A stretch of DNA of 64,000 nucleotides from Geoalkalibacter subterraneus. GTDB lineage: Bacteria; Desulfobacterota; Desulfuromonadia; Desulfuromonadales; Geoalkalibacteraceae. A model generated the notes under the pieces. It searched no databases and had not been told where the DNA came from. It saw nothing but the letters and a program-made list of their open reading frames with translations. The DNA is taken from contig NZ_CP010311.1 of assembly GCF_000827125.1 (NCBI RefSeq), positions 2,687,001 through 2,751,000 on the forward strand. Reading direction: 5' to 3'. This document shows positions 1 to 64,000 of this stretch, in pieces (positions within the stretch are counted from its first letter, which is position 1; the number at the start of each line of letters is the position of its first letter). The position numbers and the translations under genes are program-made.

Positions 1-5
1 TGTCT

Positions 6-464
6 CTAAGCTTCTTTGGCTTGCTCGTCGGCGCCTTGAGGCGTGCCTTCGGATTTTTCTGCAGAAGAAGAACCCTCATCTCCGGTTCCGGTCGGCTGTG
101 CGGAATATTCCTCTTCGACCAGCTCGATGATGGACAAGGAGGCGTTGTCGCCAGGGCGGGAGCCCAGCTTGATGATGCGGGTGTAGCCGCCGGGACGCTC
201 CTGGTAACGGGGCGCAAGACGGTCGAAAAGCTTAGCAACGACTTTTCTGTCCTGCACGACCTGCAGCGCCTGCCGACGGGCATGCAGGTCACCGCGCTTG
301 GCGAGTGTGATCATGCGGTCGGCAAGCTTGCGCAGTTCCTTGGCCCGAGCATCGGTTGTCGTGATCCGATCGTGCTCAAGCAGAGAAGTCACCATGTTGC
401 GCATCATTGCGCGACGGTGGCTGGAGTTACGACCGAGCCTTTTTCCTGCCTTATTGTGACGCAT
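6..464 (-). CDS. rplQ: 50S ribosomal protein L17
   Basis: Large-subunit protein, 152 aa, placed near the peptide exit tunnel. The family signature is at the start ([12 protein letters not shown]) and the [13 protein letters not shown] helix follows. The core is complete by about residue 118. An acidic, low-complexity tail ([11 protein letters not shown]...) extends beyond the usual length of about 120 residues and varies between species. It is the last gene of the alpha operon, after rpoA, as in most bacteria. The ATG start directly gives the conserved N terminus. Confidence 0.97.
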
Positions 465-497
465 TGCTATTTCCTCACTTTCTTACTGTCGGTTCGA

Positions 498-1514
498 TCA
501 ATCTTCCTCGTCACCCTTCTGAATCATGCGAAGATATTCAGGGTCCGGGAAGTTCTCCAGCTTCATTCCAAGCGACAGGCCCATCTCGGCCAGGATGTCC
601 TTAATTTCATTGAGTGACTTACGTCCAAAATTCTGGGTTTTGAGCATTTCAGCCTCAGACTTTTGAACGAGATCGCCGATCAGCTGGATATTGGCGTTTT
701 TGAGACAATTAGCAGCGCGCACGGAAAGCTCAAGTTCATCCACACTGCGATACAGATTTTCGTTGATCTTCTTGCCTTCCTCTTCATTTTCCTCTTCCGG
801 AGGCTCAATGCCTTCGTCAAAGTTGATGAAGAGCTGCAGGTGCTCCTTGAGAATCTTTGCGGCAAAGGCCACAGCGTCATCAGGGCGAACACTGCCGTCG
901 GTCTGTACTTCCAGCACAAGCTTGTCGTAGTCGGTAATCTGACCGACACGAGCATTGCTGACCGTGAAGTTGACCTTCTTGATCGGAGAAAACAGGGCAT
1001 CCGTCGCAATGGATCCAACCGGGGCTTTTTCGTCCCGGTTACGCTCGGCGGGCACGTATCCCTTACCAAGCTTGACCGTCATGTCCATCTCTACATCGGC
1101 ATCATCCCCGCATGTGGCGATGTGGTGCTCGGGATTCATGATTTCGACATTGGAGTCGGTAATGATATCCCCTGCCTTAATGATTCCTGAGCCCTTTTTG
1201 ACTATGCGGATGCTGCGATCCTCGTGTCCATGAAGACGCAGCCTGACCCCTTTAAGATTCAGAATGATATCGGATGCATCCTCAGTCACACCGGGAACAG
1301 AAGAAAATTCATGCAAAACGCCCTTGATACGCACTGACGTAATCGCAGCTCCCTGCAGCGAAGAAAGCAGGATGCGGCGAAGAGAGTTCCCCATGGTCGT
1401 GGCGAATCCACGCTCAAAGGGCTCAGCAGTGAATTTTCCGTAGGTGTCGCTGAGGGTATCCGTGTCAACCTGGAGACGCTTGGGCTTAATCAGGTCTCTC
1501 CAGTTTTTATACAT
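498..1514 (-). CDS. rpoA: DNA-directed RNA polymerase subunit alpha
   Basis: Alpha subunit, 338 aa, the scaffold for polymerase assembly. The N-terminal dimerisation domain contains [20 protein letters not shown] linker (about 235-260, [12 protein letters not shown]) leads to the C-terminal domain (about 262-320) that contacts UP elements and activators, seen as [19 protein letters not shown] and [14 protein letters not shown]. Length is close to the family norm. It lies between rpsD and rplQ in the alpha operon. Confidence 0.98.
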
Positions 1515-1557
1515 ACTTGATCCTCCCTTGCGATTTCGCTACCTGAAAAGGCAACGA

Positions 1558-2187
1558 TTACTTGGAGTAGAGCTCGACGATCAGCTTCTCTTGGAAAGCA
1601 GGAGTCGTCAACTCTTCACGTACCGGCAAGGACTTCAGGCTGCCTTTGAAAGCAGGCCGGTCGAGTTCGAGCCAGGAAGGAACGCCGCGACGCATGACCC
1701 CGTCAAGAGCTTCATTGACACGGGCGACTTCGCGGCTCTTCTCTCGCAGTTCGATCACGTCACCGGGGCGAACCAGGAAAGAAGGAATATTGACCTTGCG
1801 GCCATTGACCTTGAAGTGGTTGTGTCGAACAAGCTGACGGGCCTCCTTGCGTGAGGTTGCAAAGCCCAGACGGTACACAATACTGTCAAGACGCCGCTCA
1901 AGGAGGATCAACAGGTTTTCACCGGTTACGCCCTTCATGCGGTCGGCACGCTTGAAATAGGCACGGAACTGCCCCTCAAGAAGACCGTAGGTCCGCTTCA
2001 TCTTCTGTTTTTCGCGCAACTGGGTGCCGTAATCCGAGACCTTGATCCGCCCCTGCCCATGCTGTCCGGGTGCGTAGTTGCGGCGCTCAATGGCGCATTT
2101 GTCTGTATGACACCTGTCCCCTTTAAGAAACAGCTTAGTCGTTTCACGACGGCAAAAACGGCAAACTGAACCGGTATATCTAGCCAA
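1558..2187 (-). CDS. rpsD: 30S ribosomal protein S4
   Basis: Primary 16S rRNA-binding protein and, in E. coli, the repressor of the alpha operon; 209 aa. The N-terminal zinc-type cysteines are present (C9, C12, C26, C31 region), so this is the C+ form. The S4 RNA-binding domain is [23 protein letters not shown]. The start is TTG at 2187, supported by GAAGGAGG seven bases upstream; no ATG fits the conserved MARYTG start. Confidence 0.97.
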
Positions 2188-2207
2188 GGTTCTTCCTCCT
2201 TCTCGGA

Positions 2208-2603
2208 TTAAACTCTTCTACGTTTGGGCGGCCGGCAGCCGTTGTGAGGGATAGGCGTGACGTCCTTGATCATTGAGACGGAAAAACCTGCGGCCTGCAG
2301 GGCACGCACAGCGGACTCACGACCAGAACCGGGGCCCTTGACAAACACCTCAATCGAACGCATGCCATGCTCCTGGGCTTTCTTCGCAGCAGTTTCCGCG
2401 GCGATCTGAGCAGCAAAAGGAGTGCTTTTGCGAGACCCCTTAAACCCCATCCCCCCGGCAGTCGCCCATGAGACAACATTGCCGGCGATGTCGGTAATCG
2501 TAATAATGGTATTGTTAAAGGTGGCCTGGATGTGAGCGACACCTTTGGCAATATTCTTTTTTTCCTGCTTTTTTCTTCCCGTTTTTTTTCCAGGCTTAGC
2601 CAT
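2208..2603 (-). CDS. rpsK: 30S ribosomal protein S11
   Basis: Platform protein of the small subunit, 131 aa. It has a lysine-rich N-terminal tail, then the core motifs [16 protein letters not shown] and [14 protein letters not shown], and ends in the conserved [12 protein letters not shown]. The order rpsM-rpsK-rpsD is standard for the alpha operon. Confidence 0.97.
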
Positions 2604-2614
2604 GGTTCCTCCAA

Positions 2615-2983
2615 TTATTTCTTCTTACCGGCAACCGTTTTCCGCGGTCCCTTACGAGTGCGCGCGTTGGTTTTGGTTTTCTGACCCCGCACAGGCAACC
2701 CGCGCCGATGGCGAAGCCCACGATAGCAGCCGAGGTCCATCAGACGCTTGATGTTCATGGTTACCTCACGCCGCAAATCACCTTCAACCTTGAATTCACG
2801 GTCTATGATTTCACGGATCTTGGCCACTTCGGTTTCAGCCAGGTCATCCGAACGGGTGTCGGACGAGATCCCGGCCTGAGCCAGAATCTCTCTGGCCTTG
2901 GAGCGACCAATACCGTAAATATAGGTCAAAGCGACCTCAATGCGTTTGTTTCTGGGCAAATCGATACCAGCAATACGTGCCAA
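2615..2983 (-). CDS. rpsM: 30S ribosomal protein S13
   Basis: Small-subunit head protein contacting the P-site tRNA and L5; 122 aa. Motifs seen are [25 protein letters not shown] and the C-terminal [25 protein letters not shown] tail. The start codon is TTG at 2983 with AGGAGGG seven bases upstream. First S-protein of the alpha operon, after rpmJ. Confidence 0.97.
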
Positions 2984-3004
2984 TGTCCGACCCTCCTAAT
3001 CCTG

Positions 3005-3118
3005 TTAACCTTGTCTTTGTTTATGCTTGGGGTTGTCACAGATAATGCGAATGACACCCTTGCGCCGGATCACCTTGCACTTGTCGCAGATGCACTTCAC
3101 CGAAGCTCGAACTTTCAT
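3005..3118 (-). CDS. rpmJ: 50S ribosomal protein L36
   Basis: Short zinc-binding protein of 37 aa, read directly from the DNA. It begins [19 protein letters not shown] and ends [10 protein letters not shown]. The three cysteines and one histidine (C9, C11/C14, C27, H32) are the C+ zinc ligand set. It lies between map and rpsM. The usual neighbour infA is missing: only 65 bases separate map from rpmJ. Confidence 0.95.
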
Positions 3119-3183
3119 TTTCAGCGTCCTTACCAAATGAGGGTTTACCCTGAACAGCCCTTACGGACTGTTGAGCAAAAAAG

Positions 3184-3930
3184 CTACAGAGCAGTTAAAA
3201 TTTCAGCGCCATGCCGCGTGATGGCCACTGTGTGTTCAAAGTGTGCAGAAGGCTCGCCATCCACGGTTATCGCGGTCCAGCCATCGGGTTCGAGACTCAC
3301 GGCTGCCGTGCCCGCATTGATCATAGGCTCAATGGCAAGCACCATCCCTTCCTTAAGGCGCGGGCCATGACCAGGAGGACCAAAATTGGGCAACTGCGGC
3401 GCTTCGTGCAATTGGCGCCCGATTCCGTGGCCTACAAACTCTCGCACCACGCTGAAACCGGCAGGCTCAACATGCGACTGAACAGCATGTGAAAGATCCG
3501 ACAAACGCGCACCGGCCGCTGCCGCCTCAATGGCGCACATAAGAGCAGACTCCGTCACAGTCAACAGCTTCTGCCTTTTTTCGTCGATCTGTCCAACTGC
3601 AAAAGTCACGGCGGAGTCACCGTAAAACCCGTCAGCGACCACCCCGAAATCGACACTCAAAATGTCGCCCTCCTGCAGAGGGACCGAATCAGGAAAACCG
3701 TGAACAACCTTATTGTTGGGCGAAGCGCAAATAGTAAAAGGAAAACCGCCATACCCCTTGAAGGCAGGGCGGACTTTCCTTTTTGCACATTCGGCCTCAG
3801 CTAAACGATCAAGCTCAAGGGTCGTAATCCCCGGCTCGACCATTTCCCTGATTTTATCCAGCACCTCAGCCACGATGCGACCGGCCTTGCGCATGCGGTC
3901 GATCTCTTCAGGTGACTTGAGGACGATCAC
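3184..3930 (-). CDS. map: Methionine aminopeptidase type I
   Basis: Removes the initiator methionine from nascent proteins; cytosolic metalloenzyme, 248 aa. The five metal ligands are visible in order: D in SVDFGVV, D in GFYGDSAVTF, H in GHGIGRQLHEAP, E in LAIEPMINAG, and E in FEHTVA. The start is GTG at 3930, one base after the adk stop, so translation is probably coupled. The order secY-adk-map is common in bacteria. Confidence 0.97.
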   Translation of the reverse strand: MIVLKSPEEIDRMRKAGRIVAEVLDKIREMVEPGITTLELDRLAEAECAKRKVRPAFKGYGGFPFTICASPNNKVVHGFPDSVPLQEGDILSVDFGVVADGFYGDSAVTFAVGQIDEKRQKLLTVTESALMCAIEAAAAGARLSDLSHAVQSHVEPAGFSVVREFVGHGIGRQLHEAPQLPNFGPPGHGPRLKEGMVLAIEPMINAGTAAVSLEPDGWTAITVDGEPSAHFEHTVAITRHGAEILTAL

Positions 3931-3931
3931 C

Positions 3932-4579
3932 TTATCGTGCCTCGAGAATACTCAGAATCTGGCGGCCAACCTCGTCAATGCCGGCCATCCCATCAACCTC
4001 AACCAGCAAACCACCCTTGCGATAATAATCGACCAGCGGGGCAGTCTGTTCCCGGTAGACATCGAGGCGCTTACGGATAGTCTCCTCACGGTCGTCATCA
4101 CGCTGCACCAAATTGCCGCCACAGGCATCGCAAACACCCCCCTTTGAAGGGGGATCGAAGTCGACATGGTAGCCCTTGCCGCAGGAAGGGCATGTACGGC
4201 GCCCTGTCAACCTGGAGACCAGCGCATCCGTGTCGACTTCAAGCGAAATGACCGCATCAAGCCCGAGAGACAATTCGTCCAACGTATCCGTCAAGGCATC
4301 AGCCTGAGGAACAGTGCGCGGAAAACCGTCTAAAATAAAACCGTTAGCACAATCAGCCTGCTGGAGGCGCTCACGAACAATCCCGACAACGACATCGTCG
4401 GGGACGAGCGCTCCCGCATCCATATACTCTTTCGCCTTAACCCCCATCGGGGTGGCATTTTTAACAGCGGAACGCAGAATATCCCCGGTTGAAATCTGGG
4501 GAATGGAAAACTTTTCCATCAACATCTGCGCCTGAGTCCCCTTGCCGGCCCCAGGAGGCCCAAGCAGAATCAATTTCAT
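3932..4579 (-). CDS. adk: Adenylate kinase, zinc-lid type
   Basis: Interconverts ATP + AMP and 2 ADP; 215 aa. The P-loop is GPPGAGKGTQ (8-17) and the AMP-binding site includes STGDILR. The lid is the long form, with four cysteines (CPSCGKGYH...CDACGG, about 130-153) in place of the His/Ser/Asp/Thr set of E. coli, which indicates zinc binding. It follows secY by 16 bases. Confidence 0.97.
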   Translation of the reverse strand: MKLILLGPPGAGKGTQAQMLMEKFSIPQISTGDILRSAVKNATPMGVKAKEYMDAGALVPDDVVVGIVRERLQQADCANGFILDGFPRTVPQADALTDTLDELSLGLDAVISLEVDTDALVSRLTGRRTCPSCGKGYHVDFDPPSKGGVCDACGGNLVQRDDDREETIRKRLDVYREQTAPLVDYYRKGGLLVEVDGMAGIDEVGRQILSILEAR

Positions 4580-4595
4580 GGGACAATATCTCCTT

Positions 4596-5906
4596 CTAGC
4601 CGCGCCGACCCTTAAGGGTTACGCCACGCATAAACCCTTCATAAGAACGACTGACAAGATGAGCTTCAATTTGTGCAGCGGTGTCAAGCCCGACACCGAC
4701 GACAATCAGCAAGGAAGTTCCACCGAAAAAGAAGGGAACATTGAATTGCCCGATAAGAATTGTCGGAAGAACGCAGACAGCGGAGACATAGAGGGCGCCC
4801 GCAAATGTTAAACGGGTCAGCACGGTATCGAGATACTCCGCCGTTTCCTTGCCCGGCCTGATACCAGGAATGTAGCCGCCCTGTTTTTTTACGTTATCGG
4901 CCACATCGACAGGGTTGAAGGTAACAGCCGTGTAGAAATAACAGAAGAAAATGATAAAAGCAACATAAAAAACATTGTAAATAATGTGGTCCGGCGTCAT
5001 GTAGGATGCGACTTTCTGCACCCAGGGCACATCCACAAGATTAGCGACCGTCGCAGGAAACATGATGATCGAGCTGGCGAAAATCGGAGGGATTACACCG
5101 CTCATATTCACTTTGAGGGGGAGGTGGCTGCTCTGCCCCCCCTGGTTGCGCATGCCGACAACACGACGGGCATAGTGGATGGGAACTCTCCTCTGTCCCC
5201 GCTCCATAAAAATGATTGCCCAGACAACCGCAATCATCAAGGCGCCGATAGCAATAAGCCCGAAAGGCGAAAGAGCACCGGTGCTGGTCAAGCGCATGGT
5301 ATTAACAATGGCAGAAGGAATCGTCGCCACAATTCCGGCGAAGATAATAAGAGAGATCCCGTTGCCGATTCCACGCTCGGTGATCTGCTCTCCCAGCCAC
5401 ATGATAAATGCGGTACCGGCAGTCAGGGTAATGATGGTGAGAAGAATAAATCCCATACCAGGGTTGGGAACCACCATCTCTCCGGCGGGCCCCCGCATTG
5501 TCTGAAGACCGACAGCGATACCGGCACCTTGAATGATCGACAGAACAATAGTCCCGTACCGCGTATACTGGGTAATCTTCTTCTTCCCGGCCTCACCCTC
5601 CTTGGAAAGCTTCTCGATTGGCTCAAAAACAACCGTGAGAAGCTGCAGAATAATGGAGGCACTGATGTAGGGCATGATCCCAAGAGCAAAAACCGTCATG
5701 CGCTCCAGGGCGCCACCGGTAAAAGCACTGACCAGCCCGAGAAGAGTCCCCTCGGTTCCTTGAAAAAAACCGGCCAGAACCTGGCTGTCGACACCGGGAG
5801 TCGGAATATGACAACCGATACGGTAAACCACCAGGACACCTAGCGTAAAAAGTATGCGCCGGCGAAGTTCGGGGATACTGAATATATTTCTCAGGCTCGA
5901 GATCAA
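4596..5906 (-). CDS. secY: Protein translocase subunit SecY
   Basis: Central channel of the Sec translocon in the inner membrane; 436 aa, with ten hydrophobic segments expected and visible. Motifs are IPTPGVD near the N terminus, [13 protein letters not shown] (TM2), and [14 protein letters not shown] in a cytoplasmic loop. The start is TTG at 5906, with AGGTGA six bases upstream lying inside the end of rplO. No ATG is available near the conserved start. It works with SecE, encoded at 30.8 kb. Confidence 0.96.
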
Positions 5907-5907
5907 T

Positions 5908-6348
5908 TTAAATCACCTCGGCTTTACCGCCGGCCGCAACAATTTTTTCCTCGGCCGACTTGGTGAATTTATGTGCCTGGACGGTTAATGATTTGGTCAA
6001 CTCACCGTCGCCAAGAATCTTGATTTCATCGGCCACCGCCTTAATCATGCCAGCAGCGATGAGAGCTTCGGCATCGACGGTGCTTCCGGATTCGAAGTTT
6101 TCCAGCTGACGCAGATTCACAAGCGAATACACCTTCTTGGTCAGGGGGGTGAATCCGCGCTTGGGGAGACGGCGCTGTAAAGGCATCTGACCACCTTCAA
6201 ACCCAGCTTTCACACCGCCGCCGGAACGCGCATTCTGCCCCTTATGCCCCTTGCCGGAAGTTTTACCGAGTCCGGAACCGGCACCGCGCCCGATCCTCTT
6301 GCGATCTTTTCTAGAGCCCGCAGCGGGCCGCAATTCACTCAAGTTCAT
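5908..6348 (-). CDS. rplO: 50S ribosomal protein L15
   Basis: Large-subunit assembly protein, 146 aa. The N terminus is [22 protein letters not shown], followed by glycine-rich [18 protein letters not shown] and then the globular [10 protein letters not shown] part. The open frame runs further upstream, but the family start is the ATG at 6348. It directly precedes secY, as in the spc operon. Confidence 0.97.
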
Positions 6349-6371
6349 ATCTGGTCCCTTATAGATACCTG

Positions 6372-6551
6372 CTATTCCTCGACCACAACCATGTGGGAGA
6401 TTTTGTTGATCATGCCACGGATCTCCGGACAATCACGCCGCGTAACAGTCTGATTGAGACGCCGCAGACCAAGTCCGCAAAGAACCTTACTGAAATACTT
6501 ATCGCGCCCGATAGCGCTTTTCTTCAATGTGATTCTCAGTTCGCCACCCAT
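6372..6551 (-). CDS. rpmD: 50S ribosomal protein L30
   Basis: Small protein of 59 aa ([16 protein letters not shown]...). It matches L30 in the [23 protein letters not shown] helix and the MVVVEE C terminus. The ATG at 6551 has AGGAG eight bases upstream. A GTG three codons earlier would leave shorter spacing and is less likely. Confidence 0.95.
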
Positions 6552-6571
6552 CACAAACACTCCTTTTGCTC

Positions 6572-7069
6572 TCAGGCGTTGTCCTGCGCACCGACTCCGC
6601 GGCGGGCCAGAATAGTTTCTGCGCTCTTGAGCTGAGTCAGCGCATTGATCGTGGCCTTTACAACGTTGTGCGGGTTATTAGAACCGAGGCACTTCGACAA
6701 CACGTTCTCAACACCGGCAGCCTCAAGAATGGCACGGGCTGCACCCCCGGCAATCACACCGGTACCGGCTGAAGCAGGCTTGAGCAGTACCTTGCCTGCG
6801 CCGAATTTGCCAAGGACATCGAAAGGAATGGTACCTTCAACCAGCGGCACCTTGACCATGTCCTTTTTGGCCTTTTCAACGCCTTTGCGAATAGCCTCAG
6901 GGACTTCTTTTGCTTTCCCAAGACCGACACCAACACCGCCCTGTCCGTCTCCCACCACAACAAGGGCCGAGAAACTGAAACGGCGGCCGCCCTTAACGAC
7001 CTTGGCGTTACGGTTAATATGGATCACGCGATCAGTAAGATTCGATTCATTCAGATCATTGCGCTGCAA
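6572..7069 (-). CDS. rpsE: 30S ribosomal protein S5
   Basis: Small-subunit protein involved in decoding accuracy; 165 aa. The double-stranded RNA-binding domain contains [27 protein letters not shown] and [14 protein letters not shown]. The second domain contains [19 protein letters not shown]. The start is TTG at 7069 with GGAG upstream. It lies between rplR and rpmD in the spc operon. Confidence 0.97.
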
Positions 7070-7084
7070 GGGTGATCTCCTTTT

Positions 7085-7453
7085 TTAGAAAAGCAGACCG
7101 GCTTCACGAGCACCATCGGCCAACGCTTTGACGCGACCATGATACAAAAAACCGTTTCTGTCAAAAACAACTTCTTTGATATCCTTCTCGAGAGCTTTCT
7201 GCGCGATGGACTTACCAACGGCATTGGCAGCCTCCGCATTCCCGCAGGATTTCAAACCCTCGCCCACCTCCTGATTCAGCGTGGACACAGCTGCCAGGGT
7301 CGTCCCGGTGGTATCATCGATAATCTGAGCATAAATGTGCTTGGCGCTGCGAAAAACACAGAGTCGCGGACGAGCAGCGGCCCCCAGGACTTTGCGGCGA
7401 ACCCTGGCTTTACGTTTGAGCCGCGCGTTTCTTCTTTGCTGTGCGAAACTCAC
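7085..7453 (-). CDS. rplR: 50S ribosomal protein L18
   Basis: Binds 5S rRNA in the central protuberance; 122 aa. It has a basic N terminus ([16 protein letters not shown]), [20 protein letters not shown], and the C-terminal [24 protein letters not shown] signature. The start codon is GTG. Confidence 0.97.
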
Positions 7454-7503
7454 AACCTGTCTCCTTATGCTGAAAAAGTCTTCTGAATTGCGTAAACGTT
7501 CAT

Positions 7504-8040
7504 TTACTTACCGGTCTTGCCGGCCTTGCGGATAATCCGTTCACCAGCATACTTGATTCCTTTGCCCTTGTAAGGCTCAGGCTCACGAAAAGAACGGATT
7601 TTTGCAGCCGTCGCACCGACAAGTTCCTTATCGATACCGCGCACAATGATCTTGGTTTGCTTCTCAACCTCGGCACTGATCCCCTGAGGCAATTTATACT
7701 CGATGGGGTGCGAATAACCGAGAGCAAGGTTCAAAACGTCGCCCTTGAGGTCTGCACGGTAGCCAACGCCGCTGATTTCAAGAATCTTCTCAAAACCGTT
7801 AGTAACCCCTTCGACCATGTTGGCCACGAGAGTGCGCGTCAACCCCTGGACGGAACGATCTTTTGCGTCAGGGCTGAGGGGAGTAACAACAACGGTGTCG
7901 CTCTCCACGGCGATATTCACTTTTTCCGGCAGATCGCGCTGCAACTTACCCTTGGGACCTTCAACTTTAATGTTGATCCCCTGAAGAGCAATCTTGACGC
8001 CGCCAGGAATCTGGACAGGCAGTTTCCCAATCCGTGACAT
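7504..8040 (-). CDS. rplF: 50S ribosomal protein L6
   Basis: Protein at the base of the L7/L12 stalk; 178 aa. Two repeated alpha/beta domains are visible. The C-terminal one contains [17 protein letters not shown] and the family signature [15 protein letters not shown] near the end. Complete, in the normal spc order. Confidence 0.97.
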
Positions 8041-8061
8041 GACAATTAACTCCTTTTCCCT

Positions 8062-8460
8062 CTACCAGATGGTGCAGATGACTTCGCCGCCGATTTTTCC
8101 TTCACGGGCAGCGACATCATTAAGCACACCACGCGATGTTGAAAGAATCGCGGCGCCAAGACCGTTCTTCACCTGAGGGATTTCATCGCTCCCCACATAG
8201 ACGCGGCGTCCAGGCGTGGAGACACGTTTAATTTCATGAATGACATGGGTGTTGTCATCGTCATAACGCAAATAAATGCGCAGAACACCCTGCTTGTCAT
8301 CGCTAATAACTTTAAAGTTTTTGATATAGCCAAGCTCTTTCAGGGCAGTGGCAATAGCCACCTTGACGTTGGACGACGGCACGTCGACCCTGGCGTGCTT
8401 GGCGGTGCCCGCATTACGAATGCGGGTCAGAAGATCTGCAATGGGATCAGTCATAGACAT
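8062..8460 (-). CDS. rpsH: 30S ribosomal protein S8
   Basis: 16S rRNA central-domain protein and the translational repressor of the spc operon in E. coli; 132 aa. It starts [17 protein letters not shown] and ends with the signature [30 protein letters not shown]. Confidence 0.97.
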
Positions 8461-8480
8461 GGGACAACTCCTAGAACCCT

Positions 8481-8666
8481 CTACCAGCTGGACTTGACAA
8501 CGCCGGGGATTTTACCTTCGGATGCCAGCTTGCGCAGGCAGATACGACACATTTTGAATTTACGATAGTAGGCACGGGGCCGCCCGCAAAGAGGACAGCG
8601 ATTGTATTCGCGCACCTTGAATTTTTTAGGCCTGGTGGCCTTGATCATCATCGATTTTTTTGCCAC
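8481..8666 (-). CDS. rpsN: 30S ribosomal protein S14, zinc-binding type Z
   Basis: Short S14 (61 aa) with two CxxC pairs (CPLC and CRIC), so it is the zinc-containing C+ form rather than the 101-residue zinc-free form. The [20 protein letters not shown] signature is intact. The start is GTG. It sits between rplE and rpsH. Confidence 0.97.
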
Positions 8667-8689
8667 AACGTCCTCCGGTCGCTGAAAAA

Positions 8690-9229
8690 CTATTTCCTGA
8701 AGGGCATTCCAAGCCCTGCGAGAAGCTGTCGGGCTTCTTCGTCTGATTTAGCCGTGGTCACAATGCTGATGTTCAACCCGCTGACCTTGGCGATTTTATC
8801 AATATCGATTTCGGGAAAGATAATCTGCTCACGAATCCCGAGAGTGTAATTACCGCGCCCGTCGAAAGCCTTGGGTGAAACACCCTTGAAGTCACGAACG
8901 CGGGGCAAAGCGACATTGATGAGACGATCGAGAAATTCGAAGGCTTTGGCGCGACGCAGAGTCACCATGCAGCCAATAGGCATCCCCTCGCGCAGCTTAA
9001 AGCCGGCAATCGACTTTTTGGCGCGGGTGATGACGGCCCGCTGACCGGTCATCTTGGTCAGTTCCTCCACCGCGGATTCCAGAAGTTTAGGATTCTGGAT
9101 CGCCTCACCAAGCCCCATGTTGACCACAACCTTCTCAACACGAGGGACTTCCATGACGTTCTTGTACTGGAATTCCTTCATGAGCTTGGGTGCGATGTCA
9201 GTGGCAAAATGTTCCTTCAGCCTGGCCAT
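8690..9229 (-). CDS. rplE: 50S ribosomal protein L5
   Basis: 5S rRNA-binding protein contacting the P-site tRNA; 179 aa. The signature is [11 protein letters not shown], with [26 protein letters not shown] and the C-terminal [22 protein letters not shown]. Complete, in spc order. Confidence 0.97.
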
Positions 9230-9241
9230 GGATTTTCTCCC

Positions 9242-9571
9242 TTACTTATCCACAATTTCGTTACATTTTTTGCAGAAACGCACCTTGCTGCCGTCATCGA
9301 GAACGCGCTTGCCCGTGCGAACGGGCTTGCTGCACGACGGGCAGACAAGCATAACGTTTGAAGCGTCCAAAGGAGCTTCCTTCTCGACAATTCCACCCTC
9401 GGACTGACCTGGGCGGGGACGGGTGTGCCGCTTGATCATGTTGACATTTTCAACAATCAGACGGCCCTTGTCGGCAAAAATCTTCTGCACCTTACCGGTT
9501 TTCCCGCGGTCCTTTCCGGCGGTTATCATCACCATGTCATTGGTTTTGACATGCATTTTTTTTGTTGCCAT
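9242..9571 (-). CDS. rplX: 50S ribosomal protein L24
   Basis: Assembly-initiator protein, 109 aa, starting MATKKMHVKTNDMVMITAGKDRGK (KOW motif). The C-terminal part carries CPSC and CKKC pairs, a zinc-ribbon-like extension found in many L24 proteins outside the enterics. The start is the ATG at 9571; the longer open frame upstream does not match the family. Confidence 0.96.
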   Translation of the reverse strand: MATKKMHVKTNDMVMITAGKDRGKTGKVQKIFADKGRLIVENVNMIKRHTRPRPGQSEGGIVEKEAPLDASNVMLVCPSCSKPVRTGKRVLDDGSKVRFCKKCNEIVDK

Positions 9572-9603
9572 GGTTTTGCTCTCCAATGTTCGATCGGCTC
9601 TGA

Positions 9604-9972
9604 TCAAAGAACCTCAGGGGCCAGCGACACAATTTTCATAAACTGGCGCGCACGAAGCTCACGAGCCACGGGACCAAAAATCCTTGTCCCCACTGGCTCG
9701 CCCGCGGCATTAACAACCACGGCGGAATTGTTGTCAAAACGGATATAAGACCCGTCGGGACGCGGCACTTCCTTGGCAGTCCGAACAATCACCGCACGCA
9801 CGATGTCGCCTTTTTTTACTTTTGAATTCGGCAGGGCTTCTTTGACCGAGCAGATAATAATATCGCCGAGACCGGCGTATTTACGCTTGGAGCCACCGAG
9901 TACCTTGACACAGCACAATTTCCGAGCTCCGGAATTGTCGGCCACGTCAAGCATTGACTGCATCTGAATCAT
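9604..9972 (-). CDS. rplN: 50S ribosomal protein L14
   Basis: Large-subunit protein at the subunit interface; 122 aa. It begins [27 protein letters not shown] and ends [12 protein letters not shown], both characteristic. First gene of the spc part, after rpsQ. Confidence 0.98.
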
Positions 9973-9984
9973 GGCTCGTTTCTC

Positions 9985-10251
9985 CTAAACCATTGTAGTC
10001 TTTTCAAGAATTTCTCGAACCTGCCACCGCTTTTCCTTGGACAAGGGGCGGGACTCGACAATCAGAACCTTGTCTCCCGCCTGGCAGCTGTTGAGCTCAT
10101 CGTGCGCCTTGCAAGTCACCTTGCGGCGAATGTACTTGCGGTATACGGGATGCTTGACCATCTGGTCGACACGGACCACGACGGTTTTGTCCATTTTATC
10201 ACTGACCACAATCCCGATGCGGGTTTTCCGGTTTCCACGCTGTTTCGTCAT
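9985..10251 (-). CDS. rpsQ: 30S ribosomal protein S17
   Basis: Primary 16S rRNA-binding OB-fold protein; 88 aa. Motifs seen are [27 protein letters not shown] and the basic loop with [11 protein letters not shown]. Last gene of the S10 part. Confidence 0.97.
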
Positions 10252-10271
10252 AATAATCCTCGCAATCCCGC

Positions 10272-10460
10272 CTATACCTTCTTCTCAACCATGATGGTCT
10301 TGATGCGGGCGATGTCTTTTCTCACCTGAGACAGACGTGCGGTGTTCTCGAGGTGCCCCGTATGCATCTGAAACCTGAGGTTGAAAAGTTCCTTGTTCAG
10401 TTCCTGATTTTTCTGGTCCAATTCATCCAGACTCATTTCACGCATTTCAGTCGCCTTCAT
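10272..10460 (-). CDS. rpmC: 50S ribosomal protein L29
   Basis: Two-helix protein at the tunnel exit; 62 aa ([18 protein letters not shown]...[19 protein letters not shown]). The start is the ATG at 10460, which lies inside the end of rplP, giving a 14-base overlap that suggests translational coupling. Confidence 0.96.
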
Positions 10461-10875
10461 GGCCAAACGCCTCCCGGGTCACGAATTTGGTTTTCATGGG
10501 GAGCTTGTGAGCGGCAAGACGGAAGGCTTCACGTGCGATTCCCTCTTCCACACCTTGCATCTCATAGAGCATATGCCCGGGCTTGACTACGGCTACCCAG
10601 GACTCCGGAGACCCCTTGCCTTTACCCATACGGGTTTCGGCGGGCTTCTTGGTCAGAGGCTTGTGCGGAAACGCACGGATCCAGATCTTGCCGCCACGTT
10701 TAATGTAGCGGGTCATGGCACGACGTGCCGCCTCGATTTGACGCGACGACAGCCAACCGCACTCAATCGCCTGAAGACCAAAATCTCCGAAATTGAGTTC
10801 TGTGCCCCGCTGGGCCGCCCCCTTCATGCGGCCCTTTTGCTGCTTTCTATATTTAACCTTCTTGGGCATTAACAT
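10447..10875 (-). CDS. rplP: 50S ribosomal protein L16
   Basis: Protein at the A-tRNA site of the large subunit; 142 aa. It begins [19 protein letters not shown] and contains [22 protein letters not shown] and [15 protein letters not shown]. Of the two ATGs, the upstream one at 10875 is chosen because AGGAG lies nine bases before it. The 3' end overlaps rpmC. Confidence 0.97.
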
Positions 10876-10898
10876 GACGGCTAACTCCTAAAACCCAT

Positions 10899-11537
10899 TT
10901 ATTGTTGCTCTTGCTTCAACACTTCGCCTTTGAAGATAAGAACCTTGACACCGATGATGCCGTAGGTTGTCTTCGCTTCGGCAAAGCCATAATCGATATC
11001 GGCCCGAAGGGTGTGCAGGGGCACGCGGCCCTCGCGATACCACTCGGTACGGCTCATCTCAGCACCACCCAAACGTCCGGCACAATTGATCTTGATCCCC
11101 TGAGCTCCGAATTTCAAGGCCTGGCTGACACTTTTTTTCATGGCGCGGCGAAAGGCCACGCGACGCTCGAGCTGCAGAGCGACGTTTTCGGCAACAAGCT
11201 GGGCATCAATTTCAGGCTTGCGGACTTCCTGGATATTGATAAAGATTTCCTTGTCGGTCAGTTTGGCCAGCTCTTTTTTGAGCGCCTCGACCTCGGACCC
11301 CTTTTTGCCGATGATGATGCCAGGACGCGCAGCATAAATGTTAATTTTTGCTTTGTTCGCGGCGCGCTCCATTTCTATCTTAGAAATCCCGGCATGGTAA
11401 AGGCGTTTCTTCAAATAGTCACGCAATTTTATATCTTCATGCACGAGATCGGCATAATTCTCCTCGGCATACCAACGGGAATCCCATGTCCGGATTACAC
11501 CCAGACGAAACCCAACAGGATGAACTTTCTGTCCCAA
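10899..11537 (-). CDS. rpsC: 30S ribosomal protein S3
   Basis: mRNA-entry protein, 212 aa. The KH domain contains [19 protein letters not shown]. The C-terminal domain contains [41 protein letters not shown]. The start is TTG at 11537, with GAGGAGG seven bases upstream. Confidence 0.97.
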
Positions 11538-11558
11538 GCTGTCACCTCCTCTAACGGA

Positions 11559-11891
11559 CTATTTCAGACCGAGAACCACGGTAATGTGGCTGGTCGGCTT
11601 ACGAATACGACTGGCGCGCCCCATGGCACGCGGGATAAAACGCTTCAGCGCCGGACCCTGATTGACGAAGATCTGCTTCACATAGAGCCGATCCACATCG
11701 GAGACGCCTTTTTGCTCGGCATTGGCTACTGCGGAGGCCACGAGCTTGGAGACAATCCCGGCAGCTTTCTGCGGACTGTATTTCAACACGGTCAACGCGT
11801 CCTGGACGTTGCGTCCACGCACCAGGTCCACAACAAGGCGGGCCTTTTGCGCCGAAAGTCGCGCGTATCTCAATTTTGCACTGGATTCCAT
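11559..11891 (-). CDS. rplV: 50S ribosomal protein L22
   Basis: Tunnel-constriction protein, 110 aa. Motifs seen are RYARLSAQKARLVVDLVRGRNV and the extended loop ending PRAMGRASRIRKPTSHITVVL, which lines the exit tunnel. No insertion is seen in the macrolide-relevant loop. Confidence 0.97.
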   Translation of the reverse strand: MESSAKLRYARLSAQKARLVVDLVRGRNVQDALTVLKYSPQKAAGIVSKLVASAVANAEQKGVSDVDRLYVKQIFVNQGPALKRFIPRAMGRASRIRKPTSHITVVLGLK

Positions 11892-11916
11892 GGATCTAGA
11901 CTCCTATCGGAATGTC

Positions 11917-12201
11917 CTATTTTCTCTTGCCCTTGCCCTTTTTGTCGGCACCATGTCCATAATAGGTCCGAGTAGGGGCGAACTCGCCGAGCTTGTGCCC
12001 GACCATATTCTCGGTAATGAATACCGGAATGAACTTTTTGCCGTTATGCACCGCGAAGGTGTGCCCAACGAATTCAGGGATGATGGTGGACCGACGGGAC
12101 CAGGTCTTAATGACCGCCTTACGGGTAGTACCACCTTCAATGTCGACCTTGCGCAGAAGGCTGTCCTGAATATAGGGCCCTTTTTTAATTGATCTAGCCA
12201 C
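11917..12201 (-). CDS. rpsS: 30S ribosomal protein S19
   Basis: Small-subunit head protein, 94 aa ([19 protein letters not shown]...). The start is GTG at 12201, six bases after AGGAG. A TTG two codons earlier would touch the ribosome binding site. The signature [29 protein letters not shown] is intact. Confidence 0.96.
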
Positions 12202-12228
12202 TTCCAACTCCTATTAAATCAGGTGGAA

Positions 12229-13050
12229 TTACTTCCGTTTGCGAATGATGAATCGATCGGTACGCTTGTTCACGCGGGTTTTGTAGCCCTTGGTCGGAAC
12301 GCCCCAGGGGGTAACGGGATGACGACCACCGGAACTTTTACCCTCACCACCACCGTGGGGGTGGTCTACCGGGTTCATGGCAACACCGCGGGACTGAGGC
12401 CGCTTACCAAGCCAGCGATTACGTCCAGCCTTACCGATTTTTACGTTTTCATGATCCGCATTCCCGACCTGGCCAATGGTAGCGCGGCAATCCTGCATCA
12501 CCAGCCGCACTTCGCCGGAGGGCATGCGCAATTGAGCATACTTACCCTCTTTAGCGGCAATCATGGCATAGGTGCCGGCACTGCGAGCAAGCTGCCCACC
12601 TTTGCCGACCTTGAGCTCAACATTGTGAACCCAGGTTCCCAATGGAATGGAGCGGATGGTCATGGCATTGCCGGGCTTGATATCGGCGCTGTCACTGGCA
12701 ATCACCTGGTCACCGACATTGAGCCCGACCGGCGCGAGGATGTAGCGCTTCTCGCCGTCCATATACTGCAAGAGCGCAATACGTGCTGAGCGATTGGGAT
12801 CATATTCGATTGCAGCAACCTTGGCCGGCACTTCCATTTTATCGCGCTTGAAATCGACAATACGATATTTGCGCTTATGTCCGCCTCCAGTGTGGCGCTT
12901 GGTGATGCGACCATAGGAATTGCGGCCGCCGGACTTTTTTAAAGGTGCCAGAAGAGACTTCTCGGGAGTACCCTTGGTCACCTCCTCGAAAGAAGATGAA
13001 CTCATGTGGCGCCGCCCGGGTGAGGTCGGCTTGAACTTCTTGATTCCCAT
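12229..13050 (-). CDS. rplB: 50S ribosomal protein L2
   Basis: Core protein needed for peptidyl transferase centre assembly; 273 aa. The OB-fold region is followed by the SH3-like domain. The C-terminal signature [29 protein letters not shown] contains the conserved histidine region. Confidence 0.98.
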
Positions 13051-13083
13051 TATTGCGACTCCGTAAGCTGAGCTGATATCCGA

Positions 13084-13371
13084 TTAGACACCGAAAAAGT
13101 CGATATTGCTGCCCTCTTCAAGGGTCACATACGCCTTTTTCCAGTTGGGCCGTTTACCGATGACAAGACCGCGGCGCTTGACTTTGCCGGCCATCAAAGC
13201 GGTATTAACCTTTTTGACCTTGACGTCGAATGCCTGTTCCACGGCCTGCTTGATCTCGATCTTGTTGGCATTGCGCGCGACTTCGAATGCGACGACCTGC
13301 CCCATCTCTTTCTGAAGGCTGGTCTTTTCGGTAATCAGCGGCTTGCCGATAATCTGATGCAGAGGTTTCAT
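13084..13371 (-). CDS. rplW: 50S ribosomal protein L23
   Basis: Docking site for trigger factor and SRP at the tunnel exit; 95 aa. Motifs seen are [34 protein letters not shown] and [19 protein letters not shown]. The start overlaps the rplD stop by four bases. Confidence 0.97.
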
Positions 13372-13991
13372 TTTTCCAACGCTCCTTCCAATTGGGAAAC
13401 CGCACCCTGAGTGAGAACCAGGCTGTGATATTTCATCAGGTCATAGACGTTCACACCCTCGGCGCGCAGAACCTTAACCGAGGGGATATTACGAGCGGAC
13501 AGTTCGACCGCAGGGTTCGCCTCATCGATGAGAATCAGGGCGTTTTCCAACTCAAACCGCTTAAGGACCTCGGCAAAACCCTTGGTGCTGATCTTATCAA
13601 GGTTGATCTGGTCGAGAATCGTCATGCGGCTCTCTTTGAAACGTGCTGAAAGAGCGCTGCACACAGCGGCCTTCTTGACCTTGCGGTTAAGTTTGAAACG
13701 ATAGTCGCGAGGCGTCGGACCGAAGGCTGTCCCGCCGCCCACATAATGAGGTGCACGGATACAGCCCTGACGCGCGTTGCCGGTTCCCTTCTGGCGATAA
13801 GGCTTCTTGCCCCCGCCCCGAACTTCGCTGCGGCCCTTGGTCTTCGCAGTACCCTGACGACGGGCGGCACGCTGGTAGCGAACCATCTCGTGAATCAGAT
13901 ACTCTTTGACTTCGGTATTAAAGATGTCGTCGGACAGTTCAATGTCCGAAACTTTATTTTTTTCAATATTATAAACAGGTACAGTTGCCAT
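13368..13991 (-). CDS. rplD: 50S ribosomal protein L4
   Basis: Tunnel protein and, in E. coli, regulator of the S10 operon; 207 aa. The tunnel loop [35 protein letters not shown] is intact, so no macrolide-resistance change is obvious. It overlaps rplW by four bases. Confidence 0.97.
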
Positions 13992-14011
13992 GACTTCTCT
14001 CCCAATCCCCT

Positions 14012-14659
14012 TTAACCGTTTTGTTTGGCTTTGACGCCCTTGCGGATCGCCACCACGCCGTTTTTAGGACCAGGAATGGCACCCTTGATCAGTAGCAGGT
14101 TCTGCTCAGGGCGAACTTCAACAATCTGAAGATTCTGGGTGGTCACCTGCTTGTTGCCCATCTGACCTGCCATCTTTTTCCCTTTAAAGACGCGGGAAGG
14201 CCAGGCACTGCAACCAATGGCACCAGGAGCACGGTGAAACATCGAACCATGCGAAGCCCGGCCGCCGGAGAAATTCCAGCGCTTGATGACACCCTGAAAG
14301 CCCTTGCCCTTGCTCACGCCGCGCACATCGACGATCTCACCAGGAGCAAAGATTTCACAGGTGATGGAGTCACCGGGATTGACCTGATCTCCATCAGAAT
14401 CTCCAAGACGAAACTCCTTGAGATGGTAAAAGGCGCCCTGTCCAGCCCTTTTGAAGTGCCCCATCTCAGGCTTGTTCACCCTCTCGGCCCGCTTAGGAAT
14501 AAAACCAACCTGAACGGCGTTATAACCATCGGTCTGGACGGTTTTTTTCTGGACCACCACACAGGGGCCGGCTTCCACCACCGTAACGGGGATGCGTCGT
14601 CCGTCGACCGAGAAAATCTGGGTCATCCCCAGTTTTTTTCCAAGAATTTCCTTACTCAT
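14012..14659 (-). CDS. rplC: 50S ribosomal protein L3
   Basis: Assembly-initiator protein near the peptidyl transferase centre; 215 aa. The start is [16 protein letters not shown] at the ATG 14659; the open frame upstream is not conserved. The glycine-rich signature with [21 protein letters not shown] is present. Confidence 0.97.
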
Positions 14660-14687
14660 ATTCGTAACCCTATCCGGAGCAAGTTTT

Positions 14688-14996
14688 TTAGAGCTTGATT
14701 TCCACATCGACACCGGCCGACAAATCAAGCTTCATCAGCGCGTCAACCGTCTGCTGCGTGGGCTCAAGGATATCCAGCAACCGCTTGTGGGTGCGGATTT
14801 CGAACTGCTCACGACTTTTTTTGTCGACGTGCGGACCACGCAGAACGCAGTACTTGTTAATAACTGTCGGAAGAGGCACCGGTCCGGCAATGCGAGCACC
14901 GGTACGCTTGGCCGTATCGACAATTTCAGTAACGGACTGATCAAGCAGCTTATGATCGTAGGCCTTCAAACGAATCCTGATTTTCTGGCTGGGCAT
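14688..14996 (-). CDS. rpsJ: 30S ribosomal protein S10 (NusE)
   Basis: Small-subunit head protein that also acts in transcription antitermination as NusE; 102 aa. It begins [21 protein letters not shown] and contains [14 protein letters not shown]. First gene of the classical S10 operon, here directly behind tuf with no obvious terminator, so the str and S10 units are probably co-transcribed. Confidence 0.98.
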
Positions 14997-15011
14997 GAGA
15001 ACTTCCTCTAT

Positions 15012-16202
15012 TTACTCGATAATGTCGCTGACGACGCCGGCACCGACGGTGCGGCCGCCTTCACGAATCGCGAAACGCAGTTCCTTGTCCATGGCGATCG
15101 GGGTGATCAGATTCACCGTCATCGCGATGTTGTCGCCCGGCATGACCATCTCGGTCCCTTCAGGCAACTCAACCACACCCGTCACGTCCGTGGTGCGGAA
15201 ATAGAACTGGGGACGATATCCCTTGAAGAACGGTGTATGACGTCCACCCTCTTCCTTGGTCAGAATGTAGGCTTCAGCCTTGAAGCGGGTGTGAGGCGTG
15301 ATGCTGCCGGGCTTGGCCAGGACCTGACCGCGCTCCACATCTTCACGCTTGGTGCCGCGCAGCAGAACCCCGACGTTGTCGCCGGCCTGACCCTGATCAA
15401 GCAGCTTGCGGAACATCTCGACACCGGTCACAACCGTCTTGACCGTATCCTTCATCCCGACAATTTCAACTTCGTCGCCGACCTTGACGATGCCGCGCTC
15501 GATACGACCGGTTACAACGGTGCCGCGACCGGAGATGGAGAACACGTCCTCGACAGGCATCAGGTACGGACGATCGATATCGCGCTCGGGCTCAGGGATG
15601 TAGCTGTCGCAGGCATCCATCAGCTCAAAGATGGCTTTCTTCCCGATCTCCTCGTCGCGACCTTCCAGAGCGGCCAGAGCCGAGCCCTTGATGATCGGAA
15701 TGTCATCCCCGGGGAAATCATACTGGGTCAGAAGCTCGCGGATCTCCAGCTCGACCAGCTCGAGCAGCTCCTCGTCGTCGACCATGTCGACTTTGTTGAG
15801 GAACACCACCATGGCGGGCACGCCGACCTGACGGGCCAGCAGGATGTGCTCGCGAGTCTGAGGCATGGGGCCGTCGGCGGCCGAGACCACCAAGATCGCA
15901 CCGTCCATCTGCGCCGCACCGGTGATCATGTTCTTGACATAATCGGCATGGCCGGGGCAGTCAACATGAGCATAGTGACGTGCTGCGGTCTGGTACTCGA
16001 CGTGAGCGGTGGCGATGGTGATGCCGCGCTCGCGCTCCTCGGGAGCATTGTCGATTGTGTCAAATGCTTTGAATTCCGCACCGCCGGCTTCGGACAGAAC
16101 CTTGGTGATCGCCGCGGTCAGAGTCGTCTTCCCATGGTCGACGTGACCAATGGTCCCGATATTGACATGGGGTTTTGTTCTTTCGAATTTTGCTTTAGCC
16201 AT
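15012..16202 (-). CDS. tuf: Elongation factor Tu, copy in the str operon
   Basis: GTPase that delivers aminoacyl-tRNA to the ribosome; 396 aa. G1 is GHVDHGKT, the switch II region is [12 protein letters not shown], and G4 is NKVDMV. The start is [16 protein letters not shown] at ATG 16202; the longer open frame upstream is not conserved. The protein is identical to that of the second copy at 31317-32507. The only DNA differences I saw are three silent bases close to the 3' end. It sits between fusA and rpsJ. Confidence 0.98.
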
Positions 16203-16221
16203 GGGAAGAACCCTCCTTAAA

Positions 16222-18300
16222 TCAGCCCTTTGTTTTAGCGATGACTTCGTCGGCAATCGCTTTGGGCACTTGCTCGTAATGATCGAAAACCATTGTGTAA
16301 GTCGCACGCCCCTGTGTGGCACTGCGCAGATCGGTTGCATAGCCAAACATGTTCGCCAGAGGGACCTGGGCCGAAATAACCTGCGCTCCGCCACGAGTAT
16401 CCATACCCATGACACGACCGCGACGGCTGTTCAGATCACCCATTACGTCCCCCATATATTCCTCAGGGACAACAACCTCGACTGCCATGACAGGCTCGAG
16501 CAAAACAGGCGATGCCTTGGCAACACCTTCCTTAAAGCCCATCGAACCGGCAATCTTGAACGCCATCTCCGAAGAGTCGACATCGTGATAAGAACCGTCA
16601 AAAACAACCACTTTTACGTCGACCATGGGGAACCCGGCAATGACGCCATTCTGTGCGGCCTCTTCGGCACCCTTCCCAACTGCAGGGATGTATTCACGAG
16701 GAATAACACCACCCTTGATCTGATCGACAAACTCGAATCCTGACCCGGGCTCAAGCGGCTCGATCTTCAGCCAGCAATGGCCATATTGCCCGCGGCCGCC
16801 GGACTGGCGCACGAACTTACCTTCAACCTCGACAGGCTTGGTGATCGTTTCGCGATAGGCAACCTGGGGTGCGCCGACATTTGCCGCAACCTTGAACTCG
16901 CGCAACATGCGATCGATAACAATATCGAGATGCAACTCGCCCATGCCGGAGATGATGGTCTGTCCCGTCTCTTCGTCAGTATGCACCCGAAGCGAGGGGT
17001 CCTCCTGAGTCAGCTTGCCAAGCGCGACGCTCATCTTCTCCTGGTCGCTCTTAGTCTTCGGCTCAACCGCAATACTGATGACCGGCTCAGGAAACTCCAT
17101 CGCCTCAAGAAGACATGGTGACTTATCATCACACAGGGTGTCGCCGGTCGAGGTAAACTTAAGACCGACAGCAGCAGCAATATCCCCGGAATAGACTTCC
17201 TTGATCTCTTCTCGCTTGTTGGCGTGCATTTTCAGCAGACGACCAAAGCGCTCTTTTTTAAGCTTGGTCGTATTCATAACACTGGCGCCGGATTCCGCGA
17301 TCCCCGAATAAACACGGAAGAAGGTCAGTTGTCCGACAAAAGGGTCGGTCATAATCTTGAAAGCCAATGCCGCGAAAGGACCGCTGTCATCTGCCGGCCG
17401 CGTGATCTCCTCACCACTGTCGGGATCAATTCCCTTGATGGGGGGCACATCAACAGGCGAAGGCATATAGTCTACAACGGCGTCGAGAAGCGTCTGGACG
17501 CCCTTGTTTTTAAAAGCGCTCCCGCAGAGAACCGGAACAAATGCCAGATCAAGAGTGCCCTTACGGATACCGCGCTTGATCTCGTCAACAGCAAGCTCTT
17601 CGCCGCCAAGATACTTCTCCATCAACACATCATCGTGGGAAGAAATCTCTTCAAGCAGCTTTTCGCGGGCCTCCCGGGCCTCGTCTTCCATTTCAGCAGG
17701 AATGTCGATGACCTCAAACTTGGCTCCCAACGACTCGTCATCCCACACAATGGCACGCATCTCCACCAGGTCAACAAGACCCCGGAAGCCATCTTCTTTG
17801 CCGATAGGCAACTGCAGAGGCAGAGGATTGGCCCCAAGACGATCGATCATCATCTGCAGCCCTCGCCCGAAGTCGGCACCGACGCGGTCCATTTTGTTGA
17901 CGAATGCCATACGAGGCACGCGGTACTTGTCAGCCTGACGCCAGACGGTTTCAGACTGGGGCTCAACACCGCCGACCGAGCAAAACACAGCCACAGCCCC
18001 ATCAAGAACGCGCAGAGAACGCTCAACCTCAATGGTAAAATCTACGTGCCCAGGCGTATCGATGATATTGACGCGATGGTCTTTCCAGAAACAGGTTGTC
18101 GCAGCGGAGGTAATCGTAATACCGCGCTCCTGCTCCTGCGCCATCCAGTCCATGGTTGCAGCGCCGTCATGAACCTCACCAAGCTTATGAGACACACCCG
18201 TATAAAACAGGATACGCTCAGTGGTGGTTGTCTTGCCGGCATCAATATGCGCCATTATCCCGATATTTCGGGTTTTCTGAAGGGGTACCTTACGTGCCAC
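16222..18300 (-). CDS. fusA: Elongation factor G
   Basis: Translocase GTPase, 692 aa. G1 is [19 protein letters not shown], and DTPGHVDF and [10 protein letters not shown] are present. Domain IV contains GGRGQYGHC. The start is GTG at 18300 ([17 protein letters not shown]), nine bases after GGAAGGA; the open frame extends further upstream but is not conserved. Order rpsL-rpsG-fusA-tuf. Confidence 0.98.
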
Positions 18301-18345
18301 AGTCGAACATCCTTCCCACAATTACTAAAAATACAGTGCGCGAAA

Positions 18346-18816
18346 CTACCAGCGATAATGGGCAAAAGCCTTGTTGGCTTCGGCCATGCGATGCGTGTCC
18401 TCACGCTTCTTGACCGACGCCCCGCGGCCATTCATGGCATCGAGCAATTCGCCAGCCAGACGCTCGCGCATGGTCTTCTCACCACGAGCAGCCGCATAGG
18501 TCTTGACCCAGCGCAATGCAAGCGCATTGCGACGGTCGGATCGAACCTCGACCGGGACCTGGTAAGTCGCACCGCCGACACGACGGGATTTGACCTCGAG
18601 CACGGGACGCACGTTTTCTACCGCCTTGCGGAAGATCTCGATCGGCTCCTCACCGCTGCGCTCGGCAGCCAACTCCAACGCACCATAAACAATAGACTCA
18701 GCGACGCTCTTCTTTCCGTCGAGCATCACGGCATTGATAAACTTGGCAACCAGCAGATCCCCGAACTTGGGATCCGGGAGAATCTCCCGCTTTCCAACTT
18801 CTCTTCTTCTCGGCAT
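18346..18816 (-). CDS. rpsG: 30S ribosomal protein S7
   Basis: Primary 16S 3'-domain-binding protein and repressor of the str operon in E. coli; 156 aa. It begins [19 protein letters not shown] and contains [23 protein letters not shown]. Complete. Confidence 0.98.
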
Positions 18817-18837
18817 AACGTTTCCTCAATCCAGAAT

Positions 18838-19209
18838 TTACTTCGGACGCTTGGCGCCGTACTTGGAACGACCCTGCTTGCGATCCTTGACCCCGGCCAA
18901 ATCCAGAGCGCCGCGCACAATGTGATAACGAACACCGGGAAGGTCCTTGACACGACCGCCACGAATCAGGACCACGGAGTGCTCCTGAAGGTTATGCCCT
19001 ACGCCGGGAATATAGGAGGTCACAACAATGCCGTTTGTCAGACGCACACGCGCGACCTTGCGCAAGGCCGAGTTAGGCTTCTTCGGAGTCGTGGTATAGA
19101 CGCGCGTACAGACCCCGCGCTTCTGCGGATTGTTTTTCAACGCAGGCGCCGTGGATTTCTTTTCCTTCTTCAGGCGGCCGTTGCGGATCAACTGATTAAT
19201 CGTTGGCAT
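18838..19209 (-). CDS. rpsL: 30S ribosomal protein S12
   Basis: Decoding-centre protein, 123 aa. The loop [11 protein letters not shown] and the [11 protein letters not shown] segment both carry the wild-type lysines, so no streptomycin-resistance change is seen. First gene of the str-S10-spc-alpha series, with its own promoter just upstream. Confidence 0.98.
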
Positions 19210-19258
19210 CGAACAATCTCCAAAAAATCTTCTAAGCGTTTATTCCTAAAGGGATTCA

Positions 19259-19284
19259 GCGGGTTTTGCCGGGGAAAAACCCGC
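19259..19284 (-). promoter_or_regulatory. Hairpin in the 5' leader of the str operon
   Basis: Perfect nine-base stem (GCGGGTTTT with AAAACCCGC) and an eight-base loop. It begins only a few bases after the expected transcription start of the rpsL promoter. No T-run follows, so it is not a terminator. It could protect the mRNA 5' end or be a regulatory site. Confidence 0.55.
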
Positions 19285-19286
19285 TA

Positions 19287-19315
19287 ACATTATCAATCGC
19301 CCCCACCTTTGTCAA
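19287..19315 (-). promoter_or_regulatory. Sigma-70 promoter of rpsL and the str operon
   Basis: TTGACA (19310-19315), a 17-base spacer and TAATGT (19287-19292), read on the minus strand. The -35 is perfect and the spacing ideal. It lies between the rpoC terminator and rpsL, so it drives the whole ribosomal protein series. Confidence 0.8.
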
Positions 19316-19350
19316 GGGCTTTTTCTTCGGGCCTAACTTTTATTTTCAGG

Positions 19351-19386
19351 GACAAAAACGGCCCTCCACCGAGGGCCGTTTTTGTC
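19351..19386 (-). terminator. Intrinsic terminator after rpoC
   Basis: A perfect 16-base inverted repeat around a four-base loop (core ACGGCCCTC / GAGGGCCGT) flanked by A5 and T5 runs, so it could work in both directions. It lies 20 bases past the rpoC stop and separates the rpoBC unit from the str promoter. Confidence 0.9.
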
Positions 19387-19406
19387 AACGTTATCCCGAT
19401 GTTACA

Positions 19407-23555
<4,149 letters not shown>

Positions 23556-23659
23556 AGCGCATCCTCCTATCGGGATGGTGATGGTTGGTTGCGACCGCAT
23601 TCGCGATGCCGGCCAGGGGAACCAAGTCGCCCTGGCCGGCAAAGCACGATACGATAACG

Positions 23660-26600
23660 CTACTCCTCGTCCTCTTCAAGCAGTTCAACATCAAGGCAGA
23701 GAGACTGCAGTTCCTTGATCAGAACGTTGAAGGACTCGGGCAGTCCGGCCTCCAGAGTGTGCTTGCCCTTCACAATGGATTCGTAAATCCGAGTGCGTCC
23801 GGCCACGTCATCGGATTTGACCGTGAGGAACTCCTGAAGGGCATGCGCCGCACCGTAAGCCTCCATCGCCCAGACTTCCATCTCGCCGAGTCGCTGTCCG
23901 CCGAACTGGGCCTTGCCCCCGAGTGGCTGCTGGGTTACGAGGCTGTACGGACCGATGGAACGAGCATGGATCTTGTCATCAACCAGGTGATGAAGCTTAA
24001 GCATATACATGATGCCGACGGTGACTTTCTCCTTGAAAGCTTCACCTGTCTTGCCGTCATGGAGAATCACCTGGCCGGACTTCGGCAGGTTGCATCGCTC
24101 AAGTTCGGACTTGATCTTGTCCTCGGGAACACCTTCAAAAACCGGCGAAGCCATCGGCACACCCTTGGACAGGCGCCGCGCGAGGGAGACGACTTCATCG
24201 TCGTTGAGGGAATCGATAAAAACGCTTGTGTCCTCATCATTGTAAGCGGCTTTAAGCTTTTCCTTCATCGGTGTGGTGGCGAGTCCATCAGCGATCGCCT
24301 TCTCGATCTGCACACCCAGGGTGCGTGCTGCAAGCCCCAGATGCGTCTCGAGAATCTGGCCGACGTTCATACGCGAGGGGACACCCAGCGGATTGAGCAC
24401 GATTTCAACCGGCGTACCATCGGCCATGTAGGGCATGTCCTCCTCGGGAAGAACCCGGGAGAGAACACCCTTGTTACCATGGCGACCGGCCATTTTGTCG
24501 CCGACCTGCAATTTGCGCTTGATGGCGACGTAAACCTTTACCATCTTGATGACGCCGGGCGGAAGGTCATCTCCGCGCTTGATTTTTTCGATCTTATCGG
24601 CAAACACCCCACGGATGAGGTCTTCACGCTCACGCAGTCGCCGCAGGATCTCGGCCAGCTTCTCTTCGGCCTCATCGGCCTGTGCAAGAGAGATCTCGCT
24701 CCAGCGCGACACTGGGATGCGGGTCAGGGCATCTTCAGTGATTTTAACCCCTTTACCCAGCAGTACATTGCCCTTGTCGTCGGTGACCGTAACCGCCGAT
24801 GTATGCCCGATCAGGAGTGACTTGAGTTTGCCGCGAGAAGAATTGCGGATGATCCGAATCTCATCTTCCTGATCCTTGAGCAGCTTTTCGATTTCACTGC
24901 GTTCGATAACTTCGGTGCGGCTGTCCTTGTCCGCCCCTTTGCGGGAGAAAACGCGGGCGCCGATCACCACACCCTCAACCCCCGGGGGAACCCGCAGCGA
25001 GGTGTCACGTACATCGCCGGCTTTTTCTCCGAAGATGGCACGCAGCAGCTTCTCTTCAGGAGACAACTGCGTTTCACCCTTGGGAGTGATTTTCCCGACC
25101 ATGATATCGCCGGGACCAACTTCAGCCCCGATACGAATAATCCCGCTCTCGTCGAGATTGGCCAGGGCATCTTCGCCCAGGTTGGGGATATCGTTGGTAA
25201 TCTCTTCCTTGCCGAGCTTGGTGTCACGGGCAACGCACTCGAACTCCTCGATATGCACCGAAGTGTAGCGGTCTTCCTTGACCAGTTTTTCGGAAATCAG
25301 GATCGAGTCCTCGAAATTATACCCTTCCCACGGCATGAAAGCGACAAGCACGTTCTGCCCCAGGGCCAGCTCACCCCACTCGGTGGACGGACCGTCACCG
25401 ATAATATCCCCCCGCTTGACCCGGTCGCCGACTTTGACGATCGGCTTCTGGTTCAGGCAGGTATTCTGGTTGGAACGGACAAACTTGATCAGGTTGTAGA
25501 TATCGACGCCGGTACCGCTTTCATCGACCTCGTCCTCGTCGATCTTGATAACGATGCGCGCGGCATCGACACTTTCCACCACACCGTTGTGGCGGGCGAC
25601 AACGGCGGCGCCGGAGTCATGCGCCACGATGCGCTCCATCCCGGTGCCGACAAGCGGGGCATCGGCACGCAGCAGCGGCACCGCCTGGCGCTGCATGTTG
25701 GAGCCCATCAAAGCACGGTTGGCGTCGTCATTTTCCAGAAACGGAATAAGCGATGCGGCGACCGAAACCAGCTGCTTGGGCGAAACGTCCATCAGCTCGA
25801 TCTCTTCGCGGTTAGTCATGACAAATTCGCCATTCTTCCGCGCAGTCACCAACTCGTTGACAAAACGGTCATTTTCATCGAGCGGCGCATTGGCCTGAGC
25901 GATGGCGTGACCTTCCTCCTCCAACGCACTGAAGTAGCGGATCTCGTGAGTGACCTGCCCATCCTTGACAATACGGTAGGGCGTTTCCACAAAACCATAC
26001 TCATTGATACGCGCATAAGTCGAAAGAGAGGCAATCAGGCCGATGTTGGGACCCTCAGGGGTCTCAATCGGGCAAACACGACCGTAATGGGTCGGATGCA
26101 CGTCTCGGACTTCAAAACCGGCGCGCTCACGCGTCAAGCCGCCGGGACCCAGCGCAGACAACCGTCGCTTATGAGTAATCTCGGACAGCGGGTTTGTCTG
26201 GTCCATGAACTGCGAGAGCTGCGAGGATCCGAAGAATTCCTTGACGACAGCCGAAACCGGCTTGGAATTCACAAGATCATGCGGCATGAGGCTGTCGACA
26301 TCCTGCAGGCTCATGCGTTCCTTGATCGCGCGCTCCATGCGGACCAGCCCGATGCGATACTGGTTCTCGAGCAGTTCGCCCACTGTACGGACCCGGCGAT
26401 TGCCGAGATGGTCGATATCATCGATCGCTCCCTTGCCGTTGCGCAGATCGATCAGATAGCGAACTACCTCGAGAATATCTTCTTTGGTCAGCGTCGTATG
26501 TTCAAGAGGCGTATCAAGGCCAAGCTTGTAATTGAGCTTCAAGCGGCCGACCACCGACAGATCGTAGCGCTCAGGGTTGAAAAACAGGCTGTCAAACAGC

Positions 26601-27769
26601 GCCGTCGCACTCTTGAGGGTCGGTGGGTCACCGGGGCGCAACCGCCGGAAGATTTCGATCATAGCATCTTCGGCCGTCGCGATCTTGTCGGCAAGCAGAG
26701 TCTCCCGCAGATAAGACCCGACATAAAGATTATCGATAAAGAGAACCTTAAATTGACTGATGCCGCGCTCATGCAGCTCTTCAAGCTTCGCGGACGTCAG
26801 TTCATCGTTGCATTCGACAACGACTTCACCGGTTGAGGTATCGACAATATCTGTCGAGGCGATCTTACCGATGACGCTCTCTTCGCTGAGAGGAATAAAC
26901 TCAAGGCCGGCATCGGAAATTTTGCGAATGCCGGCGCGGGTGAATTTACGGTTCTCCCGAACCAGCACATTACCGTCCGCATCAACAACATCACGGTCTG
27001 CGCGCTGCCCTGCGAGAAGTTCAAGATTGACGCGTTTTTTATAGCCGTTCTCATCACGCACAATTTCTTCGACATCGTAGTAATAGTTGAGCAGCTCTTC
27101 AGCTGTGTGGCCAAGAGCCTTAAGCAGCACGGTGGCCGGCAGTTTGCGACGACGGTCGATGCGTACCCAGATAATGTCTTTATGGTCAAAGTCAAAATCA
27201 AGCCAGGAACCCCGGTACGGGATAACCCGCGCACTGTAGAGGATCTTGCCGCTGGCGTGAGTTTTACCCTTGTCATGGTCGAAAAACACGCCGGGGGAGC
27301 GATGCAGCTGGCTGACGATGACTCTTTCAGTCCCGTTAATAATGAACGTGCCGTTTTCGGTCATCAGGGGAATTTCCCCGAAATAGACCTCCTGCTCCTT
27401 GATGTCACGGATCGACTGAACGCCGGATTCCTTATCGACATCCCAGGACACAAGGCGGACCTTGACCTTCATGGGCGCAGCGAAGGTCATGCCTCGCTGA
27501 TGGCATTCTTCAACATCATACTTGGGCGTTCCGAGCCCGTAGGAAACATACTCAAGCGAACAGGTCTCGCTGAAATCACGAATCGGAAAGACGGAGCGGA
27601 ATACGGCTTCAAGCCCGATATTCTGGCGTGCCGAAGGAGGCAGTTCCGTCTGGAGGAAACGCTTGTAGGAATTTTTCTGAATCTCAATGAGGTTAGGAAT
27701 GTCAATGATCCGCTGAACCTCTGTGAAATGTTTCCTCAGAAGCTGGTTATTCGCGATGGAATAAGCCAT
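23660..27769 (-). CDS. rpoB: DNA-directed RNA polymerase subunit beta
   Basis: Beta subunit, 1369 aa, starting [15 protein letters not shown] at ATG 27769. The rifampicin-pocket region ([31 protein letters not shown], quoted in parts: [18 protein letters not shown]) is wild type, with D, H and S at the usual resistance positions. Further landmarks are GYNFEDSI and the C-terminal [18 protein letters not shown]. 104 bases separate it from rpoC. Confidence 0.98.
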
Positions 27770-27800
27770 GTTTTCTCCTTTGAGTGGCGAAAGTAGAATA

Positions 27801-27827
27801 GCCAAGGCCGCTCGCGGCGACCTTGGC
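27801..27827 (-). promoter_or_regulatory. Hairpin between rplL and rpoB
   Basis: An 11-base stem with one mismatch (GCCAAGG core) in the 85-base gap between rplL and rpoB, without a following T-run. In E. coli the same gap holds an attenuator and an RNase III site that set the ratio of L7/L12 to polymerase. A similar role is inferred from position only. Confidence 0.55.
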
Positions 27828-27854
27828 TTAGTCCTGCCTTATGCAAGGGAGGTG

Positions 27855-28232
27855 CTACTTGAGCTCGACGCCGGCACCGGCTTCTTCAAGCTGCTTCTTG
27901 AGATCTTCGGCTTCAGCCTTGGCCACTGCCTGCTTGACCGGCTGAGGTGCACCCTCTACCAGGTCCTTGGCCTCCTTGAGGCCGAGGCCGGTGATGGCAC
28001 GAACCACCTTGATCACGTTGATCTTCTTGTCGCCGGCAGAGGTCAGGACGACGTCAAACTCGTCCTTCTCTTCAGCCGCTTCGGCGGCAGCGCCCGGTGC
28101 GGCGGCCACAGCTACAGGAGCAGCCGCGGAAACACCGAATTTGTCTTCCAGCTCTTTGACCAGTTCGGCCAGTTCAAGAACGCTCATGTTCTCGATAAAC
28201 TCAACAACCTGCTCTTTCGTGATATCAGCCAT
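27855..28232 (-). CDS. rplL: 50S ribosomal protein L7/L12
   Basis: Stalk protein that recruits translation GTPases; 125 aa. It has an N-terminal dimerisation helix ([31 protein letters not shown]), an alanine-rich hinge (about 37-55) and the C-terminal domain ([14 protein letters not shown]...[15 protein letters not shown]). Confidence 0.98.
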
Positions 28233-28283
28233 TTTCTATCTTCCTCCGAATTTTTACGTACCGTAATCGATTTAGTAATTTTT

Positions 28284-28802
28284 TCAGGCCGCCTTCTTGT
28301 CCTGAATCGCCCCAAGCACCTGGACCAGCGAGCGCGGCACAGCGGCAAGCACTCCGACAAAGTTGCTGACCGGTGCATTGATGGAGCCAAGCATTTTAGC
28401 GAGAAGCTCTTCGCGACTGGGCAACTCGGCGAGTGCCTTGATGTCGTCAGCAGTCAGCTTCTTGCCGTCAAGAGCTCCGACCTTAAGTTCGAATTTTTCG
28501 TTTGCCTTGGCAAACTTACTCAGAACCTTGGCGGGCGCGACAGGGTCATCCAGGACGAACGCCAGCGCGGTCGGCCCAACCATGTCGTCCGCCAGACACT
28601 CGAGCGAGGTCCCTTTGGCAGCACGGCGCAGAAGGGTGTTTTTAACAACACGGTACTCTGCACCTGTCTGACGCAACTCTGCTCGCAGCTGATTAACCTT
28701 CTCAACATTGATCCCGCGGTAATCCGCGAGAAAAGCCGCCTTGGCATCAGCCAGTTTTGCGGCGAGCTCGACAACCAGATCTTGCTTATTGGTTCGGTTC
28801 AA
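28284..28802 (-). CDS. rplJ: 50S ribosomal protein L10
   Basis: Stalk base that carries the L7/L12 dimers and represses its own operon; 172 aa. Motifs seen are AAFLADYRGINVEKVNQLR and RVVKNTLLRRA, then the C-terminal L12-binding helix. The start is TTG at 28802, seven bases after AAAGGAGG; the upstream open frame is leader sequence. Confidence 0.96.
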   Translation of the reverse strand: MNRTNKQDLVVELAAKLADAKAAFLADYRGINVEKVNQLRAELRQTGAEYRVVKNTLLRRAAKGTSLECLADDMVGPTALAFVLDDPVAPAKVLSKFAKANEKFELKVGALDGKKLTADDIKALAELPSREELLAKMLGSINAPVSNFVGVLAAVPRSLVQVLGAIQDKKAA

Positions 28803-28828
28803 CGTCTCTCCTCCTTTCTTTAAAAATT

Positions 28829-28898
28829 TGAAAGGCACTATTGCCTTTCATTCCCGCAGGGTCGGGGAGAGACGAACCGTATTCGTCACACCCTCTCC
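28829..28898 (-). promoter_or_regulatory. L10 leader and attenuator hairpin upstream of rplJ
   Basis: Two structures stand in the rplA-rplJ gap. The first (28866-28898) is a stem GGAGAG/CTCTCC, a five-base one-sided bulge GGTGT, then GACGAA/TTCGTC, matching the bulged site bound by L10-L12 in known L10 leaders. The second (28829-28850) is a nine-base perfect hairpin (TGAAAGGCA/TGCCTTTCA) followed by AAATTTTT, 26 bases before the TTG start. It could act as an attenuator. Confidence 0.75.
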
Positions 28899-29002
28899 AA
28901 GCCTCGGCAGGAGCCCTATCCAGGGATTAAACGCATAAATACGTCCCTGCTGTCTTTGACCCTGAGTGAGTGGGAAGCTGAAACACTCTGAACGGAAAAA
29001 CC

Positions 29003-29704
29003 TTACTTGACCAGCGCCTGAATGGCCGGCACATCAATGTTGATGCCGGGCCCCATCGTACTGGATAGGCAGATCTTGCGCAAATAGGTTCCCTTGGAGG
29101 TTGAAGGCTTGGCTTTGATCAAAGCGTCAACCAGCGACACGATATTTTCTTGCAGCTTTTGCGCGTCAAAGGAGACTTTGCCGACCGGCGCGTGGATGAT
29201 ACCGGCCTTTTCAACCCGGTACTCGACCTTGCCGGACTTTGCCTCGTTTACGGCGCGACCGACATCCATGGTCACCGTGCCGACCTTGGGGTTAGGCATC
29301 AACCCACGAGGTCCGAGCAGGCGGCCGATCTTACCGACGGTTCCCATCATATCCGGAGTGGCGATGGCCGTGTCGAAATCAAACCAACCCTCCTGAATGC
29401 GGGCAACCAGGTCATCAGATCCAACAAAGTCTGCGCCGGCATCCTGGGCTTCCTGGGCCTTTTCCCCTTTAGCGAAGACAAGAACTCTTATGTCCTTGCC
29501 AAGGCCGTTCGGCAGAACCACGGCACCACGGACCATCTGGTCCGCCTTGCGAGGATCGACTCCGAGCTTTACCACGACATCGACCGTCTCATCGAATTTA
29601 GCCCAAGCCGAGTCCTTGACCAGACCGACGGCGTCTTCCAATGAATAGACCTGAGTCCGATCGACCTTGGCTTTAGCTTCCTTTTGCTTCTTTCCAATTG
29701 CCAT
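29003..29704 (-). CDS. rplA: 50S ribosomal protein L1
   Basis: L1-stalk protein that helps release E-site tRNA and autoregulates the L11 operon; 233 aa. The start is [14 protein letters not shown] at ATG 29704. Motifs seen are [31 protein letters not shown] and [16 protein letters not shown]. Confidence 0.97.
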
Positions 29705-29732
29705 TTTGTTCAACTCCCGCTTACGCCGTCGA

Positions 29733-30155
29733 TCAGGCGACTTCGATACCCATGCTACGCGCGGTTCCTTCAACGGTGCGCACAGCGGCATCAAGATCAA
29801 AACAATTAAGGTCAGGCATTTTGATCTTGGCGATCTCAACCACCTGGTCTTTGGTCACCTTGCCCACCTTGTTCTTATTGGGAACTCCAGACCCCTTGGG
29901 CAGCTTGGCAGCCTTCATAAGAAGTACGGCCGCAGGAGGAGTCTTGGTGATAAAGGTAAACGAACGATCCGCGTACACGGTGATCACAACTGGTGTAATC
30001 ATCCCGTCGAGATCCTGGGTTTTAGCATTGAACGCCTTACAGAATTCCATGATGTTGACCCCATGCTGCCCGAGGGCGGGGCCAACCGGCGGTGAGGGGT
30101 TAGCCTTACCGGCAGGAATCTGCAATTTAATCTGACCTACAACCTTTTTGGCCAT
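29733..30155 (-). CDS. rplK: 50S ribosomal protein L11
   Basis: GTPase-centre protein, 140 aa. It begins [20 protein letters not shown] and contains [19 protein letters not shown]. Conserved prolines of the thiostrepton-binding region are present. The C-terminal rRNA-binding domain ends [10 protein letters not shown]. Confidence 0.98.
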
Positions 30156-30200
30156 CGGTTTCTCCTTAAACGCCTGAAATTGCGCAGCCAGCGTCAATCA

Positions 30201-30734
30201 TCAGCTGGTTTTTTCAACCTGGATAAATTCAAGTTCGACCGGGGTCGTCCTGCCGAAAATACTCACCATCACCTTGAGCTTGCCTTTGTCCGGCTTAACA
30301 TCCTCGACAACACCGGTGAAATTAAGGAAAGGACCGTCGACAACGCGAACAGTCTCGCCGACCTCGAACTCCACCTTGGGCTTGGGCCTCTCGACTCCCT
30401 CCTCCATCCGACTGGTGATCTTAGCTACCTCTTCATCGGGGATTGCAGGGGGATTGTTATTGCCGCCGACAAACCCTGTCACCTTGGGCGTGTCCTTGAC
30501 GACATGCCAAGTCTCGTTGTCCAACTCCATCTGAACCAGAATGTAGCCGGGGAAAAATTTGCGCTGGGAGGTCTTACGCTCACCCTTGCGCAATTCCACC
30601 ACCGTTTCAGACGGAATCAGCACCTCACCAAAAGACTCTTCGAACCCAAGGGCCCGAATGCGCTCTTCGAGATTGGCCTTAACCTTATTCTCATACCCTG
30701 AATAGGTATGAACTCCGTACCATTTCATGCCCAT
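30201..30734 (-). CDS. nusG: Transcription termination/antitermination factor NusG
   Basis: Elongation factor linking RNA polymerase with Rho and ribosomes; 177 aa. The NGN domain contains [20 protein letters not shown] and [10 protein letters not shown]. The KOW domain contains [22 protein letters not shown]. The upstream ATG is chosen because AAGGGGA stands just before it. Confidence 0.97.
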
Positions 30735-30752
30735 AGCGTCCCCTTGTTCTGC

Positions 30753-30938
30753 CTAACTGAGCAACATCTTGACGACATTGGACAGCATCCAGTCGACCGC
30801 ACCCAGAAAAACGGCTATAAAAATCACCAAGAGGATGACTACTGAAGTCGAAGCGTAGGTCTCCTTGCGGGTCGGCCAGGTGACCTTTTTCAACTCGGAC
30901 TTCACATGGGCCAGAAATTCAGATACATTTTTAAACAC
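30753..30938 (-). CDS. secE: Preprotein translocase subunit SecE
   Basis: Short SecE (61 aa) with one transmembrane helix (STSVVILLVIFIAVFLGAVDW, about 29-49) after the amphipathic FLAHVKSELKKVTWPTRKET segment that clamps SecY. The start is GTG at 30938. The order tRNA-Trp-secE-nusG-rplK is widespread. Confidence 0.96.
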   Translation of the reverse strand: MFKNVSEFLAHVKSELKKVTWPTRKETYASTSVVILLVIFIAVFLGAVDWMLSNVVKMLLS

Positions 30939-30973
30939 TATCGTGGAACCTCACAGAGGATTATTCTCAAAGT

Positions 30974-31050
30974 TGGCAGGCCAGGAGGGATTCGAACCCC
31001 CAACACCCGGTTTTGGAGACCGGTGCTCTAGCCATTAGAGCTACTGGCCT
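30974..31050 (-). tRNA. trnW: tRNA-Trp (CCA anticodon)
   Basis: Full cloverleaf on the minus strand. The seven-pair acceptor is AGGCCAG/CTGGCCT and the anticodon stem is CCGGT/ACCGG around CTCCAAA. The TTCGAAT T-loop is present, and the 3' CCA is encoded. It lies just before secE. Confidence 0.97.
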
Positions 31051-31056
31051 GCATAC

Positions 31057-31083
31057 AAAAAGCCACAGCGAGCCTGTGGCTTT
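31057..31083 (-). terminator. Hairpin with T-run after rpmG
   Basis: Ten-base stem AAAGCCACAG/CTGTGGCTTT with a five-base loop. On the minus strand it is followed by a short T-run (T5 including the stem end). It lies 24 bases after the rpmG stop and 6 bases before tRNA-Trp. It may be a partial terminator or an RNA processing site. Confidence 0.65.
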
Positions 31084-31106
31084 GAGCGACAAACGTTGGA
31101 CCGCTG

Positions 31107-31256
31107 CTACTTGGTTTCGCGATGTGGAGTATGCTTGCGACAAAACCGGCAGTACTTACTGAATTCCAGCTTGTCCGGCGTATTCCTTTTGTTCTTAGTC
31201 GTCGTATAGTTGCGCTGCTTGCATTCAGTACAAGCCAAAGTCACAATGTCCCGCAT
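31107..31256 (-). CDS. rpmG: 50S ribosomal protein L33
   Basis: 49 aa, read directly from the DNA. It begins [22 protein letters not shown] and carries CTEC and CRFC pairs, so it is the zinc-binding form. It lies between tuf and tRNA-Trp, the usual place ahead of secE. Confidence 0.96.
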
Positions 31257-31268
31257 TGTCTTATCCTT

Positions 31269-31299
31269 AGCGGCCTCTCCGCAAGGCGAAGAGGCCGCT
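31269..31299 (-). other. Hairpin between tuf and rpmG
   Basis: Perfect ten-base stem (AGCGGCCTCT/AGAGGCCGCT) with an 11-base loop and no T-run on the minus strand. It is more likely an mRNA stability or processing element than a terminator. Confidence 0.5.
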
Positions 31300-31316
31300 C
31301 ATAAAGGTTTCTCCGA

Positions 31317-32507
31317 TTACTCGATGATATCGCTGACGACGCCGGCACCGACGGTGCGGCCGCCTTCACGAATCGCGAAACGCAGTTCCTTGTCCATGGC
31401 GATCGGGGTGATCAGATTTACCGTCATCGCGATGTTGTCGCCCGGCATGACCATCTCGGTCCCTTCAGGCAACTCAACCACACCCGTCACGTCCGTGGTG
31501 CGGAAATAGAACTGGGGACGATATCCCTTGAAGAACGGTGTATGACGTCCACCCTCTTCCTTGGTCAGAATGTAGGCTTCAGCCTTGAAGCGGGTGTGAG
31601 GCGTGATGCTGCCGGGCTTGGCCAGGACCTGACCGCGCTCCACATCTTCACGCTTGGTGCCGCGCAGCAGAACCCCGACGTTGTCGCCGGCCTGACCCTG
31701 ATCAAGCAGCTTGCGGAACATCTCGACACCGGTCACAACCGTCTTGACCGTATCCTTCATCCCGACAATTTCAACTTCGTCGCCGACCTTGACGATGCCG
31801 CGCTCGATACGACCGGTTACAACGGTGCCGCGACCGGAGATGGAGAACACGTCCTCGACAGGCATCAGGTACGGACGATCGATATCGCGCTCGGGCTCAG
31901 GGATGTAGCTGTCGCAGGCATCCATCAGCTCAAAGATGGCTTTCTTCCCGATCTCCTCGTCGCGACCTTCCAGAGCGGCCAGAGCCGAGCCCTTGATGAT
32001 CGGAATGTCATCCCCGGGGAAATCATACTGGGTCAGAAGCTCGCGGATCTCCAGCTCGACCAGCTCGAGCAGCTCCTCGTCGTCGACCATGTCGACTTTG
32101 TTGAGGAACACCACCATGGCGGGCACGCCGACCTGACGGGCCAGCAGGATGTGCTCGCGAGTCTGAGGCATGGGGCCGTCGGCGGCCGAGACCACCAAGA
32201 TCGCACCGTCCATCTGCGCCGCACCGGTGATCATGTTCTTGACATAATCGGCATGGCCGGGGCAGTCAACATGAGCATAGTGACGTGCTGCGGTCTGGTA
32301 CTCGACGTGAGCGGTGGCGATGGTGATGCCGCGCTCGCGCTCCTCGGGAGCATTGTCGATTGTGTCAAATGCTTTGAATTCCGCACCGCCGGCTTCGGAC
32401 AGAACCTTGGTGATCGCCGCGGTCAGAGTCGTCTTCCCATGGTCGACGTGACCAATGGTCCCGATATTGACATGGGGTTTTGTTCTTTCGAATTTTGCTT
32501 TAGCCAT
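31317..32507 (-). CDS. tuf: Elongation factor Tu, copy in the tRNA-tuf operon
   Basis: Second EF-Tu gene (396 aa), identical in protein to the copy at 15012-16202, with the same [16 protein letters not shown] and NKVD motifs. Identity between the copies stops abruptly at the start codon and at the stop, which points to gene conversion. It follows four tRNA genes in the same order as the E. coli thrU-tyrU-glyT-thrT-tufB operon. A seven-base hairpin (32557-32576) lies in its 135-base leader after tRNA-Thr. Confidence 0.98.
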
Positions 32508-32641
32508 TGCTTAAACCTCCCGTTGCGCTTGCGAACGTTTGTTGAAATTGACTCACGGTCCCGCGACAACGGGACCCAAAGGAAGTTCTGCGACCAAAAA
32601 AGACATGATCATGAAACGGCAAATTCTCCAGCGAGACAAAA

Positions 32642-32718
<77 letters not shown>

Positions 32719-32752
32719 TCATTTCAACTGCAACTGAAGAATTCAAAGATTC

Positions 32753-32829
32753 TGGAGCGGGAAACGGGACTCGAACCCGCGACCCTCAGCTTGGAAGGCT
32801 GATGCTCTAGCCAACTGAGCTACTCCCGC
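32753..32829 (-). tRNA. tRNA-Gly (TCC anticodon)
   Basis: Minus-strand cloverleaf. The acceptor is GCGGGAG/TTCCCGC, the anticodon loop is CTTCCAA between TCAGC and GCTGA, and CCA is encoded. Confidence 0.96.
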
Positions 32830-32950
32830 CAAAACCTCACACGATTCAAAGAAGCTTTTTGGAATCCGCACCGAAAGATGCTTTCAGTTTAAACGGCTGC
32901 AACAGCCTCCTGAAGCGACACCCTTCGGCCTTCCTCCGGAATGCGTTAAG

Positions 32951-33035
<85 letters not shown>

Positions 33036-33094
33036 AGAGAAAAATTCCGTATCTTGCAGTATTTATTTGTATGGGCTCGCACCCGACCGCTCGC

Positions 33095-33170
33095 TGGAGC
33101 TGGCGACAGGAATCGAACCCGCAACCTGCTGATTACAAGTCAGCTGCTCTACCAGTTGAGCTACGCCAGC
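33095..33170 (-). tRNA. tRNA-Thr (TGT anticodon)
   Basis: Minus-strand cloverleaf. The acceptor is GCTGGCG/CGCCAGC, the anticodon loop is CTTGTAA between GCTGA and TCAGC, and CCA is encoded. First gene of the tRNA-tuf operon. Confidence 0.97.
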
Positions 33171-33181
33171 ATGGGCAGGGA

Positions 33182-33210
33182 TATATACCCCAGAGCGAAT
33201 CAAAAGGCAA
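33182..33210 (-). promoter_or_regulatory. Promoter of the tRNA-tuf operon with GC-rich discriminator
   Basis: Minus strand: TTGCCT (33205-33210), a 17-base spacer and TATATA (33182-33187), then TCCCTGCCC before the first tRNA. The GC-rich discriminator after the -10 is typical of stable-RNA promoters under stringent control. The -35 is embedded in an inverted repeat (AAGGCAA/TTGCCTT, 33204-33225). Confidence 0.75.
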
Positions 33211-33231
33211 GCATAAAATTGCCTTGCCTGC

Positions 33232-33267
33232 CCTCCACGCTCAGCCCTGACGGCATGAGTGTGGAGG
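33232..33267. repeat. Inverted repeat upstream of the tRNA-tuf promoter
   Basis: Twelve-base arms with one mismatch (CCTCCACGCTCA / TGAGTGTGGAGG) around a 12-base loop. On the plus strand an AT-rich run follows. A TTGACA lies just beyond on the minus strand (about 33,290) with TATAAT only 12 bases later, so it is a poor promoter. Role unknown. Confidence 0.5.
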
Positions 33268-33330
33268 TTTATTATATTTGGCGTGCGTTGTCAAGAGGCT
33301 CGAGGCTTTTTTTCGGCAGCAACGCATTTT

Positions 33331-35505
33331 TTAATCCCCCCGAGGGTGGCGCAGCAGGAAACACTGATGAATTTTCGGGCTGCGACGGAAGTCCCACGGC
33401 ACCGTCTGTGCGGAGACATCCTGCACCTCCCATCGCTCGGAAAGAGTGGCATCCAGCCGGAATTTTCGGAAGTTGGTTGAGAAAACAAGCGTTCCGTCCG
33501 CCTCGAGGCGGCGCATGGTCCACTCGATCAATGCCGCATGATCTCGCTGAACGTCAAAATCACGGCCGCGGGTCTTTGAGTTGGAGAATGTCGGCGGATC
33601 AAGAAAGATGAGGTCGTACTTCTCGCGGCCGGCATCGATCCACCTCATCACATCGGCGCGTTCGAGTTTGTGGCGGCGCGGGTCAAGCCCGTTGAGCCTG
33701 AAGTTTTCCTTCGCCCAGTCAAGATAGGTCCGTGAAGCATCGACAGTGGTACTGGATTGCGCCCCGCCGCGAGCCGCAAAGACCGTGGCACTCCCGGTAT
33801 AAGCGAACAGGTTGAGGAATCGCTTGCCTGCGGCCATCTCCATGATGCGCTGCCGAATCGGGCGATGGTCGAGAAATAAACCGCTGTCCAGATAATCGCC
33901 GAGATTGACCAGGAAGCGGCACGGCCCCTCGCTGACTTCGAAAAAATGGCCGCCTTCTCCCATCCGGCCGTACTGCGCCTCCCCCTTCTGCTGTTTGCGC
34001 TGCTTGAGGAAAACTCTGTCCGGCGGAACCTCGATAACTTCGGAGCTGATCCGCAACAGATCCTGAAGGCGCCTTCTTGCCTTGCCGGGATCAATGCTTG
34101 AAGGGGCCTTGTACTCCTGGATATGCAGCCGTCCATCGTAATAGTCGATCGCTGCCGCATATTCGGGAAGATCGGCATCATAGACCCGGTAGCAGCAAAC
34201 CCCTTCCCGCTTGGCCCAGCGCTGCGCCGCCTTGAAATTCTTACGCAGCCGGTTGGCAAGCATCAAAGCGGTATCGTCGTGATCGCTTTTTGCTTCAGCG
34301 CCGCTTGCAGGAGGGGTTGTATCCGCAGCAGGTGCAGGGCCCAGGTGATAGTGATAAAGACGGGCCTGGATCGGACCATTTCGCAGAGAATGAGTTCTCG
34401 AGGCGCGCAATCCAAGAAAGGAGGCAAGCTCAGGATTGGAAGTAAACACACTGAGCTGCCAGCCCGGGAAAGATTGCCGGCATTGACCGCCCAGCACGCT
34501 GTAAAGCACCTGAAGCTGCGCCTTGTCGCCCAGCCGCTCTCCATAGGGAGGATTGGTGACGACAAGGCCTGCAGCACTCTCGTTCATGCTTCGTCCCATC
34601 TCCGGCAGCCAGGTAGAGAAATCTCCGATATCGATACGGACATGGTTTTCAAGACCACAGGCGCGCAGATTCTCCCTCGCCGACTCCACCACATGGGGAT
34701 CGCGCTCGCAGCCCGCGATCACCGGCAGCCCGCCAAGCCCCTGGGCAAATCGTTCCCGGGCGTCTTCCTGCACAGCCCGCCACAGGTCCTCGCGATGCCC
34801 GCGCCAGCCGCAAAAACCGTAATAGTCGCGCCACAAACCGGGAGCTCCGTCCGCTGCAATCAGAGCGCCTTCGATCAGCAGCGTCCCGGCGCCGCACAAC
34901 GGATCGAGCAAGGGGGCTGACCTGCGTGCCGCATCGGCCCATCCGGCACGCAGCAAAACGGCTGCAGCCAGATTTTCTTTCAGCGGGGCGGCTCCGCCCA
35001 CCCTGCGGTAGCCGCGCCGGTGCAGAGACTCGCCCGCCAGGTCGATGCTGAGCATCGCCTGATCCTTGTCCACATCGAGAGAGACCTGCAGATCGGGGCG
35101 TTGCGGCTGCACGTCGGGACGCTGTCCCCAGCGCTCACACAGCCGATCGACAATGGCGTCCTTGACACGCAGGGCGGCAAAACGCGAATGATTTAAAGCA
35201 GAACGGCGCAGATGGGCATTGACCGCAAAGGTGCCGCCAGCGGGCAGGTGATCTTCCCACTCCACTTCCAGCGCCTGGGCGTAGAGCTGGTCTCCATCAA
35301 GCGCTTCGAAACGGGCCACCGGAAGATAAACCCGGGTTGCCACGCGTGACCAGAGGCACAGACGGTAGGCACTCTCCAGAGTGGCGTCGAACAGAATGCC
35401 ATTAGGAGTTGCCTGCAGCTCGACGCCGCCGGCCTCCTCGATTTCCGCACCCAGAAGATCCTCGGTGCCAAGCGGTGATACAGCAAAGAAACGGGACTGA
35501 TTCAA
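33331..35505 (-). CDS. rlmL: Bifunctional 23S rRNA methyltransferase RlmKL
   Basis: 724 aa, with three parts. A THUMP domain (about 45-165) is followed by the RlmL guanine-N2 methyltransferase, with DPLCGAGTLLIEGALIA and the catalytic VVTNPPYGERLG. The C-terminal RlmK guanine-N7 methyltransferase has LNLFAYTGSATVFAARGGA and LIFLDPPTFSNSK. In E. coli the fused enzyme modifies G2445 and G2069 of 23S rRNA. The start is TTG at 35505 with a weak ribosome binding site, chosen because no ATG fits the conserved N terminus. Single gene, facing the same way as its neighbours. Confidence 0.93.
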   Translation of the reverse strand: MNQSRFFAVSPLGTEDLLGAEIEEAGGVELQATPNGILFDATLESAYRLCLWSRVATRVYLPVARFEALDGDQLYAQALEVEWEDHLPAGGTFAVNAHLRRSALNHSRFAALRVKDAIVDRLCERWGQRPDVQPQRPDLQVSLDVDKDQAMLSIDLAGESLHRRGYRRVGGAAPLKENLAAAVLLRAGWADAARRSAPLLDPLCGAGTLLIEGALIAADGAPGLWRDYYGFCGWRGHREDLWRAVQEDARERFAQGLGGLPVIAGCERDPHVVESARENLRACGLENHVRIDIGDFSTWLPEMGRSMNESAAGLVVTNPPYGERLGDKAQLQVLYSVLGGQCRQSFPGWQLSVFTSNPELASFLGLRASRTHSLRNGPIQARLYHYHLGPAPAADTTPPASGAEAKSDHDDTALMLANRLRKNFKAAQRWAKREGVCCYRVYDADLPEYAAAIDYYDGRLHIQEYKAPSSIDPGKARRRLQDLLRISSEVIEVPPDRVFLKQRKQQKGEAQYGRMGEGGHFFEVSEGPCRFLVNLGDYLDSGLFLDHRPIRQRIMEMAAGKRFLNLFAYTGSATVFAARGGAQSSTTVDASRTYLDWAKENFRLNGLDPRRHKLERADVMRWIDAGREKYDLIFLDPPTFSNSKTRGRDFDVQRDHAALIEWTMRRLEADGTLVFSTNFRKFRLDATLSERWEVQDVSAQTVPWDFRRSPKIHQCFLLRHPRGD

Positions 35506-35677
35506 ATTGTTTTACCCTGACGTATGCACGCGGCATGCGGATGATCCGCCGCGTGTCATTCTTTGATTGGTGGCCCTGTGAAACTCGGGCCTCTGATGGA
35601 CTGGGGAATTCTAACTTGAATCAGACAGCGCGCCAAGAATAAAACATAGCGGGCACGCTCAGGCCGGGCACCCATAT

Positions 35678-35703
35678 AAAAAGGGCCGCGATAAACACGG
35701 CCC
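35678..35703 (-). terminator. Intrinsic terminator after the CheX-like gene
   Basis: Minus strand: stem GGGCCG/CGGCCC, nine-base loop, then T5, 45 bases beyond the stop of the 35749-36612 gene. It separates that gene from rlmKL. Confidence 0.8.
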
Positions 35704-35748
35704 CGGCAGGCAACAACAACGGTCATGGGCAATAATCGAGAGGGAGAA

Positions 35749-36612
35749 TCAACCCACCCAGAACGAAAACTCCACCTCTTCGCCGTCAGAGATGTAAACC
35801 GGAAAGCGTATCGCGCGATAAGAGGGGGGAACTTCAACCTCGCTCCCGCCTTCGGCAATAACCACGGGGGGGGTGATTTCCATGGTATGGCCAAGCTGAG
35901 CCCCCTTGGCGGCGATGTTGCCGCAGACGATGTTGATAAACTCCATCACCGTATCATCCAGCACTTCCCTGGGCTCATCCGAGACATCATCTTCTTTCAG
36001 GATCGCCCTGGCGATAGCCTGCTGGGCACCTTCACTGACCGACAGGACGTAGCGGCATTTCACTGAACCGCTGAAGTCCATCGCCACCGCCAGGTGACGG
36101 GCGTTAACAGTTTCCGCTTCTACGCTGGGAGCGGGGCGGAAGGCAAACTGAGCGATGCGCGTCAGCATCTTGTAGGTCATATCAGCGGCCATCTCCCAGA
36201 CCTGCGGATTGGACACGCCCTGCGGCAGATTGACGTGCTCGGCGGTATAGGGTGCCTGATCCTCCTTGAACTCCGCCAGGTAACGCAGGATCTCCCCTTC
36301 GTCCAGAGCCCCGACTTTCACCAGCGCCTCACCGATATAAAGATGGTTGTTTTTCTGGCGGGTAAGAACCTGCTGCATCTGGTTCGGAGAGATCAGCCCC
36401 AGCTTGACCGCCATGTCGCCGAAACGTAGGTCTTCGCTGCGCTGCGCATCATGCACGCGCTCGACATCCGCTTCGCAGATCACTCCCATGAGCAGGGCCA
36501 TTTCACCGAATTTGAGGTTGTTCTTCTCCTGCAGCTCGATCGCCTCCAGCAACTTCTCCCGGCTGACAACGCCTTTTTCCACCAGGAACTGTCCAAAGAA
36601 TTTCACTGCCAT
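35749..36612 (-). CDS. CheX-type phosphatase protein with N-terminal MshEN-like repeats
   Basis: 287 aa. Residues 1-115 form two similar segments (FFGQFLVEKGVVSREKLLEAIELQ... and FGDMAVKLGLISPNQMQQVLTRQ...), of the kind found at the N terminus of type II secretion/MshE ATPases, which in some proteins bind cyclic di-GMP. The C-terminal half (about 165-287) resembles CheX, with the catalytic ExxN pair in VMEFINIVCGN. CheX removes phosphate from CheY-P, and a CheY gene lies 58 bases upstream, so the two probably work together. The repeat assignment is less certain than the CheX one. Confidence 0.75.
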   Translation of the reverse strand: MAVKFFGQFLVEKGVVSREKLLEAIELQEKNNLKFGEMALLMGVICEADVERVHDAQRSEDLRFGDMAVKLGLISPNQMQQVLTRQKNNHLYIGEALVKVGALDEGEILRYLAEFKEDQAPYTAEHVNLPQGVSNPQVWEMAADMTYKMLTRIAQFAFRPAPSVEAETVNARHLAVAMDFSGSVKCRYVLSVSEGAQQAIARAILKEDDVSDEPREVLDDTVMEFINIVCGNIAAKGAQLGHTMEITPPVVIAEGGSEVEVPPSYRAIRFPVYISDGEEVEFSFWVG

Positions 36613-36670
36613 AGCATGATCCCTTTTCTGCTCGATATCATATTGTTCACAGGTTCCCGAATACCGCCGG

Positions 36671-37030
36671 CTACGCCTCGCGCAGAGTCTGCAGCACGGT
36701 CTCGGCCTCGAACGGCTTGGAGATCACGTTCTTGGCACCCAGCTTGATTGCTTCGGTAAATTTTTCACCGACACCGCCGAGAGAGGTCACCATGACAACC
36801 TTCACATTGCGGTCCATAGCCACAATGTTTCGCAGTGCCGTCAAACCGTCCATCACCGGCATGTTCATATCCATGCAAATCAGGTCCGGGTCTTCGGACT
36901 GATTGACTTTGATTGCTTCGGCGCCGTTCTTGGCATGGCCGATCACCTCGAACTCCCCGGTGCTTGAGACCATTTTTTCAAGCTGCCGGGCTACGGATAT
37001 ACTATCGTCCACGATCAAAACACGCTTCAT
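36671..37030 (-). CDS. Single-domain response regulator (CheY-like)
   Basis: 119 aa receiver with no output domain. The phosphoacceptor is D54 (ICMDMNMP), the acidic pair is D8/D9, the switch threonine is T82 (MVTSLGG), and the lysine is K105 (VISKPF). The receiver fold ends at the stop codon. It precedes the CheX-like gene in the same direction, which suggests a phospho-signalling pair of partner and phosphatase. Confidence 0.9.
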   Translation of the reverse strand: MKRVLIVDDSISVARQLEKMVSSTGEFEVIGHAKNGAEAIKVNQSEDPDLICMDMNMPVMDGLTALRNIVAMDRNVKVVMVTSLGGVGEKFTEAIKLGAKNVISKPFEAETVLQTLREA

Positions 37031-37365
37031 ACCACAGACCTCCAGCCCCTGTTCGGATCGGAGACCCTTCCCAAATCCGAATCATTTTTTATTAAGGGTT
37101 CAACAGAATTATTCATGACAATCCCTTAATAGCGCAATCACGGACAACTGTCAATCATAATGATTAAAAAAAATATATCTCGCTGACTATTCTGCAGAGG
37201 AAGCGAAAACGCAGGAGGTGAAAGGTCGTAGGTCGTGTCTTTCGCAGGGATGCTCCTGCAAAAGCATGTTATCTCAGACAGGGATCCTCAATGAAGGATA
37301 GCGGATGGCGTGTGCTTAACGGTTATACTCATTTATGAGGAGAGAATTAAGTTCGAGGCCTGCAT
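37031..37365. other. 335-base gap with no recognised gene
   Basis: AT-rich near 37,150 (A8 run), then small inverted repeats (GCAGG/CCTGC near 37,245). A 15-codon open frame (near 37,292) lacks a convincing ribosome binding site. No RNA gene recognised. It presumably holds the CheY promoter and the end of the rlmB transcript. Confidence 0.5.
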
Positions 37366-38106
37366 TTAGCCTTTGCGCCGTTGTCGCACCACCTCAAACA
37401 GCGAAAGGGCACCGGCGACCGACACGTTGAGGGAGCCGACCCCACCCTGCATAGGGATGGAGACCAGTTGATCGCAGTGGCGGCGCACGTTGGGGCGCAG
37501 CCCCTTGCCTTCACTGCCGACTACCAGGACCAGATCAGAGGTAAAATCGATGCTGTACAGGGACTGGTCCGCCTCGCCGGCCAGGCCGTATATCCAAAGC
37601 CCTTCTTTTTTAAGCAGATCGAAGGTCCGGGCGAGGTTAACGACCCGACAGAGGGCGACATGCTCCAGGGCACCGGCAGCGGCGCGCTCGACGACTCCGG
37701 TCACCGGGGCGCTGTTGTCGCGCGGGCAGATCACGCCATGACAGCCGGCCCCCGCAGCGGAACGCAGCAGCGCTCCAAAATTGTGCGGATCGGTCACCCC
37801 GTCAAGAGCCACCAGGAAAGCGGGTTCCCCCCTGTCACGCCCGATCTTGAGAAGGTCATCAATTTCGACATAGGAACAGGGCTCAATGCGCAGAACCGCT
37901 CCCTGATGACGGCTGTTTCCGGCCAGACGCTCCAGTTCGCTCTTATCACTGTCGCGCACCGGCACTCCCCGCCTGCGGGCAGCGTCCGCCAACCCGCGCA
38001 CCCTGGGGCCACTGTCACGGGCAACAAACAACTCGAGGGGTTTGCGGCGCCGCCCCTTAAGTGCTTCATCGACCGGGTTGATGCCGTAGATGATCTCTTC
38101 ACTCAT
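37366..38106 (-). CDS. rlmB: 23S rRNA Gm2251 2'-O-methyltransferase (TrmH/SpoU family)
   Basis: 246 aa. The N-terminal substrate-binding domain (MSEEIIYGINPVDEALKG...) is followed by the SPOUT catalytic domain. SPOUT motif 1 is DGVTDPHNFGALLRSA, motif 2 is LVLVVGSEGKGL, and motif 3 is IPMQGGVGSLNVSVAGAL. It overlaps the pyrF stop by four bases. RlmB is the best fit, but other members of the family share these motifs. Confidence 0.9.
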   Translation of the reverse strand: MSEEIIYGINPVDEALKGRRRKPLELFVARDSGPRVRGLADAARRRGVPVRDSDKSELERLAGNSRHQGAVLRIEPCSYVEIDDLLKIGRDRGEPAFLVALDGVTDPHNFGALLRSAAGAGCHGVICPRDNSAPVTGVVERAAAGALEHVALCRVVNLARTFDLLKKEGLWIYGLAGEADQSLYSIDFTSDLVLVVGSEGKGLRPNVRRHCDQLVSIPMQGGVGSLNVSVAGALSLFEVVRQRRKG

Positions 38107-38840
38107 GCGCGCGGACTCAAAGCCTGGGCCATTTCCTCGACGATGGCCTCGGCGGCCGCCACCGGATCATCCGCTTTGGCGATGGGACGCCCCACCACCA
38201 GATAGTCCGCTCCTGAAGCGATGGCATCGGCGGGAGTCGTCACGCGCTTCTGGTCGTCGGCGGAAGCCGTTGCGGGACGCACGCCGGGGGTGACAATGAC
38301 AAAGTCAGGACCGCAGGCCTCACGGATCAGCCCGATTTCACGGGGAGAGGCAACCACTCCGCCGAAACCGGCTTCCTGGGCCAGGCGGGCCAGACGCGGC
38401 ACCATCTCTTCAACAGAATGCTCGATGCCGATTTCGCGCAGAGTCTCTTCGGCAGACGAGGTCAGGATCGTGACTGCCAGCATCAGGGGCATCTGTCGCT
38501 TCTCTGCGGCACAGCGGTTGCGCACGGCGTCGGCCGCGGTTTTCATCATTTCGCTGCCGCCGAGGGCATGCACGTTGAACATGCCGATCCCCAGACGGTC
38601 TGCTTCAAGGCAGGCCATAGCCACGGTATTGGGAATATCGTGATATTTGAGATCGAGAAAGACGTCACCGCCCTCCCCTTTGATCATGTGAATCACTTCG
38701 GGGCCGCAGCGGGTAAACAGCTGCTTGCCGACCTTGAACATGCCGACCTTGTCGTGCAGCAGCTTGACAAAGTGTTCGGCCTCTTCGAACTGATCCACAT
38801 CAAGGGCAAAAATCAGCTTCTGCCGCGCGTTTTCAATCAT
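38103..38840 (-). CDS. pyrF: Orotidine 5'-phosphate decarboxylase
   Basis: Last step of UMP synthesis; 245 aa. The N-terminal motif is LIFALDVDQFEEA and the catalytic motif is DVFLDLKYHDIPNTV with the D-K-D triad. The phosphate-binding end has TPGVRP...QKRVTTPADAIASGADYLVVGRPI. It overlaps rlmB and the DUF4388 gene by four bases on each side, so the three are probably translated together. Confidence 0.96.
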   Translation of the reverse strand: MIENARQKLIFALDVDQFEEAEHFVKLLHDKVGMFKVGKQLFTRCGPEVIHMIKGEGGDVFLDLKYHDIPNTVAMACLEADRLGIGMFNVHALGGSEMMKTAADAVRNRCAAEKRQMPLMLAVTILTSSAEETLREIGIEHSVEEMVPRLARLAQEAGFGGVVASPREIGLIREACGPDFVIVTPGVRPATASADDQKRVTTPADAIASGADYLVVGRPIAKADDPVAAAEAIVEEMAQALSPRA

Positions 38841-40066
38841 TTTGTCCTCCCGAGAATCTCGCCGGCACGCGCCGTCGCTTTTTTAACGTCGGCCACCACT
38901 GCCGCCGCCTTCTCATCGCCAAGCACTTCTCGTGCGGCGTGACTTTCAAGATAAAGAAGCTCTCCCACCGCATCAACCAGCAGCTGCCGCTTGTCTCCTT
39001 CTTCCAGACCGGCCAGGTTGGCCAGAATACGGGACGAGGCCAGCACCCCGTCCTCTTCGATCTCCGCATCACGCAGAATATAGGAATAGGGCTGGGGCAG
39101 TTCGCGCAGCAGAGAAATGACCCGCTGATGGAATTGAGGATCAACCTTGCAGGCCGCTTGATGAATCAGGCGCAGGCCGTCATTGAGAACCGCCAGAATT
39201 TCACCGAGGGCACCCGTATCATCCGTCGAGTCCTCGGCTTCAACCCTGACAGCACCGCGCTCAACCAGATGATAGAGTACCCGCAAGCCTTCAAAATCGC
39301 CCAGGCCGCTGCGACGCACGATCTCTGCAACAGACTGCTTCCCGGAGCGGATCATGTCCAGCAGAGCCTGCTCACTGCCGCCGAGCCCCTCCGGAATCTT
39401 GTCGCCCACCCGGGCAATGCAATCCATTGAAGGGATCAGGCGCATGAAAAGCTGTCGCTCATCCTGCCGGCGCAACCCCTCCATAAGCAGATTCTGTGTG
39501 TTCATGCTGAGTTGGAAGGGATCTTTTTTCTCCAGGCTTTTGGCCTGAAAGGCGAAGCTGCCGCTTTGGAAAGGCAACAAATGGTAGACGATCGTTTCCG
39601 CCTGATGGCGAACGGCCTGCCACAGATCGCGCGGGCTGACAAGATTCTGATCAAGCAGAAATTTCACCAGAAAGTTCTGATTTTCCCGGCGTCCAGCAAG
39701 CCGGTCGAGAGAGTCTCGCTCAACCTTGCCGAGGGAGAACAGAATTTCGCCGAGATTTTCCTGCTCAAAGGAACTCAAAGCCGCCACGATCTCGCCATCC
39801 TGAAAATAGAGATCCTTGCGCCCCCCCTCCAGGTCAAAGCGCAGCACTCCCGTCTTGCGGAACATATTGAAAAAGGAGAGAAGATCCACCGGCGAGATTT
39901 CGCCGAGCGTCCCAGTCATAAGAATGGGGTGGGCATCCTCGGTGACGCGCAGAAAGAGGTGGCCGTTCGATTCGGAGGCGACATCGAAGGCGCGCGGCCC
40001 GAAGCGCCGCGCAAGGCGCGCCGGCAGAAACAGCCGTCCCTGTTGATCTAAAGTGACACTCGCCAT
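38837..40066 (-). CDS. DUF4388 (PATAN-like) protein with AbrB-like N terminus
   Basis: 409 aa, soluble, with no signal peptide. Residues 1-40 (VTLDQQGRLFLPARLARRFG) resemble a SpoVT/AbrB swapped-hairpin. Residues 48-130 resemble DUF4388 (LMTGTLGEISPVDLLSFFNMFRKTGVLRF...YFQDGEIVAA), a domain abundant in Deltaproteobacteria and tied to signalling and surface behaviour. The rest is helical and unrecognised. It overlaps pyrF by four bases. Function unknown. Confidence 0.7.
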   Translation of the reverse strand: MASVTLDQQGRLFLPARLARRFGPRAFDVASESNGHLFLRVTEDAHPILMTGTLGEISPVDLLSFFNMFRKTGVLRFDLEGGRKDLYFQDGEIVAALSSFEQENLGEILFSLGKVERDSLDRLAGRRENQNFLVKFLLDQNLVSPRDLWQAVRHQAETIVYHLLPFQSGSFAFQAKSLEKKDPFQLSMNTQNLLMEGLRRQDERQLFMRLIPSMDCIARVGDKIPEGLGGSEQALLDMIRSGKQSVAEIVRRSGLGDFEGLRVLYHLVERGAVRVEAEDSTDDTGALGEILAVLNDGLRLIHQAACKVDPQFHQRVISLLRELPQPYSYILRDAEIEEDGVLASSRILANLAGLEEGDKRQLLVDAVGELLYLESHAAREVLGDEKAAAVVADVKKATARAGEILGRTK

Positions 40067-40083
40067 GACAACCTGCGTTCCAG

Positions 40084-41799
40084 TTAGAGGCCGAGCCCCT
40101 TGCGAACCTGCTCAGCCACTTCGGCGGCGGCCTCACCGAGCGGCAGCATCCGCACCTCGCCGCCGGCGCGCTCCTTGAATTCCACCTGACCGTCCTTGAG
40201 ACCACGCGCTCCGACGGTCACTCGCAGCGGGATGCCGACCAGGTCGGCGTCCTTGAACTTGAAGCCGGGACGTTCGTCGCGATCGTCGAGCAACACCTCG
40301 ACGCCGGCCGCCAGCAGCCGCTGGTAAAGATCCTCCGCCGCCTCGCGCACCGCATCATCATTGGGGTTGAGCATCACCACCAGGACCTGGAACGGAGCCA
40401 CCGCCAGCGGCCAGATGATACCGTTTTCGTCGTGGTTCTGTTCGATGGCCGCAGCCACCGTGCGCCCGACGCCGATGCCGTAGCATCCCATCACCAGCGT
40501 CCGCTCATGCCCCTGGTCGTCGAGGACTTTTGCACCAAGAGCCTCGGAATACTTGGTGCCGAGCTTGAACACATGCCCCACCTCGATGCCGCGCCACACT
40601 TCGAGCAGTCCGTCGCAGCGCGGACAGGGATCTCCGGCTTCCGCCTTACGCAGATCGGCAAACTGCTCGACCTCGATATCGCGGCCCAGGTTGGCCCCGG
40701 TGAAATGGGCATCCTTCTCGTTGGCCCCGACGATAAAATCACTCATGGTCTGGACTTCGAGATCGGCAACGATGCGCAGGTCCAGCCCGACCGGCCCGGC
40801 AAAACCGCTGGGAGCGCCTGTGGCTTTCAGAACCACATCCTCTGTCGCCATCTCCACCCAGGCGCAATCGAGCAGGCGGCAGAGCTTGATGTCGTTGAGT
40901 TCCCGGTCGCCACGCAGCAGAACCGCCAGGGTTTCGCCGGTATCAGTCTGCATGATCAGGGTCTTGATCAGCCGGCGCGGTTCAACCTTCAGGAAAGCAC
41001 TGACTTCCTCGATGGTTTTGCGCGCCGGGGTCAGCACCTTCTCGAGGGGGGCGTCGGGCTCGGCAGCCGTCTGCCCTGCGTTGCGGATTTCTGCCTTCTC
41101 TACGTTGGCCGCATACTCGCAACTGTCGCAGGACACGATCTCGTCCTCCCCCGAAGCGGCCAGCACCATGAACTCATGAGAACTCGAACCGCCGATGTTG
41201 CCGGTATCGGCCTCCACCGCACGGAATTTGAGGCCGCAGCGTTCAAAGATCCGGCGATACGCCTGATACATCCTGTCATAGGATCGATCAGCGCCCGCAT
41301 CATCCATGTCAAAGGAGTAGGCATCCTTCATGATGAATTCGCGCCCCCGCATCAAGCCGAAACGCGGGCGGATCTCATCGCGGAACTTGGTCTGAATCTG
41401 GTAGAGATTGAGCGGCAGCTGGCGGTAGGAGCGCACATCGTTGCGCACGATGTCGGTGATGACCTCCTCATGCGTGGGGCCGAGGCAGAACTCGCCCTGC
41501 TTGCGATCCTTTAAGCGCAGCAACTCCTTGCCGTACTGCTGCCAGCGCCCCGATTCCTGCCACAACTCCGCCGGCACCACCATGGGCATCAGCACCTCGT
41601 GCGCACCGGCGCGATCCATCTCCTCGCGCACGATCTGCTCCACCTTGCGTAGAGAGCGCAGCCCCAGCGGCAGGTAGTCGTAGATCCCCGCAGCGACCTT
41701 GCGGATCATGCCGGAGCGCAGCATCAGCTGATGGCTGACCACTTCGGCATCGGACGGGGTTTCCTTCAGAGTCGGCAACAGATACTGGCTGTAACGCAT
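40084..41799 (-). CDS. proS: Prolyl-tRNA synthetase, bacterial type with editing domain
   Basis: 571 aa class II synthetase. Motif 1 lies near [21 protein letters not shown]. Motif 2 includes [28 protein letters not shown]. The YbaK-like editing insertion spans about 225-390 ([25 protein letters not shown]). Motif 3 is [19 protein letters not shown]. The C-terminal anticodon-binding domain ends [12 protein letters not shown] promoter lies upstream (41850-41878). Confidence 0.97.
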
Positions 41800-41849
41800 A
41801 AACCCACCTCACGGCAAAACCTCTTGAATGTGTCCTCAATGGAAAAAGC

Positions 41850-41878
41850 AAACTAGCCCATTTTTAACCCGAATGCAA
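41850..41878 (-). promoter_or_regulatory. Probable sigma-70 promoter of proS
   Basis: Minus strand: TTGCAT (41873-41878), 17-base spacer, TAGTTT (41850-41855), 50 bases ahead of the proS start. Confidence 0.55.
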
Positions 41879-41893
41879 CAATCGTAGTTGTGC

Positions 41894-41905
41894 TGTGCCG
41901 GCACA
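41894..41905. repeat. 12-base perfect palindrome TGTGCCGGCACA
   Basis: It lies between the back-to-back promoters of proS and the Ycf46-like gene, only a few bases before the -35 of the latter. This is the right size and place for a dimeric repressor site. No regulator is identified. Confidence 0.45.
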
Positions 41906-41910
41906 AAACC

Positions 41911-41939
41911 TTGTCTTCCACAGGGACGTCCCTTATCAT
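41911..41939 (+). promoter_or_regulatory. Sigma-70 promoter of the Ycf46-like gene
   Basis: TTGTCT (41911-41916), 17-base spacer, TATCAT (41934-41939), 43 bases before the start codon. Confidence 0.65.
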
Positions 41940-41982
41940 GGGTGCAATGCCGATCCCCACTCATTCACCATGAGGACCTCCC

Positions 41983-43476
41983 ATGAAAGACAACCTCAAT
42001 TTTCCCATGTTCTGCCAACTGGTGGCCGCCAAAACGCCGCTGATTTTCATCACCACCGACAACGAAAGCCGTACCGAGGCTTTAATCACACGCGCGGCTC
42101 TGCACGGCATCAAGGGGATGCCGGTTCCCCTTGAATGGGACTGCAACCAGGGGTTTGCCGGCCATCAGGAGACGATCGATCCGCTGGCCGGACTGCGCTG
42201 GGCGGTCGAACGCGAGGGGCATGGCATCTATCTGTTCAAGGACATGACCTGGTTCTGGGGAAACAGTCCGCACATTCAGCGCACCCTCAAGGATTTCGCC
42301 GCTGTGCGACGCCCGGAGGTCAAATCGCTGGTTTTCATCGGACCCAGGCCAGACATTCCTGAGAACCTGCGCGAAAGCTTTCTGATCCTCGACCACGCGC
42401 TGCCCGACCGCACCGAAATCCAGAACTACCTTGAAGAACAGCGGGGCAAAGACCCGTATCTCGCCCAAGTGCTGCGCAACGACAACGACCTGGAGGCGCT
42501 GACACTGGCGGCGCAGGGGCTCGACCTGGCCGACCTTGAACGCGCGCTGCGCCTGTCCCGCGTCACCAAAGGCGGCGATATCGACCGAGTTGTCGCCAAC
42601 CTGTATCAGGCCAAAAAGCAGATCCTGAAAAAAAGCGGCATCATGGAATTCGTTGAAAACGACACCCTGCCGGAACAGGTGGGCGGCATGCAGGCCCTTA
42701 AATCCTGGATGGAGAAGCGGGAGAAGGCTTACGGGCTGGAGGGGCTGAAAAGCGGACGCAACCTCCCCAAAGGGGTTTTGATGATGGGGATCAGCGGCTG
42801 CGGCAAGAGCCTGTTCGTCAAAGCGATTGCGGCCCGCTGGCATCTGCCGCTGGTGCGCCTCGACATGGCCACCGTCTACTCCCAGGCCTTCGGCTCACCG
42901 GAAACCAGCCTGCGGCGCGCCTGCAAAACCGCCGAGGCGCTGGCGCCCTGCGTGCTGTGGATCGACGAAATCGAGGCGGGAATCACCACCCAGGGCTTCA
43001 AGGCGGAAGGCGGTGCCTCTTCCCGCGTCCTCGGTTATTTCCTGACATGGATGCAGGAGAAAAAACACCCGGTTTTCGTGGCCGCCACCGCCAATGCCAT
43101 CGAGATGCTGCCGGCAGAGATCCTGCGCAAAGGGCGTTTTGATGAGATTTTTTATGTCACTCTGCCGGGGCTGCAGGAGCGCGAGGAGATTTTCCGCATT
43201 CATCTTGCCCAGCGTGGCTTCGACGAGGAAGAGTTTGACTGCCGCATGCTGGCCCACTCCAGCAAAGGCTTTTCCGGCGCAGAAATTGAGCAGGCGGTAG
43301 TCAGCGCGGGTTTTGAGGCTCTATCACTGAATCGACCGATGCACCAGCGCGACATCACCGAGGCCATCAGCCGCACGGTTCCCTTGTCAGTCACCATGGC
43401 GGAGCAGATCAAAAAGATCGAAGCCTGGGCCTTCAAGCGCGCGGTGCCCGCCAGCGGAACAGTTGAACGGGATTGA
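41983..43476 (+). CDS. AAA ATPase of the Ycf46 family
   Basis: 497 aa. The N-terminal half (1-210) is the poorly characterised Ycf46-type domain ([11 protein letters not shown]..., [11 protein letters not shown]). The AAA module has Walker A GISGCGKS (269-276), Walker B VLWIDE (324-329), sensor-1 asparagine in VAATANAIE, and arginine fingers in [10 protein letters not shown]. The phrase [15 protein letters not shown] closely follows cyanobacterial and plastid Ycf46. In cyanobacteria the family is linked to carbon uptake; its role here is unknown. It stands alone between its own promoter and the ilvB leader. Confidence 0.85.
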
Positions 43477-43496
43477 AACCTGCATCGAAGAAGCGC

Positions 43497-43526
43497 TTGA
43501 CAGGTCCAAAACTCCCATTTTATAGT
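43497..43526 (+). promoter_or_regulatory. Sigma-70 promoter of the ilvB attenuator unit
   Basis: TTGACA (43497-43502), 18-base spacer, TATAGT (43521-43526). The leader peptide starts 24 bases later. Confidence 0.8.
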
Positions 43527-43549
43527 TGCGGCAACAGGGAGATAGAACA

Positions 43550-43615
43550 ATGTTTCAGAAACTACCTTTTCTGCAGCGGTTTCCAGTTTCAGTCGTCGTA
43601 GTCGTCGTTTCCTGA
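43550..43615 (+). CDS. Valine-rich leader peptide of the ilvB attenuator
   Basis: 21-codon frame, MFQKLPFLQRF then PVS, six consecutive valine codons (GTC GTC GTA GTC GTC GTT) and a serine before TGA. GGGAG stands eight bases before the ATG. There are seven valines, two leucines and no isoleucine in total. A ribosome stalled here by lack of charged tRNA-Val would control the terminator 88 bases downstream. This is the layout of the E. coli ilvBN leader. Confidence 0.88.
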   Translation: MFQKLPFLQRFPVSVVVVVVS

Positions 43616-43703
43616 CGACTCGCCGCTGCTCAAAGGCCTGCTACAAACAGCATACCCTGGGGAACGCGGGTCAAAACCCGCCCCCTCTGACGCGCACACG
43701 CCG

Positions 43704-43739
43704 AAGGCCGCGGGGCACCTCCTCCCCGCGGCCTTTTTT
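43704..43739 (+). terminator. Attenuator terminator upstream of ilvB
   Basis: A 12-base perfect stem (AAGGCCGCGGGG / CCCCGCGGCCTT) with an eight-base loop, running into T5. It lies between the leader peptide and ilvB. A smaller hairpin (GCGGGT/ACCCGC, 43666-43681) and an AAAGGCCT segment (43632-43639) lie between. The latter can pair with the end of the terminator stem and could form the alternative structure. Confidence 0.88.
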
Positions 43740-43790
43740 ATTTCGGATTCTGCCCACGCGGGTGATCAACATAAAGGAGAACTGACAGCC

Positions 43791-45473
43791 ATGAAAACCG
43801 GAGCACAGATCCTGATCGAATGTCTCAAGCAGGAAGGGGTCGACACCATTTTCGGCTACCCGGGGGCGCGCACTCTGCTGCTGCACGACACCCTGATGGA
43901 TGACAGGGAGATCGCCCACATCCTGGTACGCCACGAGCAGGGCGCAGCCCATGCCGCCGACGGCTACGCGCGCACCACCGGCAAGGTGGGCGTCTGCCTG
44001 ACCACCTCGGGCCCCGGCGCCACCAACCTGGTCACCGGCATCGCCACCGCCTACATGGATTCGGTGCCCATGGTCGCCTTGACCTGTCAGGTCACCACCG
44101 CCGATATCGGCAACGACGCCTTCCAGGAGGCGGATATGACCGGCATCACGCGCCCGATCACCAAGCACAACTATGTCGTTACCGATGTCAAGGATCTCGG
44201 CCGCATCATCCGCGAAGCCTTTTATGTCGCCCGCACCCGGCGCCCCGGCCCGGTTCTGGTGGATCTGCCCAGCGACGTGCTGGCGGCGCGCTGGGGCGGC
44301 GAAATCCCGACCGAGATCCGCCGCCGCGGCTACCAGGAGATGCCGATCCTCAACATCAAGCAGCTTAAAAAAGCGGCTGACCTCATCAACAAGGCCAAGC
44401 GGCCGCTGATCTATGCCGGCGGCGGCATTACCCTCTCCAACAGCCATGAAGCGCTGCGCGCCCTGGCGCAAAAAGGCAGCCTGCCGGTCACCAACACGCT
44501 GATGGCCATTGGCGTCATGGACGCCGACTCCCCTCTGTCGGTGGGCATGCTCGGCATGTACGGCGCCTGGTACGCCAATATGGCGGTGCATGAATGCGAC
44601 TGCCTGATTGCCATCGGCGCCCGCTTCGACGACCGGGTTACCGGTCGCATCGAAGGGTTTGCGCCCAACGCCAAGATCATCCAGGTCGACATTGATCCGG
44701 CCAGCATCCGCAAAACCGTGCAGGTGCATCTGCCCATCGTCAGCGATGCCGGCGAAGCCATGGAGCGCCTGGTAGAACTGGTGGAAAGCAAGGACCGCTC
44801 CCCCTGGCTCGACCAGATCGAGGAATGGAAGAAAGAAGCCCCCCTGCCCCGCCCGCACAGTGAGGCTCTTATGCCCCACGAGATCATGGATGCCATCTGC
44901 CGCGTCGCCGGTGAATCACCGGTGGTGGCCTCCGACGTCGGGCTCTCGCAGATGTGGACCGCCAACTTCTTCCGCTTCCATCAGCCGCGCCAGTACCTGA
45001 CCAGCGGCGGCCTAGGCACCATGGGCTACGCCCTGCCGGCGGCGGTGGGCGCGGCGCTGGGGCGCAAAGGGCAGCCGGTGTTCGCCATCAACGGCGACGG
45101 CGCCTTCCAGATGAACATTCAGGAGCTGGCCACCTGCTCATATTACAATCTGCCGGTCAAAACCATCATCCTCAACAACGGCAAACTGGGGATGGTGCGC
45201 CAGTTCCAGCACGTTTTCCTGAAGAAGCGCTATGCCGCCACAGATCTGGGCAGTCATGTGGATTTCTGCACCGTGGCGCGCGGCTTCAAGGTCGAAGCCA
45301 TCAAGGTCAGCCGCAAGGATGAACTCTCCCACGCACTGCAGAAAGCTATGGAGATCGACGGGCCGGTGGTGATCGATATCGACATCGATCCTGACTGCTA
45401 CTGTTTCCCCATGGTACCGCCGGGGAAAAAGTCAGTGGAGGCGCTGTTTGCACCGGAGGATTGGGAAAGTTAG
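43791..45473 (+). CDS. ilvB: Acetolactate synthase, large (catalytic) subunit
   Basis: First common step of valine, leucine and isoleucine synthesis; TPP- and FAD-dependent; 560 aa. The catalytic glutamate is E49 (RHEQGAAHAADGYAR). The TPP motif is GDGAFQ...LNN (435-463). Two oddities appear. The usual YPGGAI is YPGARTLLLHD here. The position of E. coli AHAS II Trp464, which favours 2-ketobutyrate, is phenylalanine (VRQFQ). No ilvN regulatory subunit follows. It is transcribed through the valine attenuator. Confidence 0.93.
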   Translation: MKTGAQILIECLKQEGVDTIFGYPGARTLLLHDTLMDDREIAHILVRHEQGAAHAADGYARTTGKVGVCLTTSGPGATNLVTGIATAYMDSVPMVALTCQVTTADIGNDAFQEADMTGITRPITKHNYVVTDVKDLGRIIREAFYVARTRRPGPVLVDLPSDVLAARWGGEIPTEIRRRGYQEMPILNIKQLKKAADLINKAKRPLIYAGGGITLSNSHEALRALAQKGSLPVTNTLMAIGVMDADSPLSVGMLGMYGAWYANMAVHECDCLIAIGARFDDRVTGRIEGFAPNAKIIQVDIDPASIRKTVQVHLPIVSDAGEAMERLVELVESKDRSPWLDQIEEWKKEAPLPRPHSEALMPHEIMDAICRVAGESPVVASDVGLSQMWTANFFRFHQPRQYLTSGGLGTMGYALPAAVGAALGRKGQPVFAINGDGAFQMNIQELATCSYYNLPVKTIILNNGKLGMVRQFQHVFLKKRYAATDLGSHVDFCTVARGFKVEAIKVSRKDELSHALQKAMEIDGPVVIDIDIDPDCYCFPMVPPGKKSVEALFAPEDWES

Positions 45474-45500
45474 TCGCAAGGGGTGAGGGGTGTGGGATGC

Positions 45501-46259
45501 TCAGTCGACGCGGCCAAGGCGCAGAAAGAGTGGCCAGGTCACCAGGCGCTTCCGGCGGGGGTCGCCCCACAGGCGGACCAGCGCAGGCAGCAGCGGGGCC
45601 AGCGGGTCACTACCCTGGCTTGAGCGGTAGTTTTTCAAGGCCGACCAGGTTTCCAGATAGCCGCGCAACTGGGAAAGATCCCATTCGGCCCGCAACGTCA
45701 GGCGCGGCGCCGACAACTCCGGAAAAGGAAACGGCAGGGTGCGGTAGCCCTGGTCGAGAATGCGGCGTTCGGGCGGCCACCAGGGGCCAAGGATCCCGGC
45801 GTAAAAGTGATGCAGCAGGCGGTCGATGGGCGGATTGACGGACAGCCAGCCGTAGCCTACAACCGCCAGCAACCCTCCCGGAACCAGCACACGCCGGGCT
45901 TCACGGTAAAAGGCCTCGACATCGAACCAGTGCAGAGCCTGTGCGACCACGGCAAGATCAACTTCCGCATCGGCCAGTCCAGATGCTTCCGCCAGCGCGA
46001 CGCGGTAGGTTACCTTGGACTGGCGACGGGCGCGGGCAATCTGCTCGGCGCTGGCGTCGGTAGCCATCACCCGCCCGAAGAATTCAGCTAACCCCAGCGC
46101 CGCCTGGCCGCTGCCGCAGCCGCAGTCCCATGCTATATTTCGCCCGGGTGCCCTTTGCGACAGTTCATACCACAACCGTCTTGGATAATCGGGGCGATAC
46201 TGCCGGTAGCCCTCCGCCAGCGCAGAAAAATGATCGGCAAAGACGTTCACTTCGCCCAT
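45501..46259 (-). CDS. Class I SAM-dependent methyltransferase
   Basis: 252 aa from ATG 46259 (MGEVNVFADHFSALAEGYRQYRPDYP). The SAM-binding motif I is WDCGCGSGQAAL, the acidic loop is MATDASAEQI, and ALHWFDVEAFYREARRVLVPGG marks a type 11 (UbiE/trans-aconitate-like) fold. Substrate unknown. It starts 10 bases after the Imm27-like gene and probably belongs to the ispG transcript. Confidence 0.85.
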   Translation of the reverse strand: MGEVNVFADHFSALAEGYRQYRPDYPRRLWYELSQRAPGRNIAWDCGCGSGQAALGLAEFFGRVMATDASAEQIARARRQSKVTYRVALAEASGLADAEVDLAVVAQALHWFDVEAFYREARRVLVPGGLLAVVGYGWLSVNPPIDRLLHHFYAGILGPWWPPERRILDQGYRTLPFPFPELSAPRLTLRAEWDLSQLRGYLETWSALKNYRSSQGSDPLAPLLPALVRLWGDPRRKRLVTWPLFLRLGRVD

Positions 46260-46269
46260 GATCTCTGCC

Positions 46270-46578
46270 TCAAGGGTTTTCCAGCTGATTGTAGCGCTGC
46301 GCGGCACTCTCGGCGTCAAGCAGGCTCAGGCGTGGAGGGCCGCCATCCTTGAGCGCGGCGTGGTCATGGGCCAGCTCCCACAGGCGCCCGTCCCGAGGAT
46401 CGCGATACAGGGCGTTTTTCCCTTCGCCCCGCGCCACCAGTTCAAGCCGCTCGGCAATGAGCCATTCGATGCGCGCCCAGGCGCCATCCTTCTCCATGCG
46501 GCTGCCCAGATCGATCCAGAATCCCCGCAACTCCCGATCTTCGGGCTTGAGCTCCCATTCTTCAGCATCGACAACCAT
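46270..46578 (-). CDS. Imm27-like small protein
   Basis: 102 aa from ATG 46578, with AAGGAGG 11 bases upstream. The core DGAWARIEWLIAERLELVARG...NALYRDPRDGRLWELAH...GGPPRLSLL recalls the Imm27 family, predicted immunity proteins of polymorphic toxins. No toxin gene is adjacent, so it may be an orphan or have a housekeeping role. The match is from memory of the family pattern. Confidence 0.65.
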   Translation of the reverse strand: MVVDAEEWELKPEDRELRGFWIDLGSRMEKDGAWARIEWLIAERLELVARGEGKNALYRDPRDGRLWELAHDHAALKDGGPPRLSLLDAESAAQRYNQLENP

Positions 46579-46597
46579 AATCTGCACAACCTCCTTC

Positions 46598-47689
46598 TCA
46601 GTGATCTTTATCCTGACTGTGACAGCCGGCGGAACGCTCTGCCAGCAGAGACTGAACCTCCTCCACCAGGGCCTCGACCATCTCGGCCTGCGGCACCTTG
46701 CGCACCACCTCGCCACGGCGGAACAGCAGCCCCTGCCCTTCGCCGCCGGCAATACCGATATCGGCCTCGCGCGCCTCGCCCGGTCCGTTGACGGCACAGC
46801 CCATGACAGCCACCGTCAGCGGTTCGGGCAGGTCGCGCAGGCGCCGCTCCACCTCTTCCGCCACCGCGATCAGATCCACCCGGCAGCGGCCGCAGGTCGG
46901 GCAACTGACGAAAACCGGACCGCGCTCGCGCAAACCAAGGGACTTGAGAATTTCCCAGCCGACCTTGACCTCTTCCACCGGGTCGCCGGTCAGGGAAACC
47001 CGCAGCGTATCGCCGATGCCATCATGCAGCAGAACTCCGAGCCCCACCGCACTTTTGATGGTTCCACCCCAGGTGGTGCCCGCCTCAGTGATACCGATGT
47101 GCAGCGGGTAGTCCACCTGCCGGGCGAGCAGGCGATAGGCGGCAACGGTGCGCCGAATGTCGGAGGCCTTGAGACTGATCTTGACCTGATCGAACCCCAG
47201 TTCCTCAAGGATATGCACGTGTCCGAGAGCGCTTTCCACCATCGCTTCGGGCGTCGCATGGCCATGCTTTTCCAGCAGCGCCTTCTCCAGCGAGCCGCCG
47301 TTGACGCCGATGCGGATCGGTACGCCATGATCGCGGCAGGCGGCAACCACTTCCGCCACCTTCCAGCGGTCCCCGATGTTGCCGGGGTTGATGCGCAAGC
47401 CGTCGACGCCCCCGGCAATCACCTGCAGCGCCAGACGATGGTCGAAATGGATGTCGGCGATCAGAGGGATCGGGCAGTGCGTTCTAATGAATGCCAGGGC
47501 GGAGGCGGCATCGGCGTCAGGTACCGCGCAACGCACGATTTCGCAGCCGGCGGCGACCAGGCGGTCGATCTGAGCGCAGGTGGCGGCGACATCACGGGTA
47601 TCGGTGCTGGTCATGGACTGCACCGTCACCGGCGCGCCGCCCCCGACGGCGACGGATCCGACATGGATCTGGCGGGATTGATGGTTCAT
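46598..47689 (-). CDS. ispG: (E)-4-hydroxy-3-methylbut-2-enyl-diphosphate synthase
   Basis: Penultimate step of the MEP isoprenoid pathway, 363 aa. It has a TIM-barrel N-terminal part (VTVQSMTSTDTRDV, PLIADIHFDHRLAL, GLRINPGNIG) and a C-terminal ferredoxin-like part with the 4Fe-4S ligands CPTCGRC and the later cysteine in VMGCAVNGPGEA. Short, bacterial form. Two small genes follow in the same direction. Confidence 0.97.
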   Translation of the reverse strand: MNHQSRQIHVGSVAVGGGAPVTVQSMTSTDTRDVAATCAQIDRLVAAGCEIVRCAVPDADAASALAFIRTHCPIPLIADIHFDHRLALQVIAGGVDGLRINPGNIGDRWKVAEVVAACRDHGVPIRIGVNGGSLEKALLEKHGHATPEAMVESALGHVHILEELGFDQVKISLKASDIRRTVAAYRLLARQVDYPLHIGITEAGTTWGGTIKSAVGLGVLLHDGIGDTLRVSLTGDPVEEVKVGWEILKSLGLRERGPVFVSCPTCGRCRVDLIAVAEEVERRLRDLPEPLTVAVMGCAVNGPGEAREADIGIAGGEGQGLLFRRGEVVRKVPQAEMVEALVEEVQSLLAERSAGCHSQDKDH

Positions 47690-47834
47690 GGGACCGGTTT
47701 CAACCTTTCATCTGGAATCATTGGAGCACAGCACGCCGCAAAATGAGGCATAGCACCGTGGAAGCTCATTGACAGCGGGAGCGCAAAGTCTTAACTTGCC
47801 ACAACTCATTCTGTTACCGCAAGAAAGGTTTGAC

Positions 47835-49217
47835 ATGACGGCACGGCGTAAAAAAGGTCAGCAGCAACGCAGAGAAGAATTCACCATCGAGCGGCTCGAC
47901 GACGAAGGCATCGGCCTGGTTGAGCAGGGCGGCAAAACCGTGCGGGTGGTCGGCGCTCTGCCGGGCGAGAAGATTCTGGCGGAGATTGAATACGAGGGGC
48001 GCCACACCATCGGGGCCCGCATGGTCAAACGACTGACCAACGCCCGCGAACGCAGCCGTCGGCAGAACTGCTCAAAGGCCGAGCAGTGCCAGGGGTGTCC
48101 GCTGATCTCCATGGATTACGCGGCGCAGCTGCATTTCAAGCACGAAAAAGTGGCACGCGCTCTGGCCACCTATCCTCAATTGACCGAAATCAACGTCAAT
48201 ACCGTCCTGGAGGCGCCCAGGCAGCTGGGCTACCGCAGCAGCGCCAAGCTGGCCATCGGCAAGGAGCGCGGCAAGGTCATGATCGGCCTTTACCGCCGCA
48301 ACACCCATCAGGTGATCGACATCGGCGACTGTCCGCTGCATCACCCGCTGATCAATGAGGTCGTGGCGGTGGTGCGGGAGGAGATCGAGCGGCAGGGGGT
48401 TTTTGTTTACCGCCCCGACAAGGATCACGGGCTGCTGCGCTACCTGGTGGTGCGGGTCAGCCCGCTGCGCAACGAAGCGATGGTGACTTTCGTCACCCGC
48501 GAGCGCTGCGACCGCGAAGTGATCCATCTGGCCAAATGGCTGGTGAAAAAGGTTCCCAACGTAGTATCGGTGCATCAGAACATCAACACCGGCAGCGGCA
48601 ATGTCATCTGGGGCAACCAGACCCTGCGGATGATGGGACATCCCAGCCTGCTGGATCAGGTCGGCGAGCTTAAGCTGCGCATCGGGCCCAATGCCTTCTT
48701 TCAGGTCAACCACGATCAGGCCGAGCGCATCTATCAACTGGCGCGCGAATGGGCCGGGCTGAGCAAGGAGGAGGAAGCGGTCGATCTCTATTGCGGCATC
48801 GGCGGCATCGCGCTGAATCTGGCCCGCGACGCCCGGATGGTGACCGGCGTTGAGGTGGTGCAGGAAGCGGTGCGCAACGCCGCGGACAATGCACGACTCA
48901 ACGACCTTGGCAACTGTCGCTTTTTGGCCGGCGATGCGGCTCAGATTCTCGAAGACCTGGCGCTGACCTCCCGGCCGGCTGTGGTCAGCGTCAACCCGCC
49001 ACGCAAAGGGTGCGAGCCGGAGGTACTGCGCGCCGTCGCCTCACTCGCGCCGCGCACGCTCATCTATGTGAGCTGCAACCCCGAGACGCTGGCCCGCGAC
49101 CTGGCACTTCTGGCCGAACAGGGTTATCGCTGTAACGAGATTCAGCCGGTCGACATGTTTCCGCAGACACCCCATGTTGAATCGGTGGCGCGACTGGAGC
49201 ACAGCCCGAAGAAATAG
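47835..49217 (+). CDS. rlmD: 23S rRNA (uracil-5-)-methyltransferase RumA/RlmD family
   Basis: 460 aa from ATG 47835, with AAGAAAGG just upstream. It has an N-terminal TRAM domain and 4Fe-4S ligands C79, C85, C88 plus the cysteine in GDCPLHH. The SAM domain has VDLYCGIGGIALNLA, and the catalytic cysteine is in YVSCNPETLARDL. Family members act on U1939 or U747 of 23S rRNA, or on tRNA; the exact target cannot be told from sequence. Confidence 0.9.
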   Translation: MTARRKKGQQQRREEFTIERLDDEGIGLVEQGGKTVRVVGALPGEKILAEIEYEGRHTIGARMVKRLTNARERSRRQNCSKAEQCQGCPLISMDYAAQLHFKHEKVARALATYPQLTEINVNTVLEAPRQLGYRSSAKLAIGKERGKVMIGLYRRNTHQVIDIGDCPLHHPLINEVVAVVREEIERQGVFVYRPDKDHGLLRYLVVRVSPLRNEAMVTFVTRERCDREVIHLAKWLVKKVPNVVSVHQNINTGSGNVIWGNQTLRMMGHPSLLDQVGELKLRIGPNAFFQVNHDQAERIYQLAREWAGLSKEEEAVDLYCGIGGIALNLARDARMVTGVEVVQEAVRNAADNARLNDLGNCRFLAGDAAQILEDLALTSRPAVVSVNPPRKGCEPEVLRAVASLAPRTLIYVSCNPETLARDLALLAEQGYRCNEIQPVDMFPQTPHVESVARLEHSPKK

Positions 49218-49265
49218 AGATTTCCAGTCACCGTTCTCCGCAGGACCACTGAACAGTAACGATTT

Positions 49266-49481
49266 CTATTTGCCTTCCAAAGCCTCCAGACGCTCTCGCG
49301 CCAGCCTTGCTTCCGGAGCTTCGGGGTAGCGGGACAGAATCTCGCGATAAAGCTTGGAGGCGTGTTCGGTGTTGCGCTGCATCTCTTCAAACTGAGCTGT
49401 TTCATAGAGTTTGGCGGCCGAATCGCCGCAGGCAGCCAGAAGCAGAAACAAAGCCGCTGCCGCCAGAGTCCGTTTGAACAT
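49266..49481 (-). CDS. Small lipoprotein with TPR-like helix pair
   Basis: 71 aa. A signal peptide (FKRTLAAAALFLLL) ends in the lipobox LAAC, so C18 is lipidated. The mature part looks like one tetratricopeptide unit (KLYETAQFEEMQRNTEHASKLYREILSRYPEAPEAR). Its ATG overlaps the stop of the upstream haem-sensor gene, making it the last gene of that signalling operon. Function unknown. Confidence 0.75.
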   Translation of the reverse strand: MFKRTLAAAALFLLLAACGDSAAKLYETAQFEEMQRNTEHASKLYREILSRYPEAPEARLARERLEALEGK

Positions 49482-50131
49482 TATTTTCGCTCCTCAGATA
49501 CCGATTCAGTCGGATTGCCGTCGCCATCTTCCAGTTCGCGGGTAATGGTGACCGCCCCGCGCAACTCTCCCAGTTCAAAACCGCGAGCCTGATCCTGGGG
49601 GTAGAGGCGATCAAGGTTTTCGGCCACCTCAGGGGCAATATTGGAGCCGTGGCACACCAGGCAGACTTCTCCCGTGGCGATGGCCTTCATGTAGCGAAAC
49701 TGTCGCTTGCCTTCCGGCGACTCACAGATCTGCCAGAATTCCTGTTCCGCCACCGCACCGCCATTCTCGATCCGTTGTGAAAATTTTTCGAGAACGTCGC
49801 GCTCCCAATCATCGGGTTGGTTGTCAGGATTGCGCACTCGCAGCGCCGTGCGGCCGATCCGCCAGCCGCGCGATTCGGAAAGGCTTTGAGTGATGTGGGG
49901 CGCTCGTTCATGACAGAAAGGGATCGCCGCCACAGCCCCGTCTTCATTGATGGTCCTCATCAACTGGCCTTTCAGAGAAACAGCCAGATCAATGGCCGCA
50001 ACACGCGCTGCGGCGATACGTGCATCCTCTTCCGGCAGTGAGCGACAGTTCCAGCTGTAGGAGACTGCCGCAATGGCCAGAGTGAAAACAAAAACTGCAA
50101 CTGTGACCCCAATTGTTTTTTTCAATGTCAT
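49481..50131 (-). CDS. DUF3365/Tll0287-like haem sensor protein
   Basis: 216 aa from ATG 50131, preceded by GGGGGAT; a TTG at 50155 would overlap the kinase gene and is an alternative. One N-terminal membrane anchor (IGVTVAVFVFTLAIAAVSYSW) is followed by a periplasmic domain ending with the c-type haem motif CLVCH (157-161). DUF3365 domains sense redox state or ligands. It follows the histidine kinase in one operon and may feed signals to it. Confidence 0.82.
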   Translation of the reverse strand: MTLKKTIGVTVAVFVFTLAIAAVSYSWNCRSLPEEDARIAAARVAAIDLAVSLKGQLMRTINEDGAVAAIPFCHERAPHITQSLSESRGWRIGRTALRVRNPDNQPDDWERDVLEKFSQRIENGGAVAEQEFWQICESPEGKRQFRYMKAIATGEVCLVCHGSNIAPEVAENLDRLYPQDQARGFELGELRGAVTITRELEDGDGNPTESVSEERK

Positions 50132-50151
50132 CAGATCCCCCATGCCGCTTG

Positions 50152-52155
50152 TCAATGCTGCCTGCGGTCAAAAGGCAGTGAGACTGTAAAGGTTGTGCCT
50201 TGCTCCGGCGCCGTGGAAACCGTGATGGTTCCACCATGGTGCTGCACAATACCGTAAGAAACCGACAGTCCGAGACCGGTGCCCTGTTTTTTGGTGGTGA
50301 AGAAGGGATCAAAGATCCTATCGGCGTGTTCCGGCTTCATTCCCGGCCCGTCGTCGGCGATTGCCACACTGATTGTATCACCTCTTACTGTGGTTGAAAG
50401 ATGCAAGACTCCTTTGCCGGACATCGCCTCGACGGCGTTGAGCAGCAGGTTTACGAAAACCTGTCGCAATTGACCGGCATCACCGGAAAGCTGCGGCGCC
50501 TGCATATCGTAATCGCGCTCGATGGTGACATCTGTCATATCGACCTGGTGTGGCAGCTGTACAAGTATATCGTCGAGCAGATGGTTGATATCCACCGGAT
50601 CGAGGGTGTGGGGCGGCCCGTCCTTAACATTGCGGCGCCGGGCATAGGTCAGGAGGTTGCCGGTGATGCGTGAAATTCGGTCGGTCTGCTTCTTGACCTC
50701 TTCCGCTTCCTCCCGACCGGCGGCCCCCTCGGACAATTCCATCAGCAGCAACTCGGTGTTGCCGCGGATGATCGCGGTGGGGTTGTTGATCTCGTGGGCC
50801 ACCCCTGCGGCCAGTGCGCCGATGGCAGCCAGCTTTTCGTTGCGCGCCAGCTCCTGCTGGGCCCGCAGCAGCTGCTGATTCTTGTCTTCAAGGGCGCGGG
50901 TGCGCTCGGCGACCTTGAGTTCCAGGCTCTGGTTGAGTCGCCGCAGTTCCTCCTCACGCTCATGGAGGGAATGGGTCATCTGATTGAAGGCCGAGGTCAG
51001 GCGATCCAGCTCCTCGCAACCGCCTCCGCGCAGGTCAGCGCGGGACGCCCCGCGGGCAATCCCCTGGGCCATTTCGGCCAGTTCGCGTATCGGCCGCGCC
51101 AGCGTTCGCGCGCCGCGCGCCGCAAGCAGGTACCCCAGGGCCGCACCGGTCAGCATCACTGCCGCCAGCACCAGCGTTGCCCGGGTGCGCAGCGCACGGT
51201 AGGGGGCTTCCAGCAAACCGACGTACAATGCGCCAACCGTTTGCCCTGCCGGGTTCTGCAACGGCTCATAAGCGGTCAGGTACCAGTCGTCGACAACCCG
51301 TGCGCGGTCGATCCAGGTTTTTTGCTCCTCCAGCACGGCCTGGGCCACTTCGCGGGACATGCGGGTTCCGAGGGCGCGGCGCCCGTCGTCGAGACGAACG
51401 GTGGTCGCCACGCGCACATCCTCCAGAAACAGGGTCGCACTGCCCAGCGAACGCCCTTCGAACCGTTCATCCCCGTAGGCCAGATGCTTGATTCGGTCGA
51501 CCAGTTCCAGGTTGTGATTGATCAGAACGCCCCCGTAGAGACTGCCTGTAACCTTGCCGTGGGCATCTTTGACCGGACAGGCCGCAAAGACGAGCATCAC
51601 CCGCCCACCGGTGTCGGCAGAGTGGACCCCGGCACCGGCAGCCGCCTCGATGCGGGCACGCACCGACAGTTCGGGATTTTCCCTCTGCAGATCAGCCTCA
51701 GGCACCAGCAGCGTCGCAACGACACTCTGTCCGGCAAGAGCCGCATCAACATAGGTCCTGAATTCATTTCCGGGAGCTGAAGGTGGGCTTCCGCTTCCGC
51801 GCACCGTAACCCGCCCCTGCTCATCGGTCAGCGTCAGAAAATCAATGGGATCCTGATCGAGAAAGCTCTGCAGACGACCGGCACCGAAACCGGAAGAGAT
51901 GAAAGAGGAGGAGGACCCGGCCAGGCGGGCGGCATCCCACAGGGTGTCGAGCACTTCTTCGCCCTGCCGGTCGTATTCGGCACGGGCGGCTTCCAGGTCG
52001 CGACGAACCTTTTTCTGTGCTTCTCCGATAATCCAGGCATCGATCAGGTAGGAGCCGAGAAAAAACACCACAATCATGGTGGCCAGCAGCGGTAGCAGGG
52101 CGACAAGAGTGATTCTTGACCGGATCGTACGGCCAAGAGCAGCCATTCGGATCAT
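50152..52155 (-). CDS. Membrane sensor histidine kinase with Cache-like domain
   Basis: 667 aa. TM1 is about 16-43, then a periplasmic Cache-like domain of about 280 residues (aspartate- and glycine-rich, GSLYGGVLINHNLELVDRI). TM2 is about 326-346, followed by HAMP (ARTLARPIRELAEMAQ) and a coiled coil. HisKA has phosphoacceptor H454 (GVAHEINNP). HATPase boxes are VNLLLNAVEAM, DDGPGM and GTGLGLSVSYGIV. It overlaps the sigma-54 regulator by four bases (ATGA), so they form a cognate pair. Confidence 0.93.
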   Translation of the reverse strand: MIRMAALGRTIRSRITLVALLPLLATMIVVFFLGSYLIDAWIIGEAQKKVRRDLEAARAEYDRQGEEVLDTLWDAARLAGSSSSFISSGFGAGRLQSFLDQDPIDFLTLTDEQGRVTVRGSGSPPSAPGNEFRTYVDAALAGQSVVATLLVPEADLQRENPELSVRARIEAAAGAGVHSADTGGRVMLVFAACPVKDAHGKVTGSLYGGVLINHNLELVDRIKHLAYGDERFEGRSLGSATLFLEDVRVATTVRLDDGRRALGTRMSREVAQAVLEEQKTWIDRARVVDDWYLTAYEPLQNPAGQTVGALYVGLLEAPYRALRTRATLVLAAVMLTGAALGYLLAARGARTLARPIRELAEMAQGIARGASRADLRGGGCEELDRLTSAFNQMTHSLHEREEELRRLNQSLELKVAERTRALEDKNQQLLRAQQELARNEKLAAIGALAAGVAHEINNPTAIIRGNTELLLMELSEGAAGREEAEEVKKQTDRISRITGNLLTYARRRNVKDGPPHTLDPVDINHLLDDILVQLPHQVDMTDVTIERDYDMQAPQLSGDAGQLRQVFVNLLLNAVEAMSGKGVLHLSTTVRGDTISVAIADDGPGMKPEHADRIFDPFFTTKKQGTGLGLSVSYGIVQHHGGTITVSTAPEQGTTFTVSLPFDRRQH

Positions 52156-53543
52156 GGAACACCCTGGCCGTCATTTGAATCCAGTCCGTACTCCTTGATC
52201 TTGCGCGCAAGGGTCTTGCGGGTAATCTCAAGCAGGTCCGCGGCACGGCTTTTATTGCCGCCGGTACGCTCCAAGGCCAGCACAATCTGATGCTTTTCAG
52301 CCTCACGCAGGGAGACAGGATTGCCCCCGGCCCGGGGAACTGTCGGCGCGGGGCGTGGCAGCTGATTGATCTTGACCGGCAGCTCCGCCACAGTCAGGGT
52401 TTCCCCCTCGGCCAGAATCGTGCCGCGTTCAATGACGTTTTCGAGTTCACGCACATTACCGGGCCAGTCATGCGCCTGCAGAGCCGCAATGGCTTGCGGA
52501 TCAATATGACGCACCGGTGAATTATTACGCGCGGTGACCTTTTTGAGAAAATGCCGCGCCAGAGAATCGATATCCTCAACGCGCTCGCGCAGCGGCGGCA
52601 GATGCAGACCGATCACATTGAGCCGGTAAAAAAGATCCTCGCGGAAACGCCCTTCGGCGACTTCTTTTTCCAGATCCTTGTTGGTGGCTGCGATGAAGCG
52701 GACATCGACATGGCGCGGCTTTGTGCCGCCTACCGGCAGAAATTCCCCTTCCTGTAGTACCCGCAGCAGCTTTGCCTGCAGCGAGGGGCTTACATCGCCG
52801 ATCTCATCCAGAAAAAGGGTGCTGTCATTTGCTTCTTCCAGCAACCCTTTTTGAGCCTGGGAAGCACCCGTAAAAGCCCCCTTGACATGGCCGAACAACT
52901 GGCTTTCCAGCAGCGTTTCGGCCAACGCCGCACAGTTGATGGCCAGAAACCTGCGGTCCGCGCGGGCGCTGTTTCGATGAATATAGCGGGCCACAACCTC
53001 CTTGCCGGTGCCGCTTTCGCCCAGGATAAGCACGGAAGAGTCACTGTTTGCAACCCGTCGTGCCAGGTCGAGAACCTCGCGAAAGGCATCCCCTTCGGCA
53101 ATGATCGGTCCGGGATCGTCCTGATTCCTGATTTCCCGGCGTAAAGTTCGGTTCTCCTCTAGCAGTTCCGAGCGCTCCAGGCAATGACGCACCACCGCAA
53201 AAAGTTTTTCCTGCGGGAAAGGTTTGGTGAGATAGTCGAAAGCCCCCAGTTTCATTGCCTCGACAGCGGAGTCGATCGTGCCATGCCCTGTCATCATGAC
53301 GACGCACAGAGAGGGCTGCAAGGCGCGGACGCGGCGCAGAGTCTCGATCCCATCCATTTCAGTCATTTTCATATCCAGCAGCAGCAGGTCGGGAGTGTCC
53401 TCGGCCGATTCCTCAAGATTTCGCAGCAAAAGAAGGGGGCTTGAAAAAACTTCAACGGAAAAACCCTGCCCAGTGAGCATTTTACGTAGATAACGCAGCA
53501 TTCCGTCTTCGTCGTCGCAGATATAAATCAGATGATCCAGCAT
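52152..53543 (-). CDS. Sigma-54-dependent response regulator (NtrC family)
   Basis: 463 aa from ATG 53543. The receiver has D57 (LLLLDMKM). The AAA domain has Walker A GESGTGKE, the sigma-54-contact loop GAFTGA and Walker B LFLDEIGDV. The C-terminal Fis-type helix-turn-helix is KHQIVLALERTGGNKSRAADLLEI. A TTG start eight codons earlier lacks a ribosome binding site. First gene of the operon with the kinase, haem sensor and lipoprotein, divergent from yedF. Confidence 0.93.
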   Translation of the reverse strand: MLDHLIYICDDEDGMLRYLRKMLTGQGFSVEVFSSPLLLLRNLEESAEDTPDLLLLDMKMTEMDGIETLRRVRALQPSLCVVMMTGHGTIDSAVEAMKLGAFDYLTKPFPQEKLFAVVRHCLERSELLEENRTLRREIRNQDDPGPIIAEGDAFREVLDLARRVANSDSSVLILGESGTGKEVVARYIHRNSARADRRFLAINCAALAETLLESQLFGHVKGAFTGASQAQKGLLEEANDSTLFLDEIGDVSPSLQAKLLRVLQEGEFLPVGGTKPRHVDVRFIAATNKDLEKEVAEGRFREDLFYRLNVIGLHLPPLRERVEDIDSLARHFLKKVTARNNSPVRHIDPQAIAALQAHDWPGNVRELENVIERGTILAEGETLTVAELPVKINQLPRPAPTVPRAGGNPVSLREAEKHQIVLALERTGGNKSRAADLLEITRKTLARKIKEYGLDSNDGQGVP

Positions 53544-53569
53544 CGAGTTGCAGCAATCCCTTGTCAAAT

Positions 53570-53626
53570 TGTGGTATCGGCATTAAACTCTGTCGACACC
53601 ACAGCGTTTCTCAATAGGTGGTATCG
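53570..53626. repeat. Three evenly spaced GTGGTRTCG sites
   Basis: GTGGTATCG at 53571-53579, its near-perfect inverse CGACACCAC at 53594-53602, and GTGGTATCG again at 53618-53626. The centres are 23 and 24 bases apart, about two helical turns. They lie in the divergent gap between the sigma-54 regulator and yedF. Likely binding sites for a multimeric regulator, perhaps the product of the adjacent gene. Confidence 0.6.
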
Positions 53627-53731
53627 AAAATGTCGATATTGAAAGCACCCTGTTCAGTCTGTTCGCACTTTGAACTTCAAAAGGCGGCAGCGGAGCAGGT
53701 ATAAGTCGGTTCCAAGAAAGAGAGAAACATC

Positions 53732-54319
53732 ATGCAGATTCTCGATTGTCGCGGAAAAAAATGCCCCGCGCCCGTCATCGAAACCCGAAAGATTCTCCTG
53801 GCACAACAGGAGGAGACGGTTGAAGTTCTCGTCAGCGACGATGTCGCACGCGAAAATATCCGCCGCCTGGCCGAAAGCCTGGGCTACGGCATCGACATCA
53901 GCAATGTGCCCGACGGCCACCGGCTTCGCCTGACACCCGGCATCGAATCCATATCCTGCGACATCGATCCCCCGCCTGCCGAAGGCAAGACCGTAGTTTA
54001 CATCGGTGCAGACATTATGGGAAGCGGCGACGAGGAACTGGGCAGGGTCCTGCTCAGCAATTTCCTTGTGACCCTGCTCGAACTTGACCGCCTACCTGAC
54101 GCAATCTTTCTTGTCAATACGGGGGTCAAGCTGGCGTGCACGGGCCACAGTACGGTGGAAGCGCTGCAAAAGCTGTCGGAAAAAGGTGTCGATATCGCCG
54201 CCTGCGGCCTTTGCCTGGAATACTTCCATCTCAAAGAGAATATTGCCGTGGGGCGCATCTCCAACATGCACGACATTGCCACCCACCTCAATGAGGCTGG
54301 ACGTATCATTCGGCCGTAA
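53732..54319 (+). CDS. yedF: Sulfurtransferase-like selenium metabolism protein YedF
   Basis: 195 aa. The N-terminal TusA-like domain is MQILDCRGKKCPAPVIETRKI with C11 as the sulfur or selenium carrier site. The C-terminal DsrE-like domain includes VNTGVKLACTGHSTVEAL and CGLCLEYF. In selenium-using bacteria this fusion accompanies selD and is thought to carry reduced selenium. selC lies 3.8 kb away. The ribosome binding site is weak. Confidence 0.85.
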   Translation: MQILDCRGKKCPAPVIETRKILLAQQEETVEVLVSDDVARENIRRLAESLGYGIDISNVPDGHRLRLTPGIESISCDIDPPPAEGKTVVYIGADIMGSGDEELGRVLLSNFLVTLLELDRLPDAIFLVNTGVKLACTGHSTVEALQKLSEKGVDIAACGLCLEYFHLKENIAVGRISNMHDIATHLNEAGRIIRP

Positions 54320-54365
54320 GAGAAACGCAGCCTGTTACCCCCCCCCCCGCAATCGGGAAGATCCA

Positions 54366-55334
54366 TTAACGGGCTGCTTCTACAGACTCCTTCTTGAGCG
54401 GATATTTTTCCCTGAGTTCATTCGCCCAGGTTTCCAGCAGCGCATCGCGCTGCTTCTGTTCAAGGTCGGTCCGGATTTTATCTTCCATCTCGTCAAAGCG
54501 CATCTGGCGGGCTTCCTCGACAGCTGTAAGCATGATAATGTGGTAACCAAATCGGGTGCGAACGGGGTCGGAAATCTCTCCCGGCTGCATCTTAATCACC
54601 GCGTCTTCGAAGGCCTTGACCGTCTGCCCCTCATGAAAGGTCCCCAGATCTCCACCGACGAACCGCCGCTTGTCATCTGAGTTGAAATAGGCCAGATCGT
54701 AAAAATCCTCGCCCGCCCGGGCCCGCGCGGCCAATTCCTGCGCACGGGCATGCAGCTGTTCACGCTCCTGCTCATTGGCGGCAGGGTCAACCTTGATCAG
54801 GATATGGCTGGCCTGAAACTGACGCGGCCGGAAGAATCTCTCTTTGTTCTCTTCGTAGTAAGCTTCTACCTGCCTGTCACTGACATCGATCCTGCCTTGC
54901 AGGTAGGCCTGTTCAGCCTGCTGAGCCAGCAGACCGCGGTAAACCCAGGCTCGAAGACTAGCGTACACATCATCCCCCACAGCCGACTTCATCTCATCGA
55001 CCGACGAATAACCACGCATGAACGGTTTCATGGCTTCCTCGATGCGGGCAGTCTCAACGGCAATCTCATGATCCCGGGCCCAGTTGACCCTGTAGGCCCG
55101 CTCAATCAGTTCATCCAGGTTTTTCTGCCTGATCTCCGCCATCCTGTCAGATGAAACTTTTCCATGGAAGCCCACCTGCATCGGCATGCTGCGCTGCATC
55201 TGCAGGCTGAGTTCAAAATCGGAGATTTCCACTTCACCGACCTGCGCAATGACCGGAGACTGTGCCGCTACGGCATAAGAAATCAGCAAAAAAAAGAAAA
55301 GAATGGAAAAAAGAATTTTCAGATGGAATGACAT
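54366..55334 (-). CDS. Secreted parvulin-type peptidyl-prolyl isomerase
   Basis: 322 aa. A signal peptide (HLKILFSILFFFLLISYAVA) ends in AVAA-Q, a SurA-like N-terminal helical region (about 30-165) follows, and the parvulin domain is at about 172-270 (FQASHILIKVDP...GGDLGTFHEGQTVKAFEDAVIKMQPGEISDPVRTRFGYHIIML). Its likely role is folding of exported proteins in the periplasm. It stands alone, with a terminator and a structured region upstream. Confidence 0.9.
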   Translation of the reverse strand: MSFHLKILFSILFFFLLISYAVAAQSPVIAQVGEVEISDFELSLQMQRSMPMQVGFHGKVSSDRMAEIRQKNLDELIERAYRVNWARDHEIAVETARIEEAMKPFMRGYSSVDEMKSAVGDDVYASLRAWVYRGLLAQQAEQAYLQGRIDVSDRQVEAYYEENKERFFRPRQFQASHILIKVDPAANEQEREQLHARAQELAARARAGEDFYDLAYFNSDDKRRFVGGDLGTFHEGQTVKAFEDAVIKMQPGEISDPVRTRFGYHIIMLTAVEEARQMRFDEMEDKIRTDLEQKQRDALLETWANELREKYPLKKESVEAAR

Positions 55335-55470
55335 GCAGAAACTTTCCTTCGCAGTGAGTGTGAAAAACCGTGTCAGCCGTTGAAGAACTGCAGGCTATTT
55401 CTCGATCCATGGGACCAGAAACAGAGACCAACGGTTAATACTCTCACAGAAAATGGCGCGAAGAAAAGGC

Positions 55471-55506
55471 AAAAAAAGTCCCGGTCCCCTTGGGGGAGGG
55501 ACCGGG
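55471..55506 (-). terminator. Strong intrinsic terminator upstream of the isomerase gene
   Basis: Minus strand: nine-base perfect stem CCCGGTCCC/GGGACCGGG with a nine-base loop, followed by AC and T7. It lies 137 bases before the isomerase start codon and ends the structured region 55507-55706. Confidence 0.85.
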
Positions 55507-55706
55507 CGATTGCAGACCTAGGGAGTTGGGGGGTGGTACGTTGCCACCCGATCGACGAAACAATTTCGCCTGGTCGGGTTGAGCGCTGAAGTCATCGCAA
55601 GTTGTTTGCAACGGGTATGCCTTCCAGTCGGCAAACCCTGAAAAAAGTCTAAAAGCTATTTGCAGAAGGGAGTTACAGCGCATCTGAGTCAAAAAGGGAG
55701 ATGCGC
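55507..55706 (-). ncRNA. Candidate structured RNA ending in a terminator
   Basis: Minus-strand hairpins in order: GCGCATCT/AGATGCGC (55678-55706); GGGTTTGCC/GGCATACCC with one mismatch (55613-55638); GTTG/CAAC; then CCCGA/TCGGG enclosing GGCGAAA/TTTCGTC; an overlapping GGGTGG/CCACCC hairpin; and a GCGAT/ATCGC pair that can close the whole block. It ends at the terminator 55471-55506. It matches no RNA family I can name. It may be a small RNA or an attenuated leader of the isomerase gene. Confidence 0.45.
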
Positions 55707-55805
55707 CGAGGGCTCATGTCCGCCTGCACTGCGGGGCAAATAACCTATATTTCGGCCCACCATCGGGGCATATGCCCCACCCGTGAAATCATTTCGCGGC
55801 AAAAA

Positions 55806-57215
55806 CTAATTGGAGGTTTCGTGCAGGCCGAATTTCTTCAACCGATAGCGCAGGGTATCGCGACTCATTTTGAGCAGGCGTGCTGCCCGGGTCTGGTTCC
55901 CCCCGGCACGCGCCATCGCCTGCTGCAACGCATGCTTTTCCATCTCTTCCAACGACATATCTTCCAGAAGCAGGTCAAAAGAGACTCCGCCCGGCCCGGC
56001 ATCCTGTCCCGGGCGATCCGCTTTTTCCGCACTCTGCTCTGCACGTACGGCCGCAGGAAGGCTGGCAACAGACAGAACCCGCCCCTGCTCAAGCATCATG
56101 GCCCGCTCAATAGCGTTGCGCAGTTCACGCACATTACCGGGCCAGTCATAGCGCATGAGCAGTTGCAGCGCGTCGGGCGCAATCCCTTCCAGTCGCCGAC
56201 CATACTCGTCGTTCAGACGGTCAATAAAATAGTCAACCAGCTTGGGGATATCGTCCCGACGGGAACGCAGCGCCGGCAGATGAATTGTCATAACATTGAG
56301 ACGATAAAAAAGATCTGCTCGAAACTTTTCCTTCTCGACCAGCCTGGGAAGATCCTGATGGGTTGCTGCAATGATGCGAACATCGACATCAATATCCTCT
56401 TTACCGCCCAGACGGCGAAAGCGCTTGGATTCGATGACCTTGAGGATCTTAGCCTGCATGGGCAAGGGCATGTCGCCGATCTCATCTAGAAAAACAGTCC
56501 CGCCGTCGGCAAGCTCGAAGGTCCCCTTCTCCTCGCGATGGGCATCGGTGAAAGCCCCACGCTCATGACCGAACAGTTCATTTTCCAGCAGGTTCTCAGG
56601 GATGGCCGCACAGTTGACTTCAATGAAAGGCTCCTGCTTGCGGGCACTGTGATGGTGAATCGCCTGCGCCACCAGTTCCTTACCCGTGCCGCTCTCTCCC
56701 AGGATCAGAACGCTTTTGACATCGCTCTCGGCGCAGATGTTGATCATCCTGAACACTTCAATCATCTGCGACGAATTGCCCACCAGCTGATCGCGACCGA
56801 ATTGCCGCCGCGCGCCGCGTGAGGAAGAATCAACCTGTGCCTCCAGGCGCTTTTTGTCAAAAGCCTGGCGGACCATCTGGTGGACGTCCTCCATGCGGAA
56901 AGGCTTCCCGATATAATCCAGCGCGCCGAGCTTGAAAGCGCTCACGGCAAAATCCGCCTGCGCGTTGGCGGTAATCATCAGCACCATCACTTCAGGGTCA
57001 GCCGCCTTGAAACGCTTTAGAAGCTCGATGCCGTCCATATCCGGCAGAAAGATATCAAGTAGAGCCAGGTGAGGGCGGAAGCTCTCAAACTTATCCAGCG
57101 CCTCGTTGCCGGACGCAGCCACTTCGACCTCGTAACCGGCGCCGGTAAGCATCTGCGCTAGAGACCACCCGATCAACTTTTCATCGTCCACGACCAGAAC
57201 ACGTTCGTGATTCAT
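55806..57215 (-). CDS. Sigma-54-dependent response regulator (NtrC family), orphan
   Basis: 469 aa from ATG 57215, nine bases after GGAGG. The receiver has D54 (ALLDIFLP). The AAA domain has GESGTGKE, Walker B VFLDEIGDM and a sigma-54 loop reading GAFTDA instead of GAFTGA, a known natural variant. The C-terminal Fis helix-turn-helix is KHALQQAMARAGGNQTRAARLLKM. No kinase gene is adjacent. Confidence 0.93.
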   Translation of the reverse strand: MNHERVLVVDDEKLIGWSLAQMLTGAGYEVEVAASGNEALDKFESFRPHLALLDIFLPDMDGIELLKRFKAADPEVMVLMITANAQADFAVSAFKLGALDYIGKPFRMEDVHQMVRQAFDKKRLEAQVDSSSRGARRQFGRDQLVGNSSQMIEVFRMINICAESDVKSVLILGESGTGKELVAQAIHHHSARKQEPFIEVNCAAIPENLLENELFGHERGAFTDAHREEKGTFELADGGTVFLDEIGDMPLPMQAKILKVIESKRFRRLGGKEDIDVDVRIIAATHQDLPRLVEKEKFRADLFYRLNVMTIHLPALRSRRDDIPKLVDYFIDRLNDEYGRRLEGIAPDALQLLMRYDWPGNVRELRNAIERAMMLEQGRVLSVASLPAAVRAEQSAEKADRPGQDAGPGGVSFDLLLEDMSLEEMEKHALQQAMARAGGNQTRAARLLKMSRDTLRYRLKKFGLHETSN

Positions 57216-57710
57216 AAGTTGCAACCTCCACCTCCACGCTTGAACGAACCCATAGGCATCCTCCAATCTCGCAACGAAAATGCCCGTACATAAAAAACAA
57301 AAAAAATCTGCTCGTTATGAGATGAAGGATTGTGCAAGGGGCAGACCACGGATGAGCCATAAAGCGAAAGATGGAAGAAAATAAATTTTGTCAAAAGCAA
57401 AACTAATAGCTCAAGCACAAGATCATAAGAACACCCCCCCATTCTCTACCACCCCAATCAAGATAAAGCTTATTCAACCGGGAATTTTCCCCAAAGAGCC
57501 TTTGCAGACGTTAAAGGCGACTTAATATCATTTAAATCTCGACCAAAGTGCCTGCTTGGGTCCTCAGCGTTTTAGCGCAACCCCATACGCCAAATAACGA
57601 AACAACTTTGCAGAAAAAGGGTGAACCCTAAAAATTTCCTCGCAATCTTAATAACATATGGTAGCTTTTAGTATCGTTGGCAATACTCTTCTATCGCAAA
57701 GGAATCCGCC
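57216..57710. other. 495-base AT-rich gap without a gene
   Basis: Lies between the divergent regulator and the GSU3473-family gene. On the minus strand TTGACA occurs near 57,390 without a good -10. On the plus strand TTTGCA-N16-TAATAT near 57,500-57,530 is a possible promoter. No RNA gene or repeat recognised. Confidence 0.5.
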
Positions 57711-57956
57711 ATGCTCATCAATGTTATGTACACTGACCATCGTTTCGACATGATCAAGGCCGATCGCCTGGAGGGATTTATCCGCAGAGGTGAGATCCTT
57801 AAATTCAAGCGCTCAACCGGCTGGGTCACCATCGGCATCGATCCCATACGTGAGAGCAGTCCTGCAAATCGTTCCCCTGTCCGAAAGGAACGCCGCCAGA
57901 TTGTCCAGACGGTCTACCCTGCGCAAACTGCTGCACAGCCATCTCAACATCTGTAG
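57711..57956 (+). CDS. GSU3473-family small protein
   Basis: 81 aa with AAAGGA seven bases upstream. The N-terminal part (MLINVMYTDHRFDMIKADRLEGFIRRGEILKFKRSTGWVTIGIDPIR) follows the pattern of the Geobacter GSU3473 family of unknown function. The polar C-terminal tail is variable. It precedes selC in the same direction. Confidence 0.7.
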   Translation: MLINVMYTDHRFDMIKADRLEGFIRRGEILKFKRSTGWVTIGIDPIRESSPANRSPVRKERRQIVQTVYPAQTAAQPSQHL

Positions 57957-58027
57957 CAGTGCGGAGCGTCAAAACCCCTTTGCCAGGGGCGCAAAGGCGA
58001 TCCCGCAAGACAGCTATCATTTTTCCC

Positions 58028-58056
58028 TTGTCGCACAAAGCCCCTTCCGCTAGGAT
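58028..58056 (+). promoter_or_regulatory. Promoter of selC
   Basis: TTGTCG (58028-58033), 17-base spacer, TAGGAT (58051-58056), 17 bases before the tRNA 5' end. Confidence 0.65.
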
Positions 58057-58073
58057 GTTGGCGTTTTCACTTC

Positions 58074-58169
58074 GGGAGTAGTTCGTAGTCTGGTGACGCG
58101 CCCGGTCTTCAAAACCGGTGGGGGGCGTATCCCGTCCCCGGTGGGTTCGATTCCCATCTGCTCCCGCCA
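58074..58169 (+). tRNA. selC: tRNA-Sec (TCA anticodon)
   Basis: 96-base tRNA with the bacterial selenocysteine features: an eight-pair acceptor GGGAGTAG/CTGCTCCC, anticodon stem CCGGT/ACCGG around CTTCAAA (TCA reads UGA), a long GC-rich variable arm, TTCGATT T-loop, and encoded GCCA end. It shows that the organism decodes UGA as selenocysteine; selA, selB and selD are outside the window. Confidence 0.95.
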
Positions 58170-58380
58170 TAATTTCCACATGCACTTTTTCCTCTTTGCT
58201 CCTCTCAATCCTGTATCCGAAGCACCCCCCTTTACGCATTAAAGACGATTGCTTCCCCATATAACCGGCTCCAATCTTCCACTTAAACTGTGCTCCACGG
58301 ATTTCCACTTGACCCATGCCAGGGCTACAGTTAAATTAATATAATTAACCTAAACATGCGTTAAGGACAGACCAATTCCG

Positions 58381-59258
58381 ATGGAAGTCTTTGCTGACAA
58401 TGACCAATGCACGCCTCGCCGGCCACCTGTCCTGATTGTAGAGGATAGCGGAAGCGTGTCCGAGGACATTGCCCAACGGCTGCGTCGTTCTGGCTATGCC
58501 GTGGAGTCGGTGGGGTGTGGCGGCGACGCTCTGCGTTGGAACGCGGCGCATCCGGAAGGCCTCCTGCTGCTGGATTTCTGGCTGCCGGACATGGACGCGC
58601 GGCAAATCATCGCGGAGATCAGGCGCCAGGGGCGCACTCCCGCCTTCATCATCATGACCGGCGCCGGCGATGAGAAAACTGCTGTTGACATGATGAAACT
58701 GGGGGCCCTTGACTACCTGGTCAAAGACGGCCGCTTTCTGGATCTGCTGCCGATGGTGGTCGCTCACGCCTCGCCACCGGGATGGATGACTACATCGCCA
58801 AACCGATTCACCCAGACCAACTTGCAGGACTGATCGCACAACACCTGCCGGCACAGGAAGAGCAGCGGAAAAAGGGGGCGCCCTCTGAGGCAAGGCAGGT
58901 TTTCGACCTAGCGCATTTGCACAACCGTCTGGATGAAGATCTTTCGTTCTACCAGGAGATGATCACTCTTTTCGAGCGCGATTTTCCCGCCAAGTTCGCT
59001 GGCATACAGGAGGCCCTCAGCGGTGAGGATCTCAGCAATGTTGGACATATCGCCCACGCCCTCAAAGGAGCGGCCGCCAACCTGGAAGCCGGCCGCATCC
59101 AGCGCACGACCCAAAGAATTGAACGGGCCGTAGCGGAAAGGGACGATAAAAGAATAAAGAATCTGCTGGATGAACTTTCTTTGGAATTTGAAAGATTTAT
59201 CGCCGAGGCCCGGCGAAGTATGGAAGAGTCCGCGCCCCTTGATACCCCGTCAACATGA
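58381..59258 (+). pseudogene. Deleted hybrid histidine kinase: receiver remnant and receiver-end/HPt remnant
   Basis: Frame 1 (58381-58833) is a full receiver (D65, T93, K115) that then loses homology at MVVAHASPPG. Frame 2 (58782-59258) begins with MDDYIAKPIHPDQL, the typical end of a second receiver, followed by an HPt domain with H92 (AHALKGAAANLE). The parent was probably receiver-kinase-receiver-HPt. The kinase and most of the second receiver are gone and the frames no longer match. The two pieces might still be made as separate proteins. Confidence 0.75.
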
Positions 59259-59286
59259 CATCGAACCTATAAAGGAGTATTGCACT

Positions 59287-59646
59287 ATGGAAGAAAAAAG
59301 GCGTTTCGGCCGCATTCCCTTTGGCCATGCCGTGACATTGAAGACCGAAGGCAAAAATCGGGTCGGCCGCCTGATCGATCTCTCACTCAAAGGAGCCAAA
59401 GTCCAAACCGATGCCCTACCGCCCCTGCAACTCGGCGCGCAATGTTGCTTGGTGCTGCCTCTTGGCGAAGAGGTTACATTGGAATTTCGTTGTGAAGCAG
59501 TCCACATCGCAGACGATCACCTGGGACTGAAGTTCATCGAAGCGGACCCCGAGAGCTTTTCCCACCTTCTTCGCCTGATGGAACTCAACACCGGCGATGC
59601 GGAAAAAATCGCCGAAGAGGTGCAACGCCTCGGAAAGGACACATGA
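59287..59646 (+). CDS. PilZ domain protein
   Basis: 119 aa from ATG 59287, nine bases after GGAG. PilZ motifs for cyclic di-GMP are present: the arginine motif RRFGR at residues 5-9 and DLSLKGAKV. The fold is complete (LVLPLGEEVTLEFRCEAVHIADDHLGLKF). It follows the HPt remnant by 28 bases. A cyclic di-GMP receptor without an output domain. Confidence 0.85.
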   Translation: MEEKRRFGRIPFGHAVTLKTEGKNRVGRLIDLSLKGAKVQTDALPPLQLGAQCCLVLPLGEEVTLEFRCEAVHIADDHLGLKFIEADPESFSHLLRLMELNTGDAEKIAEEVQRLGKDT

Positions 59647-59770
59647 CCGTTGAATAAACAAAAGGAATCTCTAAACCTGGTTCGTTTTTTGCATCTGAAT
59701 TCTCCAGCGACTGCCGCATCCACAAAGTCAGTGCAATTTCGTACAGTGTGGCACACAAGGAGCATTGCAT

Positions 59771-59947
59771 ATGCGTTTAAATCTCAACCTGGACCAGGTT
59801 CTCGGACGCAACCCTCGCGAAGTCAGCCAACTGTTCCGCAGCAAGGGAATTGACCCGAATCGCCCTTATCGGGCGCAGGTGACCTTGCAGCAGATCATAA
59901 TCGAGCAGGATTCGGGCCAAGAGGAGCGTCCAGCCTCCCGAATCTGA
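59771..59947 (+). CDS. Small unknown protein
   Basis: 58 aa from ATG 59771 with AAGGAG eight bases upstream. The sequence LNLDQVLGRNPREVSQLFRSKGIDPNRPYRAQVTL is not recognised. It is soluble and charged with no signal peptide. Good ribosome binding site, so probably real. Confidence 0.55.
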   Translation: MRLNLNLDQVLGRNPREVSQLFRSKGIDPNRPYRAQVTLQQIIIEQDSGQEERPASRI

Positions 59948-60161
59948 TTTTTCTCCACCGCGCCCTATCTGCTGCTACAAGCCCCCGTCCTTTCGGACGT
60001 TCATCCAACTCTCCATCCACAGGTAACGCTGCCCAGGGGTGGACGGACATCGTCTGTCCGCGCGGCGCCTCATTGCAACCTCCACCATTTCTGCTAACTT
60101 TTGAGGAGAAACAGAAGTTTGCACAGGCATTCCATGTCGGGTCCGAAAAAAGGTGAAGGCA

Positions 60162-60938
60162 ATGATCATGAGAAACGAACGGACAGACATAAGAAATCAG
60201 GATATCAAGGGAATTTTCGGACTCAACCTGGCACTGGAACGCATCGAGGGAGGGGTTGTCGACCTGCGTGACCGCACCTCTCCCAAAAAGGTTCATGACG
60301 AACGTGAGCGCCTGTTGGCTGAACTCGATGCAACCATCAATGCCATTAACGACGCAGTCATTCTTTACAAACCCAGCGGAGACATCGTGCGGATGAATCC
60401 GGTGGCGCGCCGTCTTCTGAACTATGATGAGACCACAGAGCGCAAACCCCTGCAGGAAAGGCTTGAGAATCTAAGAGTGGAAAGGCCTGATGGCTCGCCA
60501 CTTCCTTTGGCGCCGTATCTCACAAGGGTTTTAAAGGGCGAATCCTTTCACGGGATACTGGGCGTCCTGAAACGAGCTTGCGGGGAAGATACCTGGCTGC
60601 AACTGAGCGCGGCACCAGTCTTTTCAGCACAGGGGGAGATTATCGCTGCAATCGGAACCGCAACGGATATCACCGCACTGCACCGGGCGGACGAAGAGCG
60701 CATTCGCGGCTTGCTGATGCTGACCCATGATCTCCGCAACCCCCTGACGGTCATTCAAGGGCATACCCAGCTGTTTCGCTGCTTCGGGCGCCTGCCCAAC
60801 AAAGTGCGCGATGACAGTCTCGGCATCGGACTTTACGTCGCCCGCCGCCTTGTGGAAGCTCAAGGGGGACGGATCTGGGTGGAAAGCGGCAAGGGACAGG
60901 GCGCCGCCTTCCATTTCACTCTCCCCATGCAGAAATGA
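60162..60938 (+). pseudogene. PAS histidine kinase with in-frame loss of the ATPase core
   Basis: 258-codon frame from ATG 60162. A PAS domain lies at about 55-175 (INAINDAVILYKPSGDIVRMNP). The start of HisKA has H189 (LTHDLRNPLTVIQGHTQLF). Then directly comes the end of the HATPase domain (NKVRDDSLGIGLYVARRLVEAQGGRIWVESGKG). The second HisKA helix and the N and G1 boxes are missing, so it cannot bind ATP normally. Translation stays open, and it may be a PAS-only protein or a decaying gene. Confidence 0.75.
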
Positions 60939-60969
60939 AGCATCACCACAAAAAAACAGCACGACAGCA

Positions 60970-60998
60970 TTGCCCCATTCACTCTGAGTTGCTATAAA
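60970..60998 (+). promoter_or_regulatory. Promoter of the CheB-CheR fusion gene
   Basis: TTGCCC (60970-60975), 17-base spacer, TATAAA (60993-60998), about 80 bases before the start codon. Confidence 0.65.
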
Positions 60999-61080
60999 GG
61001 GGTGAAATTCCTGCGATTCATCCCGCGGCTTCATTGGCAAAACGTTCGCTGAAAGCGACCCCGGACAAAAACGAGAAAAC

Positions 61081-64000
61081 ATGTCGCCACCCAAGCGCCC
61101 GCCACAGAGTTCACCGCCCAAGGCCCTGCCCCCCTGCCCCATCATCACCATCGGTGCTTCACTGCAGGGGCACCGGGACCTGGAACAGATCCTGTCCGCT
61201 CTGCCCCCCGACAATGAGATGACATTCGTCTTGATGCTGCAGCAAGACGAAAACGACAACAGGAGGCTGGCGGACAGGCTTGAACAAAAGACCTCTATGC
61301 CGGTCCACCTGGCCCAGGACGGCACGTCTCTGGCTGCCGGCAGCATCTTCATCCCCCCAGCCGGTCGTGAAATCCGCCTGCACGGAGATACGATCAGGCT
61401 GTGCGAATCTCGGCAGGCAGCACGCCCCAGTGCCCCTCTTGATACATTCCTGCGCTCGGTTGCCGAACAATGCGGAGAGCACGCGGTTGCGGTGATTCTG
61501 CCCCAGTTGGATCGCGACGGAGTTCTCGGCGTCCGTGCCATCAAAAACGCCGCAGGCACGGTTCTGGTCAAAAGCGATGAAGGCGATCCGGCAGGGGAGG
61601 TTATCGACACCGTGCGCAGTCTCGGTCTTGCAGACTGGAGCCTGCCGACATCAGAGTTGGTCGAACGCCTGTCTGACATGGGGCAGCGACTGAGTAAATC
61701 GCTGAGCTGTGCGGAACCAACGCAGGATGATAAAGGATACGATGAACTGCTGCAGATCATAAACCGCCACAGTGGGCATGATTTTCTCTGCTATAAGCCG
61801 AACACGCTGATCCGGCGGATCCAACGCCGCATGATGATACGCGGCCAGGACCAGTATACGGATTACCTCCAACTGGTCCACGAGGATCCCCGGGAGGTCC
61901 AGTCTCTCACCCAGGACCTGCTCATTGGCGTGACCCGCTTTTTCCGTGACGAAGAGGCTCTCGACGCACTGGTCTCCAAGGCCCTGCCGCAGCTTCCGAC
62001 CCAGGCCGACGAGCCTCTACGCATCTGGGTCGCCGGCTGCTCCACCGGCGAGGAAGCCTATACCCTGGCCATCCTGCTGACTGAATTTCTCGAATCACAG
62101 TCCCGAATGGTCGACTTTCAGATATTCGCCAGCGACCTTGACGCAGAGGCCATCTCCTTTGCCCGTCGCGGCATCTATCCCGCCGGCATTGCGCGAGACC
62201 TGACGCCCGTGCGCCTGCAGCGTTTTTTCACGGAGAAAGACCATCACTACCAGGTCTGCAAATCCCTGCGGGAAAAGATTCTGTTTGCGCAGCACAATCT
62301 GCTCAAAGACCCGCCCTTTTCCCGGCTGAACCTGGTCTCCTGCCGCAACCTGCTCATCTATCTTCAACCTCAGGCTCAGCAGAAATTGCTGCTTTACTTT
62401 CATCAGGCCCTGATTCCAGGGGGGTATCTCTTCCTGGGCGCATCTGAACACCTGGGGGAAGCGGCAGAGCACTTTACAGCCGTGGACAAAAAATGGCGAC
62501 TCTTTCAACGCGGCAATTCAAGTCTCCCTACGGCGCAGAGATTTTCCCACCTCGGGCGATTCTCCTCACCGGGAATCCTGCTCCCGGCCGCACCCCGCTC
62601 TGCCGCCTGCGCCCTCTCACTGGGTACGCTGGCCGAAAAAAAACTGCTCAAAGAACATGCACCGGCTGCAGCCGTCGTCAACCGCGAATACGAGGTCCTG
62701 CATTTCCCTAGTCATACCGGCAGATTCCTGACTCCCCCATTCGGCGAGGCGTCTCTCAACCTTCTGAAGATGGCGCGCAAGGAACTTCGCCCGGCATTGC
62801 GTTCGGCAATTCACCAGGCCTTTGAGCAGAAAAAACGAATCTGCTTTGAAGAAATTGCTCTCGACAACGACCCCTCTCAACCGCTGAAGATCACCGCGGA
62901 CCCTTTCCTGGACACCTTCTCAAACACGGATCAGGAACTTCTGGTGATGGTCGTCATCGAGGAGTCCGCATCCTGCTCCGGTCGTGCGCTGGAATCTGCC
63001 CAGTCCCTCACGCCGATCGAAAGCGGCGACAAGGATCTCATGATCCGCTACCTCGAAGAGGAATTGCGGGAGAAAAGCGACCAGCTCGCGCAGGTCCTGC
63101 GCGAATACGAGTCCTCCAACGAGGAACTCATGTCCATCAACGAGGAGATGCACTCGGCCAACGAGGAGCTGGAAACGTCGCGGGAAGAACTGCAGGCCCT
63201 CAATGAAGAGCTGGTGACGGTCAATACGGAACTGCAGAGCAAGAATGATGAGCTGGCCCGCACCACCAGCGACATGACCAACCTGATCAAGAGCGCGGGC
63301 ATTTCCACTATTTTTCTCGACCGGGAACTCAGGTTGCGCCGTTTTACCCCTGCGGTAACGCAACTGTTCCACCTCATTGAGAGCGACCTCGGCCGCCCCT
63401 TCCATCATATCTCCGGACATCTCGCCACCGAAACAATCCTTGACGCGGCCCGGCAGGTGCTTACAAACCTCCACGGGCAGGAGCAGGAGATGACGGCTGA
63501 TGACGGGCGCTGCTTTGTCCTGCAGATCTCCCCTTATCGAACCCCCGCGGATGTCATCGAGGGAGTGGTCATTTCATTCTTAGACATCACGGCGCGCAAA
63601 GAAGCCGAGATCGAGCGTGAATATCAGCGACAGCGGGCTGAAAGCCGCGCCCGGGAGGCCGAGGAATCCCGACGCATCCTGCAGGCCATCACCGACCATA
63701 TCCCCCTCGGTCTGGGTGTCGCCGACCGGGACGGCAAGCTGCTCACGATCAGCCGCTACGGCTTGGAGCTGGGCGGGTTGCGCCCCGAGCAGGTTCATCA
63801 GACGGCCGTCAGCGATTACCCGAAACTCTGGGACATGCGCCGCCCGCAGGACAATCAGCCACCGCAGATGCAAGAACTTCCCCTGATTCGCGCCCTGCAG
63901 CATGGCGAAATCACCATCGGCGAAAAATGGCTGCTGACCAGCCCCCAGGGACGCAAGATCGTGGCATCCATCCACGCCGCGCCGATCCGGACGCGGGAGG
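61081..64000 (+). CDS. CheB-CheR-PAS fusion protein, cut by the window end
   Basis: At least 973 aa. A CheB-like domain (1-190) keeps the serine (GASLQG, S27) and an aspartate (LDRDGVLGVRAIK), but the active-site histidine region QHL is MLQQDE, so it is probably inactive. A CheR methyltransferase follows at about 215-480 (LIGVTRFFRDEEAL, WVAGCSTGEEAYTLAILL, FASDLDAEAI, NLVSCRNLLIYL). A long coiled coil lies at about 655-730 (ESSNEELMSINEEMHSANEELETSREELQ, in parts), then PAS domains. The C terminus, often a kinase, lies beyond the window. Confidence 0.88.
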   Translation, partial: MSPPKRPPQSSPPKALPPCPIITIGASLQGHRDLEQILSALPPDNEMTFVLMLQQDENDNRRLADRLEQKTSMPVHLAQDGTSLAAGSIFIPPAGREIRLHGDTIRLCESRQAARPSAPLDTFLRSVAEQCGEHAVAVILPQLDRDGVLGVRAIKNAAGTVLVKSDEGDPAGEVIDTVRSLGLADWSLPTSELVERLSDMGQRLSKSLSCAEPTQDDKGYDELLQIINRHSGHDFLCYKPNTLIRRIQRRMMIRGQDQYTDYLQLVHEDPREVQSLTQDLLIGVTRFFRDEEALDALVSKALPQLPTQADEPLRIWVAGCSTGEEAYTLAILLTEFLESQSRMVDFQIFASDLDAEAISFARRGIYPAGIARDLTPVRLQRFFTEKDHHYQVCKSLREKILFAQHNLLKDPPFSRLNLVSCRNLLIYLQPQAQQKLLLYFHQALIPGGYLFLGASEHLGEAAEHFTAVDKKWRLFQRGNSSLPTAQRFSHLGRFSSPGILLPAAPRSAACALSLGTLAEKKLLKEHAPAAAVVNREYEVLHFPSHTGRFLTPPFGEASLNLLKMARKELRPALRSAIHQAFEQKKRICFEEIALDNDPSQPLKITADPFLDTFSNTDQELLVMVVIEESASCSGRALESAQSLTPIESGDKDLMIRYLEEELREKSDQLAQVLREYESSNEELMSINEEMHSANEELETSREELQALNEELVTVNTELQSKNDELARTTSDMTNLIKSAGISTIFLDRELRLRRFTPAVTQLFHLIESDLGRPFHHISGHLATETILDAARQVLTNLHGQEQEMTADDGRCFVLQISPYRTPADVIEGVVISFLDITARKEAEIEREYQRQRAESRAREAEESRRILQAITDHIPLGLGVADRDGKLLTISRYGLELGGLRPEQVHQTAVSDYPKLWDMRRPQDNQPPQMQELPLIRALQHGEITIGEKWLLTSPQGRKIVASIHAAPIRTRE

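Follow-up and report, generated by a model that had tools for sequence, protein, structure and literature searches.

In Desulfovibrio vulgaris, the regulator DVU0679 targets a small RNA (Dv_sRNA2) encoded directly behind its own gene, and expression of this RNA was seen on tiling arrays, as stated in passages of PMC3333781. DVU0653 of the same species likewise has a downstream non-coding RNA as its target, and both are among the sigma-54 regulators listed in a section of PMC4641369. In Vibrio, LuxO is an NtrC-type response regulator that activates the sigma-54 promoters of the Qrr small RNAs, according to part of PMC4878744.

Here, we analysed a stretch of 64,000 nt from the metal-reducing bacterium Geoalkalibacter subterraneus, called the window, and in it the gap between a sigma-54 regulator gene and a parvulin isomerase gene. 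The DNA signals in the gap suggest a free small RNA under the regulator, with a probable operator, a sigma-54-like promoter and a terminator. A short RNA encoded directly behind the regulator gene and controlled by its product is our preferred reading, at slightly less than even confidence, ahead of a tail of the regulator gene, a leader of the isomerase gene and a relic of a lost gene. The literature search found no paper naming both 'Geoalkalibacter subterraneus' and 'small RNA', and small-RNA regulation in this bacterial group is, to our knowledge, little charted.

The features are as follows, in window positions.

55806–57212, minus strand: response regulator with receiver, sigma-54 activation and Fis-type HTH domains (Pfam), loop GAFTDA
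55765–55778, no strand assigned: palindrome GGGGCATATGCCCC, probable operator of the regulator from its recurrence near orthologues
55678–55706, minus strand: 8-bp hairpin GCGCATCT/AGATGCGC, z −4.7 (0/200 shuffles)
55607–55622, minus strand: sigma-54-like promoter AGGCATACCCGTTGCA (GG-N10-GC), score 0.86
55471–55596, minus strand: predicted RNA of about 125 nt, its start inferred from the sigma-54-like promoter
55546–55579, minus strand: hairpin A in its full form, in the centroid structure only
55531–55549, minus strand: hairpin B, in the MFE structure only
55471–55506, minus strand: intrinsic terminator, a 10-bp stem with a 7-base loop, ACTTTTTTT
54366–55334, minus strand: SurA-like parvulin isomerase (open frame, Pfam), its ATG 136 nt past the T-run

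The regulator and its putative operator

By Pfam, the regulator has the receiver, sigma-54 and HTH domains of the neighbouring regulator in a DVU0679-type arrangement. Its sigma-54 loop motif is GAFTDA, a variant of GAFTGA. Orthologues at 52–63% identity to it are encoded in 17 loci, where the loop is GAFTDA or GAYTDA in 13 and GAFTSA in two, the other two being missed by the pattern. A GAFTDA-bearing member appears among the sigma-54 regulators in a portion of PMC4641369. An open frame of 81 residues lies between tRNA-Sec and the regulator gene, on the strand opposite to the latter (57711–57956, plus strand).

The palindrome stands 27 nt past the regulator stop codon and has a single exact copy in its own genome. 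The element as a whole stands behind none of the 17 orthologous regulators, and the top blastn match there, 20 nt at E 0.02 in the locus L080, is this same palindrome. With up to two mismatches, nine sites occur in 8/17 orthologue loci, against a shuffle mean of 0.33 and with none of 40 rounds reaching nine. Such a site is present in 2/12 paralogue loci and 0/29 listed isomerase loci, and the remaining 9/17 orthologue loci are without one. With up to one mismatch, the respective counts are 4/17, 0/12 and 0/29.

One genus accounts for five of the eight positive loci, and a second genus, belonging to the same family, for two more. Because the loci share genera, they amount to less independent evidence than the number eight would suggest, namely two families besides that of the window. 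Aligned by eye, the sites have a common core, GTGGGGCATATGCCCCAC, that varies between them. A one-mismatch close variant is found in 87/98 genomes, and allowing two mismatches gives 13 sites in the own genome versus 10 for the backwards control. Therefore, only near-exact sites near the regulator are informative, and the own genome gives no sign of a wider regulon.

The palindrome is probably the operator, or upstream activator site, of this regulator. Separately, the genome G015 has unusually many near-copies of it, 12 forward versus 2 for the backwards control, possibly a larger regulon.

Candidate promoter and contexts in relatives

On the minus strand, the sigma-54-like promoter follows the palindrome at a distance of 142 nt. 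Its score is reached by 19/1000 shuffles of the 430-nt gap, by 10/1000 for the first 250 nt and, among random stretches of 260 nt drawn from the window, by 0.7%, and these odds are flattering because the site was spotted by eye before the weights were written. It is one of four sites at 0.86 in the 64 kb on both strands. It departs from the consensus with AGG for TGG and has three mismatches to the consensus of a strict search, which allowed two and did not pick it up.

Transcription from a sigma-54 promoter starts by convention about 12 nt past the promoter GC, so that the predicted RNA would begin at about 55596 and end at 55471. The original prediction had placed a 5′ end near 55710. The DNA signals would move the start to near 55596 and leave the first hairpin (55678–55706) outside the RNA, where it would sit between the operator and the promoter.

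Cytochrome genes accompany the palindrome in several relatives. In L176, L177 and L179, the regulator gene and a divergent gene flank it, and the gene after the divergent one has 12 CxxCH motifs. Pfam assigns these two genes in L176 to NHL repeat and cytochrome c families, respectively. A 12-CxxCH gene is near the palindrome in L175 too, with no regulator within the stretch examined. In L166 of the genome G006, TGGCATCATGGTTGCA, a strong sigma-54 match with a score of 0.92, stands 99 nt past the palindrome, and a gene with four CxxCH motifs (cytochrome) is downstream of both.

A sigma-54 site of at least 0.86 lies within 260 nt of the palindrome in 3/14 inspected loci (L166, L169 and L174), where random stretches would give about 0.2 of 14 over both directions (0.8% per direction). 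Weaker partners of 0.75–0.81, each no better than a 5–20% chance, occur in L171, L172, L175, L176, L177 and L179, the genomes of L175, L176 and L179 being of one genus. No sigma-54 site above 0.74 was found in L168, L170, L173, L178 or L167, a near-match on a plasmid of the own genome. L174 (G012:C38:6500-10500) has a palindrome near-copy, followed after 187 nt by its 0.86 site and next by a frame that is TetR-like as judged by eye, which is a possible further target of the regulator.

G006 has the order of regulator, cytochrome-like gene, operator, promoter and cytochrome gene (L080/L166). By analogy, the operator and promoter in the window may once have driven a cytochrome gene that has since been lost, with the remainder now decaying. 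The neighbourhood in the window is rearranged, the regulator and the gap standing between tRNA-Sec and the isomerase gene that are adjacent in four family members. However, an intact terminator follows, the gap's two longer open frames have no Pfam match and its sole protein-like piece is explained as coincidence. We regard such a relic as very improbable.

That piece is of nine residues at 55395–55425 (minus strand) and resembles a potassium-channel gene that is present in all five family members and for which the search gave no match in the own genome. A channel remnant at 55425–55395 was rejected as a coincidence, having been picked post hoc with a score that 4/300 shuffles reach. The rest of the gap scores 31, versus a shuffle mean of 33.

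Terminator, folding and homology searches

A strong terminator at the minus-strand end had been claimed from the sequence, and a terminator is present at 55506–55471, with a G+C-rich stem and then a T-run from which termination is predicted. It is the sole site of the pattern scan in 54800–56400, a region whose shuffles average 1.7 such sites. A looser scan adds, 110 nt past the regulator stop, a hairpin that is weaker and has a T-run.

The claimed hairpins are present as well, except for a closing pair of GCGAT and ATCGC. These two strings occur (55598–55594 and 55510–55506) and are unpaired with each other in the MFE and centroid structures, and a closing helix of them does not form in the MFE of the predicted RNA either. 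Hairpins A and B are both weak and have four bases in common, and are mutually exclusive in the full form.

The original prediction further took the structure to be unusual, which the shuffles do not bear out. The whole stretch of 55471–55706 gave z −3.21 (0/200 shuffles) or −2.91 (1/200) in two runs, and z below −2.9 is found also in 2.9% of 385 background windows of 200 nt from roughly the first 19 kb and in 5.1% of 216 such windows from 20–64 kb. Without the terminator, the stretch has z −2.21 (5/200). With the 5′ hairpin removed too, it has z −1.15 (27/200), and the interior fold does not exceed the shuffles. The predicted RNA is not notably structured because its z is −1.5, and −0.19 once the terminator is removed. 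The hairpins and the terminator exist, and the structure overall is unremarkable.

An ordinary interior fold and a terminator between two same-strand genes also suit a plain 3′ untranslated tail, by which the regulator gene would end in its terminator and the isomerase gene would be insulated. The palindrome would then be an operator without a working promoter, or there by chance. This is rather unlikely in our estimation, as the palindrome recurs beside regulator orthologues and a sigma-54-like site stands at a fitting distance from it.

As the original prediction had it, the stretch matches no known RNA family. The Rfam search found none at either threshold, and the best bacterial permissive match, RgsA (RF00628), had 11.9 bits versus a gathering score of 88.4, with E 1.6. 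A repeat or mobile element was rejected, with the stretch in single copy and without phage and plasmid matches. The exact 19 nt of hairpin B are absent from the viral contigs.

The original prediction looked to blastn for copies in relatives, where the short matches proved about as many as chance would give. At E ≤ 0.1, matches were in 14/97 relatives besides the own genome with about 10 expected, and two of the matches, both in G012 (L023 and L025), are palindrome copies. At E ≤ 0.01, they were in 6/394 other genomes of the phylum with about 4 expected, the two genome sets overlapping. The relatives searched include five of the window's family and none of the same genus. A covariance model built from one sequence entered twice had one match below E 1 in 39 other genomes, inside a coding frame that is presumably HypF-like.

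The isomerase gene downstream

Isomerase orthologues are in at least 29 loci from 57 relatives searched, and a genome-contig scan with the isomerase gave 19 distant isomerases at 27–37% identity. Upstream of the 29 listed loci is tRNA-Asp-Val-Asp in 19, a lone tRNA-Asp at a contig end in one, a divergent tRNA-Sec in four, each from the family of the window, while the other five lack a tRNA there. The element is no leader conserved with the isomerase gene. The tRNA-Asp-Val-Asp linkage (L031–L043, L045, L047, L048, L050, L052 and L053) is absent in the window.

By a loose criterion and without shuffle control, 22/28 listed loci, L054 being left out, have a terminator-like hairpin 79–201 nt ahead of the point where the isomerase start aligns. 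This favours the untranslated tail with an insulating terminator, whereas the four tRNA-Sec family members are among the 6/28 without such a hairpin in that interval. Moreover, insulation is not general because in L044, L046 and L049 an upstream open frame comes within about 60 nt of the isomerase match.

Alternatively, the operator and the sigma-54 promoter might serve the isomerase gene, with the RNA from 55596 as a leader and the terminator partly read through. The promoter and the isomerase gene share strand and order, and the operator is near protein genes in relatives. No sigma-70 promoter stands out from shuffles in the 136 nt ahead of the isomerase. Folding of these bases can leave the Shine-Dalgarno region paired, covered by a 12-bp stem in 55342–55468 (minus strand, z −3.4 to −3.6). 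However, the operator is in none of the 29 listed isomerase loci of relatives, and none of the four family members has the strong Shine-Dalgarno fold. The unpaired fraction of the Shine-Dalgarno is 0.25 in the window, and 0.26–0.35 is also seen in relatives.

The sigma-70 scan fails equally before the regulator gene, and it is uninformative because shuffles match the best scores before all three, the isomerase (189/200), the element (188/200) and the regulator (150/200). A leader whose terminator gates the isomerase was one of two forms of the original prediction. No helix competes with the terminator in the MFE or centroid structure as an antiterminator, and no conservation is seen before the isomerase. 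What is left of this reading is quite improbable.

The proposed unit and its known counterparts

The other form of the original prediction, a free small RNA, gains from the probable operator and the sigma-54-like promoter and loses its structural argument. The analysis establishes the sequences and positions, the palindrome recurrence beside regulator orthologues and the terminator sequence. From these we infer that the regulator binds, that the promoter is active, that the RNA exists and how it would act.

In the preferred reading of a regulator-controlled RNA, the activated regulator would dock on the palindrome at 55765–55778, and DNA looping would bring it to the sigma-54 polymerase at 55622–55607. 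Transcription would begin near 55596, and the terminator would halt the RNA about 125 nt on. The product would be a free non-coding RNA that may act by base-pairing. No homologue of the predicted RNA was found in any genome searched or behind the 17 orthologous regulators.

It is a doubtful extension that the regulator, with the operators of its orthologues beside multiheme cytochrome genes, here also drives a species-specific small RNA from a sigma-54 promoter as a post-transcriptional arm in the control of electron-transfer proteins in this electrode-respiring bacterium. The analysis offers a testable operator for a family of sigma-54 regulators whose genes, in relatives within the order, neighbour those of multiheme cytochromes, along with a candidate small RNA that would share this control. 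Should the RNA prove real, its targets could connect the respiration of metals and electrodes with regulation by small RNAs.

The terminator of the window shares a stem and a T-run with intrinsic terminators, its termination being predicted here. The better-known analogue of the unit is LuxO with the Qrr RNAs, for which the part of the source cited above gives several qrr genes and known targets, versus one predicted RNA here. Like DVU0679 and DVU0653, the window has a two-component sigma-54 regulator, with a putative binding site and a predicted non-coding target directly behind its own gene. In the cited passages on these two, by contrast, binding was measured for both and expression for DVU0679, and the likeness drawn here is one of arrangement. 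The arrangement is thus already known from a relative, and the window suggests a predicted further example of it.
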